64,000 nt of DNA from Paremcibacter congregatus (GTDB lineage: Bacteria > Pseudomonadota > Alphaproteobacteria > Sphingomonadales > Emcibacteraceae): positions 3,007,501 through 3,071,500 of the forward strand of contig NZ_CP041025.1 in the NCBI RefSeq assembly GCF_006385135.1, in the 5' to 3' direction. A program made the position numbers and the translations under genes. Below the pieces are notes generated by a model. That model worked only from the letters and a program-made list of their open reading frames with translations. It made no database searches and was not told the DNA's origin. Below, in pieces: positions 1-64,000 of this stretch. Numbering within the stretch: the stretch's first letter is position 1; every line of letters begins with the position of its first letter.

Positions 1-546
1 AATCGCAATAACCCCACTTGTCTCATCTTCAAGGAACCGTTCTTCATCCCGCTCTGGGACCGCGACAATGACCACATCACTGGAAAACACTTCGAATTTG
101 CCCGGCATCCGCGATTTCAAACTAAGTTCCGTTGGTCCGCTCGGCAACGGATTATCAAACAGGAGCACCCATTCGCCATTGCGGTCCGCGACGGCAGAAC
201 CGATTTCCTTGTCGCGGGCATAAATGAAAATATCGCTATTGGGTTCCGCCCGTCCGGCGATCACGCCAGTGCCATTGCGGCTGATCCGCACCACATCAAA
301 ACTGGGCAGAATGGTGCTGACCGGTTCCTGCGCCGTGGTGTTATTATCTTTCGATGGTGTCTCGACAACCGTCGGGGCAACGGGTTCTGACCGGAAGAAA
401 TCCCGGGCCCCGTCCTCGGCAAAGAACAGGATCCAGGCCACGGCTGTGATCGCAACTACAGCAAGAAGTCCCAAGCTGGCTCTTAACACCCAGTCTGATC
501 CGTTTTTTTCCCGCTTGAAGGAATTCTTCGATTGTTGCTCAGTCAA
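1..546 (-). CDS. LysM/Ig-like domain envelope protein, partial (C-terminus outside window)
   Basis: A 182-residue N-terminal fragment read from a TTG at 544-546; an in-frame TAA lies directly upstream of that codon and GGTGAG precedes it, so TTG is the most likely start. Residues about 22-41 form one membrane anchor (ASLGLLAVVAITAVAWILFF). A Thr/Pro-rich linker follows, then from about residue 82 a beta-sandwich module beginning SFDVVRISRNGTGVIAGRAE with the later signature GEWVLLFDNPLPSG. This module is characteristic of alphaproteobacterial anchored proteins that normally end in a LysM peptidoglycan-binding domain; the LysM part would lie beyond base 1, so that part is inference. It is transcribed out of the window, away from the LOG-family gene. 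Confidence 0.7.
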   Translation of the reverse strand, partial: MTEQQSKNSFKREKNGSDWVLRASLGLLAVVAITAVAWILFFAEDGARDFFRSEPVAPTVVETPSKDNNTTAQEPVSTILPSFDVVRISRNGTGVIAGRAEPNSDIFIYARDKEIGSAVADRNGEWVLLFDNPLPSGPTELSLKSRMPGKFEVFSSDVVIVAVPERDEERFLEDETSGVIAI

Positions 547-827
547 TTACTCACCAAATCCGAAAATTAAGAAAAGCCTATAGGTTTCAAGAAAAAACGC
601 AGGCTATTTATTTAAAAAACGCAGGAATATATACTGCATCGCGTTACAAATGTCAGTATCAATTTAAAATCGGTCCTGCTTTATCGTTTATTCATCATCA
701 AATATGCTTTACTCTTAAGGACATGAATAAGAACAAACCTTGTCAAAACTGTGACTTTCCTCAATGATTAACCAAATTCCTTCCCGGAGCACTATCACAC
801 ATAAACCATAAAGGGCACTACTTAAAA

Positions 828-1412
828 ATGGCACACATCAATTCTATCTGCGTTTATTGCGGCTCTCGACCAGGACGCAATGGCCGGTTCAGCAAAATGG
901 CGAAAGAGTTCGGGGAACTGCTGGCCGCCGAAAAAATCCGTCTGGTTTACGGCGGCGGCAATGTCGGATTGATGGGAGTCATCGCCAACAGCGTCATGAC
1001 CGCTGGCGGTATGGTCACAGGCATTATTCCACAACATCTTGACGAGGAGGAAGTCGGCCTCAAAGACGCCACGGATTTTTACGTCGTCGATAACATGCAT
1101 GACCGCAAACGGATGATGTTTGATCATTCAGACGCCTTCGTCGCCCTGCCCGGCAGCATAGGTACCCTGGACGAAACCATTGAAGTCATCACCTGGAAAC
1201 AGCTGCAATTGCACGCCAAACCAATTGTGATCGTCAATGTCGATGGCTATTGGGACCCTCTTCTCACCCTGATCGATAACTGCATCACGGAAGAATTCAC
1301 CAGCCCCGCCACCCGCGGCCTGTTTCATGTGGTCAGCAGCGTGACCGAGGTGGTGCCGTACCTGAAATCTCTGCCGGAAATTAATCAGGAAACCAAAAAC
1401 ACACTGATTTAG
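828..1412 (+). CDS. LOG family protein (TIGR00730; cytokinin riboside 5'-monophosphate phosphoribohydrolase-like)
   Basis: 194 residues, the usual length. The Rossmann-like nucleotide-binding motif LVYGGGNVGLMG lies near residues 38-49. The second family motif reads PGSIGTLDE (about residues 106-114) where most members have PGGxGTxxE, so the second glycine is replaced by serine. Family members hydrolyse the N-glycosidic bond of nucleoside monophosphates; in bacteria the physiological substrate is often unknown. The gene stands alone, with a roughly 280-base spacer upstream and a roughly 210-base spacer before icd, and neither neighbour suggests a pathway. The ATG start is preceded by an A-rich stretch without a strong ribosome site. 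Confidence 0.85.
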   Translation: MAHINSICVYCGSRPGRNGRFSKMAKEFGELLAAEKIRLVYGGGNVGLMGVIANSVMTAGGMVTGIIPQHLDEEEVGLKDATDFYVVDNMHDRKRMMFDHSDAFVALPGSIGTLDETIEVITWKQLQLHAKPIVIVNVDGYWDPLLTLIDNCITEEFTSPATRGLFHVVSSVTEVVPYLKSLPEINQETKNTLI

Positions 1413-1624
1413 TCGAAGAATCGTACCTGAGCCGTGTTTCTGCTCTTCACATTGCAGTGCAGCAATGCTAGTTTGCAGCCAGAATCATAAAATAAGCTAA
1501 AAAACGCATCATATGGCGCATCACGCGCATATTCACGATGGGAATGAGAGGCGCCAAACCTCATTGTATATTCCTGAAACCCAGGCACAGATTTTCCGTG
1601 CCGCTGTTACATTAAGGGGTCATT

Positions 1625-2839
1625 ATGGCTAAAATTAAAGTAGAAAATCCTGTTGTCGAACTCGACGGCGATGAAATGACACGCATCATCTGGGCGTGGA
1701 TTAAAGACAAGCTTATTCACCCTTATCTTGATATTGATCTGAAATATTATGACCTCGGCATCGAAAAACGCGATGAAACCGACGACCAGATCACCATTGA
1801 TGCGGCAAACGCCATCAAACAGTATGGCGTCGGCGTCAAATGCGCCACCATCACCCCTGATGAGCAACGCGTTGAAGAATTCGGCCTGAAAAAAATGTGG
1901 CGTTCGCCGAACGGTACGATCCGTAACATTCTGGGCGGCACCGTCTTCCGTGAGCCGATCATTTGTTCCAACGTACCACGTCTGGTGCCTGGCTGGACTG
2001 ACCCGATTGTCATCGGTCGCCACGCGTTCGGCGACCAATATCGCGCCACCGACTTCAAGGTACCCGGCGCCGGTAAACTGACCATCAAATTCCAGCCTGA
2101 AGATGGCGGTGAAGCCATCGAACATGAAGTTTTCAACTTCGAAAGTTCAGGCGTGGCCATGGCCATGTATAACCTGGATGACAGCATCCGCGATTTTGCC
2201 CGTGCGTCCTTGAATTACGGCCTGAAGCGCGGCTGGCCTGTTTACCTGAGCACCAAGAACACCATCCTGAAGGCCTATGATGGCCGCTTTAAGGATCTGT
2301 TCGAGGAAATTTACCAGGCCGAATTCGCGGCCAAGTTTGCGGAAGCCGGCATCACCTACGAACATCGTCTGATTGATGACATGGTCGCCTGCGCCATGAA
2401 ATGGAACGGTAAATTCGTCTGGGCCTGTAAAAACTATGACGGCGACGTGCAGTCCGACACCGTGGCCCAGGGCTTTGGTTCCCTCGGCCTGATGACGTCA
2501 GCCCTGATGACACCGGATGGGTCCGTGGTCGAAGCCGAAGCCGCCCATGGTACCGTCACCCGTCACTACCGCATGCATCAGCAGGGCAAGGAAACATCCA
2601 CCAACCCGATCGCGTCGATCTTTGCCTGGACCGGTGGCCTCAATCATCGCGCCAAACTGGACGGCAATGAAGAACTGGCCAACTTTGCGTCTACTCTGGA
2701 GCGGGTTTGTGTCGAAACCGTTGAAAGCGGTTACATGACCAAGGATCTGGCGCTTCTTGTCGGACCGGATCAGGCCTGGCTGACGTCCAAGCAGTTCTTC
2801 GACAAAATTGACGAGAACCTGCAAAAAGCCATGGCATAA
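1625..2839 (+). CDS. icd: NADP-dependent isocitrate dehydrogenase
   Basis: 404 residues, the length of the homodimeric eukaryote-like (type II) NADP-IDH found in alphaproteobacteria. It opens with [20 protein letters not shown] and carries the substrate-site segment [19 protein letters not shown] and the metal/isocitrate region [11 protein letters not shown]. It converts isocitrate to 2-oxoglutarate and CO2 with NADPH production in the TCA cycle, in the cytoplasm. AAGGGG stands a few bases before the ATG. It is monocistronic and closed by a strong hairpin terminator at 2873-2910. Confidence 0.97.
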
Positions 2840-2872
2840 CGCCTTTACCGACTTTTTTGCTTAAACATTACG

Positions 2873-2910
2873 ATCCCGCGCTTTAGAGTTTCAAGCGCGG
2901 GATTTTTTTT
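2873..2910 (+). terminator. Rho-independent terminator of icd
   Basis: Perfect 11-bp stem (ATCCCGCGCTT at 2873-2883 with AAGCGCGGGAT at 2893-2903), a 9-base loop and a run of eight T. It ends 42 bases before the stop of the convergent channel gene. Confidence 0.93.
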
Positions 2911-2951
2911 AACGGGCGGCTCTGTCTGTTTCTGGCGACAAGACCCCGCCC

Positions 2952-4139
2952 CTAGATATCTTCAGGCAGATCGGCCTGGCCAAAATCCTCGTGCGGCATC
3001 TGACGGTATGAATCTTTAATCCGCTGCTTCAGATCGGGGTTTTCATCAAGAAGATGATGAAACTCGCTGCCGTCCAGAATAAACAAATGACATTTGCTGG
3101 CCGTGACATAATTGGCCGTATATGTCGTCTTCTCCATCAATGACTTGGCGCCAAAAAAACCGCCCTCCTCCAGGACAATGGAATCTCCGCCATTTCTCTG
3201 CACCACTTTGCCCGAAACGATCAAATACATCTTGTCGGCCCGACTGCCTTTCGTAGCGGCGACATAGCCCTTTTCCACCACGCGGGAGCTTAAATTGCGG
3301 GCGATGTCGCGGATAACGCCGGCATCCAGCCCCTTAAACAAAGGCACATTGGCCACAAGCCCCCAGCGGATCACGAAATCACGCTGGTGAATTTCATTGG
3401 CAAAACCCGAGGCAATGATCCCCACCGGCAAAGCATAGACACAAACGCCAAATATCATCACCACACCACCAAACAGACGCCCCCAGGCGGTCAGTGGCAC
3501 GACATCGCCATATCCCACCGTCGTCAGTGTCGCCAGCGCCCACCACAACGCGTCAGGAATCGTGCCAAAAGCCTGCGGCTGCACATTCCGTTCAAGGTTA
3601 TACATCACCGTCGCCGAAAAGCTCGCCAGGCCTAGCCCAATGATCAAAGTCGCCAGCAGCGCCCGCCGTTCGGCATATAGCACACTGCCCAGTGATGCCA
3701 ACGCCGGCGAATAACGCATCAGCTTAAACAATCGCAACAGGCGGAATATCCGTAACAGACGTAAATCCACCCCGACGGCAAACAGCAATGACGGGGCAAT
3801 CGCGATAAAATCAATGACCATCAGGGGCGACGTCATAAACTTGAGCCGAAATCTGCCCTTACCCGGCGCCTCGGGCTGTGCGCGATGCTCCACCGCGACC
3901 CATATGCGCAGCAAATATTCCACCGTGAAAATCCCTAAGGAGAAAATTTCGAACCCCAAAAATGCCGGACCGTATTCAGCGTCAAGAGCGGGAATGGTAT
4001 CCAGCATGACCGCCATGACGTTAAGCACGATCAAGCCGACCATAAAGTGATCGAACAGACGGGCAGCACGATGGCTGCTCAGACCCATTTCAATCACTTC
4101 GAACAAGATGCGCCGAAACGTCTTTTGTATTTTTTTCAT
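2952..4139 (-). CDS. cyclic-nucleotide-gated potassium channel (6-TM ion transporter with C-terminal CNBD)
   Basis: 395 residues from the ATG at 4137-4139, which has GGAG five bases upstream; a further in-frame ATG at 4169 lacks a ribosome site and is less likely. The N-terminal half holds the six-helix voltage-sensor-like and pore region, including an arginine-rich segment (LRLLRIFRLLRLFKLMR) typical of S4 and the selectivity filter TTVGYGD (GYG, K+ selective). A cyclic-nucleotide-binding domain follows over roughly the last 120 residues (start VPLFKGL, PBC-like segment GGFFGAKSLM). It resembles the MlotiK1-type prokaryotic CNG channels. It starts about 40 bases after alaS on the same strand and is probably cotranscribed with it. 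The cNMP ligand is an inference from the domain. Confidence 0.9.
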   Translation of the reverse strand: MKKIQKTFRRILFEVIEMGLSSHRAARLFDHFMVGLIVLNVMAVMLDTIPALDAEYGPAFLGFEIFSLGIFTVEYLLRIWVAVEHRAQPEAPGKGRFRLKFMTSPLMVIDFIAIAPSLLFAVGVDLRLLRIFRLLRLFKLMRYSPALASLGSVLYAERRALLATLIIGLGLASFSATVMYNLERNVQPQAFGTIPDALWWALATLTTVGYGDVVPLTAWGRLFGGVVMIFGVCVYALPVGIIASGFANEIHQRDFVIRWGLVANVPLFKGLDAGVIRDIARNLSSRVVEKGYVAATKGSRADKMYLIVSGKVVQRNGGDSIVLEEGGFFGAKSLMEKTTYTANYVTASKCHLFILDGSEFHHLLDENPDLKQRIKDSYRQMPHEDFGQADLPEDI

Positions 4140-4180
4140 AGCCTCTCCCGCGCCGTAGGGCTTAATCATGCAGGGAGATG

Positions 4181-6841
4181 TTATAGGGTTTCCAGCAACT
4201 CTTCAATGGCCGAAAGCGCCTCTGCCGCCTTGGCCCCGTCCGGACCACCGGCCTGGGCCATATCGGGGCGACCGCCGCCGCCCTTGCCGCCAACAGCCGC
4301 GGCACCAACCCGCACCAGATCAACCGCACTGACGCTGCCCTTCAGGTCATCGGTAACGGCTGTTAAAACTCCGGCCTTGCCGTCATTGACCGCGATCAGG
4401 GCGATCACGCCTGAACCGATTTGCTGCTTGGCCTCATCGGCAAAACCACGCAGGTCTTTTGGCTGCACCCCGTCAAGCACCCGGCCAAGGAACTTATACT
4501 GCCCCACAGTCTTGATTTCAGCACCGTCCCCGCCGACGCTGCCGCCCATGGCCGCCTTCTTGCGCAGCTCGGTCATTTCCTTTTCCGTCGCCTTGCGGTC
4601 CTCCAGCAGCGCCGCAATGCGGTCGGCCAATTGCGCCGGAGTCGATTTCACCAGCGCCACCGCGTCCTGTAAATGACTTTCCTGCTGCAGACTATATTCA
4701 AGCGCCGCCGCCCCGGTCAGGGCTTCCAGACGCCGAACGCCAGAGGCCACTGCGCCTTCCGCCACAAGCCGGAGCAACCCGATATCGCCGGTCCGCGCCA
4801 CATGGGTGCCGCCACAGAGTTCAACAGAATAATTGACCCCCGCATCCACAATATCGCCCATGGAAACCACCCGGACCTCGTCACCGTATTTCTCGCCGAA
4901 CAGAGCCATTGCCCCGGTCTCGATGGCTTCATCCGGAGTCATCAACTGGGTTGTCACAGCGCTATTCTGACGAATGATGCGGTTGACTTCCCGTTCAATG
5001 GCGTGTTTTACCTGAAGTGAAAGAGCTTTGTTATGGCTAAAATCAAACCGCAGGCGGTCCGCCGCAACCATTGATCCCTTCTGGGTCACATGATCGCCAA
5101 GATGTTTACGCAGCACCGCGTGCAGGATATGGGTCGCAGAGTGATTGGCGCGCATCGCGTCCCGGTGATCGCCCTCCACTTCCAGATCAACAATATCGCC
5201 CACCGCCAATGCGCCGGCCGTCACGGTCGCCTGATGCACATGAAGTTTCCCGAGCTTCTTCATCGTATCAGAGACTTCCGCCCGTAACTTACTGTCGCCG
5301 GTGCCGGTCAGGGTTCCCACATCGCCCATTTGCCCCCCGGATTCACCGTAAAACGGTGTCTGGTTGGTCAGAACTTCCACCACATCACCAACCTCGGCCT
5401 GCTCAATTTTAACGCCGTCCTTGACAATCTGCAGCACTTTGCCCTCTGCATGCAGGGTCGCATACCCAAGAAATTCAGTGGCGCCGAACTCTTCATTGGC
5501 TTCGAACCAGATTTCCTCGGTCGCCGCACTGCCGGACCCCTTCCAGGCGGCGCGCGCCTCGGCCTTCTGCTTTGCCATCGCCGCCGTGAAACCCGCCTCA
5601 TCGACCGAAAACCCCTGGGTCCGGAGCGCATCCTGGGTCAGGTCAAGCGGGAAACCATATGTATCATAGAGTTTGAAGGCAATCTCGCCGTCCAGTTGCC
5701 CGCCTTCGGACAGTTTGGTGACTTCATCATCCAGCAGCCGCAAGCCACGTTCCAGCGTTTTCTTGAAACGCAATTCCTCCAGCTTCAGGGTTTCGCTGAT
5801 CAGGGCTTCCGCCCGCACCAGTTCCGGAAACGCCTGTCCCATTTCCTGAATAAGCGTCGGCACCAGACGGTACATCAACGGCTTCTCGCAACCAATCAGA
5901 TGCGCATGGCGCATGCCCCGGCGCATGATCCGGCGCAACACATAACCGCGGCCTTCATTGGACGGCAAGACCCCGTCAGCAATCAGAAAACAACTGGACC
6001 GCAGATGATCGGCAATCACCCGGTGCGAGATATTCTTATCGCCGTAGGCCGCGACACCGCTTTCCTGAGCGGAGGCCTCAATCAAATGTTTAAACAGATC
6101 GGTTTCATAATTGTCATGGGTGCCCTGCAAAACCGCGGCGATCCGCTCCAGCCCCATACCGGTATCAATACAGGGTTTCGGCAGGTCAAGACGCGATCCA
6201 TCCGCCTGCTGATCATATTGCATGAACACCAGGTTCCAGATTTCCACAAAGCGGTCCCCGTCTTCATCAGGGCTTCCCGGAGGCCCCCCGGCAATATGGG
6301 CGCCATGATCATAGAATATTTCGGAACAGGGCCCGCACGGTCCCGTATCCCCCATGGACCAGAAATTATCCGAGGTGGCGATGCGGATAATGCGTTCATC
6401 CGGTAATTTGGCGATCTTCTTCCATAAATCATAGGCTTCGTCATCTTCATGATATACCGTCACCAACAGCCGATCCGGGTCAATGCCATACTGTTCGGTA
6501 ATCAGGGTCCAGGCATGCCGAATGGCGTCTTCCTTAAAATAATCGCCGAACGAAAAATTACCCAGCATCTCGAAAAAAGTATGGTGACGGGCGGTATAAC
6601 CAACATTGTCCAGATCGTTATGCTTGCCGCCGGCCCGAACACATTTCTGGCTCGACGCCGCCCGGACATAAGGACGGGTCTCCGCCCCGGTAAAGACATT
6701 CTTGAAAGGCACCATACCCGCGTTGGTGAACATCAACGTCGGATCATTCTGCGGCACCAAAGGTCCACTGGGCACGACCTCATGGTCCTGCCCTGCGAAA
6801 TAATCCAAGAAGATCTTCCGGATTTCATTTGTGCCCTTCAT
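4181..6841 (-). CDS. alaS: alanine--tRNA ligase
   Basis: 886 residues, the normal full length for bacterial AlaRS. The order is: N-terminal class II catalytic core (from [20 protein letters not shown] with [13 protein letters not shown] and [19 protein letters not shown]), tRNA-recognition region, editing domain with the zinc-binding HxxxH ([11 protein letters not shown]) and the distant CGGTH motif ([15 protein letters not shown]), then the glycine-rich C-Ala domain ([21 protein letters not shown]). It charges tRNA-Ala and hydrolyses mischarged Ser/Gly-tRNA-Ala. recA lies upstream and a K+ channel gene downstream, all on the minus strand. Confidence 0.98.
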
Positions 6842-7066
6842 GGCGCATCCCTTTCAACAAATTACAAACACGGTATATTTTCTATGAGTTTTAGCCATAT
6901 CGCCAGTCCCTGTCTAGCGATGGTTATCAGGAGAGCGAAAAAACCCGCCAAATTATGGCCCCACGCCCGTTCTGAAAATATTTCCCGACCTCGCCCGCAA
7001 GGAGGAAAGCGCAACAAGCCCCAAAGGATGGTGCTGCAAACAAACAACGCCCATAGGACGGTTATT

Positions 7067-7165
7067 CAAAAAAAGAGGGCGCCCATAGGGCGGCTGGGTC
7101 AAAAAAAGAGGGCGCCCATAGGGCGGCGGGGTCAAAAAAAGAGGGCGCCCATAGGGCGCCCGGAG
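7067..7165 (-). repeat. three tandem 33-bp repeats carrying stacked intrinsic terminators
   Basis: Three consecutive 33-base units at 7067-7099, 7100-7132 and 7133-7165. Each contains a run of seven A, GAGGGCGCCCATAGGGCG and a variable end; a fourth, more diverged unit lies at about 7039-7066. Read on the minus strand, downstream of recA, each unit is a hairpin (GGGCGCCC-TAT-GGGCGCCC, perfect in the recA-proximal copy, one mismatch in the next two) followed by TCTTTTTTT. They are therefore intrinsic terminators in series and not a CRISPR: there are no spacers. The 6842-7211 stretch otherwise holds only the alaS upstream region. Confidence 0.85.
7143..7161 (-). terminator. recA-proximal intrinsic terminator (best copy of the tandem set)
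   Basis: 8-bp perfect GC stem with a three-base loop; on the minus strand it is followed by a T-rich tract at 7134-7142. It lies 51 bases after the recA stop codon. Confidence 0.85.
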
Positions 7166-7211
7166 ACAGTTGGAACTTCTTAATCCTCATCAGGACAAAG
7201 ACAAGCCCGTC

Positions 7212-8282
7212 TTATCCCTCATCCTTATCCCGGGTCATGCCTTCTTTCAGCATAACTTTGTCGAGAATACCTTCACTTTTCCGAATATGCGCCTCAAGTT
7301 TCTCTGCCATCTCTGGATTATCCGCCAAGAAGCGTTTGGCGTTTTCCCGACCCTGACCAATTCTTTGACTATCATAGGAGTACCAGGACCCGGATTTTTC
7401 GACAACCCCGGCCTTGACACCCAGATCAACCAGTTCGCCGTTTTTGGAAATCCCCTTACCATACATAATATCAAACTCGACCATTTTGAACGGCGGCGCC
7501 ACTTTGTTTTTCACCACCTTGACCCGGGTCTGATTACCAACGATATCCTCTTTTTCCTTGATCGCACCGATGCGGCGAATATCAAGTCGTACAGAGGCAT
7601 AGAATTTCAGCGCGTTACCGCCAGCCGTTACTTCCGGGCTGCCATACATCACGCCGATTTTCATCCTGATCTGGTTGATGAAAATCACCATGCATTTCGA
7701 TTTGGAAATCGAACCGGTGAGTTTGCGCAGTGCCTGAGACATCAGCCGCGCCTGCAAGCCGACATGACTGTCGCCCATTTCGCCTTCCAGTTCCGCCCGC
7801 GGCGTCAAGGCGGCCACACTATCGACAATAAGAACATCAACCGCACCGGACCGCACCAGCGTATCGGCAATTTCCAGCGCCTGCTCGCCCGTATCCGGCT
7901 GAGAAATCAACAGTTCGTCGATATCAACCCCGAGAGCGTTGGCATAGACCGGATCAAGCGCGTGCTCCGCATCAATAAAGGCCGCAACGCCGCCTTCACG
8001 CTGCACTTCCGCTGCCACATGCAGGGCCAGCGTGGTTTTACCGGAGCTTTCCGGTCCATAAACCTCAATCACGCGTCCCTTCGGCAATCCACCGATTCCC
8101 AGCGCGATATCAAGCCCCAGAGATCCGGAAGAGACCGCCTCCACTTCCATGGTGGCTCCCTTGCCGAGCTTCATCACAGAGCCCTTACCAAAGGCCCGTT
8201 CAATCTGACTTAATGCGGCGTCGAGCGCCTTCTGTTTATCCATATTTCCCTGTCCAACGAGTTTTAATTGTGTTGATGACAT
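7212..8282 (-). CDS. recA: recombinase RecA
   Basis: 356 residues, standard length. Walker A GPESSGKT at about residues 76-83, Walker [13 protein letters not shown]-binding loop region ([16 protein letters not shown]), and an acidic C-terminus (KDEG). It drives homologous recombination and LexA autocleavage as an ATP-dependent filament on ssDNA. GAGGAG precedes the ATG at 8282. cckA lies 197 bases upstream on the same strand; a 20-base inverted repeat in that spacer may be an operator. Downstream come the tandem terminators. Confidence 0.98.
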
Positions 8283-8346
8283 TGTCCGTCTCCTCTATAT
8301 CCCATAGCCAGGGGAATGTTTCAATCACAGACAAATGTACATATTT

Positions 8347-8366
8347 TGTTCTTTTTGGCAAGAACA
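8347..8366. promoter_or_regulatory. 20-base inverted repeat upstream of recA, possible operator
   Basis: TGTTCTT-N6-AAGAACA, perfect 7-bp arms, in the 197-base gap between cckA and recA, 65 bases before the recA start. It is not the alphaproteobacterial LexA direct repeat GTTC-N7-GTTC, which I could not find here, but it contains GTTC and GAAC half-sites in inverted order. Assignment as a LexA site is a guess. Confidence 0.35.
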
Positions 8367-8479
8367 TTTTTAATGCATTGAAATAAAATGATTATTTCAA
8401 TTAGGTACATGACATGTTCTCTTTAAATTATTTTTTAGAACAGAAAATCGACTCATCCGGCCAGCCCCCGCGTTCCGGA

Positions 8480-10942
8480 TCAGTTACTTTCCAGAACCTC
8501 CTTCACCTGTTCCGCCAGCTGTTTCAGGCTGAACGGTTTGGGCAGGAAATGGAAATCCTCCTCTCCCGGTGTCTTGTCAAAAGCATCTTCCGCATAGCCG
8601 GAAATAAAGATCACCTTCAGATCCTTATTGATATCGCGGATTTTACGCACCAGTGTCGGGCCGTCCATCAGGGGCATCACCACATCGCTGATCAACAGGT
8701 CGAGTTCATCCTCGATCTGTTTAAACATATCCATGGCGGCTTCCCCACTGTTGGCTTCATACACCTGATACCCTTTGTTCTTGAGCGCCCGGGAGGCGAA
8801 CATGCGTACAGCGTCCTCGTCTTCCACCAGCAGAATGGTGCCTTTTCCGGTAAGGTCCCGTGCCGGCTTCTCTTCTTCCGGTTTCCCGCTGGCGACATCC
8901 TGGTCCAGCTGCTTGTCTTTCTCTACATAGACTGGCAGATAGATGCTGAACGTGGTGCCCTTCCCCACCTCACTGGTCGGGAAAATAAAGCCATCGGTCT
9001 GTTTGACAATTCCATATACCGTCGACAGGCCCAGCCCCGTACCCTTCCCGACTTCCTTCGTGCTAAAGAAGGGCTCGAAGATCTTACCGAGATGCTCCTT
9101 GGCAATGCCGCTGCCGGTGTCTTCCACTTCCAGCAGGATATATTCATTTTCCGGCATCACCTGATAGCGCTCGCTGAGCACCTTGGACTGAGCCAGACTG
9201 ATGTTGCGGGTGCGAATCGATATCTTGCCCTTATTGTCCATGGCGTCGCGGGCATTCACACAAAGGTTGATGATCACCTGTTCCATCTGGCCCTGGTCAA
9301 CCTTGACCCGCCCCAGGTCGCGTCCATGTTTCATTTCCAGTTCGATATTGTCGCCGATCAAACGCCCCAGCAGGTTTGACAATTCCGCCAGAACATCGGT
9401 GATGATCAAAACCTTGGGCCGCAGGGTCTGCTGCCGTGAAAATGCCAGCAGCTGCCGCACCAGATTGGCGGCCCGGTTGGCGTTCTGTTTGATCTGAATA
9501 ATGTCGGAAAAAGATTGATCCCCCGGCCCATGCCGCACCAGCAGAAGGTCACTAAAGCCAATAATCGCCGTCAGCAGATTATTGAAATCATGGGCGATGC
9601 CACCCGCCAGTTGCCCGACCGCCTGCATTTTCTGCGACTGGGCAAATTGCAGTTCCAGGTTTTTCTGTTCGGTGGTATCGATCAGGTAAAGAATGGCCAC
9701 CTGTTCCCGGTCGGCGAATTTATTCAACCGTGTGATATAGAACTGACCATGTTTGTCTCCGACCCCCCTAAAGCCCACGTCTGAAATCGAACTCGCCTGC
9801 CCCGACTCCAATGTGCCCTCGATTTTCTCATAGAATTCCTGAAACTCGCCCTCATCAACAATATTTTTGAGATTACGGGCGTTCTTGATGTCCAGGTCCG
9901 TGACATATTCACGGAAAATCTGATTGCGCTCCAGCACATCGCCATTTTCCGCCACGATGGCGATGCCGATCGGGGATTCCCGGAAAAACCGGTCGATATT
10001 GATATTTTCCGTACTGACATCCTCCGTCGAATCCTCCGCCTGACATAAAGACACATGGCAGATCACCGCCGTGCCACTTGCCTGGTCAGAGGCCAACTGT
10101 TTGACCAAGTCATGGCCCATCGGTAAAAATTCGAGATAAAGCTCTTCGTCCCGTGCCGTCTTCATCAGAACCTTGCCCGACAAGTCCTGCGCAGACACCG
10201 TACAGAAGTCGGAAAGATACAATGATGTCGACATTTCGTCAGGTACTTCGCCGGTCAGCCAGTGCAATATAATGCCATTGGCATAGGTAATTTCCCCCTT
10301 CGGCGTCAGGGCAATCAGGCCACAATCACTGAAATCAAGAAAACGCCCCAACTGTGACAAGGTCAGGGCCCGGTTCCCTGGCTGCGCATGATCCAGGGGC
10401 ACTTCTGACGTCTGCCCCGTAAACGTCCAGCTGACATAACCCTCATGACCGGTCTTCCGGCTGAGGGTCACCTCGGCATATCTGATTTCCTCATCACCGC
10501 AGTGCAACTTCAGATGACGCACATCCTCGCTTTCCATCGCAAGGGCGGCCATGTCTTCCTTCACCTGCGTCGCCTGATCTGCCGTCAGAAGCTCCACGGG
10601 AGAAAGAATATCCCGCCGAATCTGTTCTTTCAAAAACACCCGGTAAGGCGCATTGCAATAGATCAGATCACCTTCCAGTGAAGTGATCGCCTGCGGTTGA
10701 CCGATCCGGGTCACGGACAGGGATTCAGGACTTTGAGCGTTTCTGTCACGTCCGGTATAAAGTTTTGCCACGATCACGACGACGGCGATCAGCAGACAGC
10801 CTGCCCCCAGGAAATATCCCAAAGCCACATCATCCACCGCGACCCCGATCATCAGGCAGGCCAGGGCGGATAAAATCCCGACCCCTCCCAGCGTAATTAA
10901 ATAGGGATAATCGATTGTTTTTGCCTGAACTGAATTACTCAT
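8480..10942 (-). CDS. cckA: hybrid sensor histidine kinase CckA
   Basis: 820 residues from the ATG at 10940-10942 (a GTG nine bases upstream is the alternative; neither has a clear ribosome site). Two N-terminal membrane helices come first (residues about 15-60), then PAS-like sensing regions, the HisKA segment with the H-box [11 protein letters not shown], a HATPase domain ([34 protein letters not shown]) and a C-terminal receiver ([20 protein letters not shown] with the phosphoacceptor Asp). In alphaproteobacteria CckA phosphorylates CtrA and CpdR through ChpT, controlling cell cycle and/or motility genes. Its position between recA and the flagellar rod/export operon matches a common synteny; ctrA and chpT are not in the window. 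Confidence 0.93.
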
Positions 10943-11132
10943 TTTTCGCACTTTTCAAAACCTGTTTTGACCCCCAAAAATACTGCAAAGCTGTCGGGGA
11001 CACTCCCACAGCCTGATGCAATTTTTTGTTATTGTATGAAGATGCCATATTATTCAGTTGATTTCATTTATTTTTTTGACCGGCACCACAAATCTCGCTC
11101 GTTCCCCGGCCCCTGCCTCCCCTGGGAAGATC

Positions 11133-12227
11133 CTATAAGTCCGCCGGACTGTAAACGGCGGCCTCGCCTTTACGCAATCGCAGGATATACCCGACCACCT
11201 CGGCAACCGCCTTATAATGATCTTCCTGGATTTCCTCATCGACCTCCACAGTGGCAAACAGAGCCCGGGCAAGAGGCGGATTTTCCAGAATGGGAATATC
11301 ATTTTCCACCGCGACCTCGCGGATTTTCAAGGCAATATGATCCGCCCCCTTGGCCACCACGACCGGCACCTGCATCTTGTCGGCGTCGTATTTCAGGGCG
11401 ATGGCGAAATGGGTCGGGTTGGTGACCACCACGTCCGCCTCCGGTACTGCCGCCATCATCCGGCTCCGGGCCCGTTCCATACGGATCTGCCTGAGCCGCG
11501 CCTTGACATGAGGATCACCGTCGGTCTGCTTCATCTCGTCCTTGATTTCCTGCTTGCTCATACGCATTTTCTTGGTGAACTGAATTTTCTGGAACATAAA
11601 ATCCAGCGCGGCGATCACCGCCATCACCGCGACAACCCCGCCCAGAATACGCAACACCATGACGTAAATAATATCCGTCACTCCGTCGAGGCCAAACGTC
11701 ATCATCTGTTCAAGCCGGTCCCGTTCCGGCCAGACCAAGATCAACACCACACTGCCAACAATGATCAACTTGATGACCGACTTGGTGATTTCAAAGAAAT
11801 TCTGCGCCGAAAACAATCTTTTAAAACCGGCCAGCGGTGAAATCTTATTGAGCTTCGGTTTGATCTTTTCCGCACTCAGAATGGGTTTATGCTGGATCAC
11901 GGCCCCCGCAAGCGCCCCGATCAGGAGCAGAATTGCCGGCAAAAGCATATAATTAAAAACCTGGCCCAGGATACCGCCACCATATTTAAGCAGATTATGG
12001 GCGCTCATCTCAACACTGTGAGCTTCACTGAATACCGTTTTCAAGACATCCCTGATGCCCCCCATGCTCGTCTTGGCCGAAACCATGATGATCACCGTCG
12101 CGGTAAACAGAATAAACCAGTGACGGACCTCCTGACTCTTGGCAACCTCACCTTTTTCATGAGCATCCTGAAGTTTTTTGTCCGTCGGGTCTTCGGTTTT
12201 CTGGGATTCATCCTGATCGTCTGCCAT
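11133..12227 (-). CDS. flhB: flagellar export apparatus protein FlhB
   Basis: 364 residues. A charged N-terminus (QKTEDPTDKKLQDAHEKGEVAKSQ, shown in part) precedes four membrane helices and the cytoplasmic switch domain containing the autocleavage tetrad NPTH at about residues 270-273, followed by ALKYD and VAKGAD. It forms the fT3SS gate with FliPQR and switches substrate class from rod/hook to filament. It is the last gene of flgB-flgC-fliE-fliQ-fliR-flhB, 11 bases after fliR. A separate short FlhB-like C-domain gene lies at 14880. Confidence 0.97.
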   Translation of the reverse strand: MADDQDESQKTEDPTDKKLQDAHEKGEVAKSQEVRHWFILFTATVIIMVSAKTSMGGIRDVLKTVFSEAHSVEMSAHNLLKYGGGILGQVFNYMLLPAILLLIGALAGAVIQHKPILSAEKIKPKLNKISPLAGFKRLFSAQNFFEITKSVIKLIIVGSVVLILVWPERDRLEQMMTFGLDGVTDIIYVMVLRILGGVVAVMAVIAALDFMFQKIQFTKKMRMSKQEIKDEMKQTDGDPHVKARLRQIRMERARSRMMAAVPEADVVVTNPTHFAIALKYDADKMQVPVVVAKGADHIALKIREVAVENDIPILENPPLARALFATVEVDEEIQEDHYKAVAEVVGYILRLRKGEAAVYSPADL

Positions 12228-12238
12228 CCAAGCCTCCC

Positions 12239-13006
12239 TTACCCGACGCCGTAATTCAGAAAGACGCCAAGGCTATCCTCCATATGCTGCAGGAACCAGT
12301 TCATTCCGGCCGCCAGCATAATACTCAGCACGATAAAACCCGCCATAATATTCAGCGGCATAGCCACAAAGAAAACCTGCAACTGTGGCATCAGACGCGC
12401 CAGAATGCCAAGCCCGATATTAAAGATCAGGCCATACACAATGAAGGGCGATGCAATCTGTACCCCGAGCAGAAAAGAGTTCGCGACCGTACGGACCACG
12501 AGCTCGGCAAAATTGCTTATCTCAAGGTCCGACCCGACAGGAAACAGTGTATAACTGTCATACATGGCCGAAATCATCATATGATGCAGGTTGGTGATAA
12601 AAATCAGCACCACCGCCATCAGAGTGAGGAAGGTCGACATTAATGCGCTCTGCGCCCCCTGGGCCGGGTCAAAAGCCTGGGCCATCGCAAGACCGGTCTG
12701 CATGGCAATGATCGTACCCGCCGTGTGGATCGCCGTCATCAGCAACCGGATCGCTGTCCCGATCAGCACCCCGATCAGAACTTCAAAAACAATCAATATT
12801 CCCAGCAAGATAGCTGAATCGGGAATGGCAGGCAACTTGGTCCGCACCAGGCTGTATATCACAAAACTGATGGACAAGGCCAAAGCCAGTCGAATGCGTT
12901 GAGGAATGCCCGTCTCTCCCAGCGCCGGCAAGACCATAATCATGGCCCCTAATCTGGCGAAGACCAGAAAGAATGCAAAAACCTCTGCCGGCAGCATATC
13001 AACCAA
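12239..13006 (-). CDS. fliR: flagellar biosynthetic protein FliR
   Basis: 255 residues with about six hydrophobic segments, starting PAEVFAFFLVFARLGAMIMVLPALGE (shown in part in the family signature ARLGAMIMVLPALGE). It belongs to the FliP5-FliQ4-FliR1 export gate. The start overlaps the 3' end of fliQ by eight bases, indicating translational coupling. Confidence 0.96.
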   Translation of the reverse strand: MVDMLPAEVFAFFLVFARLGAMIMVLPALGETGIPQRIRLALALSISFVIYSLVRTKLPAIPDSAILLGILIVFEVLIGVLIGTAIRLLMTAIHTAGTIIAMQTGLAMAQAFDPAQGAQSALMSTFLTLMAVVLIFITNLHHMMISAMYDSYTLFPVGSDLEISNFAELVVRTVANSFLLGVQIASPFIVYGLIFNIGLGILARLMPQLQVFFVAMPLNIMAGFIVLSIMLAAGMNWFLQHMEDSLGVFLNYGVG

Positions 13007-13265
13007 GGGTCACTATCCGTTCCGCAATAAGCTGCATGAAATCAGCTAATGTTTGGCCCATATAGGGCATAAACAGATAAAGAGAGATAAAAATAGCGAT
13101 AATCTTGGGCACAAAAGTCAGAGTCATTTCCTGAATTTGGGTCAAAGCCTGAAATAACGCAATGGCCAGCCCGACAAACAAAGCAACAAACATCACCGGC
13201 GCCGAGGTCTTGATCAACACCCATATTGCGTCCTTCGCAATATCTAATACATCCGCCCCATTCAT
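12999..13265 (-). CDS. fliQ: flagellar biosynthetic protein FliQ
   Basis: 88 residues, two membrane hairpin helices (FVALFVGLAIALFQALTQIQ, then PKIIAIFISLYLFMPYM), the family length and motif order. Component of the export gate. It lies between fliE and fliR; the gap to fliE is 53 bases. Confidence 0.96.
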   Translation of the reverse strand: MNGADVLDIAKDAIWVLIKTSAPVMFVALFVGLAIALFQALTQIQEMTLTFVPKIIAIFISLYLFMPYMGQTLADFMQLIAERIVTLG

Positions 13266-13318
13266 GGCTGGTCTTTCTTGTCTTTGTTTTTTATCTTATC
13301 AGGAAGACAGCTATACCT

Positions 13319-13663
13319 TTAGATCGGCATTTTGATAATATCCTGATAAGCCGCGATCACCTTGTCCCGTACCGCAACCACCGTATCCAGAACCATTTCC
13401 GCATTTTGCACCGATGTGACTACATCCACAAGATTAGCGCTGCCATTCAGGGCCTCTAGTCCTATCTTCTCGCTCTTTCCAACCGCATCCGCCGTATCCG
13501 AAATTGTTGTTTTCAGCAACTCCGAAAAACTGCCGGGGCCCTCGCTGCCCGCGGACCCTGCCGGCGAGATGCTGCCAATCTTGTCAATACCGCTGCCTCC
13601 CGCGCCCTGGTTCTTCAGAACGTTGGCATACGCATTTGCCGCATCCATCGCTTTGATATTCAT
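13319..13663 (-). CDS. fliE: flagellar hook-basal body complex protein FliE
   Basis: 114 residues, slightly long for FliE because of a Gly/Ser-rich N-terminal insert (GGSGIDKIGSISPAGSAGSE). The conserved C-terminal part VDVVTSVQNAEMVLDTVVAVRDKVIAAYQDIIKMPI (core NAEMVLDTVVAVRDKV) is clear. FliE joins the MS-ring/export gate to the rod. It follows flgC by 43 bases. Confidence 0.95.
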   Translation of the reverse strand: MNIKAMDAANAYANVLKNQGAGGSGIDKIGSISPAGSAGSEGPGSFSELLKTTISDTADAVGKSEKIGLEALNGSANLVDVVTSVQNAEMVLDTVVAVRDKVIAAYQDIIKMPI

Positions 13664-13706
13664 AGTCTCTATCCTTCAGTCGTCATAACCACCGTCACCC
13701 GCCGTA

Positions 13707-14114
13707 TCAGCGCAGCAGATCAATGGTCCGCATCACCATTTTCTTAGAAACCTCGATGGAATTGAGATTTGCTTCATAGGAACGTTGCGATTGTTTCATA
13801 TCCATGGCTTCCACCAGTCCATTGACGTTCGGTGTCTTGACATAGCCATTTTCGTCCGCGCCAGGGTGGCCTGGTTCATACCGCATGCCAAAATCGGATT
13901 GGTCATATGTCACCCCTTTGACGTTCACCCGGGTCACGCCCATTTCCCTGTCCAGCGTATTACTGAACGTCACCACTTTGCGGCGATAAGGATCAACCCC
14001 CGGCGCCGAGGCGACAGAACTCGCGTTGGCCAGGTTTTCCGAGATCACCCGCATGCGCGTACCCTGCGCCTTCATCCCGGCGGCGGAGATCATCATTGCT
14101 TTGGTTAAATCCAT
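13707..14114 (-). CDS. flgC: flagellar basal-body rod protein FlgC
   Basis: 135 residues from the ATG at 14112-14114, with AAGGA eight bases upstream; the open frame extends further upstream but without support. N-terminal signature AAGMKAQGTRMRVISENLAN, C-terminal heptad region SQRSYEANLNSIEVSKKMVM. Proximal rod component exported by the fT3SS. Second gene of the operon beginning with flgB. Confidence 0.95.
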   Translation of the reverse strand: MDLTKAMMISAAGMKAQGTRMRVISENLANASSVASAPGVDPYRRKVVTFSNTLDREMGVTRVNVKGVTYDQSDFGMRYEPGHPGADENGYVKTPNVNGLVEAMDMKQSQRSYEANLNSIEVSKKMVMRTIDLLR

Positions 14115-14203
14115 GGAATTATTCCTTATTCTCTGGTCTTTTTTATCTCTAAGTATCCTGAAACGCGCCTTAACCCTCAAGACCCCGCCGTAGTTTATGG
14201 CGG

Positions 14204-14617
14204 TTATTTCGGTTTACCAATGGCCGTCCGCAACATAGACACATGCTTACGGTACAGGTTCGTCGCCGTGGCATATTCCATTTGCGTGTCTGACATCTTG
14301 ATCAGTTCGTCTTCGACGTTGACCGCATTGCCATCCGGCGACGCCATTTTAACGCTCGCTTCCTGGATGTTAATGTCATAGGCATTCCCCGTGCCGGCGC
14401 CGGACATATGCCGACTGTTCGTCGTGCTCATCCTGAGCCCGCCCGCTGCGCTGCTTTGGTCCACTTGTGCCTTGAAACTGATTTTCTTCAGGTCCTTAGG
14501 GACGTATCCCGGAGTATTGGCGTTGGCGACATTCTGTGCCAGGACCTTTTGTCGTTCCGTGAGCCAGTTCATTTTCTGACTTAAGGAACTGAAAAGTGAA
14601 AGTGATTTCAGGTCCAT
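14204..14617 (-). CDS. flgB: flagellar basal-body rod protein FlgB
   Basis: 137 residues. The N-terminal rod motif is RQKVLAQNVANANTPGYV and the C-terminal helix is MEYATATNLYRKHVSMLRTAI. First gene of the minus-strand flgB-flgC-fliE-fliQ-fliR-flhB operon, so its promoter should lie in 14618-14879, shared with the divergent flhX-fliO-fliP group. I saw no clean sigma-54 element there. Confidence 0.95.
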   Translation of the reverse strand: MDLKSLSLFSSLSQKMNWLTERQKVLAQNVANANTPGYVPKDLKKISFKAQVDQSSAAGGLRMSTTNSRHMSGAGTGNAYDINIQEASVKMASPDGNAVNVEDELIKMSDTQMEYATATNLYRKHVSMLRTAIGKPK

Positions 14618-14879
14618 TTTATTCTATCCTAAATACCAGTTGCCGCCCGTTTTCATAAGCCGCTCATACTTTGGTAAAATATACTATATGTCAAGCATAC
14701 ACCATAATCCTTCCATTGTGGAGCCGGAAAATTAACATTCTGTTAAGATTAAGCTGTAATGCTCAATATTTTAAATAACGCTTTAAACGTAACGTCTTAT
14801 AATTTAAGCTGACAAAATGCTCTGCGATTGATTATGATCGGGAAAACATAAATAAAATAGCGGGAGACGGAGAGCCCTG

Positions 14880-15206
14880 ATGGCCACCGGCACCATACAT
14901 GACAACAAGCGCCAAAAGGCCGTTGCCCTTACCCAGGGCGGCGATCGGTCTGATATTCCACGCATTTCCGCCAGTGGCACTGGCAAAAATGCCGAAAAAA
15001 TCCTGCAAATTGCCTTCGACAATGATGTCAAGGTGCGCACGGACGAAGATCTGGTCGAAATCCTGTCAGCCTTCGATGTGGACAGTTATATCCCCCTGGA
15101 TGCGCTGCAGCCCGTGTCGGAAATCCTAAGTTATCTCTATAACGAAAACATCCGCCTTTCCGAAGAAAAACACCATACCCTGCCGTCGGGTAAAAAGGAA
15201 CAATAG
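14880..15206 (+). CDS. free-standing FlhB C-terminal-domain protein (FlhX / EscU-YscU-HrcU switch-domain family)
   Basis: 108 residues without membrane helices. The core KAVALTQGGDRSDIPRISASG ... AEKILQIAFDNDVKV ... VSEILSYLYN follows the FlhB cytoplasmic domain from ALKYD to the end (compare AIALKYD ... VPVVVAKGAD ... ALKIREVAVENDIPI in the FlhB at 11133), but the NPTH autocleavage motif is absent. Such stand-alone proteins can replace the cleaved FlhB fragment in some bacteria. Here it opens the plus-strand group with fliO and fliP, divergent from the operon that ends in full-length flhB. The start ATG has GGAGAG upstream. Confidence 0.82.
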   Translation: MATGTIHDNKRQKAVALTQGGDRSDIPRISASGTGKNAEKILQIAFDNDVKVRTDEDLVEILSAFDVDSYIPLDALQPVSEILSYLYNENIRLSEEKHHTLPSGKKEQ

Positions 15207-15261
15207 CCCCTATGACCGTCGCCCCACACCCCATATCTCCTTCACCTCGAAAGACTGCCCC

Positions 15262-15567
15262 ATGGAATTAGGCGCTTATATGCAATTCATCGTGGCTCTA
15301 CTGTTCGTCATCGGCCTGATTTTCCTTTTCGCCTATGTCGCCAAGCGTTTCGGTTTGATGGCGCGCGTCACCATCGGCACCAAGGGAGCAACAGGAAAGC
15401 GTCTCAATGTGGTGGAAATTATGCCCCTTGACGCCCGGCGAAAACTGATATTGATCCGGCGGGATGATAAAGAGCATCTGATCCTGCTCGGCGTGGAGCA
15501 TGATGTGGTGATCGAACAAAATATCCCCCTGCCCGACGGTGCAGGCGAACCCCAGGGCAGAAGTTAA
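15262..15567 (+). CDS. fliO: flagellar biosynthetic protein FliO
   Basis: 101 residues: one N-terminal membrane helix (MQFIVALLFVIGLIFLFAYV) and a small cytoplasmic domain with the family pattern RLNVVEIMPLDARRKLILIRRDDKEHLIL (core LDARRKLILIRRDDKEHLIL). It assists assembly of the FliP ring. fliP begins only four bases after its stop codon. Confidence 0.92.
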   Translation: MELGAYMQFIVALLFVIGLIFLFAYVAKRFGLMARVTIGTKGATGKRLNVVEIMPLDARRKLILIRRDDKEHLILLGVEHDVVIEQNIPLPDGAGEPQGRS

Positions 15568-15571
15568 AAGC

Positions 15572-16339
15572 ATGATTCAGTTTGTCAAAAAGCATAAAGT
15601 CACCTTCGGCCTTCTGGCCCTGTCCCTGATCAGTTTTCTCACCATCCTGATGGTTACCGGCGAAAAGGCCGCGGCCCAGGAGCTCTCGCTCAATCTGGGG
15701 GAAGAAGGTTCTTTATCCGGCCGGGTCGTGCAGCTATTGATGTTAATGACGGTTCTCAGCCTCGCACCGGCAATCGTGATCGTCATGACCTCCTTCACCC
15801 GTATCGCCATTGTCTTCTCTCTATTGCGCAGCGCCATGGGAACCCAGCAAACGCCCCCCAATGTGGTGCTGATCAGTCTCGCCCTGTTTCTGACGTCCTT
15901 TATCATGGCCCCCACCCTGAAGCAGGCTTACGACACCGGTGTCGCCCCGCTGGTCGCCGAGGAGATTACGGAAGAAGTCGCGTTCGAAAATATTACGGCC
16001 CCTTTTCACGCCTTCATGATGAAGCATGTGCGGGAAAAAGACCTTTTGCTGTTTCTCGACCTGTCCAAACTGCCCGCGCCGGCCACCAAACCGGACACCC
16101 CGTTTCAGGTGCTGGTCCCCGCCTTTATCATCAGTGAGTTGCGGCGCGCCTTCGAGATAGGCTTCCTGCTCTTCGTGCCTTTCATCATCATCGACCTGAT
16201 TGTTGCCTCGATCCTGATGTCCATGGGGATGATGATGCTGCCGCCGGTGATGATCTCTCTGCCCTTTAAGCTAATCTTTTTCGTGTTGGTTGATGGCTGG
16301 CACCTGGTCGCCGGCAGTCTGGTGCAAAGCTTCACCTAG
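15572..16339 (+). CDS. fliP: flagellar type III secretion system pore protein FliP
   Basis: 255 residues from the ATG at 15572; an in-frame GTG at 15539 lies inside fliO and is unlikely. A cleavable signal peptide (residues about 1-36, to EKAAAQ) is typical of FliP. Downstream are the signatures SFTRIAIVFSLLRSAMGTQQ and FIISELRRAFEIGFLLFVPF and a C-terminal LVDGWHLVAGSLV. It forms the export gate core with FliQ and FliR, whose genes are on the opposite strand 2-3 kb away. Last gene of flhX-fliO-fliP. Confidence 0.96.
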   Translation: MIQFVKKHKVTFGLLALSLISFLTILMVTGEKAAAQELSLNLGEEGSLSGRVVQLLMLMTVLSLAPAIVIVMTSFTRIAIVFSLLRSAMGTQQTPPNVVLISLALFLTSFIMAPTLKQAYDTGVAPLVAEEITEEVAFENITAPFHAFMMKHVREKDLLLFLDLSKLPAPATKPDTPFQVLVPAFIISELRRAFEIGFLLFVPFIIIDLIVASILMSMGMMMLPPVMISLPFKLIFFVLVDGWHLVAGSLVQSFT

Positions 16340-16363
16340 CGACCGGAAATTACATCACGCCGG

Positions 16364-16732
16364 TTATTTTATGCCATTGGCGCGCTGCAGTTCGCGGATA
16401 AAGGCGATGATTTTCGGGATATCTTCTGGCCTTATCGCGTCGATCACCGGCATGGGACCAAAGTCCCAATGGTGGGGTTCGACCCCATGGGTCAGGGCCC
16501 GGGCCAGAGCCACATCATCATGATGTCCCGGCCGGTAAAAGGGATGCAGCAAAGGCGGCCCCATACCGGTGCCCAGCGCCTGCGCCCCATGACATTTCAC
16601 GCAATTTTCCCGAAAGAGCGCATAGCCCTGCTGTGCCTCAGGAGAGAAGTCCGGTATATTGGCCTCCTGCGCCTGTGTATTTACCGCCCCTCCCAGAAAC
16701 ATCATCCCGCACAGAAAAAATATCTTTTTCAT
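16364..16732 (-). CDS. class I c-type cytochrome, periplasmic
   Basis: 122 residues: Sec signal peptide (MKKIFFLCGMMFLGGAVNTQA), one haem-binding CVKCH at about residues 40-44, and a distal GPMPVID region that can supply the axial Met. The segment HPFYRPGHHDD...HHWDFGPMP is rich in His. It begins 12 bases after the large membrane protein gene at 16745-18274 and is probably cotranscribed with it, suggesting an electron-transfer pair. Substrate unknown. Confidence 0.85.
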   Translation of the reverse strand: MKKIFFLCGMMFLGGAVNTQAQEANIPDFSPEAQQGYALFRENCVKCHGAQALGTGMGPPLLHPFYRPGHHDDVALARALTHGVEPHHWDFGPMPVIDAIRPEDIPKIIAFIRELQRANGIK

Positions 16733-16744
16733 AGATCTTTCCTT

Positions 16745-18274
16745 TTAATCGCCCTGGACAATGGGTTGCGCCAATATCCACAGGCTCATCATGGTATAGC
16801 CGATCATCAGCAGGATCAGCGGCATTTGTCCGATCAAGGCCTTCTTTGTCGTTTGGGCATTGCGCAGCGCCATTACATGCGCCAGATAGACCGCATAGAC
16901 ATGACCGATGACCACCGCGCCGACCGCCACCCACCAGGTGGCGCCAATCCCGATAATCCCCAGATCCAGTTGCCGCCCGCCGGTGCCAAGCAGGTCCCAT
17001 CCCATATTGAAGGGATCAGAAAACAACGGAATGGCCAGCTGCCCCGCCACCAGTAAAAAAGTCAGGTAGTGGGCAATATGGTAGGCAAAGCTGATCGGCA
17101 CCAGCGTCAGGATAAACAATCCCGACCAGTCCCGTGTCGACACACCGCTGTCGGTCAGGCGCGCCGACAGCCCGCATATGATACGATAGCTGATAAAGAA
17201 AATCACCGGCGTGATCAGCAGCCCCAACGTTTCAAACAGAACCAGCAAGTCCATGCCTTCTTTTTGCAGAGCGAACAATATTTTGAAAAGTCCTGGCTGC
17301 GCCAACAGCCAATGGACGATCTCCGCCCATTTTTCCGTATCGCGAAAACCGTCAAAGGTCACGGTGGCCAGCAGGATCAGCAACAGGCTCGTCGCGGCCC
17401 GGTCCAACGGCTGCCTCACCAGCAGACCCACCCCGAATGGTCTCAACCAAAGCCTATTATGCCCCGTGCCGTCGACCTCCGGACGCGCCACAATCGGCGC
17501 CATACGGGCGAGAAAACTAAAAATAATCGAGAAGACCTCAGCGCGCTTGAGCCAGGTGTCACGCCCGAATAAGAACATGCCCAGCCAGGTCAGGAGGCTA
17601 TAGGCCAGGATTAAACAGGCGAGTGACGCCGGGCGCTCGGCAAAGGGCGCCACCTGCTCCAGCCAGGCAAACAGCCAGAAGAGGAATACGCCCGGCCAGC
17701 AGGATAATTTTTCAGGGTAGCGCAAGCGACCACTATATGATCGGATGAGGGGAATTTTCTCGCCCCAGGTAAAAAGAATATTCCAGGGATTGACCAGCCG
17801 CCAGAGATCGCCGATCAACGCCTGGATATAGACCATGCCGACCCACCAGACCGACCAGACCAGAACCGGGGCCAGATTTCGCATGGGACTTTGCTGCCCG
17901 AGAAAACCGGCAAATATAATAAGAAGGAACAGCGCAACACTGAAAACCTGCAGCACGGGCACCATCAGATCAGCCGCCCGGCTTAGCATCTCCCGTCCCG
18001 GCCCCTGATAGCGCCAGAGGAGGCCATGCTTTTCACTATGTTTTCGGGTGAGGAACAGGGCCGCAATAAGGAACGATAGACTTACGGCAAGGCCCGCGCC
18101 CAAGACATAATAATAAAGCGGAATTTCCAATTGATAACGCGCGCCGAAGCCATGAGCCAAGGCCGTCAGTGGCGTCAGACCGACGCCCAGCATCAGCCAC
18201 AACACGCCAATTTTCAAAGGCCGCCGTATTTCAAACAAAGTTATAAACCAAGGTTTTTCTATCCCTCCGTGCAA
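16745..18274 (-). CDS. polytopic membrane protein of unknown function
   Basis: About 509 residues, with roughly ten or more hydrophobic helices and no soluble domain. The N-terminus contains AHGFGARYQLEIPLYYY, resembling proteins that have been loosely annotated as fenitrothion hydrolase in databases; I recognise no catalytic motif and do not infer that activity. The start is uncertain: the longest frame begins with TTG at 18272-18274, and GGAGGG just downstream suggests initiation may be further in. It sits with a c-type cytochrome (12-base gap) and is divergent from the yncE-like gene. Confidence 0.65.
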   Translation of the reverse strand: MHGGIEKPWFITLFEIRRPLKIGVLWLMLGVGLTPLTALAHGFGARYQLEIPLYYYVLGAGLAVSLSFLIAALFLTRKHSEKHGLLWRYQGPGREMLSRAADLMVPVLQVFSVALFLLIIFAGFLGQQSPMRNLAPVLVWSVWWVGMVYIQALIGDLWRLVNPWNILFTWGEKIPLIRSYSGRLRYPEKLSCWPGVFLFWLFAWLEQVAPFAERPASLACLILAYSLLTWLGMFLFGRDTWLKRAEVFSIIFSFLARMAPIVARPEVDGTGHNRLWLRPFGVGLLVRQPLDRAATSLLLILLATVTFDGFRDTEKWAEIVHWLLAQPGLFKILFALQKEGMDLLVLFETLGLLITPVIFFISYRIICGLSARLTDSGVSTRDWSGLFILTLVPISFAYHIAHYLTFLLVAGQLAIPLFSDPFNMGWDLLGTGGRQLDLGIIGIGATWWVAVGAVVIGHVYAVYLAHVMALRNAQTTKKALIGQMPLILLMIGYTMMSLWILAQPIVQGD

Positions 18275-18416
18275 TTACTCTATTTTTGCAGCAAAATTTG
18301 CAACCCATGATGACTTTACTACACATTTAATTAGTAAAATACCACAGAAACACCTATAATTGTATTACAAAATGTAGCTTACCCAAACACACGCAAAACA
18401 TACCAAGGATCGACGG

Positions 18417-19592
18417 ATGAAACTCTTAGGACTCATATGTGCCGGCCTAGCGACTCTGGGCGGCATGACATCACCAGCACAGGCAGAAATTCTCGCCATG
18501 ATGCTTTATGAAACAAAAAGTGCAGACAGTTTGAAAACACTGAAGCTGTCCGGCGTCGGGGAACGCAGGGAAGGCATCCTTATTATGGATGTGGATCCGG
18601 CTTCGGCGCAATTCGGCGCGGTGATGTGGGACATGCCGCTCGCCAATGACACAACATCACATCATATCTTCTACGACCGAACCATGACCAAGGGCTATAT
18701 CACCGCCCTGACAAAAAGGGAGCTCGGCATTCTGGACATGACGAAAAATCCCTACCGGCGGACAACCATTCCCATGCCCGACTGTGGCATGGGCGAAGAT
18801 GTCACCTTCAATGAAAAAAATACCCGCTGGTATCTGACCTGCATGGATTCCTCGACCATCATCGTTGGCGATGTCAAAACCGACAAGGTCATTGAAGTCA
18901 TTCAAACCCCCGGCGTTTATCCGCACGGGCTGGCGGTGAACAGCAAAATCAATCGCATTCTTGCCACCAGTACCGTTAAAGGGGATATGACAAATCCAGG
19001 TGAAACCATCATCGAAATTGACGCGACGACACATGAAATTCTGGGAAGCCACAAGCTGTCCCTGAAGCCGTCCCCTTCCGGGGAAGCTCCCGTCGAAATC
19101 CTCTTTGTCCCGGGCGCAAAAAATCCGATCGCCTATATCACCAACATGTTTGGCAACACCCTTTGGACCGCCACATGGGACAAGGCCTCCCGCACCTTCA
19201 AGACCGAACAGGTTTTTGATTTCGCGACGGAAAATGCCGGTGTACCACTGGAGATTTATTTCAACAAAGCCGTAGATACCATGTATGTCACCTCCGCCAG
19301 CCCGGGGTTCCTGCATATTTTTGATGTATCCAAGGATAAAGGCCATCCGAAATTGATCAAAAGCATCAAAACGGGTCAGGGCTCGCACCATATCGCCTTC
19401 ACCAAAGACGAAAAAATGGGCTTCGTGCAAAACAGCCTGCTCAATCTGCCGGGCATGTCCGAAGGTACCATCAATGTGGTGGATCTGGAAAAACAGGAAG
19501 TGATTTCCACGATCGATACCCTGGTTAAAATGGGCATGAACCCCAATGTGATTGTTCTGCTGCCCGAGAATAACGCCTTTGCCGGGCATTAA
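18417..19592 (+). CDS. YncE-like periplasmic beta-propeller protein
   Basis: 391 residues: signal peptide (about 1-24, ending PAQA) followed by repeated blades with patterns such as GDVKTDKVIEVIQTPGVYPHGLAV and IFDVSKDKGHPKLIKSIKTG (YVTN/lactonase-type propeller). Such proteins bind DNA, metals or cofactors or act as lactonases; nothing here selects one. AAGGA precedes the ATG. It is divergent from the cytochrome/membrane-protein pair. Its 3' end, stop codon and terminator are duplicated at 21650-21763 as part of the tandem duplication. Confidence 0.82.
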   Translation: MKLLGLICAGLATLGGMTSPAQAEILAMMLYETKSADSLKTLKLSGVGERREGILIMDVDPASAQFGAVMWDMPLANDTTSHHIFYDRTMTKGYITALTKRELGILDMTKNPYRRTTIPMPDCGMGEDVTFNEKNTRWYLTCMDSSTIIVGDVKTDKVIEVIQTPGVYPHGLAVNSKINRILATSTVKGDMTNPGETIIEIDATTHEILGSHKLSLKPSPSGEAPVEILFVPGAKNPIAYITNMFGNTLWTATWDKASRTFKTEQVFDFATENAGVPLEIYFNKAVDTMYVTSASPGFLHIFDVSKDKGHPKLIKSIKTGQGSHHIAFTKDEKMGFVQNSLLNLPGMSEGTINVVDLEKQEVISTIDTLVKMGMNPNVIVLLPENNAFAGH

Positions 19593-19616
19593 GTCGCTTT
19601 AAACACACCATCAGTC

Positions 19617-19656
19617 AAGGCCGCTCCTTTTCTATCATAGAATAAGGCGCGGCCTT
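19617..19656 (+). terminator. hairpin terminator after the yncE-like gene (copy 1)
   Basis: AAGGCCGC at 19617-19624 pairs with GCGGCCTT at 19648-19655 across a 23-base loop. The T-run is short. The same structure recurs at 21724-21763. Confidence 0.55.
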
Positions 19657-19725
19657 TATCATCATCGACCTGATCATTGCCTCAGACCTGATGTCCCCGA
19701 ACCAGGGTGCTGGCCTAGGCCGCCT

Positions 19726-19854
19726 GCGATTTTATGACCCCTCACTTCACAATATTAACCACTGATGTCGAGAACAGTTATGACTCCCAAACTGAAATTA
19801 AAAAATTCAAACAGGCGAATGCGGTAATTTATCAATATCCGGTATTCTCGTTCA
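19726..19854 (+). pseudogene. remnant of the MdaB-like oxidoreductase gene
   Basis: Colinear with 22401-22529 in the intact gene (constant offset 2675 bases), covering about 43 of its 184 codons. The left edge joins DNA from the left of hxlR (568 bases lost relative to copy 2) and the right edge joins the middle of mipA at a shared GGTTCA (584 bases lost). It cannot encode a functional enzyme. Confidence 0.85.
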
Positions 19855-20399
19855 TAGACCGGCAGAACCGGCTTATCTGAATTCTCAAGATTGTCCGCAA
19901 CTATTTTATTATGCTGGTTCCCCGTGACACCCCATACATAATTTACCATCTTACGGCTCATACAGCTCCCCCCGACCTGGGAGGTGAATATCCATTTATA
20001 GCGTCGATCATGAAATGTATCGCTATACGCACCGATAACTTCCTTATCGTTACTGGTGCCCGTCACATCCTGCAGGAACGTCACGTCGAATACCCTGAAA
20101 TCCCTCCTCACCCCTACTCTCAGGCCAAATTCGACTGTAAATTTTTGACGGATTTCCCCGGCTCGAAAACGACCATTACCTACCACATCCTGGAAAAAAA
20201 CCGCTTTTTTCTCTTCTGCCGACGCCGTGATATGACATCCCCCTTCAATCCCCTGCAGGAACAGCCCGTCACTCTCATTAGCTACAAAGGGGATTGGTGT
20301 GATTGATGTGTCCTCGGCAGCAATAGCCGCTCTCGGGACACATACAACAAGTATACATAAAGCCATTTTTAAGTTCAGTATCGCGGTAAAATTTTGCAT
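19849..20399 (-). pseudogene. degenerate MipA/OmpV-family outer membrane protein gene
   Basis: Read from the ATG at 20399 it matches the intact protein at 22930-23724 through the signal peptide and most strands. It lacks 22 residues after the signal peptide (an in-frame 66-base loss) and everything after KPVLPVYE. The open frame runs on to 19755 through antisense oxidoreductase sequence, so the native beta-barrel C-terminus, ending in Phe in the intact copy, is replaced by unrelated residues. Outer-membrane insertion should fail. Confidence 0.85.
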
Positions 20400-20426
20400 A
20401 AATAAATCTTTGCCTGTTGAAGTCAA

Positions 20427-20759
20427 AAAAAGTTAGTCAATTTTCCATACTGGGTTTCAGCCTGTTCGGACTTAAGGAGTGGCGTTCTTTCCTGCAGATA
20501 TGAATTCCCCCGTCAGGCTCGGCGGCCTCGTGATCCAGAAAAGAAAGCAGAAGATTATCGCCTTGATAATATTCATTTTAGCCCTTTACTGCCCTTGTAT
20601 ATTTTGCCATTGTGCCTCCCATATCATTGTTGCAAAAACGATAGATCAGGTAAGGCCTGTGAAGACGATGGGTAATATGAAAAAGAACCGGGAACAAACT
20701 CACTTTCGTGAAGATGCGGAATTCCTTCGCCAAAAAGGGCGTGACGGGACAAACGTAAA
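20427..20759. repeat. conserved spacer of the duplication, copy 1 (homologous to 23752-24085)
   Basis: A 333-base stretch between the damaged mipA and the lytTR gene, closely matching 23752-24085. It probably holds the divergent promoters for both genes. The only coding sign is a short frame at 20668-20763. The longer frame through this region is broken by a one-base C-run difference in copy 2, so it is not a conserved protein. Confidence 0.75.
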
Positions 20760-20763
20760 ATGA
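20668..20763 (+). CDS. possible 31-residue leader peptide coupled to the lytTR gene
   Basis: ATG at 20668, reading MGNMKKNREQTHFREDAE (first 18 residues). Its stop TGA overlaps the ATG of the lytTR gene (ATGA). Copy 2 keeps the frame at the equivalent place with one amino-acid change and two silent changes. Ribosome site weak. Could equally be untranslated leader. Confidence 0.3.
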   Translation: MGNMKKNREQTHFREDAEFLRQKGRDGTNVK

Positions 20764-21605
20764 CGTTACGTGAATTATATGCACTCTGGATGTTTCAGAA
20801 TCGTCTTATCGTCATCTGCAGATCTGCATTTCTGTCTCTGTTTGGCCTGTTTCTGGCATTTGTCGGCACCTATGACACCTACGACCTGCCTTTTATCTGG
20901 CGGACACTCTACTGGATCGGTTTCATGAATTATGGTGGCCTGTGGATGAGCCTCGCCGCCGGGCTGACTTTCCCCCGACTGATTGAAAGACGCCGCCCGG
21001 TCTGGCTCGCCATGGCCTGGCTTAATGGGCTCAGCAGCATCCCAATATTTCTTACCGTGAAGGCCGTCAGCATTGAGTTATACATCGCCCAGGAAAATGA
21101 TTTGGCTCTTTCCTGGCAAACCATTAGGGAATTTTACCTCAGAGAAGGCAACACCATCGCTGACCTGCTGCTTGGGTATATGGAAGTCCTGGTGATCTGT
21201 ATCGCAGTCAGCTGTTTCGTCTACAGCCTGTTTTATTTATGGCACAAAAGCCAGATAAAAAAAACGCCCGACATTGCCCCCACCCTCCCTGCCGGGTATA
21301 AATTCCTCAACCGGTTGCCCGCTTCCCAAAAAACTCGGCTGGTCTGCCTGGCAATGGAAGACCATTATGTGCGCGCCTATACTGATACGACGGATCACCT
21401 GATCCTGTTACGTCTGAAAGATGCAATTTCCGAGCTGGCGGATTATAGCGGGCAGCAGGTCCATAGGTCTTGGTGGGTAGCCTACGATGCCATCCGCCAT
21501 AGCCGGAAAGAAGGGCGTCGCTACATCCTGACCCTAAACAATGGTATGGAAGTTCCCGTCTCTCAAACCCACGCGCCGGAGCTGAAAGACCTGAAGTTTA
21601 TTTGA
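20760..21605 (+). CDS. LytTR-family DNA-binding transcriptional regulator with N-terminal membrane domain
   Basis: 281 residues. Four hydrophobic segments occupy about residues 15-160; the C-terminal 90 residues form a LytTR domain (RLVCLAMEDHYVRAYT, VHRSWWVAYDAIRH, LTLNNGMEVPVSQTH). Proteins of this membrane-LytTR layout bind direct repeats in promoters and are often autoregulated together with a membrane partner. No receiver domain or cognate kinase is present. It is divergent from the mipA copy, which makes mipA a natural target (inference). A truncated copy lies at 24086-24250. Confidence 0.87.
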   Translation: MTLRELYALWMFQNRLIVICRSAFLSLFGLFLAFVGTYDTYDLPFIWRTLYWIGFMNYGGLWMSLAAGLTFPRLIERRRPVWLAMAWLNGLSSIPIFLTVKAVSIELYIAQENDLALSWQTIREFYLREGNTIADLLLGYMEVLVICIAVSCFVYSLFYLWHKSQIKKTPDIAPTLPAGYKFLNRLPASQKTRLVCLAMEDHYVRAYTDTTDHLILLRLKDAISELADYSGQQVHRSWWVAYDAIRHSRKEGRRYILTLNNGMEVPVSQTHAPELKDLKFI

Positions 21606-21649
21606 CCCGGATGACGTTTCGCAGAAGCAGTACCCCAAACAGACCGGAT

Positions 21650-21699
21650 GGAAAAACCGGCTTCGTGCAAAACAGCCTGCTCAACCTGACGGGCATTAA
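21650..21699 (+). pseudogene. remnant of the yncE-like gene 3' end
   Basis: Matches 19413-19450 and then 19584-19592; 133 bases are missing exactly between two GGGCAT-containing repeats of the parent (19451 and 19584). It retains the stop codon and the downstream terminator. Confidence 0.85.
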
Positions 21700-21723
21700 G
21701 CCGCTTTAAACACACCATCAGTC

Positions 21724-21763
21724 AAGGCCGCTCCTTTTCTATCATGGAATAAGGCGCGGCCTT
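21724..21763 (+). terminator. duplicated yncE-like terminator (copy 2)
   Basis: Same AAGGCCGC...GCGGCCTT stem as 19617-19656. It now lies between the lytTR gene (ends 21605, plus strand) and hxlR (ends 21824, minus strand), where it could end lytTR transcription. Confidence 0.55.
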
Positions 21764-21823
21764 TATCATCTGCGACCTGATCATTTCCTCAGACCTGATG
21801 TCCCCGAACCAGAGTACTGCCTT

Positions 21824-22180
21824 TTATAGCGCCTTATCGAGCGCCCACTCCTTCAGCGCTTCCAGAATGTGAAGCGCGCTTCGACCCTCCGTGCTGATGC
21901 GATAACTGACAGCGATGGGCTTTTCCTTCAGAACGGTGCGAATCACCAGTCCCTGACGTTCCATTTCTGTCAGACGTTGATTGATCATCTTCTTGCTGGC
22001 CCCATCCAGTTGCCGGGTCAGTTCATTAAAACGCACAGGTTCATCTTTCAGGTGCCACAATATCGAAGCTTTCCATTTCCCCCCGAGAATGCGCATGCCT
22101 CTTTCTATCGGACATGGTACGCCACAGGGCTCTGCGGTAATGCCCGGCGTCTTCTTTTTTTCACTATATTCAGGTCCCAT
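21824..22180 (-). CDS. HxlR-family winged-helix transcriptional regulator
   Basis: 118 residues. The family start PCPIERGMRILGGKWKASIL is followed by the recognition region RFNELTRQLDGASKKMINQRL and the wing. Cys19 and Cys23 precede the DNA-binding domain; a cysteine at the Cys23 position is the thiol sensor in several HxlR proteins that respond to quinones, aldehydes or disulfide stress (family knowledge). It is divergent from the MdaB-like oxidoreductase with a 135-base spacer, the classic layout for repressor and target. The copy-1 counterpart is deleted. Confidence 0.9.
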   Translation of the reverse strand: MGPEYSEKKKTPGITAEPCGVPCPIERGMRILGGKWKASILWHLKDEPVRFNELTRQLDGASKKMINQRLTEMERQGLVIRTVLKEKPIAVSYRISTEGRSALHILEALKEWALDKAL

Positions 22181-22315
22181 ACCCTTGTTCCTTCGTGCAT
22201 TTCCTGCACATCCATACCAGGTTACTAAAAGTATACTGGTTGACTTTATATACCATAAATTTCATTTACAAAACCATTGAATGAAATATCACAATTTTAA
22301 ATGGAGCAGATGCAA
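22181..22315. promoter_or_regulatory. divergent hxlR / oxidoreductase control region
   Basis: AT-rich spacer holding both promoters. TTGACT near 22239 and the nearby AGTATACT dyad are candidate promoter and operator elements on sequence appearance only; no HxlR site can be assigned firmly. Confidence 0.4.
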
Positions 22316-22870
22316 ATGAAAACCATATTGATTATATCCGGACAGGAAACCACGGGCGCCGCCAAAGGGAACTATAACCGGGGACTGGCCCGGGCCGCCC
22401 GCGATTTTCTGGCCCCTCACTTCACAATATTAACCACTGATGTCGAGGACAGCTATGACCCCCAAACTGAAATTGAGAAATTCAAACAGGCGGACGCGGT
22501 AATTTATCAATATCCGGTATTCTGGTTCACCGTCCCGTCGCGTCTCAAGCATTATATTGATCAGGTCTACGCCTATGATGTTTTTTTTGGCCAGCCGGAG
22601 GCCCGCTATGGCAGCGGCGGTTTGATGGACGGTAAGAAAGTCATGCTGTCAACGACCTGGAATGCGCCTTCCGATGCCTTCAACGATACCACCGCCTTCT
22701 TTGAAGGTCTCTCGGTCGAAGAAGCTCTGCTCCCCATGCGCAAAACCCACACCTATTGCGGCTTTACCGAATTGCCGCATTTCTCTGTCCATGACATTGT
22801 CGTTAATCCGGATTTTGAGGCCGACAGGGCCCGTCTCGAAGATCACCTTCAGGCCGTCTTTAACTTGTAA
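22316..22870 (+). CDS. NAD(P)H-dependent oxidoreductase, MdaB/flavodoxin-fold family
   Basis: 184 residues from the ATG at 22316, which has GGAG nine bases upstream (ATGs at 22301 and 22310 are alternatives). Pattern KTILIISGQETTGAAKG (nucleotide-binding loop), ADAVIYQYPVFWFTVPSRLK and the YGSGGLMDGKK segment follow MdaB/YwrO-type quinone reductases that bind FAD or FMN. Probable role: two-electron reduction of quinones or electrophiles under control of the adjacent HxlR protein. A 129-base remnant of this gene is present in copy 1. Confidence 0.88.
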   Translation: MKTILIISGQETTGAAKGNYNRGLARAARDFLAPHFTILTTDVEDSYDPQTEIEKFKQADAVIYQYPVFWFTVPSRLKHYIDQVYAYDVFFGQPEARYGSGGLMDGKKVMLSTTWNAPSDAFNDTTAFFEGLSVEEALLPMRKTHTYCGFTELPHFSVHDIVVNPDFEADRARLEDHLQAVFNL

Positions 22871-22884
22871 CCCAGAGCTTCAGG

Positions 22885-22923
22885 AAGGGAGAGGGAGCGC
22901 ACAAATGCCCCGCTCTCTCCCTT
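22885..22923. terminator. hairpin between convergent oxidoreductase and mipA genes
   Basis: AAGGGAGAG...GGAGCG pairs imperfectly with CGCTCTCTCCCTT across the spacer. There is no long T-run on either strand. Confidence 0.4.
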
Positions 22924-22929
22924 CAACAG

Positions 22930-23724
22930 TTAAAAACTGTATGAGACCCCCATCCCTAAAGTCAGGTCATAATCTTTGTCAATGCCGGGGTTATCGGTGA
23001 TCTTGCGATCAAGTCTGGTCACCTGGCTGAGCGCAAAAGCGCTCCAATGATCATCAAAGCGATGCACCAATGTTGCCCCGGCAAAATAATTCATCACTGC
23101 CGCCCCCGGTTCATAGATCGGCAGAACCGGCTTATCTGAATTCTCAACGTTGTCCACAACCATTTTATTATGCTGGCCCTGCGTGACACCCCATACATAA
23201 TTTGCCATCTTGCGGCTCATCCAGCTCATCCCGACCCGGGGGGTGAATATCCATTTATAGCGTTGATCATGAAATGTATAACTATACGCACCGATAACTT
23301 CCTGACCGTTACTGGTGCCCGTCACATCCTGCAGGAACGTCACATCGAATACCCCGAAATCGCTTCTCATCCCTGCTCTCAGACCAACGTCGACTGTAAA
23401 TTTCTGACGGGTTTCCCCGGCCCGGAAACGACCACTGCCCACCACATCCAGGAAAAATCCCGCTTTTTTCTCTTCTGCCGACGCCGTGATATGATACCCC
23501 CCTTCGATCCCTTGCAGGAACAGTCCCTCACTCTCATAAGCCACATAGGGGATTGGTGTGACTGATGTGCCCTCGGCGGCAAAAGGCGACGAGTTCATCA
23601 TCATACCTGCGCCCACGGACCACTTTCCCCCGCCCCTTTCTTCGGCAAGAGCCGCTCTAGGGGCACATACAACAAGTATACATAAAGCCATTTTCATGTT
23701 CAGTATCGCGGTAAAATTTTGCAT
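22930..23724 (-). CDS. MipA/OmpV family outer membrane protein
   Basis: 264 residues from the ATG at 23724 (a TTG at 23751 is possible). Signal peptide about 1-26 (ending PRAALA), then GKWSVGAGMMMNSSPF and alternating beta-strands ending GMGVSYSF with the C-terminal Phe used for BAM recognition. The family includes the MltA-interacting protein MipA and osmoregulated OmpV. It is convergent with the oxidoreductase and divergent from the lytTR remnant. It is the intact counterpart of the damaged gene at 19849-20399. Confidence 0.87.
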   Translation of the reverse strand: MQNFTAILNMKMALCILVVCAPRAALAEERGGGKWSVGAGMMMNSSPFAAEGTSVTPIPYVAYESEGLFLQGIEGGYHITASAEEKKAGFFLDVVGSGRFRAGETRQKFTVDVGLRAGMRSDFGVFDVTFLQDVTGTSNGQEVIGAYSYTFHDQRYKWIFTPRVGMSWMSRKMANYVWGVTQGQHNKMVVDNVENSDKPVLPIYEPGAAVMNYFAGATLVHRFDDHWSAFALSQVTRLDRKITDNPGIDKDYDLTLGMGVSYSF

Positions 23725-23751
23725 AAATAAATCTTTGCCTGTTGAAGTCAA

Positions 23752-24085
23752 AAAGAGTTAGTCAATTTTCTATACGGGGTTTCAGCCTGCTCAGATCAAA
23801 AGAGTGGCGTTCTTTCCTGCAGATATGAATTCCCCCCGTCAGGCTCGGCGGCCCCGTGATCCAGAAAAGAAAGTAGAGGATTATCGCCCTGATAATATTC
23901 ATTTCAGTCCTTTACTGCCCCTGTATATTTTGTCATTGTGCCTCCCGTATCATTGTTGCAAAAACGATAGATCAGGTAGGTCCTGTGAAGACGATGGGTA
24001 ATATGAAAAAGTACCGGGAACAAACTCACTTTCGTGAAGATGCAGAATTCCTTCGCCAAAAAGGGCGCGACGGGACAAACGTAAA
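23752..24085. repeat. conserved spacer of the duplication, copy 2
   Basis: Closely matches 20427-20759, including the short frame that ends in ATGA at the former lytTR start. An extra C in the run near 23836 breaks the longer frame seen in copy 1. No other gene seen. Confidence 0.75.
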
Positions 24086-24250
24086 ATGACGTTACGTGAA
24101 TTATATATCCTCTGGGTGTTTCAGAACCGTCTTATCATCATCTGCGTTTCTGTCTCTGTTTGGCCTGTTTCTGGCAAACAATTAGGGAATTTTACCTCAG
24201 GGAAGGTAACACCATCACTGACCTGCCGGGTGTGAATTTCTCAACCGGTT
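24086..24250 (+). pseudogene. truncated lytTR gene remnant
   Basis: Starts with the same ATGACGTTACGTGAATTATA as the intact gene, but has lost 9 bases early on, 260 bases between CTGGCA repeats and 124 bases between CCTGC repeats. It ends before the LytTR DNA-binding domain, so it cannot bind DNA. Confidence 0.85.
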
Positions 24251-24256
24251 TCGCCT

Positions 24257-27202
24257 CTAATTCTGTTCTACCGCGTCGGTGAATTCGGCGCGGTAGGATT
24301 CCATAAAGGTTTCCAACTTGGCGACACTGGCGATCGACCGGGTCAGCCGCCGCACATCAGTGTCCGTCGATTGTTGCTCCGCCGTAATCACTTCGAAAGT
24401 ATCGCCATACAGGCCATCGTCCATATGCGATTTGTAGCGGTCCCGCAGCACCTTGATCCCCGCCTTGTCATTGTTGATGGCATAGGCCACCGACAAGCGC
24501 AGCACCGCCAACCGCTCCTCCGGGGTCAGCACCGCATCCTGCTGATAGCGACCGCCAAGAAGACGGTTGCTGTGGGCGATGTATTTATCCCAGTTCTCGT
24601 CCTTCCAGTAGATGTCTGAACGCAGTTCTTCCGCCTCCGCCGTCCGGTAAGGTTCAACCATTACTTCGGCTTCTTCAAAGCGTTCAAGTTCAATCAGGGC
24701 ACGAACTTCGATCATATTACGCCGGTCAACAATATCACGCGGAATCTGTGAATTCCGCGTGGCCCGCAAAATTCCCAGCGCCTTGTCCGGCTTTGAATCC
24801 AGCAGATATATCATCGCCAGACGACTGGCGACCGCAGCCTGGGCCCCGCCTTTCAGGCGGAACTCAATCTGATGTTCCAGCAGTTCTTCGGCTTCTTCCA
24901 ACAGATCAATGGACACCAGCCGATCCGCCAGGCGCCGCGCCATCTGATCACCGTCAGCCCCAAGAGGAATAAGTTCACGGAATTCGGAATAGAGCGCCAC
25001 GGCCCGCACCGGTTCCATGCTGTCCGCCTTGCCGCTGAGAAACAGATTGCTGTAAATACGGTTCATCTGCCGAGTCAGAACCGCAACCCGACGCTGGTTC
25101 TTGAAAAACGTCACCGCCAGTTTTAAGGTTTTCAGGCCGGTATAGAAATCATTTTGCGCCACATACAGATCCCCGAGCCGGGATAACAATTCAAGCTCGA
25201 AATCATCCCCACGCCAGGCAAACCGTAGCTTCTCAAGCTGGTCTATGGCCTCTGCATTGGTTATTTTCTCGCGTTCCAGATCAAGATTAACCAAATCAAG
25301 CTTGGCCCGCGCCGCCGTTTCACGTGCCCCCGCTTTGACAACCCCCTCAAGCGCCCCTTCCGCTCCCAAGGGATTACCGTTATCTCTCTCTAACAAGGCC
25401 TGCCAGTAATCAACGTCCGTCATCTCGTTCGCATTCAGGGGCAATTCCCGCAAGACCGTCAAGGCAGATTCAACAAAATCCCGATCGGCCTGAGCATAGG
25501 CCGACTGAATGGCGGCGAAGAGAAAACGAATGCGATCCCGTGGTTCTTGCAGAGACAGGATATCGGCGCCTTTCAGGAAATCCTTCAGGGCCTGTTCATG
25601 GTCCCCCAGCCCGCTATGGGCCACCGCCCGCCAGAGAAAAGTACTTTCTTCTGCGATCAGGCTTTTGTGCGTCAACAACTTGGCGCCTTCGTCGAACCGA
25701 CGCATCAAAATATTGGCAACCCCCAGAACCGTCCTGAAAGATGGGTTCTGCTGCAATGCGGCATCATCGTCCTTCATAACATTCAGGATACCATAGGCGC
25801 TTCGAACCCGCCCGTTTGCCAGATAGAACCGCGCCAGACGCCAGCGTTTTTCATTACGATCATTGTTTGTCGCATTAGCCAGTTGATACAGAAGTTCATG
25901 TTTATTGGCGTGATAATCATCATTATCGGCCAATGGCCCTTTCGCCCAGGACGGAAAATCTATCAACCTTTCCGGTTCACCGTTGCTCGCCACATCCAGA
26001 CCAAGTTTGCTCGACAAATCCCCTTGAGAGATCGCCAGACCATTCTGGTTCGATACGCTCACCCCATTGCGATGCTTCAGGATTGAGAGGTTGTCAGCGA
26101 TCAGTTGGACCGCGATCCCCTGAGCTGTTTCCAAGGCTTCAAATTCTGTATATTTATGGGCCTGAATAACACCTTGTGACGAGGCGGCTACCGGCACAAT
26201 GGCCAGGTCATCCCCGATAACCGGGTCTTCAATCACCATAACAGGACCGCTGTTTTTCACAGAAAAGAAAAAATTCTCGCCAGGGGTATTGGCGATACGT
26301 TTATGACTGCCGGGAATGGGGATAGAGGGCACCACCCGTCCATCCTGCAGGTCGATATGCCACCCGGTGCCGATCTTCTGGGCTTTGACATTCTGCCCCG
26401 GCATAATGGCGTAAACCAGAACCGTCATAGAAGGATGTTCAATCTGTCGACCGGACAGAATCCGCTTCCCGATAAAACGGTCAAGCCTTGTCTGATCAAC
26501 CGGCCGGTAATCCTCAAACACAACCCAAAGCGTGTTATAGCGGGTAAAAACCGCCGCGAGCTTGTCCGTTTCCCACGGATAACTCAACCGAATACGCTCG
26601 CCCCGAAACTGATTAACCCCAAGCTTTAAAGCCCCGGAATTCACGGGCCGTTGGTCTTGCGCTGCCTGTTGTGTCTCAGTCCCTCCCTGTGCCATTGGCG
26701 CAGCGGAAGGGACCAGAGCCTCTTGTTCTACAGCACCGGCCGGAGAGGTTTTTACCGTCGGATCAGACGAGTTCCGTTGATCCCAAAAAACGTCAAAGGC
26801 CACCTTCGTGCCATCACGAAAATGGCTAAGCTGCGCCGGGGCTGTTACCTTAAAGCGTACAATTAAACGCCCCTCTTCCACGCGGGAAGTCGGCGTTCCG
26901 ACAAAACGCAAGGCCCTGTTCTCCAACGTGTTCCAGTTCGGGGTCGCTGTCCTGTCAAAGGAGATTTCCAGGTAATCGCCGTTCAATGTCGGACGGTATT
27001 CAACCCTGTCCTGCCAATCGAAAACCACCCGGGTAAAGTCCGGGTGATCTGCCGAGCGCACATTGACCATTTCCTGCGCGAACAAGGCCCCGGGCAGCAT
27101 GCCGATCATCAGGGCCGCACAGCAGGAAAGCCGCGCTCTCATCAAGAAACCGGACCTAAAAACTGAGCGTATCATCACCATAATATAACTATTCACCGTC
27201 AT
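24257..27202 (-). CDS. large periplasmic TPR-repeat protein with N-terminal AMIN-like domain (flagellar/motor cluster)
   Basis: 981 residues. A signal peptide lies near residues 22-42 (to GALFAQ), then an AMIN-like beta domain (about 45-140: NVRSADHPDFTRVVFDW) and a linker. From about residue 430 a long alpha-helical array of TPR-like repeats follows (examples RLARFYLANGRVRSAYGILN, WRAVAHSGLGDHEQALKDFL). Its ATG overlaps the stop of the MotB-like gene upstream (ATGA at 27199-27202), so the two are translationally coupled. AMIN domains target the peptidoglycan/septal region, which suggests a wall-associated scaffold for the MotB-like pair (inference). Confidence 0.75.
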   Translation of the reverse strand: MTVNSYIMVMIRSVFRSGFLMRARLSCCAALMIGMLPGALFAQEMVNVRSADHPDFTRVVFDWQDRVEYRPTLNGDYLEISFDRTATPNWNTLENRALRFVGTPTSRVEEGRLIVRFKVTAPAQLSHFRDGTKVAFDVFWDQRNSSDPTVKTSPAGAVEQEALVPSAAPMAQGGTETQQAAQDQRPVNSGALKLGVNQFRGERIRLSYPWETDKLAAVFTRYNTLWVVFEDYRPVDQTRLDRFIGKRILSGRQIEHPSMTVLVYAIMPGQNVKAQKIGTGWHIDLQDGRVVPSIPIPGSHKRIANTPGENFFFSVKNSGPVMVIEDPVIGDDLAIVPVAASSQGVIQAHKYTEFEALETAQGIAVQLIADNLSILKHRNGVSVSNQNGLAISQGDLSSKLGLDVASNGEPERLIDFPSWAKGPLADNDDYHANKHELLYQLANATNNDRNEKRWRLARFYLANGRVRSAYGILNVMKDDDAALQQNPSFRTVLGVANILMRRFDEGAKLLTHKSLIAEESTFLWRAVAHSGLGDHEQALKDFLKGADILSLQEPRDRIRFLFAAIQSAYAQADRDFVESALTVLRELPLNANEMTDVDYWQALLERDNGNPLGAEGALEGVVKAGARETAARAKLDLVNLDLEREKITNAEAIDQLEKLRFAWRGDDFELELLSRLGDLYVAQNDFYTGLKTLKLAVTFFKNQRRVAVLTRQMNRIYSNLFLSGKADSMEPVRAVALYSEFRELIPLGADGDQMARRLADRLVSIDLLEEAEELLEHQIEFRLKGGAQAAVASRLAMIYLLDSKPDKALGILRATRNSQIPRDIVDRRNMIEVRALIELERFEEAEVMVEPYRTAEAEELRSDIYWKDENWDKYIAHSNRLLGGRYQQDAVLTPEERLAVLRLSVAYAINNDKAGIKVLRDRYKSHMDDGLYGDTFEVITAEQQSTDTDVRRLTRSIASVAKLETFMESYRAEFTDAVEQN

Positions 27203-27936
27203 TTCTTGTCCCCTGCAATGGCCTGCAGTGGCGCTTTGGTGTCCTGATGAATAAAGATATCCACGCGCCGGGCAAGGAGATAACGATCACTAAGCAGAAT
27301 ATTCTGATCCAGGGCAGAAAAACGCGAAGGGCCGTTACCAAACGTTTCTATATTCTGGCTGTATCCCGCGGCTTCGATCATTTGCGCCACGGAAATTGCC
27401 CGCACCAGGGATAATTCCCAATTGGTCGGATAGCGTCGCCCGCTGGTCGGTTCCAGATCCGTATGGCCAACGACCGTAATTTTATTGGGTATGGATTCCA
27501 GTGCAACCGCCAATTCCTGCAGCGACTTATACGCCCCAGGGGAGAATTTTGACGCACCTTTTTCAAAAATAAGGTCCGCGGGCAAGGCAATCGCCAGCCG
27601 GTCATCCAGTTCCGTCACCGTGCTGCGCCGTAAAATCGGGTCATATTGAAGTTTGTCACTGAAAATCCGGTTGAGATAACTCAGGTTCAGGGCTTCCTTG
27701 ATCGGGATTTGAGCCGCCTCGACATTTTGCCAGTCCTCTTCCTGAATCTGCGCCCGTTCCGGGTTGAGATTTTCACTGAGAGACTCGACCACCGCTTTCC
27801 ATTTCGACACCTGCACCGAACTCATGGAAAACATCAAAACAAAGAAGGTCAGCAACAGCGCTAAAAGATCGGCGAATACGATCATCCAGCTGTCCTTGTT
27901 GGCCTGTTCCGGGGACTTGTTTAAATCCAGATTCAT
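27199..27936 (-). CDS. MotB-like stator protein with OmpA peptidoglycan-binding domain
   Basis: 245 residues. The N-terminal helix SWMIVFADLLALLLTFFVLM carries Asp23 at the position of the MotB proton-binding Asp. The C-terminal OmpA/MotB domain has VVGHTDLEPTSG and NWELSLVRA. It overlaps the gene before it by four bases and the TPR gene after it by four bases, so the three form a coupled set. No motA gene is found in the window. Whether this is the main flagellar stator subunit or a paralogue cannot be told from here. Confidence 0.88.
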   Translation of the reverse strand: MNLDLNKSPEQANKDSWMIVFADLLALLLTFFVLMFSMSSVQVSKWKAVVESLSENLNPERAQIQEEDWQNVEAAQIPIKEALNLSYLNRIFSDKLQYDPILRRSTVTELDDRLAIALPADLIFEKGASKFSPGAYKSLQELAVALESIPNKITVVGHTDLEPTSGRRYPTNWELSLVRAISVAQMIEAAGYSQNIETFGNGPSRFSALDQNILLSDRYLLARRVDIFIHQDTKAPLQAIAGDKK

Positions 27937-28667
27937 AAATCACCCCCCGCCCCAGAACCATTTTTGATCGCGTGGTCTTTCAGGTTCTGGTTCACATTGA
28001 TCCGTTCCCGGGTATAAAAAGTAATACTGACATTGTCATCCGCGCCCTTCACAATCCCGATAGAGATCTGATCCCCGGGAACGCCGTTCTTTTTCAGGGC
28101 ATGAACGAATGCACCGGCCCTGAGAATATTGAGATCCTCCCAGTAGCGCGGGCCCCGCGGCAGGGTTTTACCGGCAGAAAGGACAATCTCGATCTCGCGT
28201 TTCTCACTGCTGCGGCTGCTTTTCAAAAACGTCGCGAGCTGTTGCAGAAAGGCGGACTGCAGAGGCCGGAACTCAATGGTATCCGGTTCGAACAGATCAC
28301 TGGGTTTAAAATTCACCTTTACGATATGCCCCCCTTTGGTGGGGAACTTACCCTCAAAGCCGACAAGAGACGCAAAAATGCCCTGAATTTGGGCATAGAA
28401 TTCATCATTGGGGGTGGAGGCATCCTGTTTGGCCGCAACATCAACAAAGTCGGCTTCTGGCTCATACGGATTTTTAAAAGCCCGGGTTACACTCTCTGTC
28501 GCCGCGTTGACCTTATTCTGTTCCTGATTTGAAATAGAATTCATCACAACAAAGAAGGCCAGAACAATCAGATACAGGGATACAAACAGGCCAGTGGTCG
28601 AATCCGGCCGTGACTTTGGTTCTTCAAAAGGGGATATTTCCCCTACTTTCCTGATATCTTCATTCAT
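27933..28667 (-). CDS. second MotB-like protein lacking the channel Asp
   Basis: 244 residues. A single N-terminal helix (TTGLFVSLYLIVLAFFVVMN) aligns with that of the next gene, but Ser30 takes the place of the proton-binding Asp. In the C-terminal domain the peptidoglycan motif GHTD is missing (LSAGKT instead), while the following helix WEDLNILRAGAFVHAL is retained. It looks like a structural or regulatory partner of the catalytic MotB-like subunit. It is overlapped by the next gene (ATGA) and follows cheZ by 55 bases. Confidence 0.78.
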   Translation of the reverse strand: MNEDIRKVGEISPFEEPKSRPDSTTGLFVSLYLIVLAFFVVMNSISNQEQNKVNAATESVTRAFKNPYEPEADFVDVAAKQDASTPNDEFYAQIQGIFASLVGFEGKFPTKGGHIVKVNFKPSDLFEPDTIEFRPLQSAFLQQLATFLKSSRSSEKREIEIVLSAGKTLPRGPRYWEDLNILRAGAFVHALKKNGVPGDQISIGIVKGADDNVSITFYTRERINVNQNLKDHAIKNGSGAGGDL

Positions 28668-28722
28668 CCCGGGTTACCATTAACCATAATTTTCCCGAGC
28701 CTATACAAAATTAAGCTTTTAA

Positions 28723-29370
28723 TCAATCAAAGCTGGCCAGCAAGGCATCAATGTCGTCCTGGTCGTTACCGGTTACCTGACATTGTGGCCCATGCAACAG
28801 ATTATCTTCACTGTCCGGACTAACTTCAGTCTCAGCAGATTCTCCCATTCTGATGTGGGAATCCGTATCACCGATGGCGTGGGCCAGGGTGGAAAGCTTG
28901 TCTTCCAGGTATTTCAGGGTGTTCACCACCTTGGTCACCCGCTGGCCTGTGATGTCCTGGAAACTGGAAGCTTCAAAAATATTGGTGGATATGGTTTCCA
29001 GACGCTCGGCCAGTTCCCCCTCCACTGTTGAAGACAATTCAGAAATCTCTTCGGCAGAATCCATAATCTTCGTCGCGGCTTCTTCCGTGGCGATCACCAC
29101 CTGATCAAGTTGATTGCTGGCTTCGGGAATTTTGGTTTCGCTCAGATGTTTGGGCTGGATCTGTGTCAGATCCGCCTTCGCCTGTTCGATATAAGCCAGA
29201 AGTTCTCGCAGCTCATCCTGGAAATGTACTTCCTGAAGATCAAAGTCACCTTCAAGAGACCCCATGACCTCGCCTACCACCATGGACACGTCAGAAACGG
29301 CAATTTTGTCTCCCAACTTGTCCCGTACACTATCAATTCTTTCTTCCAGCGAAACCGAGTTTAAGCGCAT
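28723..29370 (-). CDS. cheZ: protein phosphatase CheZ
   Basis: 215 residues, mostly helical. The catalytic helix signature ASSFQDITGQRVTKVVNTLK contains the active-site Gln, and the extreme C-terminus DDIDALLASFD resembles the CheY-tethering tail. It dephosphorylates CheY-P at or near the switch. Located between motE and the MotB-like pair; no cheA/W/R/B genes are in the window. Confidence 0.92.
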   Translation of the reverse strand: MRLNSVSLEERIDSVRDKLGDKIAVSDVSMVVGEVMGSLEGDFDLQEVHFQDELRELLAYIEQAKADLTQIQPKHLSETKIPEASNQLDQVVIATEEAATKIMDSAEEISELSSTVEGELAERLETISTNIFEASSFQDITGQRVTKVVNTLKYLEDKLSTLAHAIGDTDSHIRMGESAETEVSPDSEDNLLHGPQCQVTGNDQDDIDALLASFD

Positions 29371-29521
29371 AACGGACCCTTTAAGCTATCCTCTAAAACA
29401 TTTATCTTATGCCCATACTTTACTAGAGAGGAGTTAATAGCTGGTAAACCCCTCTGTATAATACTTATTATTTGTAATTATTGCCTTTTCAAGAGAAGAA
29501 GGTTGGCAAGGCCACTCGCGC

Positions 29522-30145
29522 TCAGCCCTCAATCTCAGGAAGTTTTTTGCGGGTTGCCAATTTTGTCGTCAGTTTTTGCGCCTTGTTCAAATCCATTGCC
29601 GCCAGGATCTTGCCCATGTCTTTTTCCTTCATATTTTCAACAATGGAAATCAGAACATCCTGTTCCAGATTGTTGAAAATCTTGGCCGCATCCTTGGCTT
29701 TCATGGCTGAATACATTTTTACCAACCGGTCGAGCTGCGCCTTTTCCATCGCATCATGCTTCTTCAGCAAGTCCCGGATGGTCGCCTCAATGGACTTAAG
29801 GGATTCTGTACGCTCAACAATGCGTTTTTCCACCGCCTCCAACAACCTTTCCCGGTCATCCAGAGCATCCGCCCGGCGGTCCAGTTCCTGCCGCCGTTGC
29901 CCTAACTTCTGTAGATACTCGATTTCTTTGCGGGTTGGTATCGTATTCAGGGGGGATGGCGCCGTCACCGGGGCGTCTTCCGCCGCGGTCTCTTCTGACT
30001 TATCTTGCCCTTCTTCACTTTTATTTTCAGCTTCCTGAGACGCCAGCGCCTGCTCTATACCAAAAGAGAAGTCGACGATTTTAATCCCGAATACCATCGA
30101 CAGCAAAACAATCGACAAGGGTAAAATACGCAGTTTCTGGGTCAT
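29522..30145 (-). CDS. motE: MotE-like motor-associated periplasmic protein
   Basis: 207 residues: N-terminal signal/anchor (about 7-30), an acidic linker, a coiled coil (about 70-130, RKEIEYLQKLGQRRQELDRR), then an MgtE-N-like C-terminal domain (MYSAMKAKDAAKIFNNLEQD, ILAAMDLNKAQKLTTKLA). In Sinorhizobium MotE is a periplasmic chaperone for the motor protein MotC. It lies downstream of fliM/DUF6468 and upstream of cheZ. Confidence 0.83.
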   Translation of the reverse strand: MTQKLRILPLSIVLLSMVFGIKIVDFSFGIEQALASQEAENKSEEGQDKSEETAAEDAPVTAPSPLNTIPTRKEIEYLQKLGQRRQELDRRADALDDRERLLEAVEKRIVERTESLKSIEATIRDLLKKHDAMEKAQLDRLVKMYSAMKAKDAAKIFNNLEQDVLISIVENMKEKDMGKILAAMDLNKAQKLTTKLATRKKLPEIEG

Positions 30146-30236
30146 AACGTTTCCTTAAAACAATCTTGTTTCGGCGCAGCGGGCCGCCTTCAGCTCAACA
30201 CCCGACAGTCTGTCGGAATTCCCGTTGTCACATGTC

Positions 30237-30665
30237 CTAACGGACTTTCTTTAACGCCGCCAGCATTTCATTTTCAGCCTCCGGCACATCTGCTTCAGAC
30301 ACCGTATCATCTTCCTGATCGTCGTCATCCGACGCCTCGTTTAATCGCCCGCCAGGCGGCACCAGCCCACGTTCAATACGATCAGCGAGATTCTCGCCAC
30401 TTTCCGTCAGAATGGTCAGTTCATCAGCCAGCGGCCGCGACTTGCGGATCAGGGCATCAAGACGCCCCTCTTCCGCCAAAGCTGTGCCTTTCAAGGCTTC
30501 CACACTGGTCTGGGCCCGCGAAATCGCATCGTTTAACTGCCCAACCAACGTCGCCATTTCATTCTGGGCATTGCGGAAAGTCTTCAGTTTGCTGTTCAGG
30601 ATGATCGCATACGTGATCATCACCCCGATCAGCACAATAATGAGAATATCGATAAACAGCGCCAT
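30237..30665 (-). CDS. DUF6468-type flagellar-cluster membrane protein
   Basis: 142 residues: one N-terminal membrane helix (FIDILIIVLIGVMITYAIIL), then a helical region NAQNEMATLVGQLNDAISRA and SRPLADELTILTESGENLAD, and an acidic tail. The pattern is that of an alphaproteobacterial family found next to fliM. It starts two bases after the fliM stop and is surely cotranscribed. Function unknown. Confidence 0.72.
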   Translation of the reverse strand: MALFIDILIIVLIGVMITYAIILNSKLKTFRNAQNEMATLVGQLNDAISRAQTSVEALKGTALAEEGRLDALIRKSRPLADELTILTESGENLADRIERGLVPPGGRLNEASDDDDQEDDTVSEADVPEAENEMLAALKKVR

Positions 30666-30667
30666 CC

Positions 30668-31780
30668 CTATAATACCCCCTTCTTTGTATCGAGTTTCTT
30701 ATCAATCTTGACCGCCACATGCCGCCCCAGCTTACCAACCCGTCCGGTCATCATGGGGATGCCGGAACAGCGCATTTCAACTTCGGCCTCCGACTGGGTA
30801 TTCAACATCAGCGTCTGTCCGACTTCCAGTCCCAGAACTTCCCCCAATGTCATGATCTGTTCATCCAGGATCACTTCCAGCGGGACTTCCGTATTAAAAA
30901 GTTCCTTCACCAGATGGGTTTCCCAAATGGAATCGCGGCCAAACTTTTCCCCCATGAAACGCTGCAGCAGCAATTCACGGATCGGCTCGATGGTGGCATA
31001 AGGCAGCACCAGCTCCATCCGGCCGCCCCGGTCTTCCATATCGGCGCGCATCTTGATCAGAAGTGCCGCATTGGTGGGCTGGGCGATGGTGGCGAACCGC
31101 GGGTTGGTTTCCAGCCTGTCGAGGGTGAATTTCACCGGACTGAGGGGCTCGAACGCATGACACAGGTCTTCCAGCATCACCGCCAGCATTTCTTCCACCA
31201 AGGTATGTTCAATGGTGGTATAGGGCCGGCCCTCGATCCGCATCGGCGCCGTACCCCGCCGACCGCCAAGCAAGGCATCAACGATGGAATAAATCAGATT
31301 GCTGTCAATGGTGATCAGGCCATAGTTGTCCCATTCCTCGACATAAAAAACCGCCAGCATCGCCGGCAGGGGAATGGAGTTGAGATAGTCACCAAAACGG
31401 ATCGACGTCATATTATCGATCGAGACTTCAAAATTGTCCGACGTGAAATTCCGCAGGGACGTCGACATCATCCGCACATAACGGTCAAAGATGATGTCCA
31501 GCATCGGCAACCGTTCATAGGCCACCAGACCACTGCTGATCAGGGCCTGAATACCGGACTTGGTGCCCTCGTCATCTTCATCACCGTCGAAACCCAGCAG
31601 GCTATCGATTTCCGTCTGGTCGAGAACCCGATCAGTGCCGGCCATGGCGGCGGCCATGTCATCATCGCCGCCTTCTTCAAACAAGGCATCCGCCGCGTCG
31701 GAATCCTCACCATCGCCACCGGCCATCGCCGCCCATTCCGCTGCTACGGCATCATCATCAATTTCTTCTTCGTCTGACAT
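30668..31780 (-). CDS. fliM: flagellar motor switch protein FliM
   Basis: 370 residues. The long acidic N-terminus (EEEIDDDAVAAEWAAMAGGD) ends with the conserved LDQTEIDSLLGF motif, here internal at about residues 52-63, which binds CheY-P or initiates the CheC-like domain. The core motifs FTSDNFEVSIDNMTSIRFGD and TIEHTLVEEMLAVMLEDL follow, with a SpoA-type C-terminus. C-ring component. fliL precedes it by nine bases. Confidence 0.95.
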   Translation of the reverse strand: MSDEEEIDDDAVAAEWAAMAGGDGEDSDAADALFEEGGDDDMAAAMAGTDRVLDQTEIDSLLGFDGDEDDEGTKSGIQALISSGLVAYERLPMLDIIFDRYVRMMSTSLRNFTSDNFEVSIDNMTSIRFGDYLNSIPLPAMLAVFYVEEWDNYGLITIDSNLIYSIVDALLGGRRGTAPMRIEGRPYTTIEHTLVEEMLAVMLEDLCHAFEPLSPVKFTLDRLETNPRFATIAQPTNAALLIKMRADMEDRGGRMELVLPYATIEPIRELLLQRFMGEKFGRDSIWETHLVKELFNTEVPLEVILDEQIMTLGEVLGLEVGQTLMLNTQSEAEVEMRCSGIPMMTGRVGKLGRHVAVKIDKKLDTKKGVL

Positions 31781-31789
31781 AATTCTCGA

Positions 31790-32332
31790 TTATCCGTTTA
31801 CCAGCATTTCTTTGAAGAGAACATCATTAACCCGCGTCGGGTAGACGGCCTCATTCACTTTTACCAACAATTCTTCCTTCAGGCGGAACATTCCGGCCGA
31901 CCCGTTCAGGTCTTCAATACGCAATTGCCGTAAATAGGTCTGGAACTGGTCAATAATTCGCGGCATCTTTTTATTCAGATCATCCAGAGATGTCTGGCGA
32001 TCCACCTCAAGCGATATGGTCAGTTTCAGATACTTCGGTTTTCCCCCGGCCGTATCCAGATTGACCAACAGAGGATCCAGTTCTAAAAACAGTAATTCGG
32101 TCGGCTCTTCGGGGTTAACCTCGCTGGCCTGCCCGCCACCGTCCAAATCCGTGGCCTGTTCGTGGGCCTCATCACCCCCCGACATCAGGAAATAGGCTGT
32201 TCCTCCCCCTAACAGGAGAACGAGAAGAGCCGCACCAACAATAATGATAATTTTCTTGCCACTGGTTTTTTTCTGTTCCAGGCCCGCGGCGAGATCGCCT
32301 TCGGCTTCTTCGGAACCATTCTCTTCACTCAT
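31790..32332 (-). CDS. fliL: flagellar basal body-associated protein FliL
   Basis: 180 residues: a cytoplasmic N-terminus, one membrane helix (KIIIIVGAALLVLLLGGGTA) and a periplasmic stomatin-like domain (LLFLELDPLLVNLDTAGGKP, LKLTISLEV, LRIEDLNGSAGMFRLKEELL). It surrounds stator units and supports torque or swarming. First gene of fliL-fliM-DUF6468-motE. Confidence 0.94.
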   Translation of the reverse strand: MSEENGSEEAEGDLAAGLEQKKTSGKKIIIIVGAALLVLLLGGGTAYFLMSGGDEAHEQATDLDGGGQASEVNPEEPTELLFLELDPLLVNLDTAGGKPKYLKLTISLEVDRQTSLDDLNKKMPRIIDQFQTYLRQLRIEDLNGSAGMFRLKEELLVKVNEAVYPTRVNDVLFKEMLVNG

Positions 32333-32681
32333 CTTGCACCCATGCCCTTGTACGCCGTTATACGAATAGTGTTATCCCCCTAAATGCTTCACCATGATCC
32401 AAATGTAAATCGTTAATATTAACAAGTCGTTAGGAATTGGACCCTCTGTGTCACAAATATGAGGCCTGCTGTCGCTTCAGCTTAGTCGGCTGAAGCATTT
32501 TATCAAGAATTTTATGGTTAATATAGCAAATCGTCTTTTTAAAAGGAACCGAGAAGTCTAGGGTCCCGCCCCCGTCCTCCTTTGCCAAAGCGGTAAAACT
32601 TACCGGGCAATCTCTGCCAAAACCGTCACTTCTCATCTTTCCCTTCGATCTAATCTCTTAAAAACAAATGATTTTATAATC

Positions 32682-32697
32682 TGGCACGGGATATGCA
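32682..32697 (+). promoter_or_regulatory. sigma-54 type promoter for flgF-flgG-flgA-flgH
   Basis: TGGCACGGGATATGCA with GG and GC exactly ten bases apart, 45 bases before the flgF ATG. The rest of 32333-32741 contains the fliL upstream region and an unsupported minus-strand frame; I see no other feature there. Confidence 0.72.
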
Positions 32698-32741
32698 TGG
32701 TGGGAACCGGGAATAAATCGAATGGCCAGAAAGGACCTAAG

Positions 32742-33482
32742 ATGGACACAACATTATCAGTAGCGCTTTCGCATCAGGTTGCGCGGCGACGCCAGATGGA
32801 CATTATCGCCAACAATATCGCCAACATGAGCACCACCGCCTTCAAGCGGGAAAATGTGATGTTCGGCCAATATTTACAGGACGCCGAGGGTGACATGCCC
32901 AAGGCTGTGCGTCAGATTTCTTACGTGCAGGATTACGGCATCGCCCGCAATATGTCTGACGGCAATTATGAAACCACAGGCAATGTGATGGATATCGCCC
33001 TGAGCGGCAATGGCCTGTTTCAGGTCAAACGTGATAATGGAGAAATGGCTTATACCCGCAACGGTCACTTTGCCATATCCGATAATTACACCTTGATTAC
33101 CTCTACCGGAGAGGAAGTCATGGATGTGTCTGAAAAACCCATTCAGCTTCCACCCGGGGTCAGCAATATCGAAATTTCCTCAGACGGAACCATCTCGTCT
33201 CCGGATACAGGTGTAATTGCGAAACTCAATGTGGTGACCTTTACCGACACCTCTAAAATGAAAAAAATCGGCCGCAATATGTTTAATGCCGATGTTCCGG
33301 TCATTCCCGCAACCGATTATCAAATAACCCAAGGCGTGGCCGAAACGTCGAACGTGCAGCCGGTGGTCGAAGTCACCCGCATGATCGACGTGAGCCGGTC
33401 CTATATCCAGACGTCCAAAATAATGGAAAAGCTGCAGGATATGCGCAGCAAAGCCATTAACCAGCTGGCCAAAGTTGGTTAA
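32742..33482 (+). CDS. flgF: flagellar basal-body rod protein FlgF
   Basis: 246 residues from the ATG at 32742 with AAGGA upstream. An in-frame start at 32697 falls on the promoter and is rejected. N-terminal rod motif RRQMDIIANNIANMSTTAFK, central LSGNGLFQVKRDNGEMAYTR, C-terminal VEVTRMIDVSRSYIQTSKIM. Proximal rod subunit exported by the fT3SS. First gene of flgF-G-A-H. Confidence 0.95.
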   Translation: MDTTLSVALSHQVARRRQMDIIANNIANMSTTAFKRENVMFGQYLQDAEGDMPKAVRQISYVQDYGIARNMSDGNYETTGNVMDIALSGNGLFQVKRDNGEMAYTRNGHFAISDNYTLITSTGEEVMDVSEKPIQLPPGVSNIEISSDGTISSPDTGVIAKLNVVTFTDTSKMKKIGRNMFNADVPVIPATDYQITQGVAETSNVQPVVEVTRMIDVSRSYIQTSKIMEKLQDMRSKAINQLAKVG

Positions 33483-33529
33483 GCCATGACCCGACGTCAG
33501 AACGCCTCTAAAACGACAGGATATATCAC

Positions 33530-34315
33530 ATGAAAGCCCTTAGTATCGCTGCAACCGGCATGATCGCCCAGCAGCTCAATGTGGAAGTTATTTCCAACAA
33601 CATCGCCAATATGAACACCACCGGTTTCAAACGCCAGCGGGCTGAGTTCCAGGACCTTCTGTACCAGAATATTGAACGGGTGGGGTCGACCTCTTCCGAC
33701 GCCGGGACCATCAATCCCGCCGGGATTCAGGTCGGCGTCGGGGTAAAAACCGGCGGCGTCTATCGCATTACCGAACAAGGCAGTGTGATCGGTACAGAAA
33801 ATCCGCTCGACATGGCCATCAATGGCGCCGGTTATTTCCGGATCACCCTGCCCAGCGGAGAGGATGCCTACACCCGCGCCGGCTCCTTCCAGCTCGGGCC
33901 GACAGGACAGATCGTTACTCTTGAAGGCTACACGGTCGCCCCCGGTCTGACCATTCCCCAGGAAGCCGTCGACGTTTCCATTAATTCACAAGGCGAGGTT
34001 CTGGTCAAATTGTCCGGTCAGGTCGATCCAACCAACCTGGGTCGGATTGAGCTCACCACCTTCCCGAACCCCGCCGGCCTTGAAGCCATTGGCGACAACC
34101 AGTTCCTGGAAACGCCGGCATCGGGCGCCGCCAACGCCGGTGTGCCTAATACGCCGGGTTTTGGCGCCATTCTGCAGAGCTTCCTTGAAAACTCGAACGT
34201 CAATTCCGTCTCGGAAGTCACTTCCCTGATCACCGCCCAGCGGGCCTATGAAATGAACAGTAAAGTGATCAGCACCGCCGATGAAATGATGAGCGTGACA
34301 TCGAACCTGAGATAA
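33530..34315 (+). CDS. flgG: flagellar basal-body rod protein FlgG (distal rod)
   Basis: 261 residues, canonical. QQLNVEVISNNIANMNTTGF, then AGTINPAGIQVGVGVKTGGV (FlgG-specific), AINGAGYFRITLPSGEDAYT and the C-terminal VTSLITAQRAYEMNSKVIST. 47 bases after flgF. Confidence 0.97.
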   Translation: MKALSIAATGMIAQQLNVEVISNNIANMNTTGFKRQRAEFQDLLYQNIERVGSTSSDAGTINPAGIQVGVGVKTGGVYRITEQGSVIGTENPLDMAINGAGYFRITLPSGEDAYTRAGSFQLGPTGQIVTLEGYTVAPGLTIPQEAVDVSINSQGEVLVKLSGQVDPTNLGRIELTTFPNPAGLEAIGDNQFLETPASGAANAGVPNTPGFGAILQSFLENSNVNSVSEVTSLITAQRAYEMNSKVISTADEMMSVTSNLR

Positions 34316-34325
34316 GGATAGCCCC

Positions 34326-35312
34326 ATGAAACGCCAATTACACAATGTCATACGCACAGGGCTTTTTCTGCTCCTCTTCTGGAGCGGCACAACGCCATCC
34401 GCCTTTGGTCTGGCAGAGGTAAAAGCCTCCGCCACCATTGAGGGACCCACCATCACTCTTGGTGACCTGTTCGACAATCTGGACAGCGGCCATGATATCT
34501 GGGTCAGCAATGCCCCGGCCCCGGGCGAACGCACGACCATTTCGACCCGGTATCTGGCCAGCCTCACCCGCCAGCATAATGTCTACTGGCAGAACAGCAG
34601 GGCGGTCGAACATATCGCCATCACCCGCGCCGGGCGCAGCATTAAGTATGCGGCCCTGAAAGACCTGATTGCAGGTGAAATGGAAAGTCGCGGACTGGCA
34701 AACCGCAAAAGCGGTATTCGTTTTGACAACCAGAACACCACCCTGCATCTGCCGGAAAACCGGACAATCGAAGACATCACGGTTCAGGATTTCACTTTTG
34801 ACAAAAAGCACAACAAATTCTCTGCGGAACTATCCTATCCGACAGGCCGCGACCAGTATGAAACCGCCATGATCCACGGCAGCACCTATGTCGCAAGTTT
34901 CGTGCCGGTACTCAACAAGATCATGTCCCCAGGCGACCAGATCAGCGACCGGGATATCAGCTGGGTCAGCATGCCGACCTTACGGATTGGCCGCAATATT
35001 ATCCGTGACAAAAACAACCTCATCGGCATGACGCCGCGGCGCGGGTTATCGGCCCAAACCCCCCTGAAACTGTCAGACCTGAAACGACCACAGATCATCC
35101 GTCGGGGTGAAGCGGTCAGTATCCTGTTCCGGTCCGGGAAAATATCACTCACCGCAACCGGCAAGGCCATCAAGGCTGGCGGACGTGGTGACGTCATCCC
35201 GGTCATGAACCTGAAATCCCACAAAACAGTGGAAGCCATGATTACCGGCCCCAACCAGGTTGAGGTCATCACGGCGCAAACGGATCTGGCGCATCTGAAC
35301 ACGCGCCGTTAA
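34326..35312 (+). CDS. flgA: flagellar basal body P-ring formation chaperone FlgA
   Basis: 328 residues, long for FlgA: a signal peptide (about 1-29) and an extra N-terminal SAF-like segment precede the usual chaperone region (PVLNKIMSPGDQISDRDISW, NLIGMTPRRGLSAQTPLKLS, EAVSILFRSGKISLTATGKA). It assists FlgI assembly in the periplasm. Ten bases after flgG. Confidence 0.92.
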   Translation: MKRQLHNVIRTGLFLLLFWSGTTPSAFGLAEVKASATIEGPTITLGDLFDNLDSGHDIWVSNAPAPGERTTISTRYLASLTRQHNVYWQNSRAVEHIAITRAGRSIKYAALKDLIAGEMESRGLANRKSGIRFDNQNTTLHLPENRTIEDITVQDFTFDKKHNKFSAELSYPTGRDQYETAMIHGSTYVASFVPVLNKIMSPGDQISDRDISWVSMPTLRIGRNIIRDKNNLIGMTPRRGLSAQTPLKLSDLKRPQIIRRGEAVSILFRSGKISLTATGKAIKAGGRGDVIPVMNLKSHKTVEAMITGPNQVEVITAQTDLAHLNTRR

Positions 35313-35349
35313 CGGAACAGACGTTTTATAGAGACGAAGGACAAGTAGA

Positions 35350-36141
35350 ATGACTTATTTTAACATCACAGCGACCGCTCTGAAAGGCCACAGCCGGCCC
35401 TTCCTTATGCTGGTCCTGGCATTCACCCTGCCCGGCTGCAGCGCCATCGACCGGATCGGCGACATTGGCAAGGCCCCGGACCTTGCCCCGATCGAAGCAA
35501 CCCGGGTCGTCCCCCAACAGGCCCTGGCCAGTCAACACGCCATTCAACATGCCCCTGTCCTGCAGCAACGGCACGAGAATACCAAAAATTCTTTATGGCA
35601 GGTGGGGTCGAAGAACTTCTTCAAGGATCAGCGCGCCAGCAGTGTCGGCGACATCCTGACCATTAACATCACCGTGGATGATAAAGCCAGCATTGACAAT
35701 CAAACCACCCGGACCCGGTCAAATTCCGATAACGCCAATGCGGCGAACTTTCTGGGGCTTGAATCAAAACTAGGCGCCATTCTGCCCGACGCCGTTGATC
35801 CCAGCGCCCTGGTCAATATGGGCAGTTCAACATCGAATGTCGGCACAGGCAAGGTCGACCGCAGTGAAAGCATCAACCTGACTCTGGCCGCCGTTGTCAC
35901 CCAGGTTTTGCCCAACGGCAATATGCTGGTCCAGGGCCGCCAGGAAGTTCGGGTCAACTTCGAGGTACGGGAACTGACCGTTGTCGGCGTGATCCGTCCG
36001 GAAGACATCAGTTCCTCCAACACCATCGAGCATACCCAGATAGCCGAGGCCCGTATATCATACGGCGGCCGTGGTCAACTGACTGACGTCCAGCAAGCCC
36101 GTTACGGTTCCCAGTTGTTTGATATCCTGTTCCCGTTCTAG
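35350..36141 (+). CDS. flgH: flagellar L-ring protein FlgH
   Basis: 263 residues. Lipoprotein signal with lipobox LPGC near residues 28-31, then SLWQVGSKNFFKDQRASSVGDILTINI (core FKDQRASSVGDILTINI), NFLGLESKLGAI and the C-terminal RISYGGRGQLTDVQQARYGS. Outer-membrane L-ring subunit. Last gene of flgF-G-A-H, followed by a bidirectional terminator shared with dksA. Confidence 0.96.
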   Translation: MTYFNITATALKGHSRPFLMLVLAFTLPGCSAIDRIGDIGKAPDLAPIEATRVVPQQALASQHAIQHAPVLQQRHENTKNSLWQVGSKNFFKDQRASSVGDILTINITVDDKASIDNQTTRTRSNSDNANAANFLGLESKLGAILPDAVDPSALVNMGSSTSNVGTGKVDRSESINLTLAAVVTQVLPNGNMLVQGRQEVRVNFEVRELTVVGVIRPEDISSSNTIEHTQIAEARISYGGRGQLTDVQQARYGSQLFDILFPF

Positions 36142-36208
36142 GACAAAAATTCCATCTTGTGTTCGGTGGGCCGGCTACGGTCGACCCGCCCTTTCCCGCA
36201 CAAAGAAA

Positions 36209-36241
36209 AAGGACCGCATCAGAAGTATGCGGTCCTTTTTT
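36209..36241. terminator. bidirectional terminator between flgH and dksA
   Basis: 11-bp stem AAGGACCGCAT / ATGCGGTCCTT with a seven-base loop; T-run on the plus strand and TTTTTCTTT on the minus strand. Confidence 0.9.
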
Positions 36242-36289
36242 AATCCGGGTTCACGTCAAAGCGCAAATAGCGGTGCAGACATGAAATCT

Positions 36290-36706
36290 CTAATTGTCGC
36301 GATGAACTTTTTCGTATTTCTCGTGCTCTTCCTGAGCTTCCAGCGTCATCATGGCGATGGGGCGGGCGTCCAGCCGGCTGAGGCTGATCGGCTCTCCAGA
36401 GACTTCACAGTAGCCGTATTCACCACGCTTGATGCGCTCAATGGCGGAATCAATTTTTGAAATCAGCTTGCGCTGCCGGTCACGGGTCCGCAATTCAATG
36501 GACCAGTCAGTCTCAGTCGACGCCCGGTCAGCGATATCCGGCTCTTTCTGGCTGTCTTCCTGAAGGTGGTTCAAGGTTTCCTTGGATTCCCTTAAAATAT
36601 CAGCTTTCCAGTCCAACAGCTTTTTATGAAAATAAGCTTTTTGATTTTCATTCATAAACTCTTCATCAGGTGAAGGTTTATATCCCTCTGGCAGTTTTAT
36701 TTCCAT
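36290..36706 (-). CDS. dksA: RNA polymerase-binding protein DksA
   Basis: 138 residues from the ATG at 36704-36706 (AGAGGT upstream); this gives the usual alphaproteobacterial opening MEIKLPEGYKPSPDEEFMNE. The coiled-coil tip lies around ILRESKETLNHLQEDSQKEP and the C-terminal fold reads GEYGYCEVSGEPISLSRLDA. Only one cysteine of the classical four-Cys zinc site remains, as is common in this class and in DksA2-type proteins. It acts with ppGpp at the RNA polymerase secondary channel. An upstream ATG at 36733 is less likely. Confidence 0.95.
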   Translation of the reverse strand: MEIKLPEGYKPSPDEEFMNENQKAYFHKKLLDWKADILRESKETLNHLQEDSQKEPDIADRASTETDWSIELRTRDRQRKLISKIDSAIERIKRGEYGYCEVSGEPISLSRLDARPIAMMTLEAQEEHEKYEKVHRDN

Positions 36707-36880
36707 CGAAGACCTCTGCGGTGAATCATCCAACTTTGCGCTGCCAAATTACTCAACTCATACACACAATTCAAGCGTTATTATTACCTGACATCAATTA
36801 ATCAGGATTGCCTATATTTTGTAATAAATTGAACATTATAAAAAACACCAGAATGCTGCGGAGAAGTCGCGTGAAGCGCC

Positions 36881-37306
36881 CTATTCCCCTAACATTTCGA
36901 GTTTTGCCAACTCAACCTTCACCCGCAATTCCATATCATCCAGAAGACCATCCAGCGCCGGGTCGAGGGACAACTCCCGCTCCTTAGAAATGATTGTCAC
37001 AACATCTTTAAGTTTATTATGCGGGATTTGCCCCGCCAACAAACCATGCCGGATCACTTCCAGATGCTGCAGGAGGTCTTCAGCATGCACGAGGCCTTTC
37101 GAGCGGCCTTCCGTACTGGTGGGCAGTTCCTGCAGGGACAGTAATGAGCTCACCGATGTTAAAGGTGACGTGCCGCTGGGCGGGGCCGCTGCCGCGGAAT
37201 CGTCAGTCGACATAACTTCGTTAAAGCCTGCCTTGCCAGAACCGCCTTTTTTACTCTTACGCGTCACTCCGGATGGCGAAATCCGTCCTGGTCCTTTAAT
37301 TTCCAT
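36881..37306 (-). CDS. fliX: flagellar assembly regulator FliX
   Basis: 141 residues. MEIKGPGRIS start, a low-complexity middle, then the conserved C-terminus AEDLLQHLEVIRHGLLAGQI and SLDPALDGLLDDMELRVKVE. In Caulobacter FliX links early flagellar assembly to FlbD-dependent activation of sigma-54 promoters. It is divergent from flgI, which here has a sigma-54 type promoter; flbD is not in the window. Confidence 0.92.
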   Translation of the reverse strand: MEIKGPGRISPSGVTRKSKKGGSGKAGFNEVMSTDDSAAAAPPSGTSPLTSVSSLLSLQELPTSTEGRSKGLVHAEDLLQHLEVIRHGLLAGQIPHNKLKDVVTIISKERELSLDPALDGLLDDMELRVKVELAKLEMLGE

Positions 37307-37518
37307 CTAGGTCTCTTTCCAAGTAGGTTAGATCCTATAAATAGCAGATCCTGCATCTGCTTCATAGAGTGAAGGTGCGGCTTTTTTTACCCGGCAAGGC
37401 TTACCGCCTGGTGGAAATATTTTCTACCCTTCCTTCCGCAGTCACCTCTCCCCCTCCCTAGCCCTAAAATATATTACTATATATCAACAACTTAACTTTA
37501 CATCCTTTCCCGGAATTG

Positions 37519-37536
37519 TTGGCATGATTTTCGCAT
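37519..37536 (+). promoter_or_regulatory. sigma-54 type promoter for flgI-flgJ-flgN
   Basis: TTGGCATGATTTTCGCAT; GG and GC are exactly ten bases apart, and it lies 44 bases before the flgI ATG. The -12 element is TCGC where TTGC is consensus. Confidence 0.68.
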
Positions 37537-37579
37537 AAAGAAAGGAGAGATAGTATAAATTTTCTAAAATGGAATAATC

Positions 37580-38719
37580 ATGCGACAGAAGTCATTAATA
37601 CAAAGCCGGCTCAAAAAATACGTCACTCTACTGCTGATCACTCTCATCAGTCTGGGTAACGGCCTGTCGGCACAGGCGGCTTCCCGCATTAAAGACCTGG
37701 TGTCTATTGAAGGCATCCGGGACAACCAATTGGTTGGTTATGGCCTCGTGGTCGGGCTGAACGGCACCGGTGACTCTCTCCGCAACGCTCCTTTTACCGA
37801 ACAAAGTATTGTCGCCATGCTGGAACGGCTCGGCGTTAACACCCGCGGCGCTGAAATGAAGGCCGAAAATGTTGCCGCCGTTATGGTAACCGCCAGCTTG
37901 TCCCCTTTTGCCCGCCCCGGGAATCGTCTTGATATTAATGTCAGCTCCATTGGCGACGCCGATAACCTGCGCGGCGGCACATTGATCGTGACCCCTCTCA
38001 AAGGTGCAGACGGAGAAGTCTATGCCGTGGCTCAGGGGTCCATCCAGGTGTCCGGCTTTTCCGCCGGAGGCGATGCCGGCAGCATCACTCAAGGGGTGCC
38101 CACCGCCGGTCGTATTCCCAATGGCGGCATTGTGGAAAAAGAAGTCAACTATTCCATGCTGACCAAAAAAGAGTTGCATTTATCCCTGCGCACCCCCGAT
38201 TTCACGACATCACGACGCATCGCGAATGTCATTAACAAGGAAATGGGCACCAAGACAGCCATGGCGCTGGACCCCTCAACTGTCCTGATCATCAAGCCTG
38301 AAGCCTATAACAACACTATGGTCGATCTGGTGACTGACCTGGAACAGCTTTATGTCCAGCCGGACCGGAAGGCCAAAGTCGTGGTTGATGAACGATCCGG
38401 TATAATTGTGATCGGCAATGAAGTCCGCGTCAGCGAAGTCGCCATCGCCCAGGGTAACCTGACCATTCGGGTCAATGAAACCCCGCAGGTCTCTCAACCC
38501 AATCCTCTGGGGCAGGGTGAAACGGCCGTCGTCCCTCGGACGGAAGTGGATATCGAAGACGACGCTGGCAAGAAATTTGCCTTGCTTAAACCTGGCGTCA
38601 ATTTGCAGGACCTTGTCGATGGCCTTAACGCGCTCGGCATTGGCCCCCGCGATATGATTGCCATTCTTCAGGCGCTGAAAGTGTCCGGCGCCCTTCATGC
38701 AGAAATCGAGGTCATGTAA
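37580..38719 (+). CDS. flgI: flagellar P-ring protein FlgI
   Basis: 379 residues, canonical. Signal peptide to AQAA (about residue 34), SRIKDLVSIEGIRDNQLVGY, GTGDSLRNAPFTEQSIVAML and the C-terminal LVDGLNALGIGPRDMIAILQ with ALHAEIEVM. Periplasmic P-ring subunit. The stop overlaps the flgJ-like start (TAATG). Confidence 0.97.
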   Translation: MRQKSLIQSRLKKYVTLLLITLISLGNGLSAQAASRIKDLVSIEGIRDNQLVGYGLVVGLNGTGDSLRNAPFTEQSIVAMLERLGVNTRGAEMKAENVAAVMVTASLSPFARPGNRLDINVSSIGDADNLRGGTLIVTPLKGADGEVYAVAQGSIQVSGFSAGGDAGSITQGVPTAGRIPNGGIVEKEVNYSMLTKKELHLSLRTPDFTTSRRIANVINKEMGTKTAMALDPSTVLIIKPEAYNNTMVDLVTDLEQLYVQPDRKAKVVVDERSGIIVIGNEVRVSEVAIAQGNLTIRVNETPQVSQPNPLGQGETAVVPRTEVDIEDDAGKKFALLKPGVNLQDLVDGLNALGIGPRDMIAILQALKVSGALHAEIEVM

Positions 38720-39033
38720 TGGATATGAATTTCCTCAATATTCAGCCCTCCGCTGTCAACCCCAAAAAGGCCCAGACTCCCGGTACGGACTTTGAGAGAA
38801 AGGCCCGGGATACCGCTGACAGTTTTGAAGCGGTTTTCCTGTCGCAAATTCTGAAAAGCATGTCCACTGGCCTGAAAGCCGATGGAGCTTTTAGCGGCGG
38901 CCACGGGGAAGATGTCTTCCGCGATGTCCTCAACGAAGAAATTGGCAAGCAAATCTCGAAAAATGGCGGCATCGGGTTATCAGACGCCGTTTATCGGGAG
39001 ATTTTAAAAACACAGGAAGTAGACTATAAATGA
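38719..39033 (+). CDS. flgJ: rod-binding protein, FlgJ N-terminal-domain type
   Basis: 104 residues corresponding to the FlgJ rod-scaffolding half only: DSFEAVFLSQILKSMSTGLK, FSGGHGEDVFRDVLNEEIGK and GIGLSDAVYREILK. The muramidase half of gammaproteobacterial FlgJ is absent, as usual in alphaproteobacteria. Overlaps flgI by one base and the next gene by four (ATGA). Confidence 0.9.
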   Translation: MDMNFLNIQPSAVNPKKAQTPGTDFERKARDTADSFEAVFLSQILKSMSTGLKADGAFSGGHGEDVFRDVLNEEIGKQISKNGGIGLSDAVYREILKTQEVDYK

Positions 39034-39479
39034 CCCCTCCCCAGCATTCTTCACAAGATCAAAACCTGCTATTGCCGCTGATTGAGATCATGCGCGCCCT
39101 GACCAGAGTGATCTCGGCAGAAATCACCCTGCTGCAGGAACGCCGGCCTCAGGAGATCAAAAGTTACCTGCCCGAAAAGAACAAGCTGATGGCAGCTTAC
39201 CAAAAGGAACTGGCCGATCTTTCTGCCCGTGGCGGTCTTCAGGCCAGCGGCAGCGGCGACGCCATTCGAACCCTGAAACAGGAAACACGCCTGTTTCACG
39301 GCGTTCTTGAACAACATGCCCGTATGACAAAGGCCTTGAAAACAGTTTCCGAACGCATGCTGAAAGCTGTCAGCGACGAAGTCGTGAAGTCCCGCAGCAA
39401 CGCCAGTACATATGGCGCCAACGGTGCAAAATATGTCAATAAGTCAGCGACCTCCATATCCCTGAACCAGAATATCTAA
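39030..39479 (+). CDS. FlgN-like flagellar export chaperone
   Basis: 149 residues, entirely helical: LLPLIEIMRALTRVISAEIT, ALLPEKNKL-like motif (SYLPEKNKLMAAYQKELADL) and LFHGVLEQHARMTKALKTVS. FlgN proteins chaperone FlgK/FlgL hook-filament junction proteins, which are not encoded here. Translationally coupled to the flgJ-like gene and followed by a terminator. Confidence 0.8.
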   Translation: MTPPQHSSQDQNLLLPLIEIMRALTRVISAEITLLQERRPQEIKSYLPEKNKLMAAYQKELADLSARGGLQASGSGDAIRTLKQETRLFHGVLEQHARMTKALKTVSERMLKAVSDEVVKSRSNASTYGANGAKYVNKSATSISLNQNI

Positions 39480-39515
39480 CCCCGATCATAACAAAAAATA
39501 ATGACACAGGATATC

Positions 39516-39541
39516 AGAGGGGCCAAGGCCCCTCTTTTTTA
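39516..39541 (+). terminator. terminator of flgI-flgJ-flgN
   Basis: AGAGGGG / CCCCTCT stem with GGCC-rich apex and a run of T. Confidence 0.88.
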
Positions 39542-39692
39542 GGCTCTCCCTGATGACTTCCCGGCAGATTCCCCTCATTCCATACTGCAAGCTTTGCCCA
39601 CCAACTGGAAGAATCTACCTCACCACACAAGTAATGCCGTTTAGTTTAATTTTTTATCATTTATTTATAATAGGTTATACTAATTACAAAAC

Positions 39693-39708
39693 TGGCACAC
39701 CCTTTGCA
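39693..39708 (+). promoter_or_regulatory. sigma-54 promoter of flagellin 1
   Basis: TGGCACACCCTTTGCA, a near-perfect match to TGGCAC-N5-TTGCA, 71 bases upstream of the flagellin ATG. With the terminator at 39516-39541 this accounts for the 39480-39778 spacer. Confidence 0.88.
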
Positions 39709-39778
39709 TAGTAACCAGTGATTAATGCCCTCGAAGGGCCATACATGTTTAGAATGTAACTCATGGAAGGAGAGCGGA

Positions 39779-40609
39779 ATGGCTTTCTCAGTTAATACAA
39801 ATGCAAGCGCCCTATCGGCGTTGTTGAATTTGAATAATACGACACGGGACCTCGAAAAGACCCAGACCAACATTAATACCGGTTTGAAAATTTCGTCAGC
39901 CAAAGATAATGCCGCGATTTTCTCCATCGCCCAGAAACTACGGGCGGACCTGAGAGGCTATAACGCCGTTAAGCAAAGTCTGGACCGGTCCATCAGCACC
40001 ACCGACATTGCCTTGGCGGCGGCCGGATCCATTTCCGACCTGTTGATTGAAATGAAGGAAAAAACGGTTGCCGCTTCCGATAGCGGTCTGGACGCCACCA
40101 GCCGAACCGCCTTGAATGAAGATTTCGCCGCTCTGCGCGATCAAATCAGCACTATTGTCGCCAATGCGGAGTTTAACGGCACCAACCTGATTGATGCGGG
40201 AACTGATGCTGTTGTGGCCATCACCAACCCGAATGCCACACAAACCATCTCCATCGCGCATCAAAACCTGACTCTGGGGGGGGGTAATGTAGATATCACA
40301 GCAACACAAACCATTACAACCCAGGCCGATGCAACTGTGGCATTGGCAGCCATCACGGCTTCCCTGACAAAGGTCAGCGCCGTTTTGACCAAACTAGGGG
40401 CCGGGGGTAAATCTTTGGAATCACAACGAATTTTTGCTGATAAAATTTCGGATACCATAGAAGTCGGGATCGGGAATCTGGTGGACGCCAACATGGCCAA
40501 GGAAAGCGCCAACCTGCAATCTCTTCAGGTCAAGCAGCAACTTGGCGTTCAGGCGCTCTCGATCGCCAATCAGGCTCCACAATCAATTCTATCTCTCTTT
40601 GGTCAATAA
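39779..40609 (+). CDS. flagellin 1
   Basis: 276 residues from the ATG at 39779 (GGAAGGAGAG upstream). N-terminal D0/D1 motif NASALSALLNLNNTTRDLEK, INTGLKISSAKDNAAIFSIA; C-terminal GIGNLVDANMAKESANLQSL and LGVQALSIANQAPQSILSLF. Only the D0/D1 core with a small central region is present, the short alphaproteobacterial type. It is closely similar to flagellin 2 and lies 90 bases before it. Confidence 0.95.
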   Translation: MAFSVNTNASALSALLNLNNTTRDLEKTQTNINTGLKISSAKDNAAIFSIAQKLRADLRGYNAVKQSLDRSISTTDIALAAAGSISDLLIEMKEKTVAASDSGLDATSRTALNEDFAALRDQISTIVANAEFNGTNLIDAGTDAVVAITNPNATQTISIAHQNLTLGGGNVDITATQTITTQADATVALAAITASLTKVSAVLTKLGAGGKSLESQRIFADKISDTIEVGIGNLVDANMAKESANLQSLQVKQQLGVQALSIANQAPQSILSLFGQ

Positions 40610-40699
40610 AATCAAAGAGAGACTTTGGGGATCGTTAAGCGGCTGGGCTGAATGGCCCACGTGCATAGAAAAATGTACTTACTAGAATAGGAATGAAAA

Positions 40700-41530
40700 A
40701 TGGCTTTTTCCGTCAATACAAATACGAGCGCCCTCTCGGCCCTCTTTAACCTGAACAGCACAACCCGACAACTTGAGAGCACCCAGACCCATATCAATAC
40801 CGGGTTAAAAATATCCTCCGCCAAGGACAATGCCGCCATTTTCTCAATTGCTCAAAAACTGCGGGGCGATTTGAAGGGATATAATGCCGTAAAGCAAAGT
40901 CTTGACAGATCCATCAGCACCACCGACATCGCCCTGGCGGCGGCCGGATCGATTTCTGATCTATTGATTGAAATGAAGGAAAAAGCGACCGCAGCATCGG
41001 ATTCCGGCCTGGACGCCACCAGCCGAACAGCGCTGAACGAAGATTTCATCGCGTTGCGCGATCAGATCACCACGATGGTGAGCAACGCGGAATTCAACGG
41101 CACCAATATGATTGACGCCGGCACGGATGTGGTCACAGCCATCACAAATCCCAGCGCAACACAAACCATCACCATCGCCCATCAAAACATGGCTCTCGGC
41201 GGCGGCATTGTCGACGTCACCGCGACCCAAACAATCGCGACACAGGTAGATGCCTCAGTAACCCTGGCCCTTATCACCGCATCCCTGACCAAGGTCAGCG
41301 CCTCTCTCACCAAACTCGGCGCCGGGGCAAAATCACTTGAAGCACAACGGGTCTTCGCCGACAAAATCGCTGATACGATTGAAGTGGGGATCGGAAATCT
41401 GGTGGACGCCAACATGGCCAAGGAAAGCGCCAACCTTCAAGCGCTTCAGGTCAAGCAGCAGCTGGGGGTTCAGGCCCTGTCCATCGCCAACCAGGCCCCA
41501 CAGTCTATTCTGAATATTTTTGGCGGGTAA
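40700..41530 (+). CDS. flagellin 2
   Basis: 276 residues, same length as flagellin 1 and nearly the same sequence through most of D0/D1 (FSIAQKLR..LKGYNAVKQSLDRS and the C-terminal half). Differences cluster in the middle (for example VTATQTIATQVDASVTL). No clear sigma-54 element lies in the 90-base gap; transcription may continue from flagellin 1. A bidirectional terminator follows. Confidence 0.95.
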   Translation: MAFSVNTNTSALSALFNLNSTTRQLESTQTHINTGLKISSAKDNAAIFSIAQKLRGDLKGYNAVKQSLDRSISTTDIALAAAGSISDLLIEMKEKATAASDSGLDATSRTALNEDFIALRDQITTMVSNAEFNGTNMIDAGTDVVTAITNPSATQTITIAHQNMALGGGIVDVTATQTIATQVDASVTLALITASLTKVSASLTKLGAGAKSLEAQRVFADKIADTIEVGIGNLVDANMAKESANLQALQVKQQLGVQALSIANQAPQSILNIFGG

Positions 41531-41555
41531 CAAACTCACTAAAACATAAACAAAA

Positions 41556-41582
41556 AAGCCTGCATCATTGGATGCAGGCTTT
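41556..41582. terminator. bidirectional terminator between flagellin 2 and flaG
   Basis: GCCTGCATC / GATGCAGGC stem with an ATTG loop; A-run on the left (T on the minus strand) and T-rich on the right. Confidence 0.9.
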
Positions 41583-41617
41583 CTTATACAAACTTATATT
41601 TCTTGATCAAATTCTCA

Positions 41618-42070
41618 TCAGGCTGTTTCATCAACAACAATGCCTTCCAGACCATTCTTTTCCCGAATATATGACAGGAATTTAAGAACTTCCTCTGCCG
41701 GGAACTGGGTAATGACATCGCCGGTATTAACATCAACGCCCTGATAGACGAACCGCCCGGAATCATCATCAAGATTAATACGCAACTTGGTACCCGGGGG
41801 TTTGCTCGGTAATGTGGCGTTAATCAGCTTTTCCGCAGCCTGAAGATACTCCTGCGTACTGCCTGCGCTCAACGACTCCAAGCGCTTATCAGCCGCTTTT
41901 GAAATTGCTGAAGAAACGCTTTCTTTTACACTGTTATCCCTCTGGCGAGGACCTTGAGCTGACTGTATCGTTTCTGCGCCGCCACTTCTGGCTACGCTTT
42001 GTGACACAGCCTCCCTGGGGTCGCCGGTGCCAGTTGATAACGGACTAGTTATGTTAATTCCGTTTACCAT
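41618..42070 (-). CDS. flaG: FlaG-family flagellar protein
   Basis: 150 residues. Disordered N-terminus followed by the FlaG fold: GTKLRINLDDDSGRFVYQGV, DVNTGDVITQFPAEEVLKFL. FlaG proteins influence filament length. The gene lies between flagellin 2 (convergent) and flagellin 3 (same strand, 180 bases upstream). Confidence 0.88.
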   Translation of the reverse strand: MVNGINITSPLSTGTGDPREAVSQSVARSGGAETIQSAQGPRQRDNSVKESVSSAISKAADKRLESLSAGSTQEYLQAAEKLINATLPSKPPGTKLRINLDDDSGRFVYQGVDVNTGDVITQFPAEEVLKFLSYIREKNGLEGIVVDETA

Positions 42071-42190
42071 ATCAACCTCTACATAAACCTATCTTTCTTA
42101 TTTTATCCCAACTCTAGCACTAATACACTATACAAAACCTGTTTCACCTAAAAAAAAATGTGAAAAAGCCAACTAAATAAATTATCTAAA

Positions 42191-42240
42191 AAATAAAAGA
42201 GGTTTTTGGTGAAGGCTTTATTGTTGCCCTCACCAAAACC
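42191..42240 (-). terminator. terminator of flagellin 3
   Basis: On the minus strand GGTTTTGGTGA pairs with TCACCAAAAACC (one bulge), followed by TCTTTTATTTTTT. It is 14 bases after the stop codon. Confidence 0.82.
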
Positions 42241-42253
42241 ATAAGACTGTCTC

Positions 42254-43096
42254 TTATCTGAAGAGTGACAATACGGAACCAGGTGCCTGATTCGCAATTG
42301 ACAGGGCCTGGAGACCAAGCTGCTGTCGCACCTGCAGCGATTGCAGGTTCGCACTCTCACGCGCCAGATCGGCATCAACCAGATTACCAATACCAATTTC
42401 GATTGCGTCAGAAAGTTTATCGGTAAACGCCCGCTGAATATCAATCCGCTTGCCGCCCGCACCAAGCTTGGACAACAGTGTATTCAGTGTTGTTTCCGCT
42501 GTGGTAATCAATGCAAGAGAAGAAGAGGCGTTCGTCACATTAAGAATATCAACCGTAGTCGTAAGCCCAAGACCATCACTGGCAGAAATATCTGTTGCAG
42601 CAATCGTAATGGAATAATCACCCGCTGTATTCGTACCGTCAGCCAGTGCAGTCAAGGCCTGAATGGCATTACCGCCATTTTTCACGGCATTCACGCCATT
42701 GAATTCAGCGTTATTCACAACAGTATCGATCTGATCAATCAAGTTCTGAAATTCATCATTCAAAGCTATTCGAGCAGCTGCGTCAGCACCAGGGTCAGTA
42801 GACGCCACCGCTTTTTCTTTCAGCTGAACGAGAAGATCAGACACAGCTTCTGTCGCCGCAAGAGCCACATTGATTGAACTTGACGCACGATCAAGCGATC
42901 CCTTAACGGCACCAAGACCGGCCAAATCAGCCCGCTGTCCTTGAGCAATCGCGAAAACCGCAGCATTGTCTTTAGCAGACGCCACTTTCAAACCAGTATT
43001 AATTCTGGATTGAACTGAGTCCAACTGACTATTTGTTTTATTGAGGGATTGCAGCGCGAAAAGAGCGCCGGCATTTGTGTTGACTGAAAAAGCCAT
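42254..43096 (-). CDS. flagellin 3
   Basis: 280 residues. MAFSVNTNAGALFALQSLNK, INTGLKVASAKDNAAVFAIA; C-terminal GIGNLVDADLARESANLQSL and LGLQALSIANQAPGSVLSLF. Clearly diverged from flagellins 1 and 2 in D1 and the central region, with lower-GC codon use. It is on the opposite strand with its own terminator; I found no sigma-54 element in 43097-43364, so its control may differ from flagellin 1. Confidence 0.95.
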   Translation of the reverse strand: MAFSVNTNAGALFALQSLNKTNSQLDSVQSRINTGLKVASAKDNAAVFAIAQGQRADLAGLGAVKGSLDRASSSINVALAATEAVSDLLVQLKEKAVASTDPGADAAARIALNDEFQNLIDQIDTVVNNAEFNGVNAVKNGGNAIQALTALADGTNTAGDYSITIAATDISASDGLGLTTTVDILNVTNASSSLALITTAETTLNTLLSKLGAGGKRIDIQRAFTDKLSDAIEIGIGNLVDADLARESANLQSLQVRQQLGLQALSIANQAPGSVLSLFR

Positions 43097-43364
43097 AATA
43101 TATTCTCCATTCTGAGAGTACTAAACTTAAGAGCATTTTGCTCCGTTACAGGCCGAGGCCCTATCGTGTCTGCTTATACATATATACACCATTCTGGCGT
43201 TCTAGCGGACAACAACTAAGATAATCTATAATCAATTAAGAAATAGTTAACAAGGTATTTTTTTGGTTTTATATAAAAAATGCATTTCTTATCAGAATGT
43301 TACATAAAATTTTAATAAAAAAATTAACTATTGTAACTACAGGAAAGAATGGGGGAATTAAGAT

Positions 43365-43778
43365 TTAAACAGAATAATTATGCCCGGAAGACGGCGGTGT
43401 TTCAGTAGGCGCCTCAGTCACATTATTCTGCGCCTGAGCAGAAAGCCCTTCCATAATATTCTTATTGATATCGATTAAAGACTGAATGTCTTCTTCTCCA
43501 CGAGCAACCTGGGAACTGTACTTTCCAACCCAAATGGACAGGGATATGATTGATGCACGTAATTGCTTTGGCAGCATATTTCCTTCCACCGCACAGTCCG
43601 TCGCCAGCGTCGACCATAACTGTCTGTTCCAATGCAATGCATCATGTACCTTCTTGTCAAGCTTGGCCAGTCCCTTCGCCTCCATCAAAGCCCGCGTCAC
43701 TTCAGTAAATAAACGATATTCCGTCTGACTGCTTGACTCATTGGCTTTTTGGGTTGTCTGGTACGCCTTAAGGGACAT
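43365..43778 (-). CDS. flaF: flagellar biosynthesis regulator FlaF
   Basis: 137 residues, helical: AYQTTQKANESSSQTEYRLF, LDKKVHDALHWNRQLWSTLA, LRASIISLSIWVGKYSSQVA. FlaF promotes flagellin translation or secretion, opposing FlbT. Its 5' end overlaps flbT by 11 bases. Confidence 0.93.
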   Translation of the reverse strand: MSLKAYQTTQKANESSSQTEYRLFTEVTRALMEAKGLAKLDKKVHDALHWNRQLWSTLATDCAVEGNMLPKQLRASIISLSIWVGKYSSQVARGEEDIQSLIDINKNIMEGLSAQAQNNVTEAPTETPPSSGHNYSV

Positions 43779-44163
43779 AGTTCAATCTCTCACCTTCATA
43801 TTCAAACATTTTTTTACATTTCAACAAGGCTTTGTAATATTCCCCATCCATGACATCCTTACTAATTGCCACACACAAAGCTTTGGCTCCCGGTTCTTCA
43901 ATAACCGAAAGCAATTCTGTCATCCGCAAAACAAACTGCTCGTGATATTTATTAAACCCCTTATCATCCATATACATAAGCATGATCGGGAAATAAACGT
44001 GTTTCACCGGTGTATCCACGTCCTCAGCCAGCAGGATATCTTTTTCACGAAGCAGAGATGCTTTATTCTGCAAAATTAAAGTCGACCTTCTGTCTCCGTT
44101 GACAATAACCGCACCGTTGACGACAATTTTCTCTCCCGGTTTCAAAGATATCTTAAGCGCCAT
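43768..44163 (-). CDS. flbT: flagellin mRNA-regulating protein FlbT
   Basis: 131 residues from the ATG at 44161-44163; a GTG nine bases further upstream sits on the AAGGTGAG ribosome site and is less likely. ISLKPGEKIVVNGAVIVNGD, STLILQNKASLLREKDILL, YFPIMLMYMDDKGFNKYHEQ. FlbT binds flagellin mRNA 5' regions and destabilises them until the hook is complete. Confidence 0.94.
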   Translation of the reverse strand: MALKISLKPGEKIVVNGAVIVNGDRRSTLILQNKASLLREKDILLAEDVDTPVKHVYFPIMLMYMDDKGFNKYHEQFVLRMTELLSVIEEPGAKALCVAISKDVMDGEYYKALLKCKKMFEYEGERLNYVP

Positions 44164-44368
44164 TATTTTCACTCACCTTGTTATGTTATGTTTTTATCAT
44201 TGAAACGTGATCATTATCTCAAATTTTGTGTTAAGAAAATATGAAATTATTCAGTTAACTATAGTATTAATGTGAAATAAGTTACAGTATTTTCATACAG
44301 AAAATGAAATTTACTGTAAAATAATCATGTCAACGTAATAATGGACACCACCAAAAGGTTGCTTCTCT

Positions 44369-46054
44369 ATGAAAACTAATGCCACACATATTCCAGTACC
44401 AAAAACAAAGAAGCAATATTTCAAACTGGTAGAAACAGGTTCTAATTTCTTCAAAAATGAAGATTTTGCCAACGCATTAAAATATTTTTCAAAAGCGCTG
44501 AATTACGAAGACTATCAACCAAATCTCCTGGTGCTGATGTCTCGGTGCCTTTTTAATCTTGGCATGAAAAACAAAGCAATTTCCATGATGGAACATGCCC
44601 TTCACCAGAATGCTGACAACCCGGGAATATGCGATATTCTGGGAAAATCCTGTATAGAAATGAGTTTCTTTGACCTCGCCATTAAGTTTTACACAATCTA
44701 TTGTCAAACCTGTCCGGATGATCCGATAGGGTATTGTAATCTTGCCACAGCGATGCGGGAAAGCGGCCAAATTGATGAATCCATTGAGATCTTACAAGAC
44801 ATCATCCCTATTTTTCCGGAAAGTGCTCATTTATGGAATGCCATTGGCGCCAGCGTATCTTTCCGCGACGGCTACACCGTTTCTCAGCCATTTTATGAAG
44901 AGGCCTACCGTCTGGACCCGACCATCGCAAGTGTGGTGAGTAACCTGAGCCTGGTCTATACAAATCTCCAGCAATATGAGAAGGCCTGGGAATTTGCACA
45001 TAAGGCCATCAAACTCTCCCCAAAAAACTTCATGTGTCAGAGAGCCCTCGCCCATTCCAGTTATAATATCGGAAAATTTGACGATGCATTCGAGGCTTTG
45101 GCCTGGCACAATCATCTCAGCAATCCCGACTCTGTTTTTATGCCCTACAAAATTGAACACTGGCAAGGACAAGACCTTTCAGGAAAAACAATCCTTGTCG
45201 GCGCAGAACAGGGGGTAGGAGATGAAGTACTTCTTGCCGCCCTCTACCCGGACCTGATCCGCGAAGCCGAGCACGTCATTATTGGCTGTGACAGGCGTCT
45301 CGTTCCTCTTTTCCGAAACAGTTTCAAAGAAGCAACGATAGTACCATATAAAAGCGGACAACATGAACTGGGATATAAAGTCAGACTATATGACGGTATT
45401 GAACCTGAGAAAATAGACTATATGTGCCTTTATACAGAAGTCTTGCGTCATCGCTGGCGGTCCCGGGAAGATATCCCCGACATGAGCGCAGGATTCCTCT
45501 CTCCGGCAGAAGACAAAGTCGCCTATTGGAAAGAAAAAATTACCCAGTTACCCCACAACATTAGCGTCGGGATATGCTGGACCAGTCAGCTTCAGGAAGC
45601 CCGCCGCGCCATGTTTTATGCGCAATTGGAAGACTGGGTCCCGGTGCTTGCCACCAAAAATGTCAATTTTATCAATGTGCAATATGGCGATGTTTCCGAA
45701 GAAATACAGAACCTTCTCGATAAACATGGAATCGTCCTTCATAATTTTGAAGAACTGGACCTCAAAGACGACTTTGAAGGTACTGCGGCAATGATGAAAA
45801 ACCTGGATCTCGTCATGGGTGCGGCCTCCGCCCCGGTATCCCAGGCGGCCACGGTGGGCACACAGGTCTGGTGGGTTATCCACAACAACAGATTCTGGGA
45901 AAGTTTCGGCAAAGAAGACGGCACCTACCTCTTCGAAACGGCGTTAATGACCCCAAAAACGCCCGCCCTGACCTGGGCCGAATTCATGCCTCTCTTCGCC
46001 AAAGAGGAATTCACCCCCTGGATCGAAAAAAAGCTTAAGGAAAAATCAGCCTGA
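44369..46054 (+). CDS. TPR-containing glycosyltransferase-like protein, probable flagellin glycosylation
   Basis: 561 residues. The N-terminal half is a TPR array (about residues 15-250; NFFKNEDFANALKYFSKALN, NLSLVYTNLQQYEKAWEFAH, CQRALAHSSYNIGKFDDAFE). The C-terminal half has a GT-B Rossmann pattern of the GT9/GT41-like kind: GKTILVGAEQGVGDEVLLAA, SVGICWTS and MKNLDLVMGAASAPVSQAAT. This layout occurs in protein O-glycosyltransferases. It adjoins flbT, flaF and three flagellins, so flagellin is the likely acceptor (inference). Confidence 0.78.
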   Translation: MKTNATHIPVPKTKKQYFKLVETGSNFFKNEDFANALKYFSKALNYEDYQPNLLVLMSRCLFNLGMKNKAISMMEHALHQNADNPGICDILGKSCIEMSFFDLAIKFYTIYCQTCPDDPIGYCNLATAMRESGQIDESIEILQDIIPIFPESAHLWNAIGASVSFRDGYTVSQPFYEEAYRLDPTIASVVSNLSLVYTNLQQYEKAWEFAHKAIKLSPKNFMCQRALAHSSYNIGKFDDAFEALAWHNHLSNPDSVFMPYKIEHWQGQDLSGKTILVGAEQGVGDEVLLAALYPDLIREAEHVIIGCDRRLVPLFRNSFKEATIVPYKSGQHELGYKVRLYDGIEPEKIDYMCLYTEVLRHRWRSREDIPDMSAGFLSPAEDKVAYWKEKITQLPHNISVGICWTSQLQEARRAMFYAQLEDWVPVLATKNVNFINVQYGDVSEEIQNLLDKHGIVLHNFEELDLKDDFEGTAAMMKNLDLVMGAASAPVSQAATVGTQVWWVIHNNRFWESFGKEDGTYLFETALMTPKTPALTWAEFMPLFAKEEFTPWIEKKLKEKSA

Positions 46055-46158
46055 TCGCACGCCCAAAAGGCGCCGGAACAGCTGGGTCAATTTAATCTTT
46101 GACCTTTACCGGGCCCGGCGATAGGCTGTCTTCGCGAAAATAAAACGGATGTTTGATT

Positions 46159-47004
46159 ATGAAATTTACTGGTACAGATAAATATGTCGCTACCCCTGAC
46201 CTGATGGTCGCCGTCAATGCCGCGATCGCGTTGCAACGCCCCCTGTTGATCAAGGGAGAACCCGGCACTGGCAAGACCGTCCTCGCCCATGAGGTGGCCA
46301 AGGCTCTGGGCAAGGACCTGCTCGAATGGCATGTAAAATCCACCACCAAGGCCCAGCAGGGTCTGTATGAATATGACGCTGTCTCCCGCCTTCGCGATTC
46401 GCAACTTGGTGACGCCAAAGTCCATGATATCAAAAATTACATCAATAAAGGCAAGCTGTGGGAAGCCTTCACAGCCGACGAAAGCCCGATTCTGCTGATT
46501 GACGAGGTCGACAAGGCCGATATTGAATTCCCCAACGACCTGTTGCAGGAACTGGACCGGATGGAATTCAATGTCTATGAGACCGGCGAGACCATCACCG
46601 CCGTCAACCGGCCCCTGGTGATCATCACCAGCAATAATGAAAAGGAACTGCCGGACGCCTTCCTGCGCCGCTGTTTCTTCCATTACATCAAATTCCCCGA
46701 TCCCGAGACGATGAAAGATATCATCAATGTGCATTTTCCCGACATTCAGAACAAGCTGGTGCGGGAAGCGCTCAATCTGTTTTATGATGTCCGTGACGTG
46801 CCCGGCCTGAAGAAAAAGCCCTCCACCTCGGAACTGCTCGACTGGCTGAAACTGCTAATGGTCGAGGATATGCCTGTGGAAGTATTGCAAAGCCGGGACG
46901 TCAAGAAACTGATCCCGCCCCTGCATGGCGCGCTGCTCAAGAATGAGCAGGACGTGCATATGCTGGAACGGCTGGCCTTCATGAACCGGCGTGAAAAACG
47001 CTAA
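46159..47004 (+). CDS. MoxR-family AAA+ ATPase
   Basis: 281 residues from the ATG at 46159. Walker A GEPGTGKT at residues 33-40, Walker B ILLIDEVDKAD, sensor region VIITSNNEKELPDAFLRRC. MoxR ATPases act as chaperones for metal-enzyme or complex maturation together with VWA proteins. It is followed 15 bases later by a CoxE-like VWA gene; no obvious client enzyme is adjacent. Confidence 0.93.
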   Translation: MKFTGTDKYVATPDLMVAVNAAIALQRPLLIKGEPGTGKTVLAHEVAKALGKDLLEWHVKSTTKAQQGLYEYDAVSRLRDSQLGDAKVHDIKNYINKGKLWEAFTADESPILLIDEVDKADIEFPNDLLQELDRMEFNVYETGETITAVNRPLVIITSNNEKELPDAFLRRCFFHYIKFPDPETMKDIINVHFPDIQNKLVREALNLFYDVRDVPGLKKKPSTSELLDWLKLLMVEDMPVEVLQSRDVKKLIPPLHGALLKNEQDVHMLERLAFMNRREKR

Positions 47005-47019
47005 GCAAGCAGGCGATCC

Positions 47020-48204
47020 ATGTTCACAAATTTCTTCATGAATCTGCGAGATCACGGCGTTCCTGTTTCCCTCAGGGAATATCTCACCCTGATGGAGGGT
47101 TTGCAAGCGGGACTCGCGCAATATTCCCTGGATGATTTCTATTATCTCAGCCGGGCGACCCTGGTGAAGAATGAAAGTAATCTGGATAAATTTGACCAGG
47201 TTTTCGGTCATCACTTCAAAGGTCTGGAGGCGCCGGAAGCCGAGGACCTGATCGCCGACATTCCGGAAGAATGGCTGCGCAAACTGGCGGAAAAATTCCT
47301 CACCCCGGAAGAAATGGCCAAAATTGAAGCTGTCGGCGACTGGGACAAACTGATGGAAACCCTGAAAAAGCGTCTGGAAGAACAGAAGGAACGCCATCAG
47401 GGTGGCAACAAATGGATCGGCACCGGCGGCACTTCGCCCTTTGGCGCCTATGGTTATAACCCGGAAGGCATTCGCATCGGCCAGAAGGAAGGCCGGCACG
47501 GTCGCGCGGTCAAGGTCTGGGACAAGCGCGAATTCCGCAATCTTGATGACAATGTCGAACTCGGCACCCGCAACATCAAGGTAGCCCTGAAACGCCTGCG
47601 CAACTTCGCCCGACAGGGGGCGGCCGAGGAACTGGATCTGGACGACACCATCCGTTCCACCGCCAAACAGGGTTATCTCGACATTAAAATGGTACCGGAA
47701 CGCCATAACGCCATCAAGGTGCTAATCTTCTTTGATGTGGGCGGCTCCATGGACCCGCATATCAAGCTGTGTGAAGAGCTTTTTTCCGCCGCCCGCAGTG
47801 AATTTAAACATATGGAATATTTCTATTTCCATAACTGCCTGTATGAAGGTGTCTGGCAGGACAACAGCCGTCGCCACCAGAATCGCATCAATACTTATGA
47901 CCTGCTGCATAAATACCCGCATGATTATAAAGTGATCTTCGTCGGTGACGCCTCCATGTCTCCCTATGAGATCGTCTATCCCGGCGGCAGCGTCGAACAT
48001 TGGAACGAGGAAAGTGGCGAAGTCTGGATGCGCCGCCTGCTGGAGGTCTATCAGAGCGCCATCTGGCTAAACCCGATCAAGGAAGACTATTGGGATTATA
48101 CCCATTCAATCACCCTGATCCGGCAGTTGATGGACGACAAGATGTATCCCCTGACCATCGGTGGCCTGGAAGAGGCCATGAAGGAACTCAGCCGCAAGAA
48201 ATAA
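47020..48204 (+). CDS. CoxE-like VWA-domain protein
   Basis: 394 residues. N-terminal helical region (VPVSLREYLTLMEGLQAGLA), central linker, then a C-terminal VWA domain with the MIDAS sequence IFFDVGGSMDPHI (DxGxS, a variant seen in this family) and VIFVGDASMSPYEI. It works with the preceding MoxR ATPase. The client is unknown. Confidence 0.9.
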   Translation: MFTNFFMNLRDHGVPVSLREYLTLMEGLQAGLAQYSLDDFYYLSRATLVKNESNLDKFDQVFGHHFKGLEAPEAEDLIADIPEEWLRKLAEKFLTPEEMAKIEAVGDWDKLMETLKKRLEEQKERHQGGNKWIGTGGTSPFGAYGYNPEGIRIGQKEGRHGRAVKVWDKREFRNLDDNVELGTRNIKVALKRLRNFARQGAAEELDLDDTIRSTAKQGYLDIKMVPERHNAIKVLIFFDVGGSMDPHIKLCEELFSAARSEFKHMEYFYFHNCLYEGVWQDNSRRHQNRINTYDLLHKYPHDYKVIFVGDASMSPYEIVYPGGSVEHWNEESGEVWMRRLLEVYQSAIWLNPIKEDYWDYTHSITLIRQLMDDKMYPLTIGGLEEAMKELSRKK

Positions 48205-48232
48205 AAACGCCCGGTGACCAGCCGGACGTTTT
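48204..48232. terminator. bidirectional terminator between coxE-like gene and HPt gene
   Basis: AAAACGCCCGG / CCGGACGTTTT stem with one mismatch; T-rich on both strands. Confidence 0.8.
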
Positions 48233-48256
48233 ATATCTTTTTGAATTCTGCAGGTA

Positions 48257-48766
48257 TCAGGCGTTCTGGGCCATATATTTCTTGATGGCGGCTTCCAGCC
48301 CTGCCTTGATTTCCGACCCGACTTCCCCGCCATCCCCACTGATGCGTTGTTTGATCACCACCCGCATGGCATCGATATGAGCCTTGATCACCTCGACATG
48401 ATTATCCGATGTGCTGGTGCTTTTGTCCGTAAAGGCATAAAGTCCGTCGGCAAAATCCGAGATCAACTGATAGCCGAAAGTCCCCCCCTGCCCACGCATG
48501 TCATGGGCGATGGAATGCAGCTGTTCAAACAAGGGAACCCGTTGTTCCGGCGTATCAACACATCGACGATGCACATCAGCCAACTGATCAATCAGCGTGG
48601 ATACCCAATCCGGATAATCTTCCGCCATATCTTCAAGAGCTGCTGTCGCCTGGGCCAGAATATCTTCATCAAAGGAAATTTCGTCATCCCCCCGTGGGGC
48701 AAGACCCAGTGTTTTTTCCTTTAGCTTGTTTTTCAGGCGATAATAGCGCACCGTTACCTTAGGCAT
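48257..48766 (-). CDS. histidine phosphotransfer (HPt)-like protein
   Basis: 169 residues, helical. The motif LHSIAHDMRGQGGTFGYQLI contains a probable phosphoacceptor His88 in the HPt context (AHxLKG-like, with Arg in place of Lys). Its start overlaps the stop of the upstream response-regulator gene by eight bases, so the two are coupled and probably exchange phosphate. The cognate kinase is not adjacent. Confidence 0.7.
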   Translation of the reverse strand: MPKVTVRYYRLKNKLKEKTLGLAPRGDDEISFDEDILAQATAALEDMAEDYPDWVSTLIDQLADVHRRCVDTPEQRVPLFEQLHSIAHDMRGQGGTFGYQLISDFADGLYAFTDKSTSTSDNHVEVIKAHIDAMRVVIKQRISGDGGEVGSEIKAGLEAAIKKYMAQNA

Positions 48767-49310
48767 TGACCACCTCCACTTCCGGGCTTTTCAAGGTCAA
48801 TTTACGTCGATCTTCTCCTTGAATGGGGACATCCTGCCGACGTCGATCCGGGCCAAAATAGGATGCGGTGTGCACAAACTGCCGAGGTTTGTTGATCACG
48901 GAGAACAACTTGTCCGCCAAAGCATTGACTGTAAACGGCTTTGACATAAATTCATTAACCCCCATCGCCCTGGCGTCTTCGACCCGTTGCGGTTCCGAAT
49001 ATCCCGTCAGCATAATAAAGGGCAAAAATCGTTCCGGACTTTCTTTGTGACGCCGGATCCAGCGCAGCAACATCATGCCATTGACCGGGGACATTTCCCA
49101 GTCAGAAATCACAATATCAATGCTCATCATACCGGCTTTCATTGGATTGCTGTCCACCAGTTTAATAAATTCAATGGCTTCCGCCCCATCATCAACCGAC
49201 TTGATGGATCCCACCCCCATTACCCTCAGACTGTTGACAATCAGGGAACGGATAAACTGGCTATCCTCAACCACCAAAACACACATGCGGCTTAAATCTA
49301 TATTATTCAT
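48759..49310 (-). CDS. CheY-like response regulator
   Basis: 183 residues. Receiver domain residues about 9-135: acidic pair E15/D16, phosphoacceptor D70 (VISDWEM), T102 and K124 (FMSKPF). The C-terminal tail has the GPDRRRQDVP motif common to a group of alphaproteobacterial single-domain regulators. No output domain. Coupled to the HPt gene downstream. Confidence 0.88.
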   Translation of the reverse strand: MNNIDLSRMCVLVVEDSQFIRSLIVNSLRVMGVGSIKSVDDGAEAIEFIKLVDSNPMKAGMMSIDIVISDWEMSPVNGMMLLRWIRRHKESPERFLPFIMLTGYSEPQRVEDARAMGVNEFMSKPFTVNALADKLFSVINKPRQFVHTASYFGPDRRRQDVPIQGEDRRKLTLKSPEVEVVNA

Positions 49311-49521
49311 AGGGACCTGACATAATACTTAGTTTGTTTCTTTTAAATCATTATTAGGTAAAACACTACCCAATCAAGGTAAATAAAAAATGAATTTTAC
49401 ATCGATTTTTCACCGCCGACTCTTGCCGCTTGTTGCCTGCGGCCCGGCCTGCTAGAATGCCTCCCTTGAAACCGGATCACCGCGATATTTTTAGAATAAA
49501 AATGCAAAGAATATTTATAAA

Positions 49522-52215
49522 ATGACTGACAACACCACCCCCGAAACGGATCACGTTGTAACGCCTCTTCACAAACTCAGCAATTCCGGCCCCGTAATCG
49601 CGGCACAGGATAGCGGGCGGCAAGCCTGGCTGCTACGTTTCTGGCCGCTCCTTGCGTCTATGACCTGTAGTCTGATCTGGATTACGGCATGCGTCTGGTG
49701 GTTCATTGAGTCTGAAAAAACCCTGTCCCGCATGCCGGTTTATGAAGCCGGTGGCCTGTTGGCGGGAGCCTCCCTGCCCCTGATTCTGATCTGGTTGATT
49801 GCCTTGGTTTATCTGCGCACCGATCCTTTACGCGATCATCGCACGGCCTTGGTGCATGGTCTCGACGGCCTTCTGGCGCCATTGGATGTCGCCCAACGCC
49901 GGGTTAACGCCATTGTCGCCGATCTGCATAAGGAAATTTCTCACGTCGAAGCCGCCGGCGACATCGCCACCACCCGCATCGGCAATCTGGAAAAACGCTT
50001 TCAGGACCAGATCAGCAACCTGTTTGAAGTCACCACCGACGCCGAAGCCAAAGCCGCCAACCTCCAGACCACGTTGAAAGCCGAGCGCGACGCCTTCGCC
50101 ACCCTTGTCGCCGAGGCTTCAGAACATATCACCGAACTTGAAACCATGTTCAAACAGCTGAAATTCGACAGTGAGAGCATCAGTAACACCACCCGGAAAA
50201 ATTCCGAAGAACTCAGCAACGAGATTACATTCCAGAACAAAACCCTGGATGAGCGGTCACGCCTGATCGAGGACCGGCTGGAAAAAATGGCCGCCGGCCT
50301 GATTAACATGTCGCGTGAAATGGCGGAAAACTTTACCACGTCAGAACATGATCTGACCCGGATGAGTGATACCATCGCCGCGAAGCAGGTGGCCCTGACC
50401 AACAGTCTCCGCGATGTGGCCGAACAGACGTCCGAACTTTGCACCCGTATGGATCAGCAAACCCAAACCCTTGCAGAAGCCCGTGACAAGGCTGCCGAAA
50501 GTTCCGCGACAATCACCTCCAGTCTCACCGACCAGGCCACAGTTTTGAGCACCGTCGCGGAAGACGCCCTGAACAAGACCCGCGAGAGCGGTGAGAATTT
50601 CCGCCTGCAGGCCAGTGATATGGAGACCGTACTTGTGGCCGCAACCCAGAAAAGCAAAAGCCTTCTGGATGAAGCCAGCCAGACTTTCCGGGAAAATGCC
50701 GAGAATATCGTCAGCTCATCGCAACAGCTTTCTGAAAACCTGATCGGCCATATGGGCCGGGCGACAGAGGACCTTTATACCCGCAGTGAAACTCTGGAGC
50801 ATACCGTCACCGCCCGCGTCACATCCGTCGAATCCGCTCTGGATCATCAGGCCGAAATCATCCGGACAAAATTGATTGAACAATCCGACGCCCTGCATGC
50901 CTCTCTTGATGATCATGCCGGCAAGGCCCATGCCTTTATCAGCCATCAAAGCGACAGTTTTGCCCAGACCATGGACCAGCAATTCACCAGTCTGATGGAA
51001 AGTCTTGCCCGGAAAACAGATGGTCTCAACATCCTGGCGGAAGAAACCACGGGGCAGCTCGAGAAAACCGTGGCCGCCATCGAGGCCCAGGCCACCCGGG
51101 TCGACACCGCCGTGCAGGACACCACCCGGGCCCTGGATGACAAAACCGATCTGATGAAAAACCATTACGGCGCCTTTGAACAGATGTCCGAACAATTCCG
51201 TCTGCAGATCGACCAGTCCGAAGGCCAGTTGAAAGCCCAGCATGATGATCTCGTGAAAAGCATTACCGATGTCGCGAGCCACCTGGAAGAAGCTCTCGGC
51301 AAGCTGAAAGATGAATCCGGCAGTCTCGGCGAACATGCCCAGGGGATCATCTCCAGCATCGTGGCCCAGACAGAACAACTGTCCGACCGGATCGAAGATG
51401 TCCGGGGCCGCACCGAGAACACCATCCGCAATATTCAGGAAATGGGCGATACCGTGACCACCCATTTCACCAGCACCGATCAACAGGCCGCCGCCCTGTC
51501 GGAAAACTGGCTGTCCACCGCCGCGCGGGTGGAACAACAATGTACCGACACTCTGGTGCGGCTTGATACCCTGACAGAAAAACTGGCCCTGCTGGAGCAG
51601 GAAAACGCCAAGGCGACCGCCGCCGCCGAAAGCAGCGCGACAAAAGTTGCCGACCACATGCAGCATGCCTCGGAAAGCATTTTCCTCGCCTCCGCCAGTG
51701 CCGTGGAAGCCGCCGACGAAACCAACCACGCCATTGATCAGCATGCGGAAAAATTCCAGCAGATGATCAATGCCCTGCAACTGTCCAACAAAAGCATTCT
51801 CATCGACGCCGAAGCCATTGAGCAGAAAATTCGCGAGAAAAGCGGCAATCACTTCTCCGGCCTCGCCTCAAAAATCATCGAACAACTGCAATCCCTGTCA
51901 ATCGACATCAACCGATATGTCGAAGAAGATGTTCCCGACAAGGTCTGGCAGTCCTATGTTGACGGTGACAGGAACGCTTTTCTGCGGCGCCTGAAGAAAA
52001 TCACCGACAAAAAACATAGCGCCACAATTCAGGAAAAATATAAAAACGACCCTGAATTCAGAAGCTACGCCCTTGAATATATGCAAATTTTCGAAGACTT
52101 AATGTCACAGTCCATGGCCTCTGACAGTTACAGTAATTTCAGCGTTGCGTTGATTTCATCTGAAACCGGCAAGGTTTATCTGGCCCTGGCCCAGGCGGTA
52201 GACCGCTTTTCCTAA
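49522..52215 (+). CDS. large membrane-anchored coiled-coil protein
   Basis: 897 residues. Two membrane helices (about 34-62 and 74-97), then roughly 650 residues of heptad-rich helix with many Asp/Glu/Gln/Ser (for example TSEHDLTRMSDTIAAKQVAL). A conserved-looking globular C-terminus follows (NRYVEEDVPDKVWQSYVDGD, RNAFLRRLKKITDKK, SSETGKVYLALAQAVDRF). The plan recalls polar scaffold or chemoreceptor-like filaments but there is no MCP signalling hairpin. A bidirectional terminator separates it from the convergent DUF2336 gene. Function unknown. Confidence 0.75.
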   Translation: MTDNTTPETDHVVTPLHKLSNSGPVIAAQDSGRQAWLLRFWPLLASMTCSLIWITACVWWFIESEKTLSRMPVYEAGGLLAGASLPLILIWLIALVYLRTDPLRDHRTALVHGLDGLLAPLDVAQRRVNAIVADLHKEISHVEAAGDIATTRIGNLEKRFQDQISNLFEVTTDAEAKAANLQTTLKAERDAFATLVAEASEHITELETMFKQLKFDSESISNTTRKNSEELSNEITFQNKTLDERSRLIEDRLEKMAAGLINMSREMAENFTTSEHDLTRMSDTIAAKQVALTNSLRDVAEQTSELCTRMDQQTQTLAEARDKAAESSATITSSLTDQATVLSTVAEDALNKTRESGENFRLQASDMETVLVAATQKSKSLLDEASQTFRENAENIVSSSQQLSENLIGHMGRATEDLYTRSETLEHTVTARVTSVESALDHQAEIIRTKLIEQSDALHASLDDHAGKAHAFISHQSDSFAQTMDQQFTSLMESLARKTDGLNILAEETTGQLEKTVAAIEAQATRVDTAVQDTTRALDDKTDLMKNHYGAFEQMSEQFRLQIDQSEGQLKAQHDDLVKSITDVASHLEEALGKLKDESGSLGEHAQGIISSIVAQTEQLSDRIEDVRGRTENTIRNIQEMGDTVTTHFTSTDQQAAALSENWLSTAARVEQQCTDTLVRLDTLTEKLALLEQENAKATAAAESSATKVADHMQHASESIFLASASAVEAADETNHAIDQHAEKFQQMINALQLSNKSILIDAEAIEQKIREKSGNHFSGLASKIIEQLQSLSIDINRYVEEDVPDKVWQSYVDGDRNAFLRRLKKITDKKHSATIQEKYKNDPEFRSYALEYMQIFEDLMSQSMASDSYSNFSVALISSETGKVYLALAQAVDRFS

Positions 52216-52241
52216 GGCCCGTATTGCGTCTCCAGAAAAAC

Positions 52242-52277
52242 AAAAGGCCGCTGTGATCCAGCGGCCTTTTGTTTTGT
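52242..52277. terminator. bidirectional terminator between coiled-coil and DUF2336 genes
   Basis: AAAGGCCGCTG / CAGCGGCCTTT perfect 11-bp stem, TGATC loop, T-rich tracts on both sides. Confidence 0.92.
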
Positions 52278-52298
52278 ATCGTCTATGTCAAACGGTGC

Positions 52299-53420
52299 TT
52301 AAGCCGCCTCATCGCTGTCTTTCTTCGATCCCAGCTTGGTGATGAAATAGTCCAGATTATCAGGATCAAATTCATCTTCACAATTGGTCAGCATCCGTTC
52401 CAGCATTCTTTGTTGGAAGCGGTCACGATCTTCACTGGCGCTGGTTTCCATATCTTTGGCCACATCAAGCGCGGCCTGCACGATCGGCAACATTTCCGGT
52501 GACAGGTTGCCTTCGCGGTAGATCGCCGCCAATCCCAGGCTGCCGCGATCATGAATAAGCTTGTAGGCATTACTCACCGGAATATTGCAGACTTTGGCGA
52601 GAGCGGCCTCGAAGAACACCAGGTCCCCCATACAAATCGCCCTGAAAATCAATGTCTCTGTCAAACGGCCATTGGCATGCAGCTGGTCTACGAGACGACG
52701 GACATCCATCACGTCGGCGCCATCGCCAAGCAAACTTACCGTCGCCCGCTCCCGCGCACTGAGAAACAGGTCCGTCACCATATCCGGCGTCATTTCATGA
52801 TGCGTGACCAGATGATCGCGAATCTTGTCAGAAACAAGAGAGACAAGACGTTCGGCGACATTAATCGGCAATTGCTTGCGTGTGGCGAGAGAATCACTCA
52901 CCGCTGCGACCTCACCATATTTGTCCATCACCTTCCCCATGGTCGCTTCCTGAAGGTCGGCGCCTTCATTCGACACCAGGGTGGCAATCACATCTTCATT
53001 ATCACTATTTTCAACAATCGTATCCGTCAGATCAGCAGACAGACTTTGCCGTTGCGCGATGGCCATCTGGCTATCCACCCCCTGGCTTTTCACGATTTCT
53101 TTTAAATCTTCGTCCGTCAAAACTTCTGAAAATTGCAGCATTGGCGCCGCAACCCCCACCACATCATTGGCCAGAGAAACGGCCACATCATGGGGAACAT
53201 CCGGGTTTTCCTTCAGACTGACAGACAAGGCCAACCGGACACGTTCTTCCGCGTCCCGCACCATGATCTTAAAAATATCCTCAGCGATTTTACGTTCAGA
53301 ATCACTCAGGCCGCCCGAATTAAAATGACCGCTCACCATCTTGGCGGCCTCTGCACGATTCTCCGGTGTCGGGTCATTGAGCAGCTTTTGAATATCGGAA
53401 CTTGTTAAATTTTCAGTCAT
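52299..53420 (-). CDS. DUF2336 domain-containing protein
   Basis: 373 residues from the ATG at 53420 (AAAGG upstream); the open frame extends 34 codons further but those look unlike protein. Repeated HEAT-like helices throughout (SERKIAEDIFKIMVRDAEER, DVAVSLANDVVGVAAPMLQF, LTDEDLKEIVKSQG), typical of DUF2336, an alphaproteobacterial family often encoded near motility and signalling genes. Function not established. Confidence 0.82.
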   Translation of the reverse strand: MTENLTSSDIQKLLNDPTPENRAEAAKMVSGHFNSGGLSDSERKIAEDIFKIMVRDAEERVRLALSVSLKENPDVPHDVAVSLANDVVGVAAPMLQFSEVLTDEDLKEIVKSQGVDSQMAIAQRQSLSADLTDTIVENSDNEDVIATLVSNEGADLQEATMGKVMDKYGEVAAVSDSLATRKQLPINVAERLVSLVSDKIRDHLVTHHEMTPDMVTDLFLSARERATVSLLGDGADVMDVRRLVDQLHANGRLTETLIFRAICMGDLVFFEAALAKVCNIPVSNAYKLIHDRGSLGLAAIYREGNLSPEMLPIVQAALDVAKDMETSASEDRDRFQQRMLERMLTNCEDEFDPDNLDYFITKLGSKKDSDEAA

Positions 53421-53640
53421 TAAATCTAGTGCCTTTACTTTCGACAATATTTTATTACGCCACCCTTTTTCACACAGGCCGACCCCCGCACAGAAGAACT
53501 TATCTTCACTTTGATGCCCCATTTTTCATAAAAGAGGTTAAACTGTCGTTAATTTACGCTATAACAGGCCACATAAATCATAAAAAGACGCATAAAATAG
53601 TCATAAACACATGATTGTCATTAAATCGTAGGGAATATAA

Positions 53641-55197
53641 ATGATAACAAAACTTAAAAAACTTATCATGGGGGTCGTCCTCTTCGCCGGACTAATCCCC
53701 TCTTCGGCCCATGCATTTGGCCTGGAGGAGTTTGACAAATCACTGAATGAATTCATCGAACCATTCACAACCCTTTATTCAAATACTGTATTTACCGCCG
53801 TTACCATCAATGGCCAGGATCTGCCCCTGATTGTGGTCTGGCTGGCCATGGGCAGTATTTTTTGTACATTTTATTTTAAATTTATAAACTTCCGTGGTTT
53901 TAAAACCGCTCTGAAAATCGTCCGCGGCGATTACACCAAAAAAGGTGATGCCGGGGAAGTCTCTCACTTTCAGGCCCTGACAGCTGCCCTGTCCGGCACA
54001 GTTGGCCTCGGCAATATCGGCGGTGTCGCCGTCGCGATCAGCCTGGGTGGGCCCGGCGCCACAGTCTGGATGATACTGGTGGGCCTGTTTGGCATGTCCG
54101 CCAAATTCGCAGAATGTACACTGGGGGTGAAATACCGCATTGTACATGAAGACGGGTCTGTATCCGGGGGACCCATGTATTATCTGAAAAATGGGTTTGC
54201 GGAAAAAGGCATGCCAAAACTGGGGCTCGGCCTTGCCATATTCTTTTCCATTTGCTGCGTATTCGCCTCTTTTGGCGGCGGCAACATCTTCCAGATCAGC
54301 CAGACCGTGCAACAATTCCAGATCGTTGCCGAAGGCCATACCAATTTCTTCGTCGATTACCGCTGGGCGTTTGGCCTGATCATTGCCACCATCGTCGGCC
54401 TTGTGATCATCGGCGGCATTCGCTCCATCGCTAATGTCACCTCCAAACTGGTTCCGGTCATGTGCATCTTTTACCTGCTTGCCGCGACCAGCATCCTGCT
54501 TGGTTACTATGAACAGGTCCCCGATGCCTTTATGTCCATCATTAATGGCGCCTTCACGCCGGAAGCCGGTTACGGTGGCCTGATCGGGGTGATGATCCAG
54601 GGCATGCGCCGGGCGACCTTCTCCAACGAAGCCGGTATCGGTTCGGCACCCATCGCCCATGCGGCGGTGAAAACCGACGAGCCTGCCACGGAAGGCCTGG
54701 TATCGCTTCTGGAGCCATTCATTGATACGGTTGTCGTCTGCACCATGACAGCCCTGGTGATCGTAATCACTGGCGTTTATCAGGATGGCACTAACCTGAG
54801 CGGTGTGAAACTGACGTCCGAAGCCTTCTCTTCTGTTTACAGTTGGTTCCCGATTGTGCTGGCCATTGCGGTATTGTTGTTTGCCATATCGACCATGATC
54901 ACCTGGTCATACTACGGCATCAAGGCCTGGACCTTCCTGTTCGGTGAAAGCAAAACCATGGAGATCACCTACAAGCTGCTCTTTTGCTGCGTCACGGTGA
55001 TCGGGGCGACAATGTCCCTGACCCAAGTGGTGAATTTCGCCGATGCGGCCAACTTCTCCATGGCCATTCCCAACATTATCGGCATCTTCGTGCTCGCCCC
55101 CGTGGTTGGGCAATGTCTTAAATCCTTTATGGGCAAGATTGACAGTGGCGAGATCAAGTCCAACCGGGAAATCGCCGCCGCAAAATCAGCGGAATAA
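53641..55197 (+). CDS. alanine/glycine:cation symporter (AGCS) family protein
   Basis: 518 residues with an N-terminal signal-like hydrophobic segment and about eleven membrane helices. Family signatures FQALTAALSGTVGLGNIGGV and GMRRATFSNEAGIGSAPIAH are present, with GGPMYYL between. Imports alanine or glycine with Na+. Monocistronic, closed by the hairpin at 55219. Confidence 0.95.
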   Translation: MITKLKKLIMGVVLFAGLIPSSAHAFGLEEFDKSLNEFIEPFTTLYSNTVFTAVTINGQDLPLIVVWLAMGSIFCTFYFKFINFRGFKTALKIVRGDYTKKGDAGEVSHFQALTAALSGTVGLGNIGGVAVAISLGGPGATVWMILVGLFGMSAKFAECTLGVKYRIVHEDGSVSGGPMYYLKNGFAEKGMPKLGLGLAIFFSICCVFASFGGGNIFQISQTVQQFQIVAEGHTNFFVDYRWAFGLIIATIVGLVIIGGIRSIANVTSKLVPVMCIFYLLAATSILLGYYEQVPDAFMSIINGAFTPEAGYGGLIGVMIQGMRRATFSNEAGIGSAPIAHAAVKTDEPATEGLVSLLEPFIDTVVVCTMTALVIVITGVYQDGTNLSGVKLTSEAFSSVYSWFPIVLAIAVLLFAISTMITWSYYGIKAWTFLFGESKTMEITYKLLFCCVTVIGATMSLTQVVNFADAANFSMAIPNIIGIFVLAPVVGQCLKSFMGKIDSGEIKSNREIAAAKSAE

Positions 55198-55218
55198 GGC
55201 TTTTGTACATATGATCGA

Positions 55219-55245
55219 AAAAGGATGCTTCGGCATCCTTTTTTT
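55219..55245 (+). terminator. terminator of the AGCS symporter gene
   Basis: AAAAGGATGC-TTCG-GCATCCTTTT with a stable TTCG tetraloop, then T-run. Confidence 0.92.
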
Positions 55246-55469
55246 ATGGCTTCTCTCCTCCGCCGCATATCATCCCCTGCCGTGCATTAACCCTTGGTTC
55301 ATCCCTGTTCGGGTACAAAGACAAAAGAGTGTGACTATTTCTTCACTTTTCAGCATCAGGGACAAACAAGACTTGAAATCTGCCCCTGATCAGGTACAAG
55401 TTGGGGATAATTATAAGGGTTGGGAATTTCAGGCTTAGTAGAATTGTTGGATTATAGAAGGATAAATTG

Positions 55470-55850
55470 ATGAAAAAGATATTTTTAATGCTCTCCGTAT
55501 CAGTTTTGGCGGCCACGTCATTTGCGGCCACATCATTTGCTGATGGTGATGCCGATAAAGGCAAGAAAGTATTTAAAAAATGTAAAGCCTGCCACAGCGT
55601 GGATCAGGGTGGAAAGCACCGTGTCGGCCCGAACCTGTTTAATGTCTTCGGGGCGAAAGCCGGCCATAAAGACGGCTATAAATATTCGTCCGCCATGGCA
55701 GACTCCGGTTTGACATGGGATGAAGCAACACTGGATGCCTACCTGAAAAAACCAAAGGATGTGATCAAAGGTACGAAAATGACCTTCGCCGGCCTTAAAA
55801 AAGACAAACAACGGGCCAATGTTATTGCATATCTTAAAACGCTGCAGTAG
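55470..55850 (+). CDS. cytochrome c2-type class I c-type cytochrome
   Basis: 126 residues from the ATG at 55470 with AAGGA upstream (TTG at 55467 is in frame). Signal peptide to TSFA (about residue 23), haem site [25 protein letters not shown], and KGTKMTFAG with the axial Met. A mobile periplasmic electron carrier. Monocistronic with its own terminator. Confidence 0.95.
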
Positions 55851-55872
55851 TTCTGCCCTTTACATGACAGGG

Positions 55873-55908
55873 AAAGCACCGGCGTCGAGAGGGCCCGGTG
55901 CTTTTTTT
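55873..55908 (+). terminator. terminator of the cytochrome c2 gene
   Basis: AAAGCACCGG / CCGGTGCTTT stem, 12-base loop, T-run of seven. Confidence 0.92.
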
Positions 55909-56022
55909 ATGCAATCCCTCTCTGCTGCATCTTGAAAATTAACCGAAAGGTTATAAATCTATGGAACGATCCCTTTCTGTAGGCAACCAGCCTCACCGGA
56001 TTAGACGACTTAACTGGATAAA

Positions 56023-56796
56023 ATGACTATGCAACATAATGCGCCCCGAACCGCCAAGACCCGTACCGTAGCTCTTGCCCGCCAGAAAAAGGCCAATCGC
56101 ATCATGATGACCGCCTTATCAGCTGTCGTACTGTTGACGACACTCTTCTGGAGCCAAAGCCTCTGGGCCGCAGACAACAAGGCGCCGATCAATGAAGACC
56201 CCGCCCTGCAAAAACAGGCGGCAAGCTTTATCCAGACATTGGCCGATCGCGCCCTGACCAGTCTGGGCACCGCCGAATTTAGCCTCACCGATCAGGAGGT
56301 CCGCTTTCGCGAGATTCTCACCGACGGGTTTGATGTCAACTATATTGGCCGCATTTCACTGGGGCGCCACAAAAAAGCCGCCAGCAACGACCAGGTTACC
56401 GCCTATCAAAACCTGTTCCCGGAATATCTGGTAAAGGTCTATACCAGTCGTCTGACAAAACTCGACACCCAGGAGGTTCGCACAGGCGATGTCTTGCCTA
56501 AAGGTAAGATCGATATGTATGTGCGCACGAAGGTCATCAACGCTGACGGTAAGTCTTATGACGTCGATTGGCGTGTACGCCCTGCCCCTAACGCCGACAA
56601 CTCAGGCGCCTATGATTTCAAGATCATTGATGTCAAAATTGAAGGCATCAGCATGGCTCGCACCCAACGGGATGATTTCACGGCCCGTATTACCGAAAGC
56701 GGCATGACCGGACTGATTGCATTTATGCAGGCCATTGTCGACGGCACCGCAACGCCACAAACTGCAAAAGTAGAATCCGAAGCCACGACAAACTAG
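56023..56796 (+). CDS. MlaC/Ttg2D-family phospholipid-binding protein
   Basis: 257 residues. Signal/anchor about 28-49 (LSAVVLLTTLFWSQSLWAAD), then the MlaC fold: QTLADRALTSLGTAEFSLTD, FREILTDGFDVNYIGRISLG, YQNLFPEYLVKVYTSRLTKL, IIDVKIEGISMARTQRDDFT. Periplasmic shuttle of phospholipid between outer-membrane MlaA and the inner-membrane MlaFEDB complex. No other mla gene is present here. Confidence 0.9.
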   Translation: MTMQHNAPRTAKTRTVALARQKKANRIMMTALSAVVLLTTLFWSQSLWAADNKAPINEDPALQKQAASFIQTLADRALTSLGTAEFSLTDQEVRFREILTDGFDVNYIGRISLGRHKKAASNDQVTAYQNLFPEYLVKVYTSRLTKLDTQEVRTGDVLPKGKIDMYVRTKVINADGKSYDVDWRVRPAPNADNSGAYDFKIIDVKIEGISMARTQRDDFTARITESGMTGLIAFMQAIVDGTATPQTAKVESEATTN

Positions 56797-57047
56797 TTTC
56801 ACGACGCGGCCCCCTTGCCCCGTATCATGCCTCTTTCCTGCCCCCTTCGGGCGGGAATGCACCACGCCTTTTCCCTTTCGCGCGATAATTTGGATTTTAT
56901 TCATATATATGGCTTATTGATATATTGCGGTTTTTACGATTAGACGATATGTAAGGGCCATATGGCGTGATTCTATTAATTTTGTTCAGCCGGTGACCGA
57001 AAATCTCCACACCGGGGGGCAGATCATTCTACTGGAAAGGTTGAATA

Positions 57048-57269
57048 ATGGCTGAAAATCTATTGCATCTTGTGTTTGGTGGCAAAGTCGCTGACCCGCA
57101 AACACTGGATTTCGTCGATGTCGAAGATCTGGATATTGTCGGCATTTTCCCCAATTACAAAACGGCCTTCGACGCCTGGAAAGGCGCCAGTCAGGCCAAT
57201 GTTGATGATGCGATGACGAAATATGTCGTGGTGCATTTACACCGTTTTATGGAACCGGAAAAACAGTAA
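57048..57269 (+). CDS. DUF4170 domain-containing protein
   Basis: 73 residues, compact alpha/beta: HLVFGGKVADPQTLDFVDVE, DIVGIFPNYKTAFDAWKGAS, KYVVVHLHRFMEP. Alphaproteobacterial family of unknown role, typically this length. AAAGG precedes the ATG. Confidence 0.88.
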   Translation: MAENLLHLVFGGKVADPQTLDFVDVEDLDIVGIFPNYKTAFDAWKGASQANVDDAMTKYVVVHLHRFMEPEKQ

Positions 57270-57331
57270 TCTACCTGCATGACCCCTCGTGAGAATTTCC
57301 GGCGCCTGAAAAGGGCCGCCGAGGCGACCCG

Positions 57332-57517
57332 TTAGTTGAAGTAGCTGTCGATTTCCTGAGTAATGGCGCCTGTATCATAGGTGTAAACACCAATACGGCT
57401 GTGTAAAATCGAATAGGCCTCTGTACGGTCCTTAGGGCCAATATGCTTAAGAAGCACACGGGCGACCCGCCGGGTTGTCTCGCTATCATGCAAAAGCGTT
57501 GATACGATACATGTCAT
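57332..57517 (-). CDS. small protein of unknown function
   Basis: 61 residues with a strong ribosome site (AAGGAG seven to eight bases before the ATG). MTCIVSTLLHDSETTRRVAR, then RTEAYSILHSRIGVYTYDTG. No family recognised. It converges with the DUF4170 gene. Confidence 0.6.
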   Translation of the reverse strand: MTCIVSTLLHDSETTRRVARVLLKHIGPKDRTEAYSILHSRIGVYTYDTGAITQEIDSYFN

Positions 57518-57699
57518 AGTTTATATCTCCTTCTTCTTTCTTCAGGATACTCATCATTGAGTGGCCTCTTGATAGACCCGTTCTATTGCATGAGTATGAC
57601 ATCAAGGTGTCGCCCCAATGATATTACCAAACACTTAAGTAATACAGATATTTGCCTCGCAGGCCGCAATGGATTAAACTGACGAAAAAAGGGTTAGGG

Positions 57700-58260
57700 A
57701 TGACAAATAGAAGAAAAAGCAGAACTAAATTTGCCATACTGGGATTCTTGGCCAGCAAACCCCGTTCCGGTTATGACCTTAAAAAGGCCATCGAGAAAAG
57801 CATCGGCTTTTTCTGGAGCGAAAGTTATGGCCAGATTTACCCCATCCTGTCACAGCTGGTGAAAGAAGGCCACGCCATCAAGTTGCCGATTGACGAGACT
57901 TCCGGCCGCAAGCGCCAACAATATGCCATTACGGATGCCGGCATTGAAGAATTAAAGGACTGGATCGAAAAGGCCGCCGAGCCCCAGACCTACCGTAATG
58001 AACTGCTGCTCAAGATTTTCTTCGGCCACCAGGCCGACCCGGACGCCAGCCGCAAACATCTGGAAGAATTCAAGACCCAGCAAAAAGAACTTAACGAAAC
58101 CTTCAAAGGATTTCAAAGCACCCTGCCTGATATGAAAGACCAGCCGCTTAATCATTATGTCTACCTTCAGGCGACGATTAATTACGGTATCCTCATGACA
58201 GAGGCCAGCCTGAAATGGGCCAATGATACCCTTCGGATGATCAACAGGGCCAAAAGCTGA
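57700..58260 (+). CDS. PadR-family transcriptional regulator
   Basis: 186 residues from the ATG at 57700; the 16 codons upstream in frame look non-coding. Winged helix at the N-terminus (KFAILGFLASKPRSGYDLKK, SESYGQIYPILSQLVKEGHA) and a C-terminal dimerisation helix domain of the Vir_act_alpha_C type (GHQADPDASRKHLEEFKTQQ). Regulated target not evident; neighbours are divergent or convergent. Confidence 0.92.
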   Translation: MTNRRKSRTKFAILGFLASKPRSGYDLKKAIEKSIGFFWSESYGQIYPILSQLVKEGHAIKLPIDETSGRKRQQYAITDAGIEELKDWIEKAAEPQTYRNELLLKIFFGHQADPDASRKHLEEFKTQQKELNETFKGFQSTLPDMKDQPLNHYVYLQATINYGILMTEASLKWANDTLRMINRAKS

Positions 58261-58280
58261 CCCCTTCCCCCTACGACACA

Positions 58281-58314
58281 AAAAAGCCCCCCTGCGATCT
58301 GCAGCGGGGCTTTT
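58281..58314. terminator. bidirectional terminator between padR-like and phoH genes
   Basis: AAAAGCCCCCCTGC / GCAGCGGGGCTTTT stem (small bulge) with T-runs on both strands. Confidence 0.88.
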
Positions 58315-58336
58315 CCGACTTAGAATAAAATGACCG

Positions 58337-59101
58337 TCAGATCACCGTCAACATGGCCGCCACCAACGCATGGCGCACGATGTCCTGTTCTTCAAGCCGG
58401 ATGACCGAAATATCATCCAGCGTATCCAGCCGACTGGCGATATCTCTCAACCCTGACAAACCTTCCAGCAGGTCCGACTGATCCGGGTCACCGGTCATCA
58501 CCATCGTTGACTGCCATCCCAACCGGGTCAGCAACATCTTCAGCTGGCCATAGGTGCAGTTCTGGGCCTCGTCAACCACCACATAGGCGTTGTTCAGGGT
58601 CCGGCCCCGCATATAGGCAATCGGGGCAATTTCAATGGTTCCGTCCTGAAGGTATTTCTTCAGATTACGCAATCCCATACGATCACTGAGACAATCATAA
58701 AGCGGGCGCAGATAAGGCGCCAGTTTCTCATCAAGCGCCCCAGGCAGGTAGCCAAGGTTCTCCCCGGCCTCAACCGCGGGCCGTGACAAAAGGATACGGG
58801 ACACCTGCCCCGACTCCAGCGCCTCGACCGCCTTGGCGACGGCGACATAGGTCTTGCCCGTCCCCGCCGGCCCCACCGCCAGAACCACATTGTGGGCGTC
58901 GATGGCTTCGATCAGGCGGGCCTGATTGTCATTTTGCGGTTTGATCCTGCGGCTGTATTTCTGCGCCCGTGGCTCGGCGTCACTGCTTTGCAAGGGGTCC
59001 CATGAATTTTCCCGATAGAGCGAGCGGATATTCGACGTATGAATATTCGGGTTATGTGTGCTGTCCTGATGTGTTTTGGTCCGTCTTGATTTCTTACCCA
59101 T
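58337..59101 (-). CDS. PhoH-family ATPase
   Basis: 254 residues. Walker A GPAGTGKT at residues 77-84, LSRPAVEAGENLGYLPGALD, Walker B VVVDEAQNCT, GDPDQSDL. The short basic N-terminus MGKKSRRTKT is typical of the PhoH2-less bacterial type. RNA-related helicase/ATPase of uncertain role. A structured minus-strand RNA with a terminator lies immediately upstream. Confidence 0.92.
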   Translation of the reverse strand: MGKKSRRTKTHQDSTHNPNIHTSNIRSLYRENSWDPLQSSDAEPRAQKYSRRIKPQNDNQARLIEAIDAHNVVLAVGPAGTGKTYVAVAKAVEALESGQVSRILLSRPAVEAGENLGYLPGALDEKLAPYLRPLYDCLSDRMGLRNLKKYLQDGTIEIAPIAYMRGRTLNNAYVVVDEAQNCTYGQLKMLLTRLGWQSTMVMTGDPDQSDLLEGLSGLRDIASRLDTLDDISVIRLEEQDIVRHALVAAMLTVI

Positions 59102-59132
59102 GAGATGCTCCTGTTGTGGTGAAGGCTAGAAC

Positions 59133-59166
59133 AAAAAACGCCCCCCGGAAATACCGGGAGGCGTTT
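59133..59166 (-). terminator. intrinsic terminator upstream of phoH
   Basis: GC-rich stem AACGCC(T)CCCGG / CCGG(G)GGGCGTT with a four- to five-base loop and six T on the minus strand. No gene on this strand ends nearby: ompW stops 215 bases upstream. Confidence 0.82.
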
Positions 59167-59284
59167 GGAGAACAATAGCAACAAAGGAACTTGCAGGTTC
59201 TAAGGTGAGCTTAGAAGAACACGCTCGCGGCGGCCTGTTTCGAGTCACTCTGACAAATTCCCTTCGTTATTAAGAAGAAATAGC
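59133..59284 (-). ncRNA. candidate small RNA upstream of phoH
   Basis: On the minus strand a promoter-like pair (TTGCAA at 59313-59318 and TACACT at 59291-59296, 16-base spacer) is followed by about 150 bases with no credible gene. These bases contain an imperfect hairpin (GTTCTTCTAAG ... CTTAGAAC) and a second one (GAACCTGCAAGTTC), and end in a strong terminator (AAACGCCTCCCGG ... CCGGGGGGCGTTTTTT at 59133-59166). A leader for phoH is the alternative, but the terminator would have to be bypassed. Confidence 0.4.
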
Positions 59285-59290
59285 CATATC

Positions 59291-59318
59291 AGTGTACGCC
59301 AAAAAAGACCGATTGCAA
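59291..59318 (-). promoter_or_regulatory. candidate sigma-70 promoter for the small RNA
   Basis: TTGCAA-N16-TACACT on the minus strand; four of six consensus matches in each hexamer. Confidence 0.35.
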
Positions 59319-59381
59319 ATAAAATATTCCTATGTCACGGGGCCGTCATCCCTGTTCACAGGGATGACTTAACCGGGAAGA

Positions 59382-60017
59382 TCAGAAGGTATAACCAACC
59401 CCGAAACCCAGAACCCAGGGGTGAATGTTAACATCGGCGGTAACCGCACCACCGTTGATGCTGACATCAGTATCGAGCCAGATTTTCTTGACGTCGACGT
59501 TCACAGACCATTTTTCGTCAATCTTGAAATCAACCCCGGCCTGAAGTGCCAGACCAAAACTGTCTTTAAGATTGATATCCGTGATCGCCCCGCCGGCAGC
59601 ATTCTCATTATAGAAGAAAGTGTAATTCACACCTGCGCCAACATAAGGACTGATATCTCCTTTTGGGTTAAAGTGATATTGCAGTGTCACTGTTGGCGGC
59701 AACAGCATGACATTGCCCAAGTCGGCGCTGGCGCCAAGCGCTGTATCAATCCCTGTGGCATAATGTTTTGTTGTCGCCAGGATCAATTCCACCCCGATGT
59801 TGTCGGTCATGAAATATGTGAAGTCCAGTTCCGGAACAATGTCATTGTTCAGGCCGACCGTTCCGCCGATAGAAGTTGTCGCACTTTCATCCGGCATGAC
59901 ATATATCGCCCGGGCGCGCATCAGCAGATCGCCCGCTTCTTTGGCAAAAGACACCGCTGGCATGGCAGCAGCAATTAAAGCGGCCAGACTTACAGTTTTT
60001 AACAGGGTGGTTTTCAT
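59382..60017 (-). CDS. OmpW-family outer membrane protein
   Basis: 211 residues. Signal peptide (about 1-25, ending SFA), beta-barrel strands with the OmpW pattern GDLLMRARAIYVMPDESA, PELDFTYFMTDNIGVELIL, LLPPTVTLQYHFNPKG, PYVGAGVNYTFFYNE and the terminal GFGVGYTF (C-terminal Phe). An eight-stranded barrel thought to pass small hydrophobic molecules. Monocistronic; a GTCATCCCTG / CAGGGATGAC hairpin follows at about 59344-59369. Confidence 0.94.
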   Translation of the reverse strand: MKTTLLKTVSLAALIAAAMPAVSFAKEAGDLLMRARAIYVMPDESATTSIGGTVGLNNDIVPELDFTYFMTDNIGVELILATTKHYATGIDTALGASADLGNVMLLPPTVTLQYHFNPKGDISPYVGAGVNYTFFYNENAAGGAITDINLKDSFGLALQAGVDFKIDEKWSVNVDVKKIWLDTDVSINGGAVTADVNIHPWVLGFGVGYTF

Positions 60018-60227
60018 TTTCGTTTCCTCTTTCTAGGTGGTTACAAGAAAACATTTAAGCCGTTAAACCACCCCCGACTTTGACATGCATCAAGAAAAAA
60101 CAAAGTTTGCCTTTCCCGGCAATCGCCCTGTGAAAATTACTGACCAGGGGAATTTTTCCCTACCCAACGGCTGCAAACACAGGTATTTAAGAGATAACAA
60201 TCACCAACCTTAAAAGGGAGCATGCCA

Positions 60228-60476
60228 ATGGCGTCTCTTAATGACATGACCCTGACCACAATCCGCCAGGACCTGGAAAAGCTCAGCGGTGAAATGCTGA
60301 CCCTGATCCAGAAATATAATCTTGATGCCACCAGTTCACTGGACATCATATCCACCGCCCGGCAAAAAATAACCGACCCTAAGGATTACGTGCGGTTTCT
60401 TGAATTGTCTTTGGAAGGTCGCATATTGGGGGAAGCCGCAACCGCCCTGGAAGAGGCCACGGTTAAAGACGACTAG
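60228..60476 (+). CDS. small conserved-looking protein of unknown function
   Basis: 82 residues from the ATG at 60228 (GGGAG seven bases upstream; the ATG at 60222 is too close to it). Helical: RQDLEKLSGEMLTLIQKYNL, ISTARQKITDPKDYVRFLEL. No family recognised. Converges with the gamma-carbonic anhydrase gene with one base between the stops. Confidence 0.62.
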   Translation: MASLNDMTLTTIRQDLEKLSGEMLTLIQKYNLDATSSLDIISTARQKITDPKDYVRFLELSLEGRILGEAATALEEATVKDD

Positions 60477-60477
60477 A

Positions 60478-61035
60478 TTATCCCAGATAGTCTTTCAGGT
60501 ATTGAGCCGCCAATTGCTGATATCCAACGACGCCTTCCTGCATACCTGCAATGGCCTTGTCATCCAGGTCACGGATTTTCTTCGCCGGACGCCCGACCCA
60601 TAATTCACGCGAAGCCACCCGCTTGCCAGGACTGAGTAACGCCCCGGCCGCGACCATGCCTTCGCTTTCGATCACGCCCCCGTCCATGGTCACCGCCCCC
60701 AGACCCACAAAGCCCCGATCTTCAATGATCGTGCCATGTATCATGGCGGAATGCCCGATCAGAACATCTTCCCCGATCAGGGTCGCCGCCCCGCCGCCTT
60801 CCACATGAACGACAGTATTATCCTGAATATTACTGCCGGCGCCGACGCGGATTTTATTAACATCCCCCCGCAAGACACAATTAAACCAGATACTGGCCTT
60901 GGCGCCGATATGTACATCCCCGATAATGCGGGCGCCAGGGGCGATATATGCTCCCTCGGCCAGGGTAGGCCAGATGCCGTTGAAAGGATACAGTTTGCCG
61001 CCACCCGGGGCGATTCGAAATGTCTCATGCGTCAT
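60478..61035 (-). CDS. gamma-carbonic anhydrase family protein
   Basis: 185 residues from the ATG at 61035 (AAAGGGA six bases upstream). Left-handed beta-helix hexapeptide repeats, with putative zinc ligands His in NTVVHVEG and in GHSAMIHG, and the RGDVNKIRVG loop. Trimer; reversible CO2 hydration or a related role. argC lies 34 bases upstream on the same strand and is probably cotranscribed. Confidence 0.92.
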   Translation of the reverse strand: MTHETFRIAPGGGKLYPFNGIWPTLAEGAYIAPGARIIGDVHIGAKASIWFNCVLRGDVNKIRVGAGSNIQDNTVVHVEGGGAATLIGEDVLIGHSAMIHGTIIEDRGFVGLGAVTMDGGVIESEGMVAAGALLSPGKRVASRELWVGRPAKKIRDLDDKAIAGMQEGVVGYQQLAAQYLKDYLG

Positions 61036-61068
61036 GCAATATCCCTTTCCTGTCATCTGCGGTGAAAA

Positions 61069-62199
61069 TTATGGAAATAATGGCGCCTGTTCCAGCGACA
61101 ATGTTTCCGGCAGGTCAAACATCAGGTTCATGTTCTGGATCGCCTGACCGGAAGATCCCTTGACCAGATTATCCAGCACCGTCACCAGAATCGCCCGCCC
61201 GGGCACCCGATCGGCAAAGACGCCGATCAGACACAGGTTAGATCCTCTGATATGGCGGGTGGCCGGCATTACGCCTTCTTCCACCACATGCACGAACGGT
61301 TCATCCTGATAACAGTCCTGCAGATGATTTCGCAGGTCGTCAGCGGTCTGGTCTTCCGCCAGATTAACATAGATGGTTTCCAGTTCCCCCCGGTTCATTG
61401 GCACCAGATGCGGGGTAAAGGTCACATAAAGATCTTCCCCGAACGATTTCGACAATTCCTGTTCGATTTCCGGCGAATGGCGATGGCTGGCAACCCCGTA
61501 CGGGTGCATGCCTTCGGATACTTCGGTGAAGAGATTGGCTTCCCGTAAAGAACGCCCTGCCCCGCTGACTCCGGTTTTGGCATCGATAATAATGCCATCC
61601 TTTTTGATTTTCTGCGCCGCCAGAAGCGGCATCAATGTCAACAAGGCCGCCGTCGGGAAACAGCCCGGACAGGCCACCAGACGGGCATTTTTGATATCTT
61701 CACGGTATTGTTCCGTCAGGCCGTATACTGCTTCTTTCTGTAATTCAGGCGCCTGATGATATTCCCCATACCATTTGGTATAGACATCCGTGTCCCGCAA
61801 CCGGAAATCAGCCGACAAATCAACCACTTTCACTGACCCTTTAATGGCGTTTGCGTAATCGGCCGGACGTTCTATAATCATTTCATCGACAAAACCATGC
61901 CCGGTTTCATGCAAAATCCCTTTGATAATTTCCTGAGACGTCGCGTGCGGCAAAGCACAGAAGACCACATCCAGTTCCAGCCCGGGCCATTCCACATCCC
62001 CCACCGCCATCAGATCCGGCAATCCCAGCCCCGCGAGATGCGGATAGACCGTTTCAATTGATTGACCAGCCTTGCGATCCGCTGTCATCAAAACGATTTC
62101 CACATGTGGATGACGCACCAGCAGACGGATAAGTTCCGCGCCAGTGTACCCGCTAGCGCCCAGGATTGCGGCTCTGATTTTTTTCGGAGATGTTGTCAT
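61069..62199 (-). CDS. argC: N-acetyl-gamma-glutamyl-phosphate reductase
   Basis: 376 residues from the ATG at 62199 (a GTG at 62211 is possible). NADP-binding ILGASGYTGAELIRLL, active-site Cys in LVACPGCFPTAALL, GVSGAGRSLREANLF, HLVPMNRGEL. Arginine biosynthesis step 3. Compared with the usual class there is about 25 extra residues between IIKG and VKVVDLSADFRL (HETGHGFVDEMIIERPADY, shown in part). Confidence 0.95.
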   Translation of the reverse strand: MTTSPKKIRAAILGASGYTGAELIRLLVRHPHVEIVLMTADRKAGQSIETVYPHLAGLGLPDLMAVGDVEWPGLELDVVFCALPHATSQEIIKGILHETGHGFVDEMIIERPADYANAIKGSVKVVDLSADFRLRDTDVYTKWYGEYHQAPELQKEAVYGLTEQYREDIKNARLVACPGCFPTAALLTLMPLLAAQKIKKDGIIIDAKTGVSGAGRSLREANLFTEVSEGMHPYGVASHRHSPEIEQELSKSFGEDLYVTFTPHLVPMNRGELETIYVNLAEDQTADDLRNHLQDCYQDEPFVHVVEEGVMPATRHIRGSNLCLIGVFADRVPGRAILVTVLDNLVKGSSGQAIQNMNLMFDLPETLSLEQAPLFP

Positions 62200-62305
62200 A
62201 ATGTGGTCCACGGTTCTAAATAAGCTGTATTTCCCCTATATAGGCTTCTTTGTCGTGAAATTCAAAATGATCTGTGGAAAAAATAACTTTTCAGGAAACA
62301 ATATA

Positions 62306-63622
62306 TCACTTTGCCACCAGATCCTGCCAGGTCACCCGTGTCATATGCCCCGGGATATCCACATAAGGCCCGATCATATCGCCCGAGAGAAAATTCACAC
62401 CGATTTCCTTCGACAAAATAAGATCCTCTTCCGTTTTGATATTTTGCAGAGCCGTGTAGATGTGCAATTTTCGACACTTGCCGACGAACAGGGCCAGCTG
62501 TTTCCAATAGGCCGTCGGATTGACGGGCTTGTCCGGATAAGTCAAACTCAGGCCCTTCACCCCGCACTCATGGTAATAGCTGACATTCTGCGGTATATGA
62601 TCGCAGGCGACCACCACCCCCCGTGAATAGGCCATCAGACTTGAGATGATGAAACGCAATTTGGTTTCCGGCACCCCGTCCGGAAAATTAATCAGGGTGA
62701 ACGAAATATATTTATGCAGCGCGACGGGGATCACCTTGCAGCGCGACAGAAACCCCTGCAACATGTCCGTATTAAACAAGGTTTCATAACAAATCGGCAG
62801 CGAGAAGATCGCCCTGAAATTATTCTGAAACAGATCATCCATGGTTGTGATGGTCTCGATCATCACCATATAATCCATACCGATCATGGCTTCGATGCAA
62901 CTGGGGTCGGCCAGAACCTCGTAGCCCCGGCTGATATTCTTGTATCGATCAATACTTTGTGTATTCACTATGTACGTTGATATTGCCTGATTTCGGACAT
63001 CCCATATCGGCCGGTACACAACCTCATAAGGCAGTTCCTGCAATGGCGAAGCAGACTGAAAATTTGTTCCACCCTGGCTTGCCTGCCGGATTTCCTCTTC
63101 CGCTTCCTCGACACTGATATCTTTATAGATACTGTCTACGCCTTTTTCTTCAAACAGCATCTCGCCCTTACTGCGGCCGACAGCCGTCTTGACCGTGAGA
63201 CAATCGGTATCCGCAGACCCCAGATATATTTCCGTAAGCTCCCGCAGAATGTTCGAGCAGATCAGCCGTGATCCAGCCTCAGACAAACGGGAGAACACCA
63301 CGATATGCTCATCATCGGAACGGGAAAAAAACACATCATCTTCGGCGATATGACTATTAACAATTTTAGTGAGATTTTCCAGTATTCGACTTCTCAGTCC
63401 GGGCCACTTGTCGCCCAGTTTGAGCTTTAACGCCTCTAGCCCGAGAAGATGCACCCGCCCCGAATCGACCAGGTCACTGTTGGAAATAATCCGTTCAAGC
63501 TTGCGTTCTGCATCACTGTAGCATTTTAGGATTTTGGGTTTTTTGTGCTGCGTCGGTGCGATACTCTTCTGAAACCCCGCGCTTATAAACTTTAGTAATC
63601 CGGCCATAACCCTCTTTACCAC
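62306..63622 (-). CDS. degenerate GGDEF/EAL-like signalling protein (function unknown)
   Basis: 438 residues, no membrane helix. The N-terminal half resembles a GGDEF fold without the catalytic motif (ILENLTKIVNSHIAEDDVFF, HIVVFSRLSEAGSRLICSNI). The C-terminal half resembles an EAL barrel without EAL (YEVVYRPIWDVRNQAISTYI, AIFSLPICYETLF, VACDHIPQNVSYYHECGVKG, LSGDMIGPY). It probably binds a partner or nucleotide and does not catalyse c-di-GMP turnover (inference). It is between argC and rpsI on the same strand; spacing suggests its own promoter. Confidence 0.6.
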   Translation of the reverse strand: MVKRVMAGLLKFISAGFQKSIAPTQHKKPKILKCYSDAERKLERIISNSDLVDSGRVHLLGLEALKLKLGDKWPGLRSRILENLTKIVNSHIAEDDVFFSRSDDEHIVVFSRLSEAGSRLICSNILRELTEIYLGSADTDCLTVKTAVGRSKGEMLFEEKGVDSIYKDISVEEAEEEIRQASQGGTNFQSASPLQELPYEVVYRPIWDVRNQAISTYIVNTQSIDRYKNISRGYEVLADPSCIEAMIGMDYMVMIETITTMDDLFQNNFRAIFSLPICYETLFNTDMLQGFLSRCKVIPVALHKYISFTLINFPDGVPETKLRFIISSLMAYSRGVVVACDHIPQNVSYYHECGVKGLSLTYPDKPVNPTAYWKQLALFVGKCRKLHIYTALQNIKTEEDLILSKEIGVNFLSGDMIGPYVDIPGHMTRVTWQDLVAK

Positions 63623-63765
63623 CCTTAAAAAATAGACGTCATACAGACGTCTTCCATCGGAACATATATGCAGGACTGCATATCGTGCAAGTTTAGCGCC
63701 CGAGTGTTAAGAATTCTCTAATATTACAATTCAGCCCCCTGTTCTTCTCCTCTATGATGACCTAC

Positions 63766-63796
63766 AAAAAAAGGCCGCCCCAAGCGGAGCGACCTT
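63766..63796 (-). terminator. terminator of the rpsI transcript
   Basis: On the minus strand AAGGTCGCTCC / GGGGCGGCCTT (two G-T pairs) with a GCTT loop, then seven T. Confidence 0.88.
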
Positions 63797-63831
63797 CTGT
63801 AATCTTTTGTGCAGGAGAACCCTGCAAAACC

Positions 63832-64000
63832 TTAACGTTTGGAGAACTGGAAGCTACGACGCGCTTTCGCTTTACCGTATTTCTTACGTTCAACCACACG
63901 TGCATCGCGGGTCATGAAGCCAGCAGCTTTCAGGGCCGGACGCAAGGCAGGTTCGTAGTATGTCAAAGCCTTGGAGATACCATGACGAACGGCGCCAGCC
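63832..64000 (-). CDS. rpsI: 30S ribosomal protein S9, partial (C-terminal 55 residues)
   Basis: The fragment reads [20 protein letters not shown], then [20 protein letters not shown] and ends SFQFSKR. The SKR tail contacts P-site tRNA. The 5' part lies beyond base 64000; rplM would be expected upstream. Confidence 0.95.

Follow-up and report, generated by a model that had tools for sequence, protein, structure and literature searches.

The region between the yncE-like gene and the TPR gene at 24257-27202 in Paremcibacter congregatus is very probably a tandem duplication in which the two copies underwent complementary loss through deletions between short repeats, leaving a changed gene order. 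We favor this reading because the gaps are one-sided within a colinear order, short repeats lie at the gap ends, the dN/dS of mipA is raised, and conserved MipA residues are broken in copy 1. The original prediction had read the locus as duplicate fractionation, and these four lines of evidence bear it out. Features are listed in Table 1.

Two colinear copies

Coordinates refer to the window, the whole stretch of 64,000 nucleotides that was analyzed, which lies at 3007501-3071500 of the genome. A repeat search and a gapped self-alignment showed that positions 19412-21316 (copy 1) and 21652-24250 (copy 2) are colinear and lie head to tail. In nine aligned blocks, 1262 of 1380 bases are identical (91.4%), and the identity per block is 0.889-0.968. 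There are 118 substitutions (8.6%), 86 of which are transitions. The earlier claim that the block order occurs twice was thus confirmed, and in the self-alignment, which had been named as the check on which the claim could fail, the similarity reached well outside mipA.

Table 1. Genes, remnants, hairpins and aligned blocks of the duplicated region.
Feature	Position	Strand	Evidence or remark
Intact yncE-like beta-propeller gene	18417..19592	+	ORF; final stretch forms the left end of copy 1
Copy 1 terminator-like hairpin 3' of yncE	19617..19656	+	RNA fold -23.1 kcal/mol, z -7.64
Copy 1 fliP fragment	19652..19696	+ (fliP orientation)	87% to fliP 16177-16222
Copy 1 oxidoreductase remnant, codons 27-74	19705..19848	+	Alignment; one stop in 47 codons
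Copy 1 mipA remnant	19849..20426	-	3' end gone, 66 bp near 5' end gone
Copy 1 mipA-lytTR divergent intergenic region	20427..20759	.	Alignment
Intact lytTR, only whole copy	20760..21605	+	Pfam LytTR 9.4e-15
Tandem duplication junction (lytTR downstream joined to yncE interior)	21606..21651	.	Alignment limits, placement approximate
Copy 2 yncE tail	21652..21699	+	133 bp deleted internally, between two TGCCGGGCAT repeats
Copy 2 terminator-like hairpin, now 3' of lytTR	21724..21763	+	RNA fold -22.8 kcal/mol, z -5.70
Copy 2 fliP fragment	21759..21803	+ (fliP orientation)	80% to fliP 16177-16222
Intact hxlR, sole copy	21824..22180	-	Pfam HxlR 1.3e-21
Intact flavodoxin-fold oxidoreductase (KefF-like)	22301..22870	+	Pfam Flavodoxin_2 2.7e-33
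Intact mipA	22930..23751	-	Pfam MipA 7e-32
Copy 2 mipA-lytTR divergent intergenic region	23752..24085	.	Alignment
Copy 2 lytTR remnant	24086..24250	+	Three deletions (8, 260, 124 bp), 3' end gone
Block 1 (copy 1 / copy 2)	19412-19446 / 21652-21686
Block 2	19580-19704 / 21687-21811
Block 3	19705-19848 / 22380-22523
Block 4	19849-20317 / 23108-23576
Block 5	20318-20506 / 23643-23831
Block 6	20507-20813 / 23833-24139
Block 7	20822-20852 / 24140-24170
Block 8	21113-21163 / 24171-24221
Block 9	21288-21316 / 24222-24250

All eight alignment gaps are one-sided, affecting a single copy each time: 568, 584, 66, and 1 bp are missing from copy 1, and 133, 8, 260, and 124 bp from copy 2. By arithmetic from the alignment, the undivided unit measured about 3.5 kb, and the losses amount to about 1.2 kb in copy 1 and about 0.9 kb in copy 2. 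Open reading frames and Pfam matches place a whole lytTR in copy 1 and whole hxlR, oxidoreductase, and mipA genes in copy 2. Missing from copy 1 are hxlR, the greater part of the oxidoreductase, and the end of mipA; copy 2 is without most of lytTR. Each duplicated gene is therefore intact in exactly one copy and a remnant or a deletion in the other, while yncE is duplicated only in part.

The claim that every gene is intact in only one copy held for these four genes and did not extend to yncE as a lost gene, since copy 2 of yncE begins within the gene, at about codon 331. When a segment is duplicated head to tail, the original left flank stays with the left copy and the original right flank with the right copy, so copy 2 of yncE would have been cut by the border from birth and copy 2 of lytTR would have been whole at first. 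The yncE tail of copy 2 was probably born truncated and never whole, rather than being a complete gene that copy 2 later lost. The yncE-like protein has no Pfam match, and NCBIfam beta-propeller families including YncE match it only below their cut-offs; it shares 75% and 73% identity with the products of genes in two relatives (G012 and G013). The terminator thought to be duplicated after yncE was partly upheld: a hairpin folds in both copies, but its T tail is weak and it was missed by the terminator consensus scan, which gave two hits against 5.3 expected, fewer than by chance, and was not used. For the oxidoreductase, the name mdaB was not supported; the top NCBIfam match is KefF, under that model's cut-off. 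The lytTR remnant of copy 2 ends at most 10 bases from the stop of the next gene (24257-27202).

Short repeats at the gap ends

Exact repeats of 5-10 bp were found at the ends of five of the six gaps larger than 60 bp, with lengths of 10 bp (yncE), 6 bp (oxidoreductase to mipA), 6 bp (mipA), and 6 and 5 bp (lytTR). The sixth, the 568-bp gap from hxlR to the oxidoreductase (the second largest), departs from this pattern, as its exact repeat is 1 bp and its ends are alike only loosely. Over the six gaps the repeats sum to 34 bp. When deletions of matching lengths were placed at random, the sum averaged 4.1 and never reached 34 in 20,000 sets, and the chance of a repeat of at least 5 bp at one deletion was 0.0069. 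The 8-bp gap in lytTR has an end repeat of 7 bp. Because the aligner might favor repeats, a control was run in which random deletions (2400 in 400 sets) were followed by 8.6% mutation and realignment. No set among the 400 reached 34 (the largest sum was 12), the chance of a repeat of at least 5 bp was 0.0054, and such repeats never occurred at more than one of the six deletions in a set. The losses look like deletions between short repeats.

Evolution of the copies

The mipA pair gave a dS of 0.170 and a dN of 0.089 (dN/dS 0.53, 191 codons), whereas the intact mipA genes of G084 and G068, from one other genus, gave a dN/dS of 0.082 at a dS of 0.192. One neutral and one constrained mipA together predict a dN/dS of about 0.54, and the observed value fits one drifting copy. 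The dN/dS was 0.52 for the oxidoreductase pair (47 codons, one stop) and 0.41 for the yncE pair (14 codons). For lytTR it was 0.26 (53 codons), against about 0.52 predicted for one free copy and 0.032 between the intact lytTR genes of G084 and G068. Evolution of the remnants free of constraint is thus supported by mipA and more weakly by lytTR, for which the low value could reflect small numbers or a later loss of the copy 2 gene.

The intact MipA has 32.7-44.2% tblastn identity to 19 relatives. The MipA copies differ at 34 residues; of these, the 19 relatives favored copy 2 at 23 and copy 1 at 7, with 4 ties (sign test, p 0.005). Among 29 conserved MipA columns, seven are broken in copy 1 and one in copy 2. 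A dN/dS of 0.53 together with these broken columns indicates that most of the divergence arose while one copy was not needed. An early death of copy 1 mipA is disfavored by the lack of a stop in 191 codons and by the 66-bp deletion, which is in frame. Comparisons of G020 mipA with those of G026 and G028 were left unused, as synonymous sites were saturated; the second was a 21% identity alignment that was probably misframed.

These data also bear on whether the copies were two diverged alleles from different strains, transferred and integrated side by side, in which case most of the 8.6% difference would be older and the losses later. The block is absent from 15 same-genus genomes, none of which has a MipA protein match at 1e-10, so either this lineage gained it or the others lost it, and transfer is plausible. 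However, working alleles should give a low dN/dS, as the intact mipA genes do at a similar dS, and copy 1 breaks 7 of the 29 conserved columns; we consider this origin unlikely. It is less likely still that the remnants are alive, with the truncated copy 1 MipA or the short copy 2 LytTR having a regulatory or new role. Copy 1 mipA does keep a stop-free 223-aa frame with a Pfam MipA match, but the dN/dS of the mipA pair is 0.53 and copy 1 has lost conserved residues and the end of the barrel domain, and the lytTR remnant, when the alignment is compared with the Pfam match, has lost the DNA-binding part. An assembly artefact, with one copy being a misassembled allele, is scarcely credible, since the genome is a single contig of 4,189,011 bases, there are 118 differences in 1380 sites between the copies, and either copy contains intact genes that the other lacks.

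Noncoding regions of the duplicated block

The mipA-lytTR intergenic region differs between the copies at 23 of 333 bases, compared with 32 of 203 synonymous sites pooled over four genes (p 0.0018; p 0.0066 against mipA alone), and the stretch 3' of yncE differs at 5 of 112 bases (p 0.0030). The low noncoding divergence likely arises because one surviving gene is driven from each copy of the divergent region and the copy 2 hairpin now ends lytTR; gene conversion acting locally at the two copies would have the same effect on these values. A 94-aa frame in copy 1 that overlaps the start of lytTR raised the possibility of a small gene in the mipA-lytTR interval, but this was rejected: an extra C in a run in copy 2 breaks the frame, and the differences are even across codon positions (5, 5, and 4). 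A promoter consensus scan gave nine hits against 6.3 expected (sd 2.4), no more than expected within about 1 sd, and was not used.

Just 3' of the yncE hairpin, both copies carry a 45-base piece of fliP, which was there before the block was duplicated. As both GCCTTT and ATCATC are present on either side, the piece may mark where an older tandem duplication, from the fliP interior to the yncE terminator, was joined. If so, the rest of that copy was lost and two nested rounds took place at one site. In a comparison of 19590-24256 with the rest of the window (E ≤0.05), the only matches were the yncE tail and the fliP piece of each copy. The truncated end of fliP was considered as the left border of an insert and dropped, because fliP ends vary among relatives.

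Relatives and genomic setting

A synteny search for relatives with one undivided unit had been suggested. The undivided five-gene unit was not found in any genome searched; what was recovered were mipA-lytTR and hxlR-oxidoreductase as separate divergent pairs. A DNA search of 60 relatives found matches in seven genomes besides its own, long only for yncE in G012 and G013. In a wider genome search, MipA as a single protein query had no match, and a MipA alignment query found nine loci, five of which include lytTR; hxlR, the oxidoreductase, and yncE were found at none of the nine. Matches to mipA were present in 21 other genomes (196 searched, G000 included). In six of the 21 (G068, G072 twice, G084, G092, G094, and G106), mipA and lytTR are divergent neighbors, making seven pairs, in the order seen inside each copy. 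For six of these seven pairs, matches to hxlR, the oxidoreductase, and yncE were absent from about 7-8 kb on each side. The oxidoreductase matched in 12 other genomes, and hxlR was its divergent neighbor at one of the five loci opened (L081, G086; 62% and 53% protein identity). The unit thus joins two putative divergent regulator-target pairs that are found apart in other genomes. The undivided unit did not turn up in the relatives searched, so its ancestral order rests on the two copies and on the two pairs that these genomes carry separately.

The block lies between two genes of the flagellar region, fliP and the TPR gene. By hand count in the 26 other genomes that match both, these genes are convergent within 150 bp in nine (G006, G008, G010, G016, G017, G018, G019, G032, and G039), within 1 kb in two (G034 and G040), far apart on one contig in five (G013, G035, G037, G038, and G041), and on different contigs in ten, a result that is uninformative for fragmented assemblies. 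The adjacency looks ancestral. In the window, the two genes are about 7.9 kb apart, with a cytochrome-like gene, a gene for a 509-aa membrane protein, yncE, and the duplicated block between them. The 509-aa gene and yncE form a divergent pair elsewhere in G013.

Proposed mechanism and comparison with known models

Under duplication and complementary loss, a segment of about 3.5 kb, from the yncE interior to a right border placed approximately just past lytTR, would have been duplicated head to tail. Later, different pieces would have been deleted from each copy between short direct repeats (5-10 bp), by replication slippage or other RecA-independent pathways, and the order yncE-hxlR-oxidoreductase-mipA-lytTR would have become yncE-lytTR-hxlR-oxidoreductase-mipA. 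According to the map, any homologous crossover between shared blocks to the left of position 20853 would delete the intact lytTR. After copy 2 had lost its lytTR, any collapse of the duplication would have entailed a loss, which would correspond to the locking step of the SNAP and tandem duplication-random loss models. The layout would lock the duplication if lytTR is needed; constraint is indicated indirectly, by dN/dS, for mipA. A single duplication event, the order of the losses, the locking, and selection on all surviving genes are what we infer from this layout.

Under the SNAP hypothesis (Brandis and Hughes 2020, PMC7055797), a duplication becomes fixed and the gene order altered once the two copies have lost different genes that are needed. 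The authors propose searching modern chromosomes for intermediates, such as pseudogenes with matching active copies, and a follow-up paper (PMC8046335) invokes the model for operon clusters. The locus resembles this scheme in having a duplication, copies in which different genes are inactivated, a probable inability to collapse, and a new order. SNAP duplications are described in PMC7055797 as tens of kilobases or more, formed between repeats and kept by dosage selection, whereas the unit here is about 3.5 kb without long flanking repeats. The locus is an intermediate in form, with four whole genes. It might be a SNAP-type intermediate in which the lytTR/mipA regulator-target pair was split with both promoter-region copies conserved, one per gene, and in which the fliP piece may be a scar of the older of two nested rounds; this we put forward tentatively, as somewhat doubtful. 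The locus is also like the mitochondrial tandem duplication-random loss model in the sequence of events, the type of product, and the remnants between kept genes. It is unlike that model in being on a bacterial chromosome and in having losses that are individually readable as short-repeat deletions. In literature listings, we recognized no example of complementary loss after tandem duplication in bacteria beyond the two SNAP papers, and we do not claim that none is in print.

The way in which bacterial gene order changes is under debate, and a duplication-loss event that has run to completion leaves no trace. From the remnants here one can read off each lost piece, the copy it came from, the repeat at its ends, and roughly how early it went. 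Colinear remnants, one-sided gaps, short repeats, and raised dN/dS could therefore serve as a template for a genome-wide search for intermediates of the kind that Brandis and Hughes suggested. The locus also offers a natural test, in which a regulator and its divergent neighbor each have their own copy of a shared promoter.

Surroundings of the duplicated block

In 9 of the 26 other genomes that have both fliP and the TPR gene, the two genes are convergent and adjoining, and in the window an insert of ~7.9 kb separates them. A 45-base piece of fliP is present in both copies of the tandem-duplicated block, on the 3' side of the yncE hairpin in either copy, and is possibly a scar left by an older duplication. 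By eye, we also noticed repeated CGTGAA-like words in the mipA-lytTR intergenic region of both copies and between mipA and lytTR of several relatives (among loci L063-L068, which carry the two genes together). These words are possibly a LytTR site.

Two MotB/OmpA-like genes lie side by side, and the Pfam match of the second is weak. The window contains a further direct repeat (300 bases, 79%), which falls inside adjoining ORFs.

Window coordinates of the features
Feature	First or copy 1	Second or copy 2
fliP-TPR gene insert	16340-24256	
fliP piece (matching 16177-16222)	19652-19696	21759-21803
CGTGAA-like words	~20700-20780	~24026-24106
MotB/OmpA-like genes	27199-27936	27933-28667
Further direct repeat	39778-40077	40699-40998
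ORFs with this repeat	39725-40609	40700-41530
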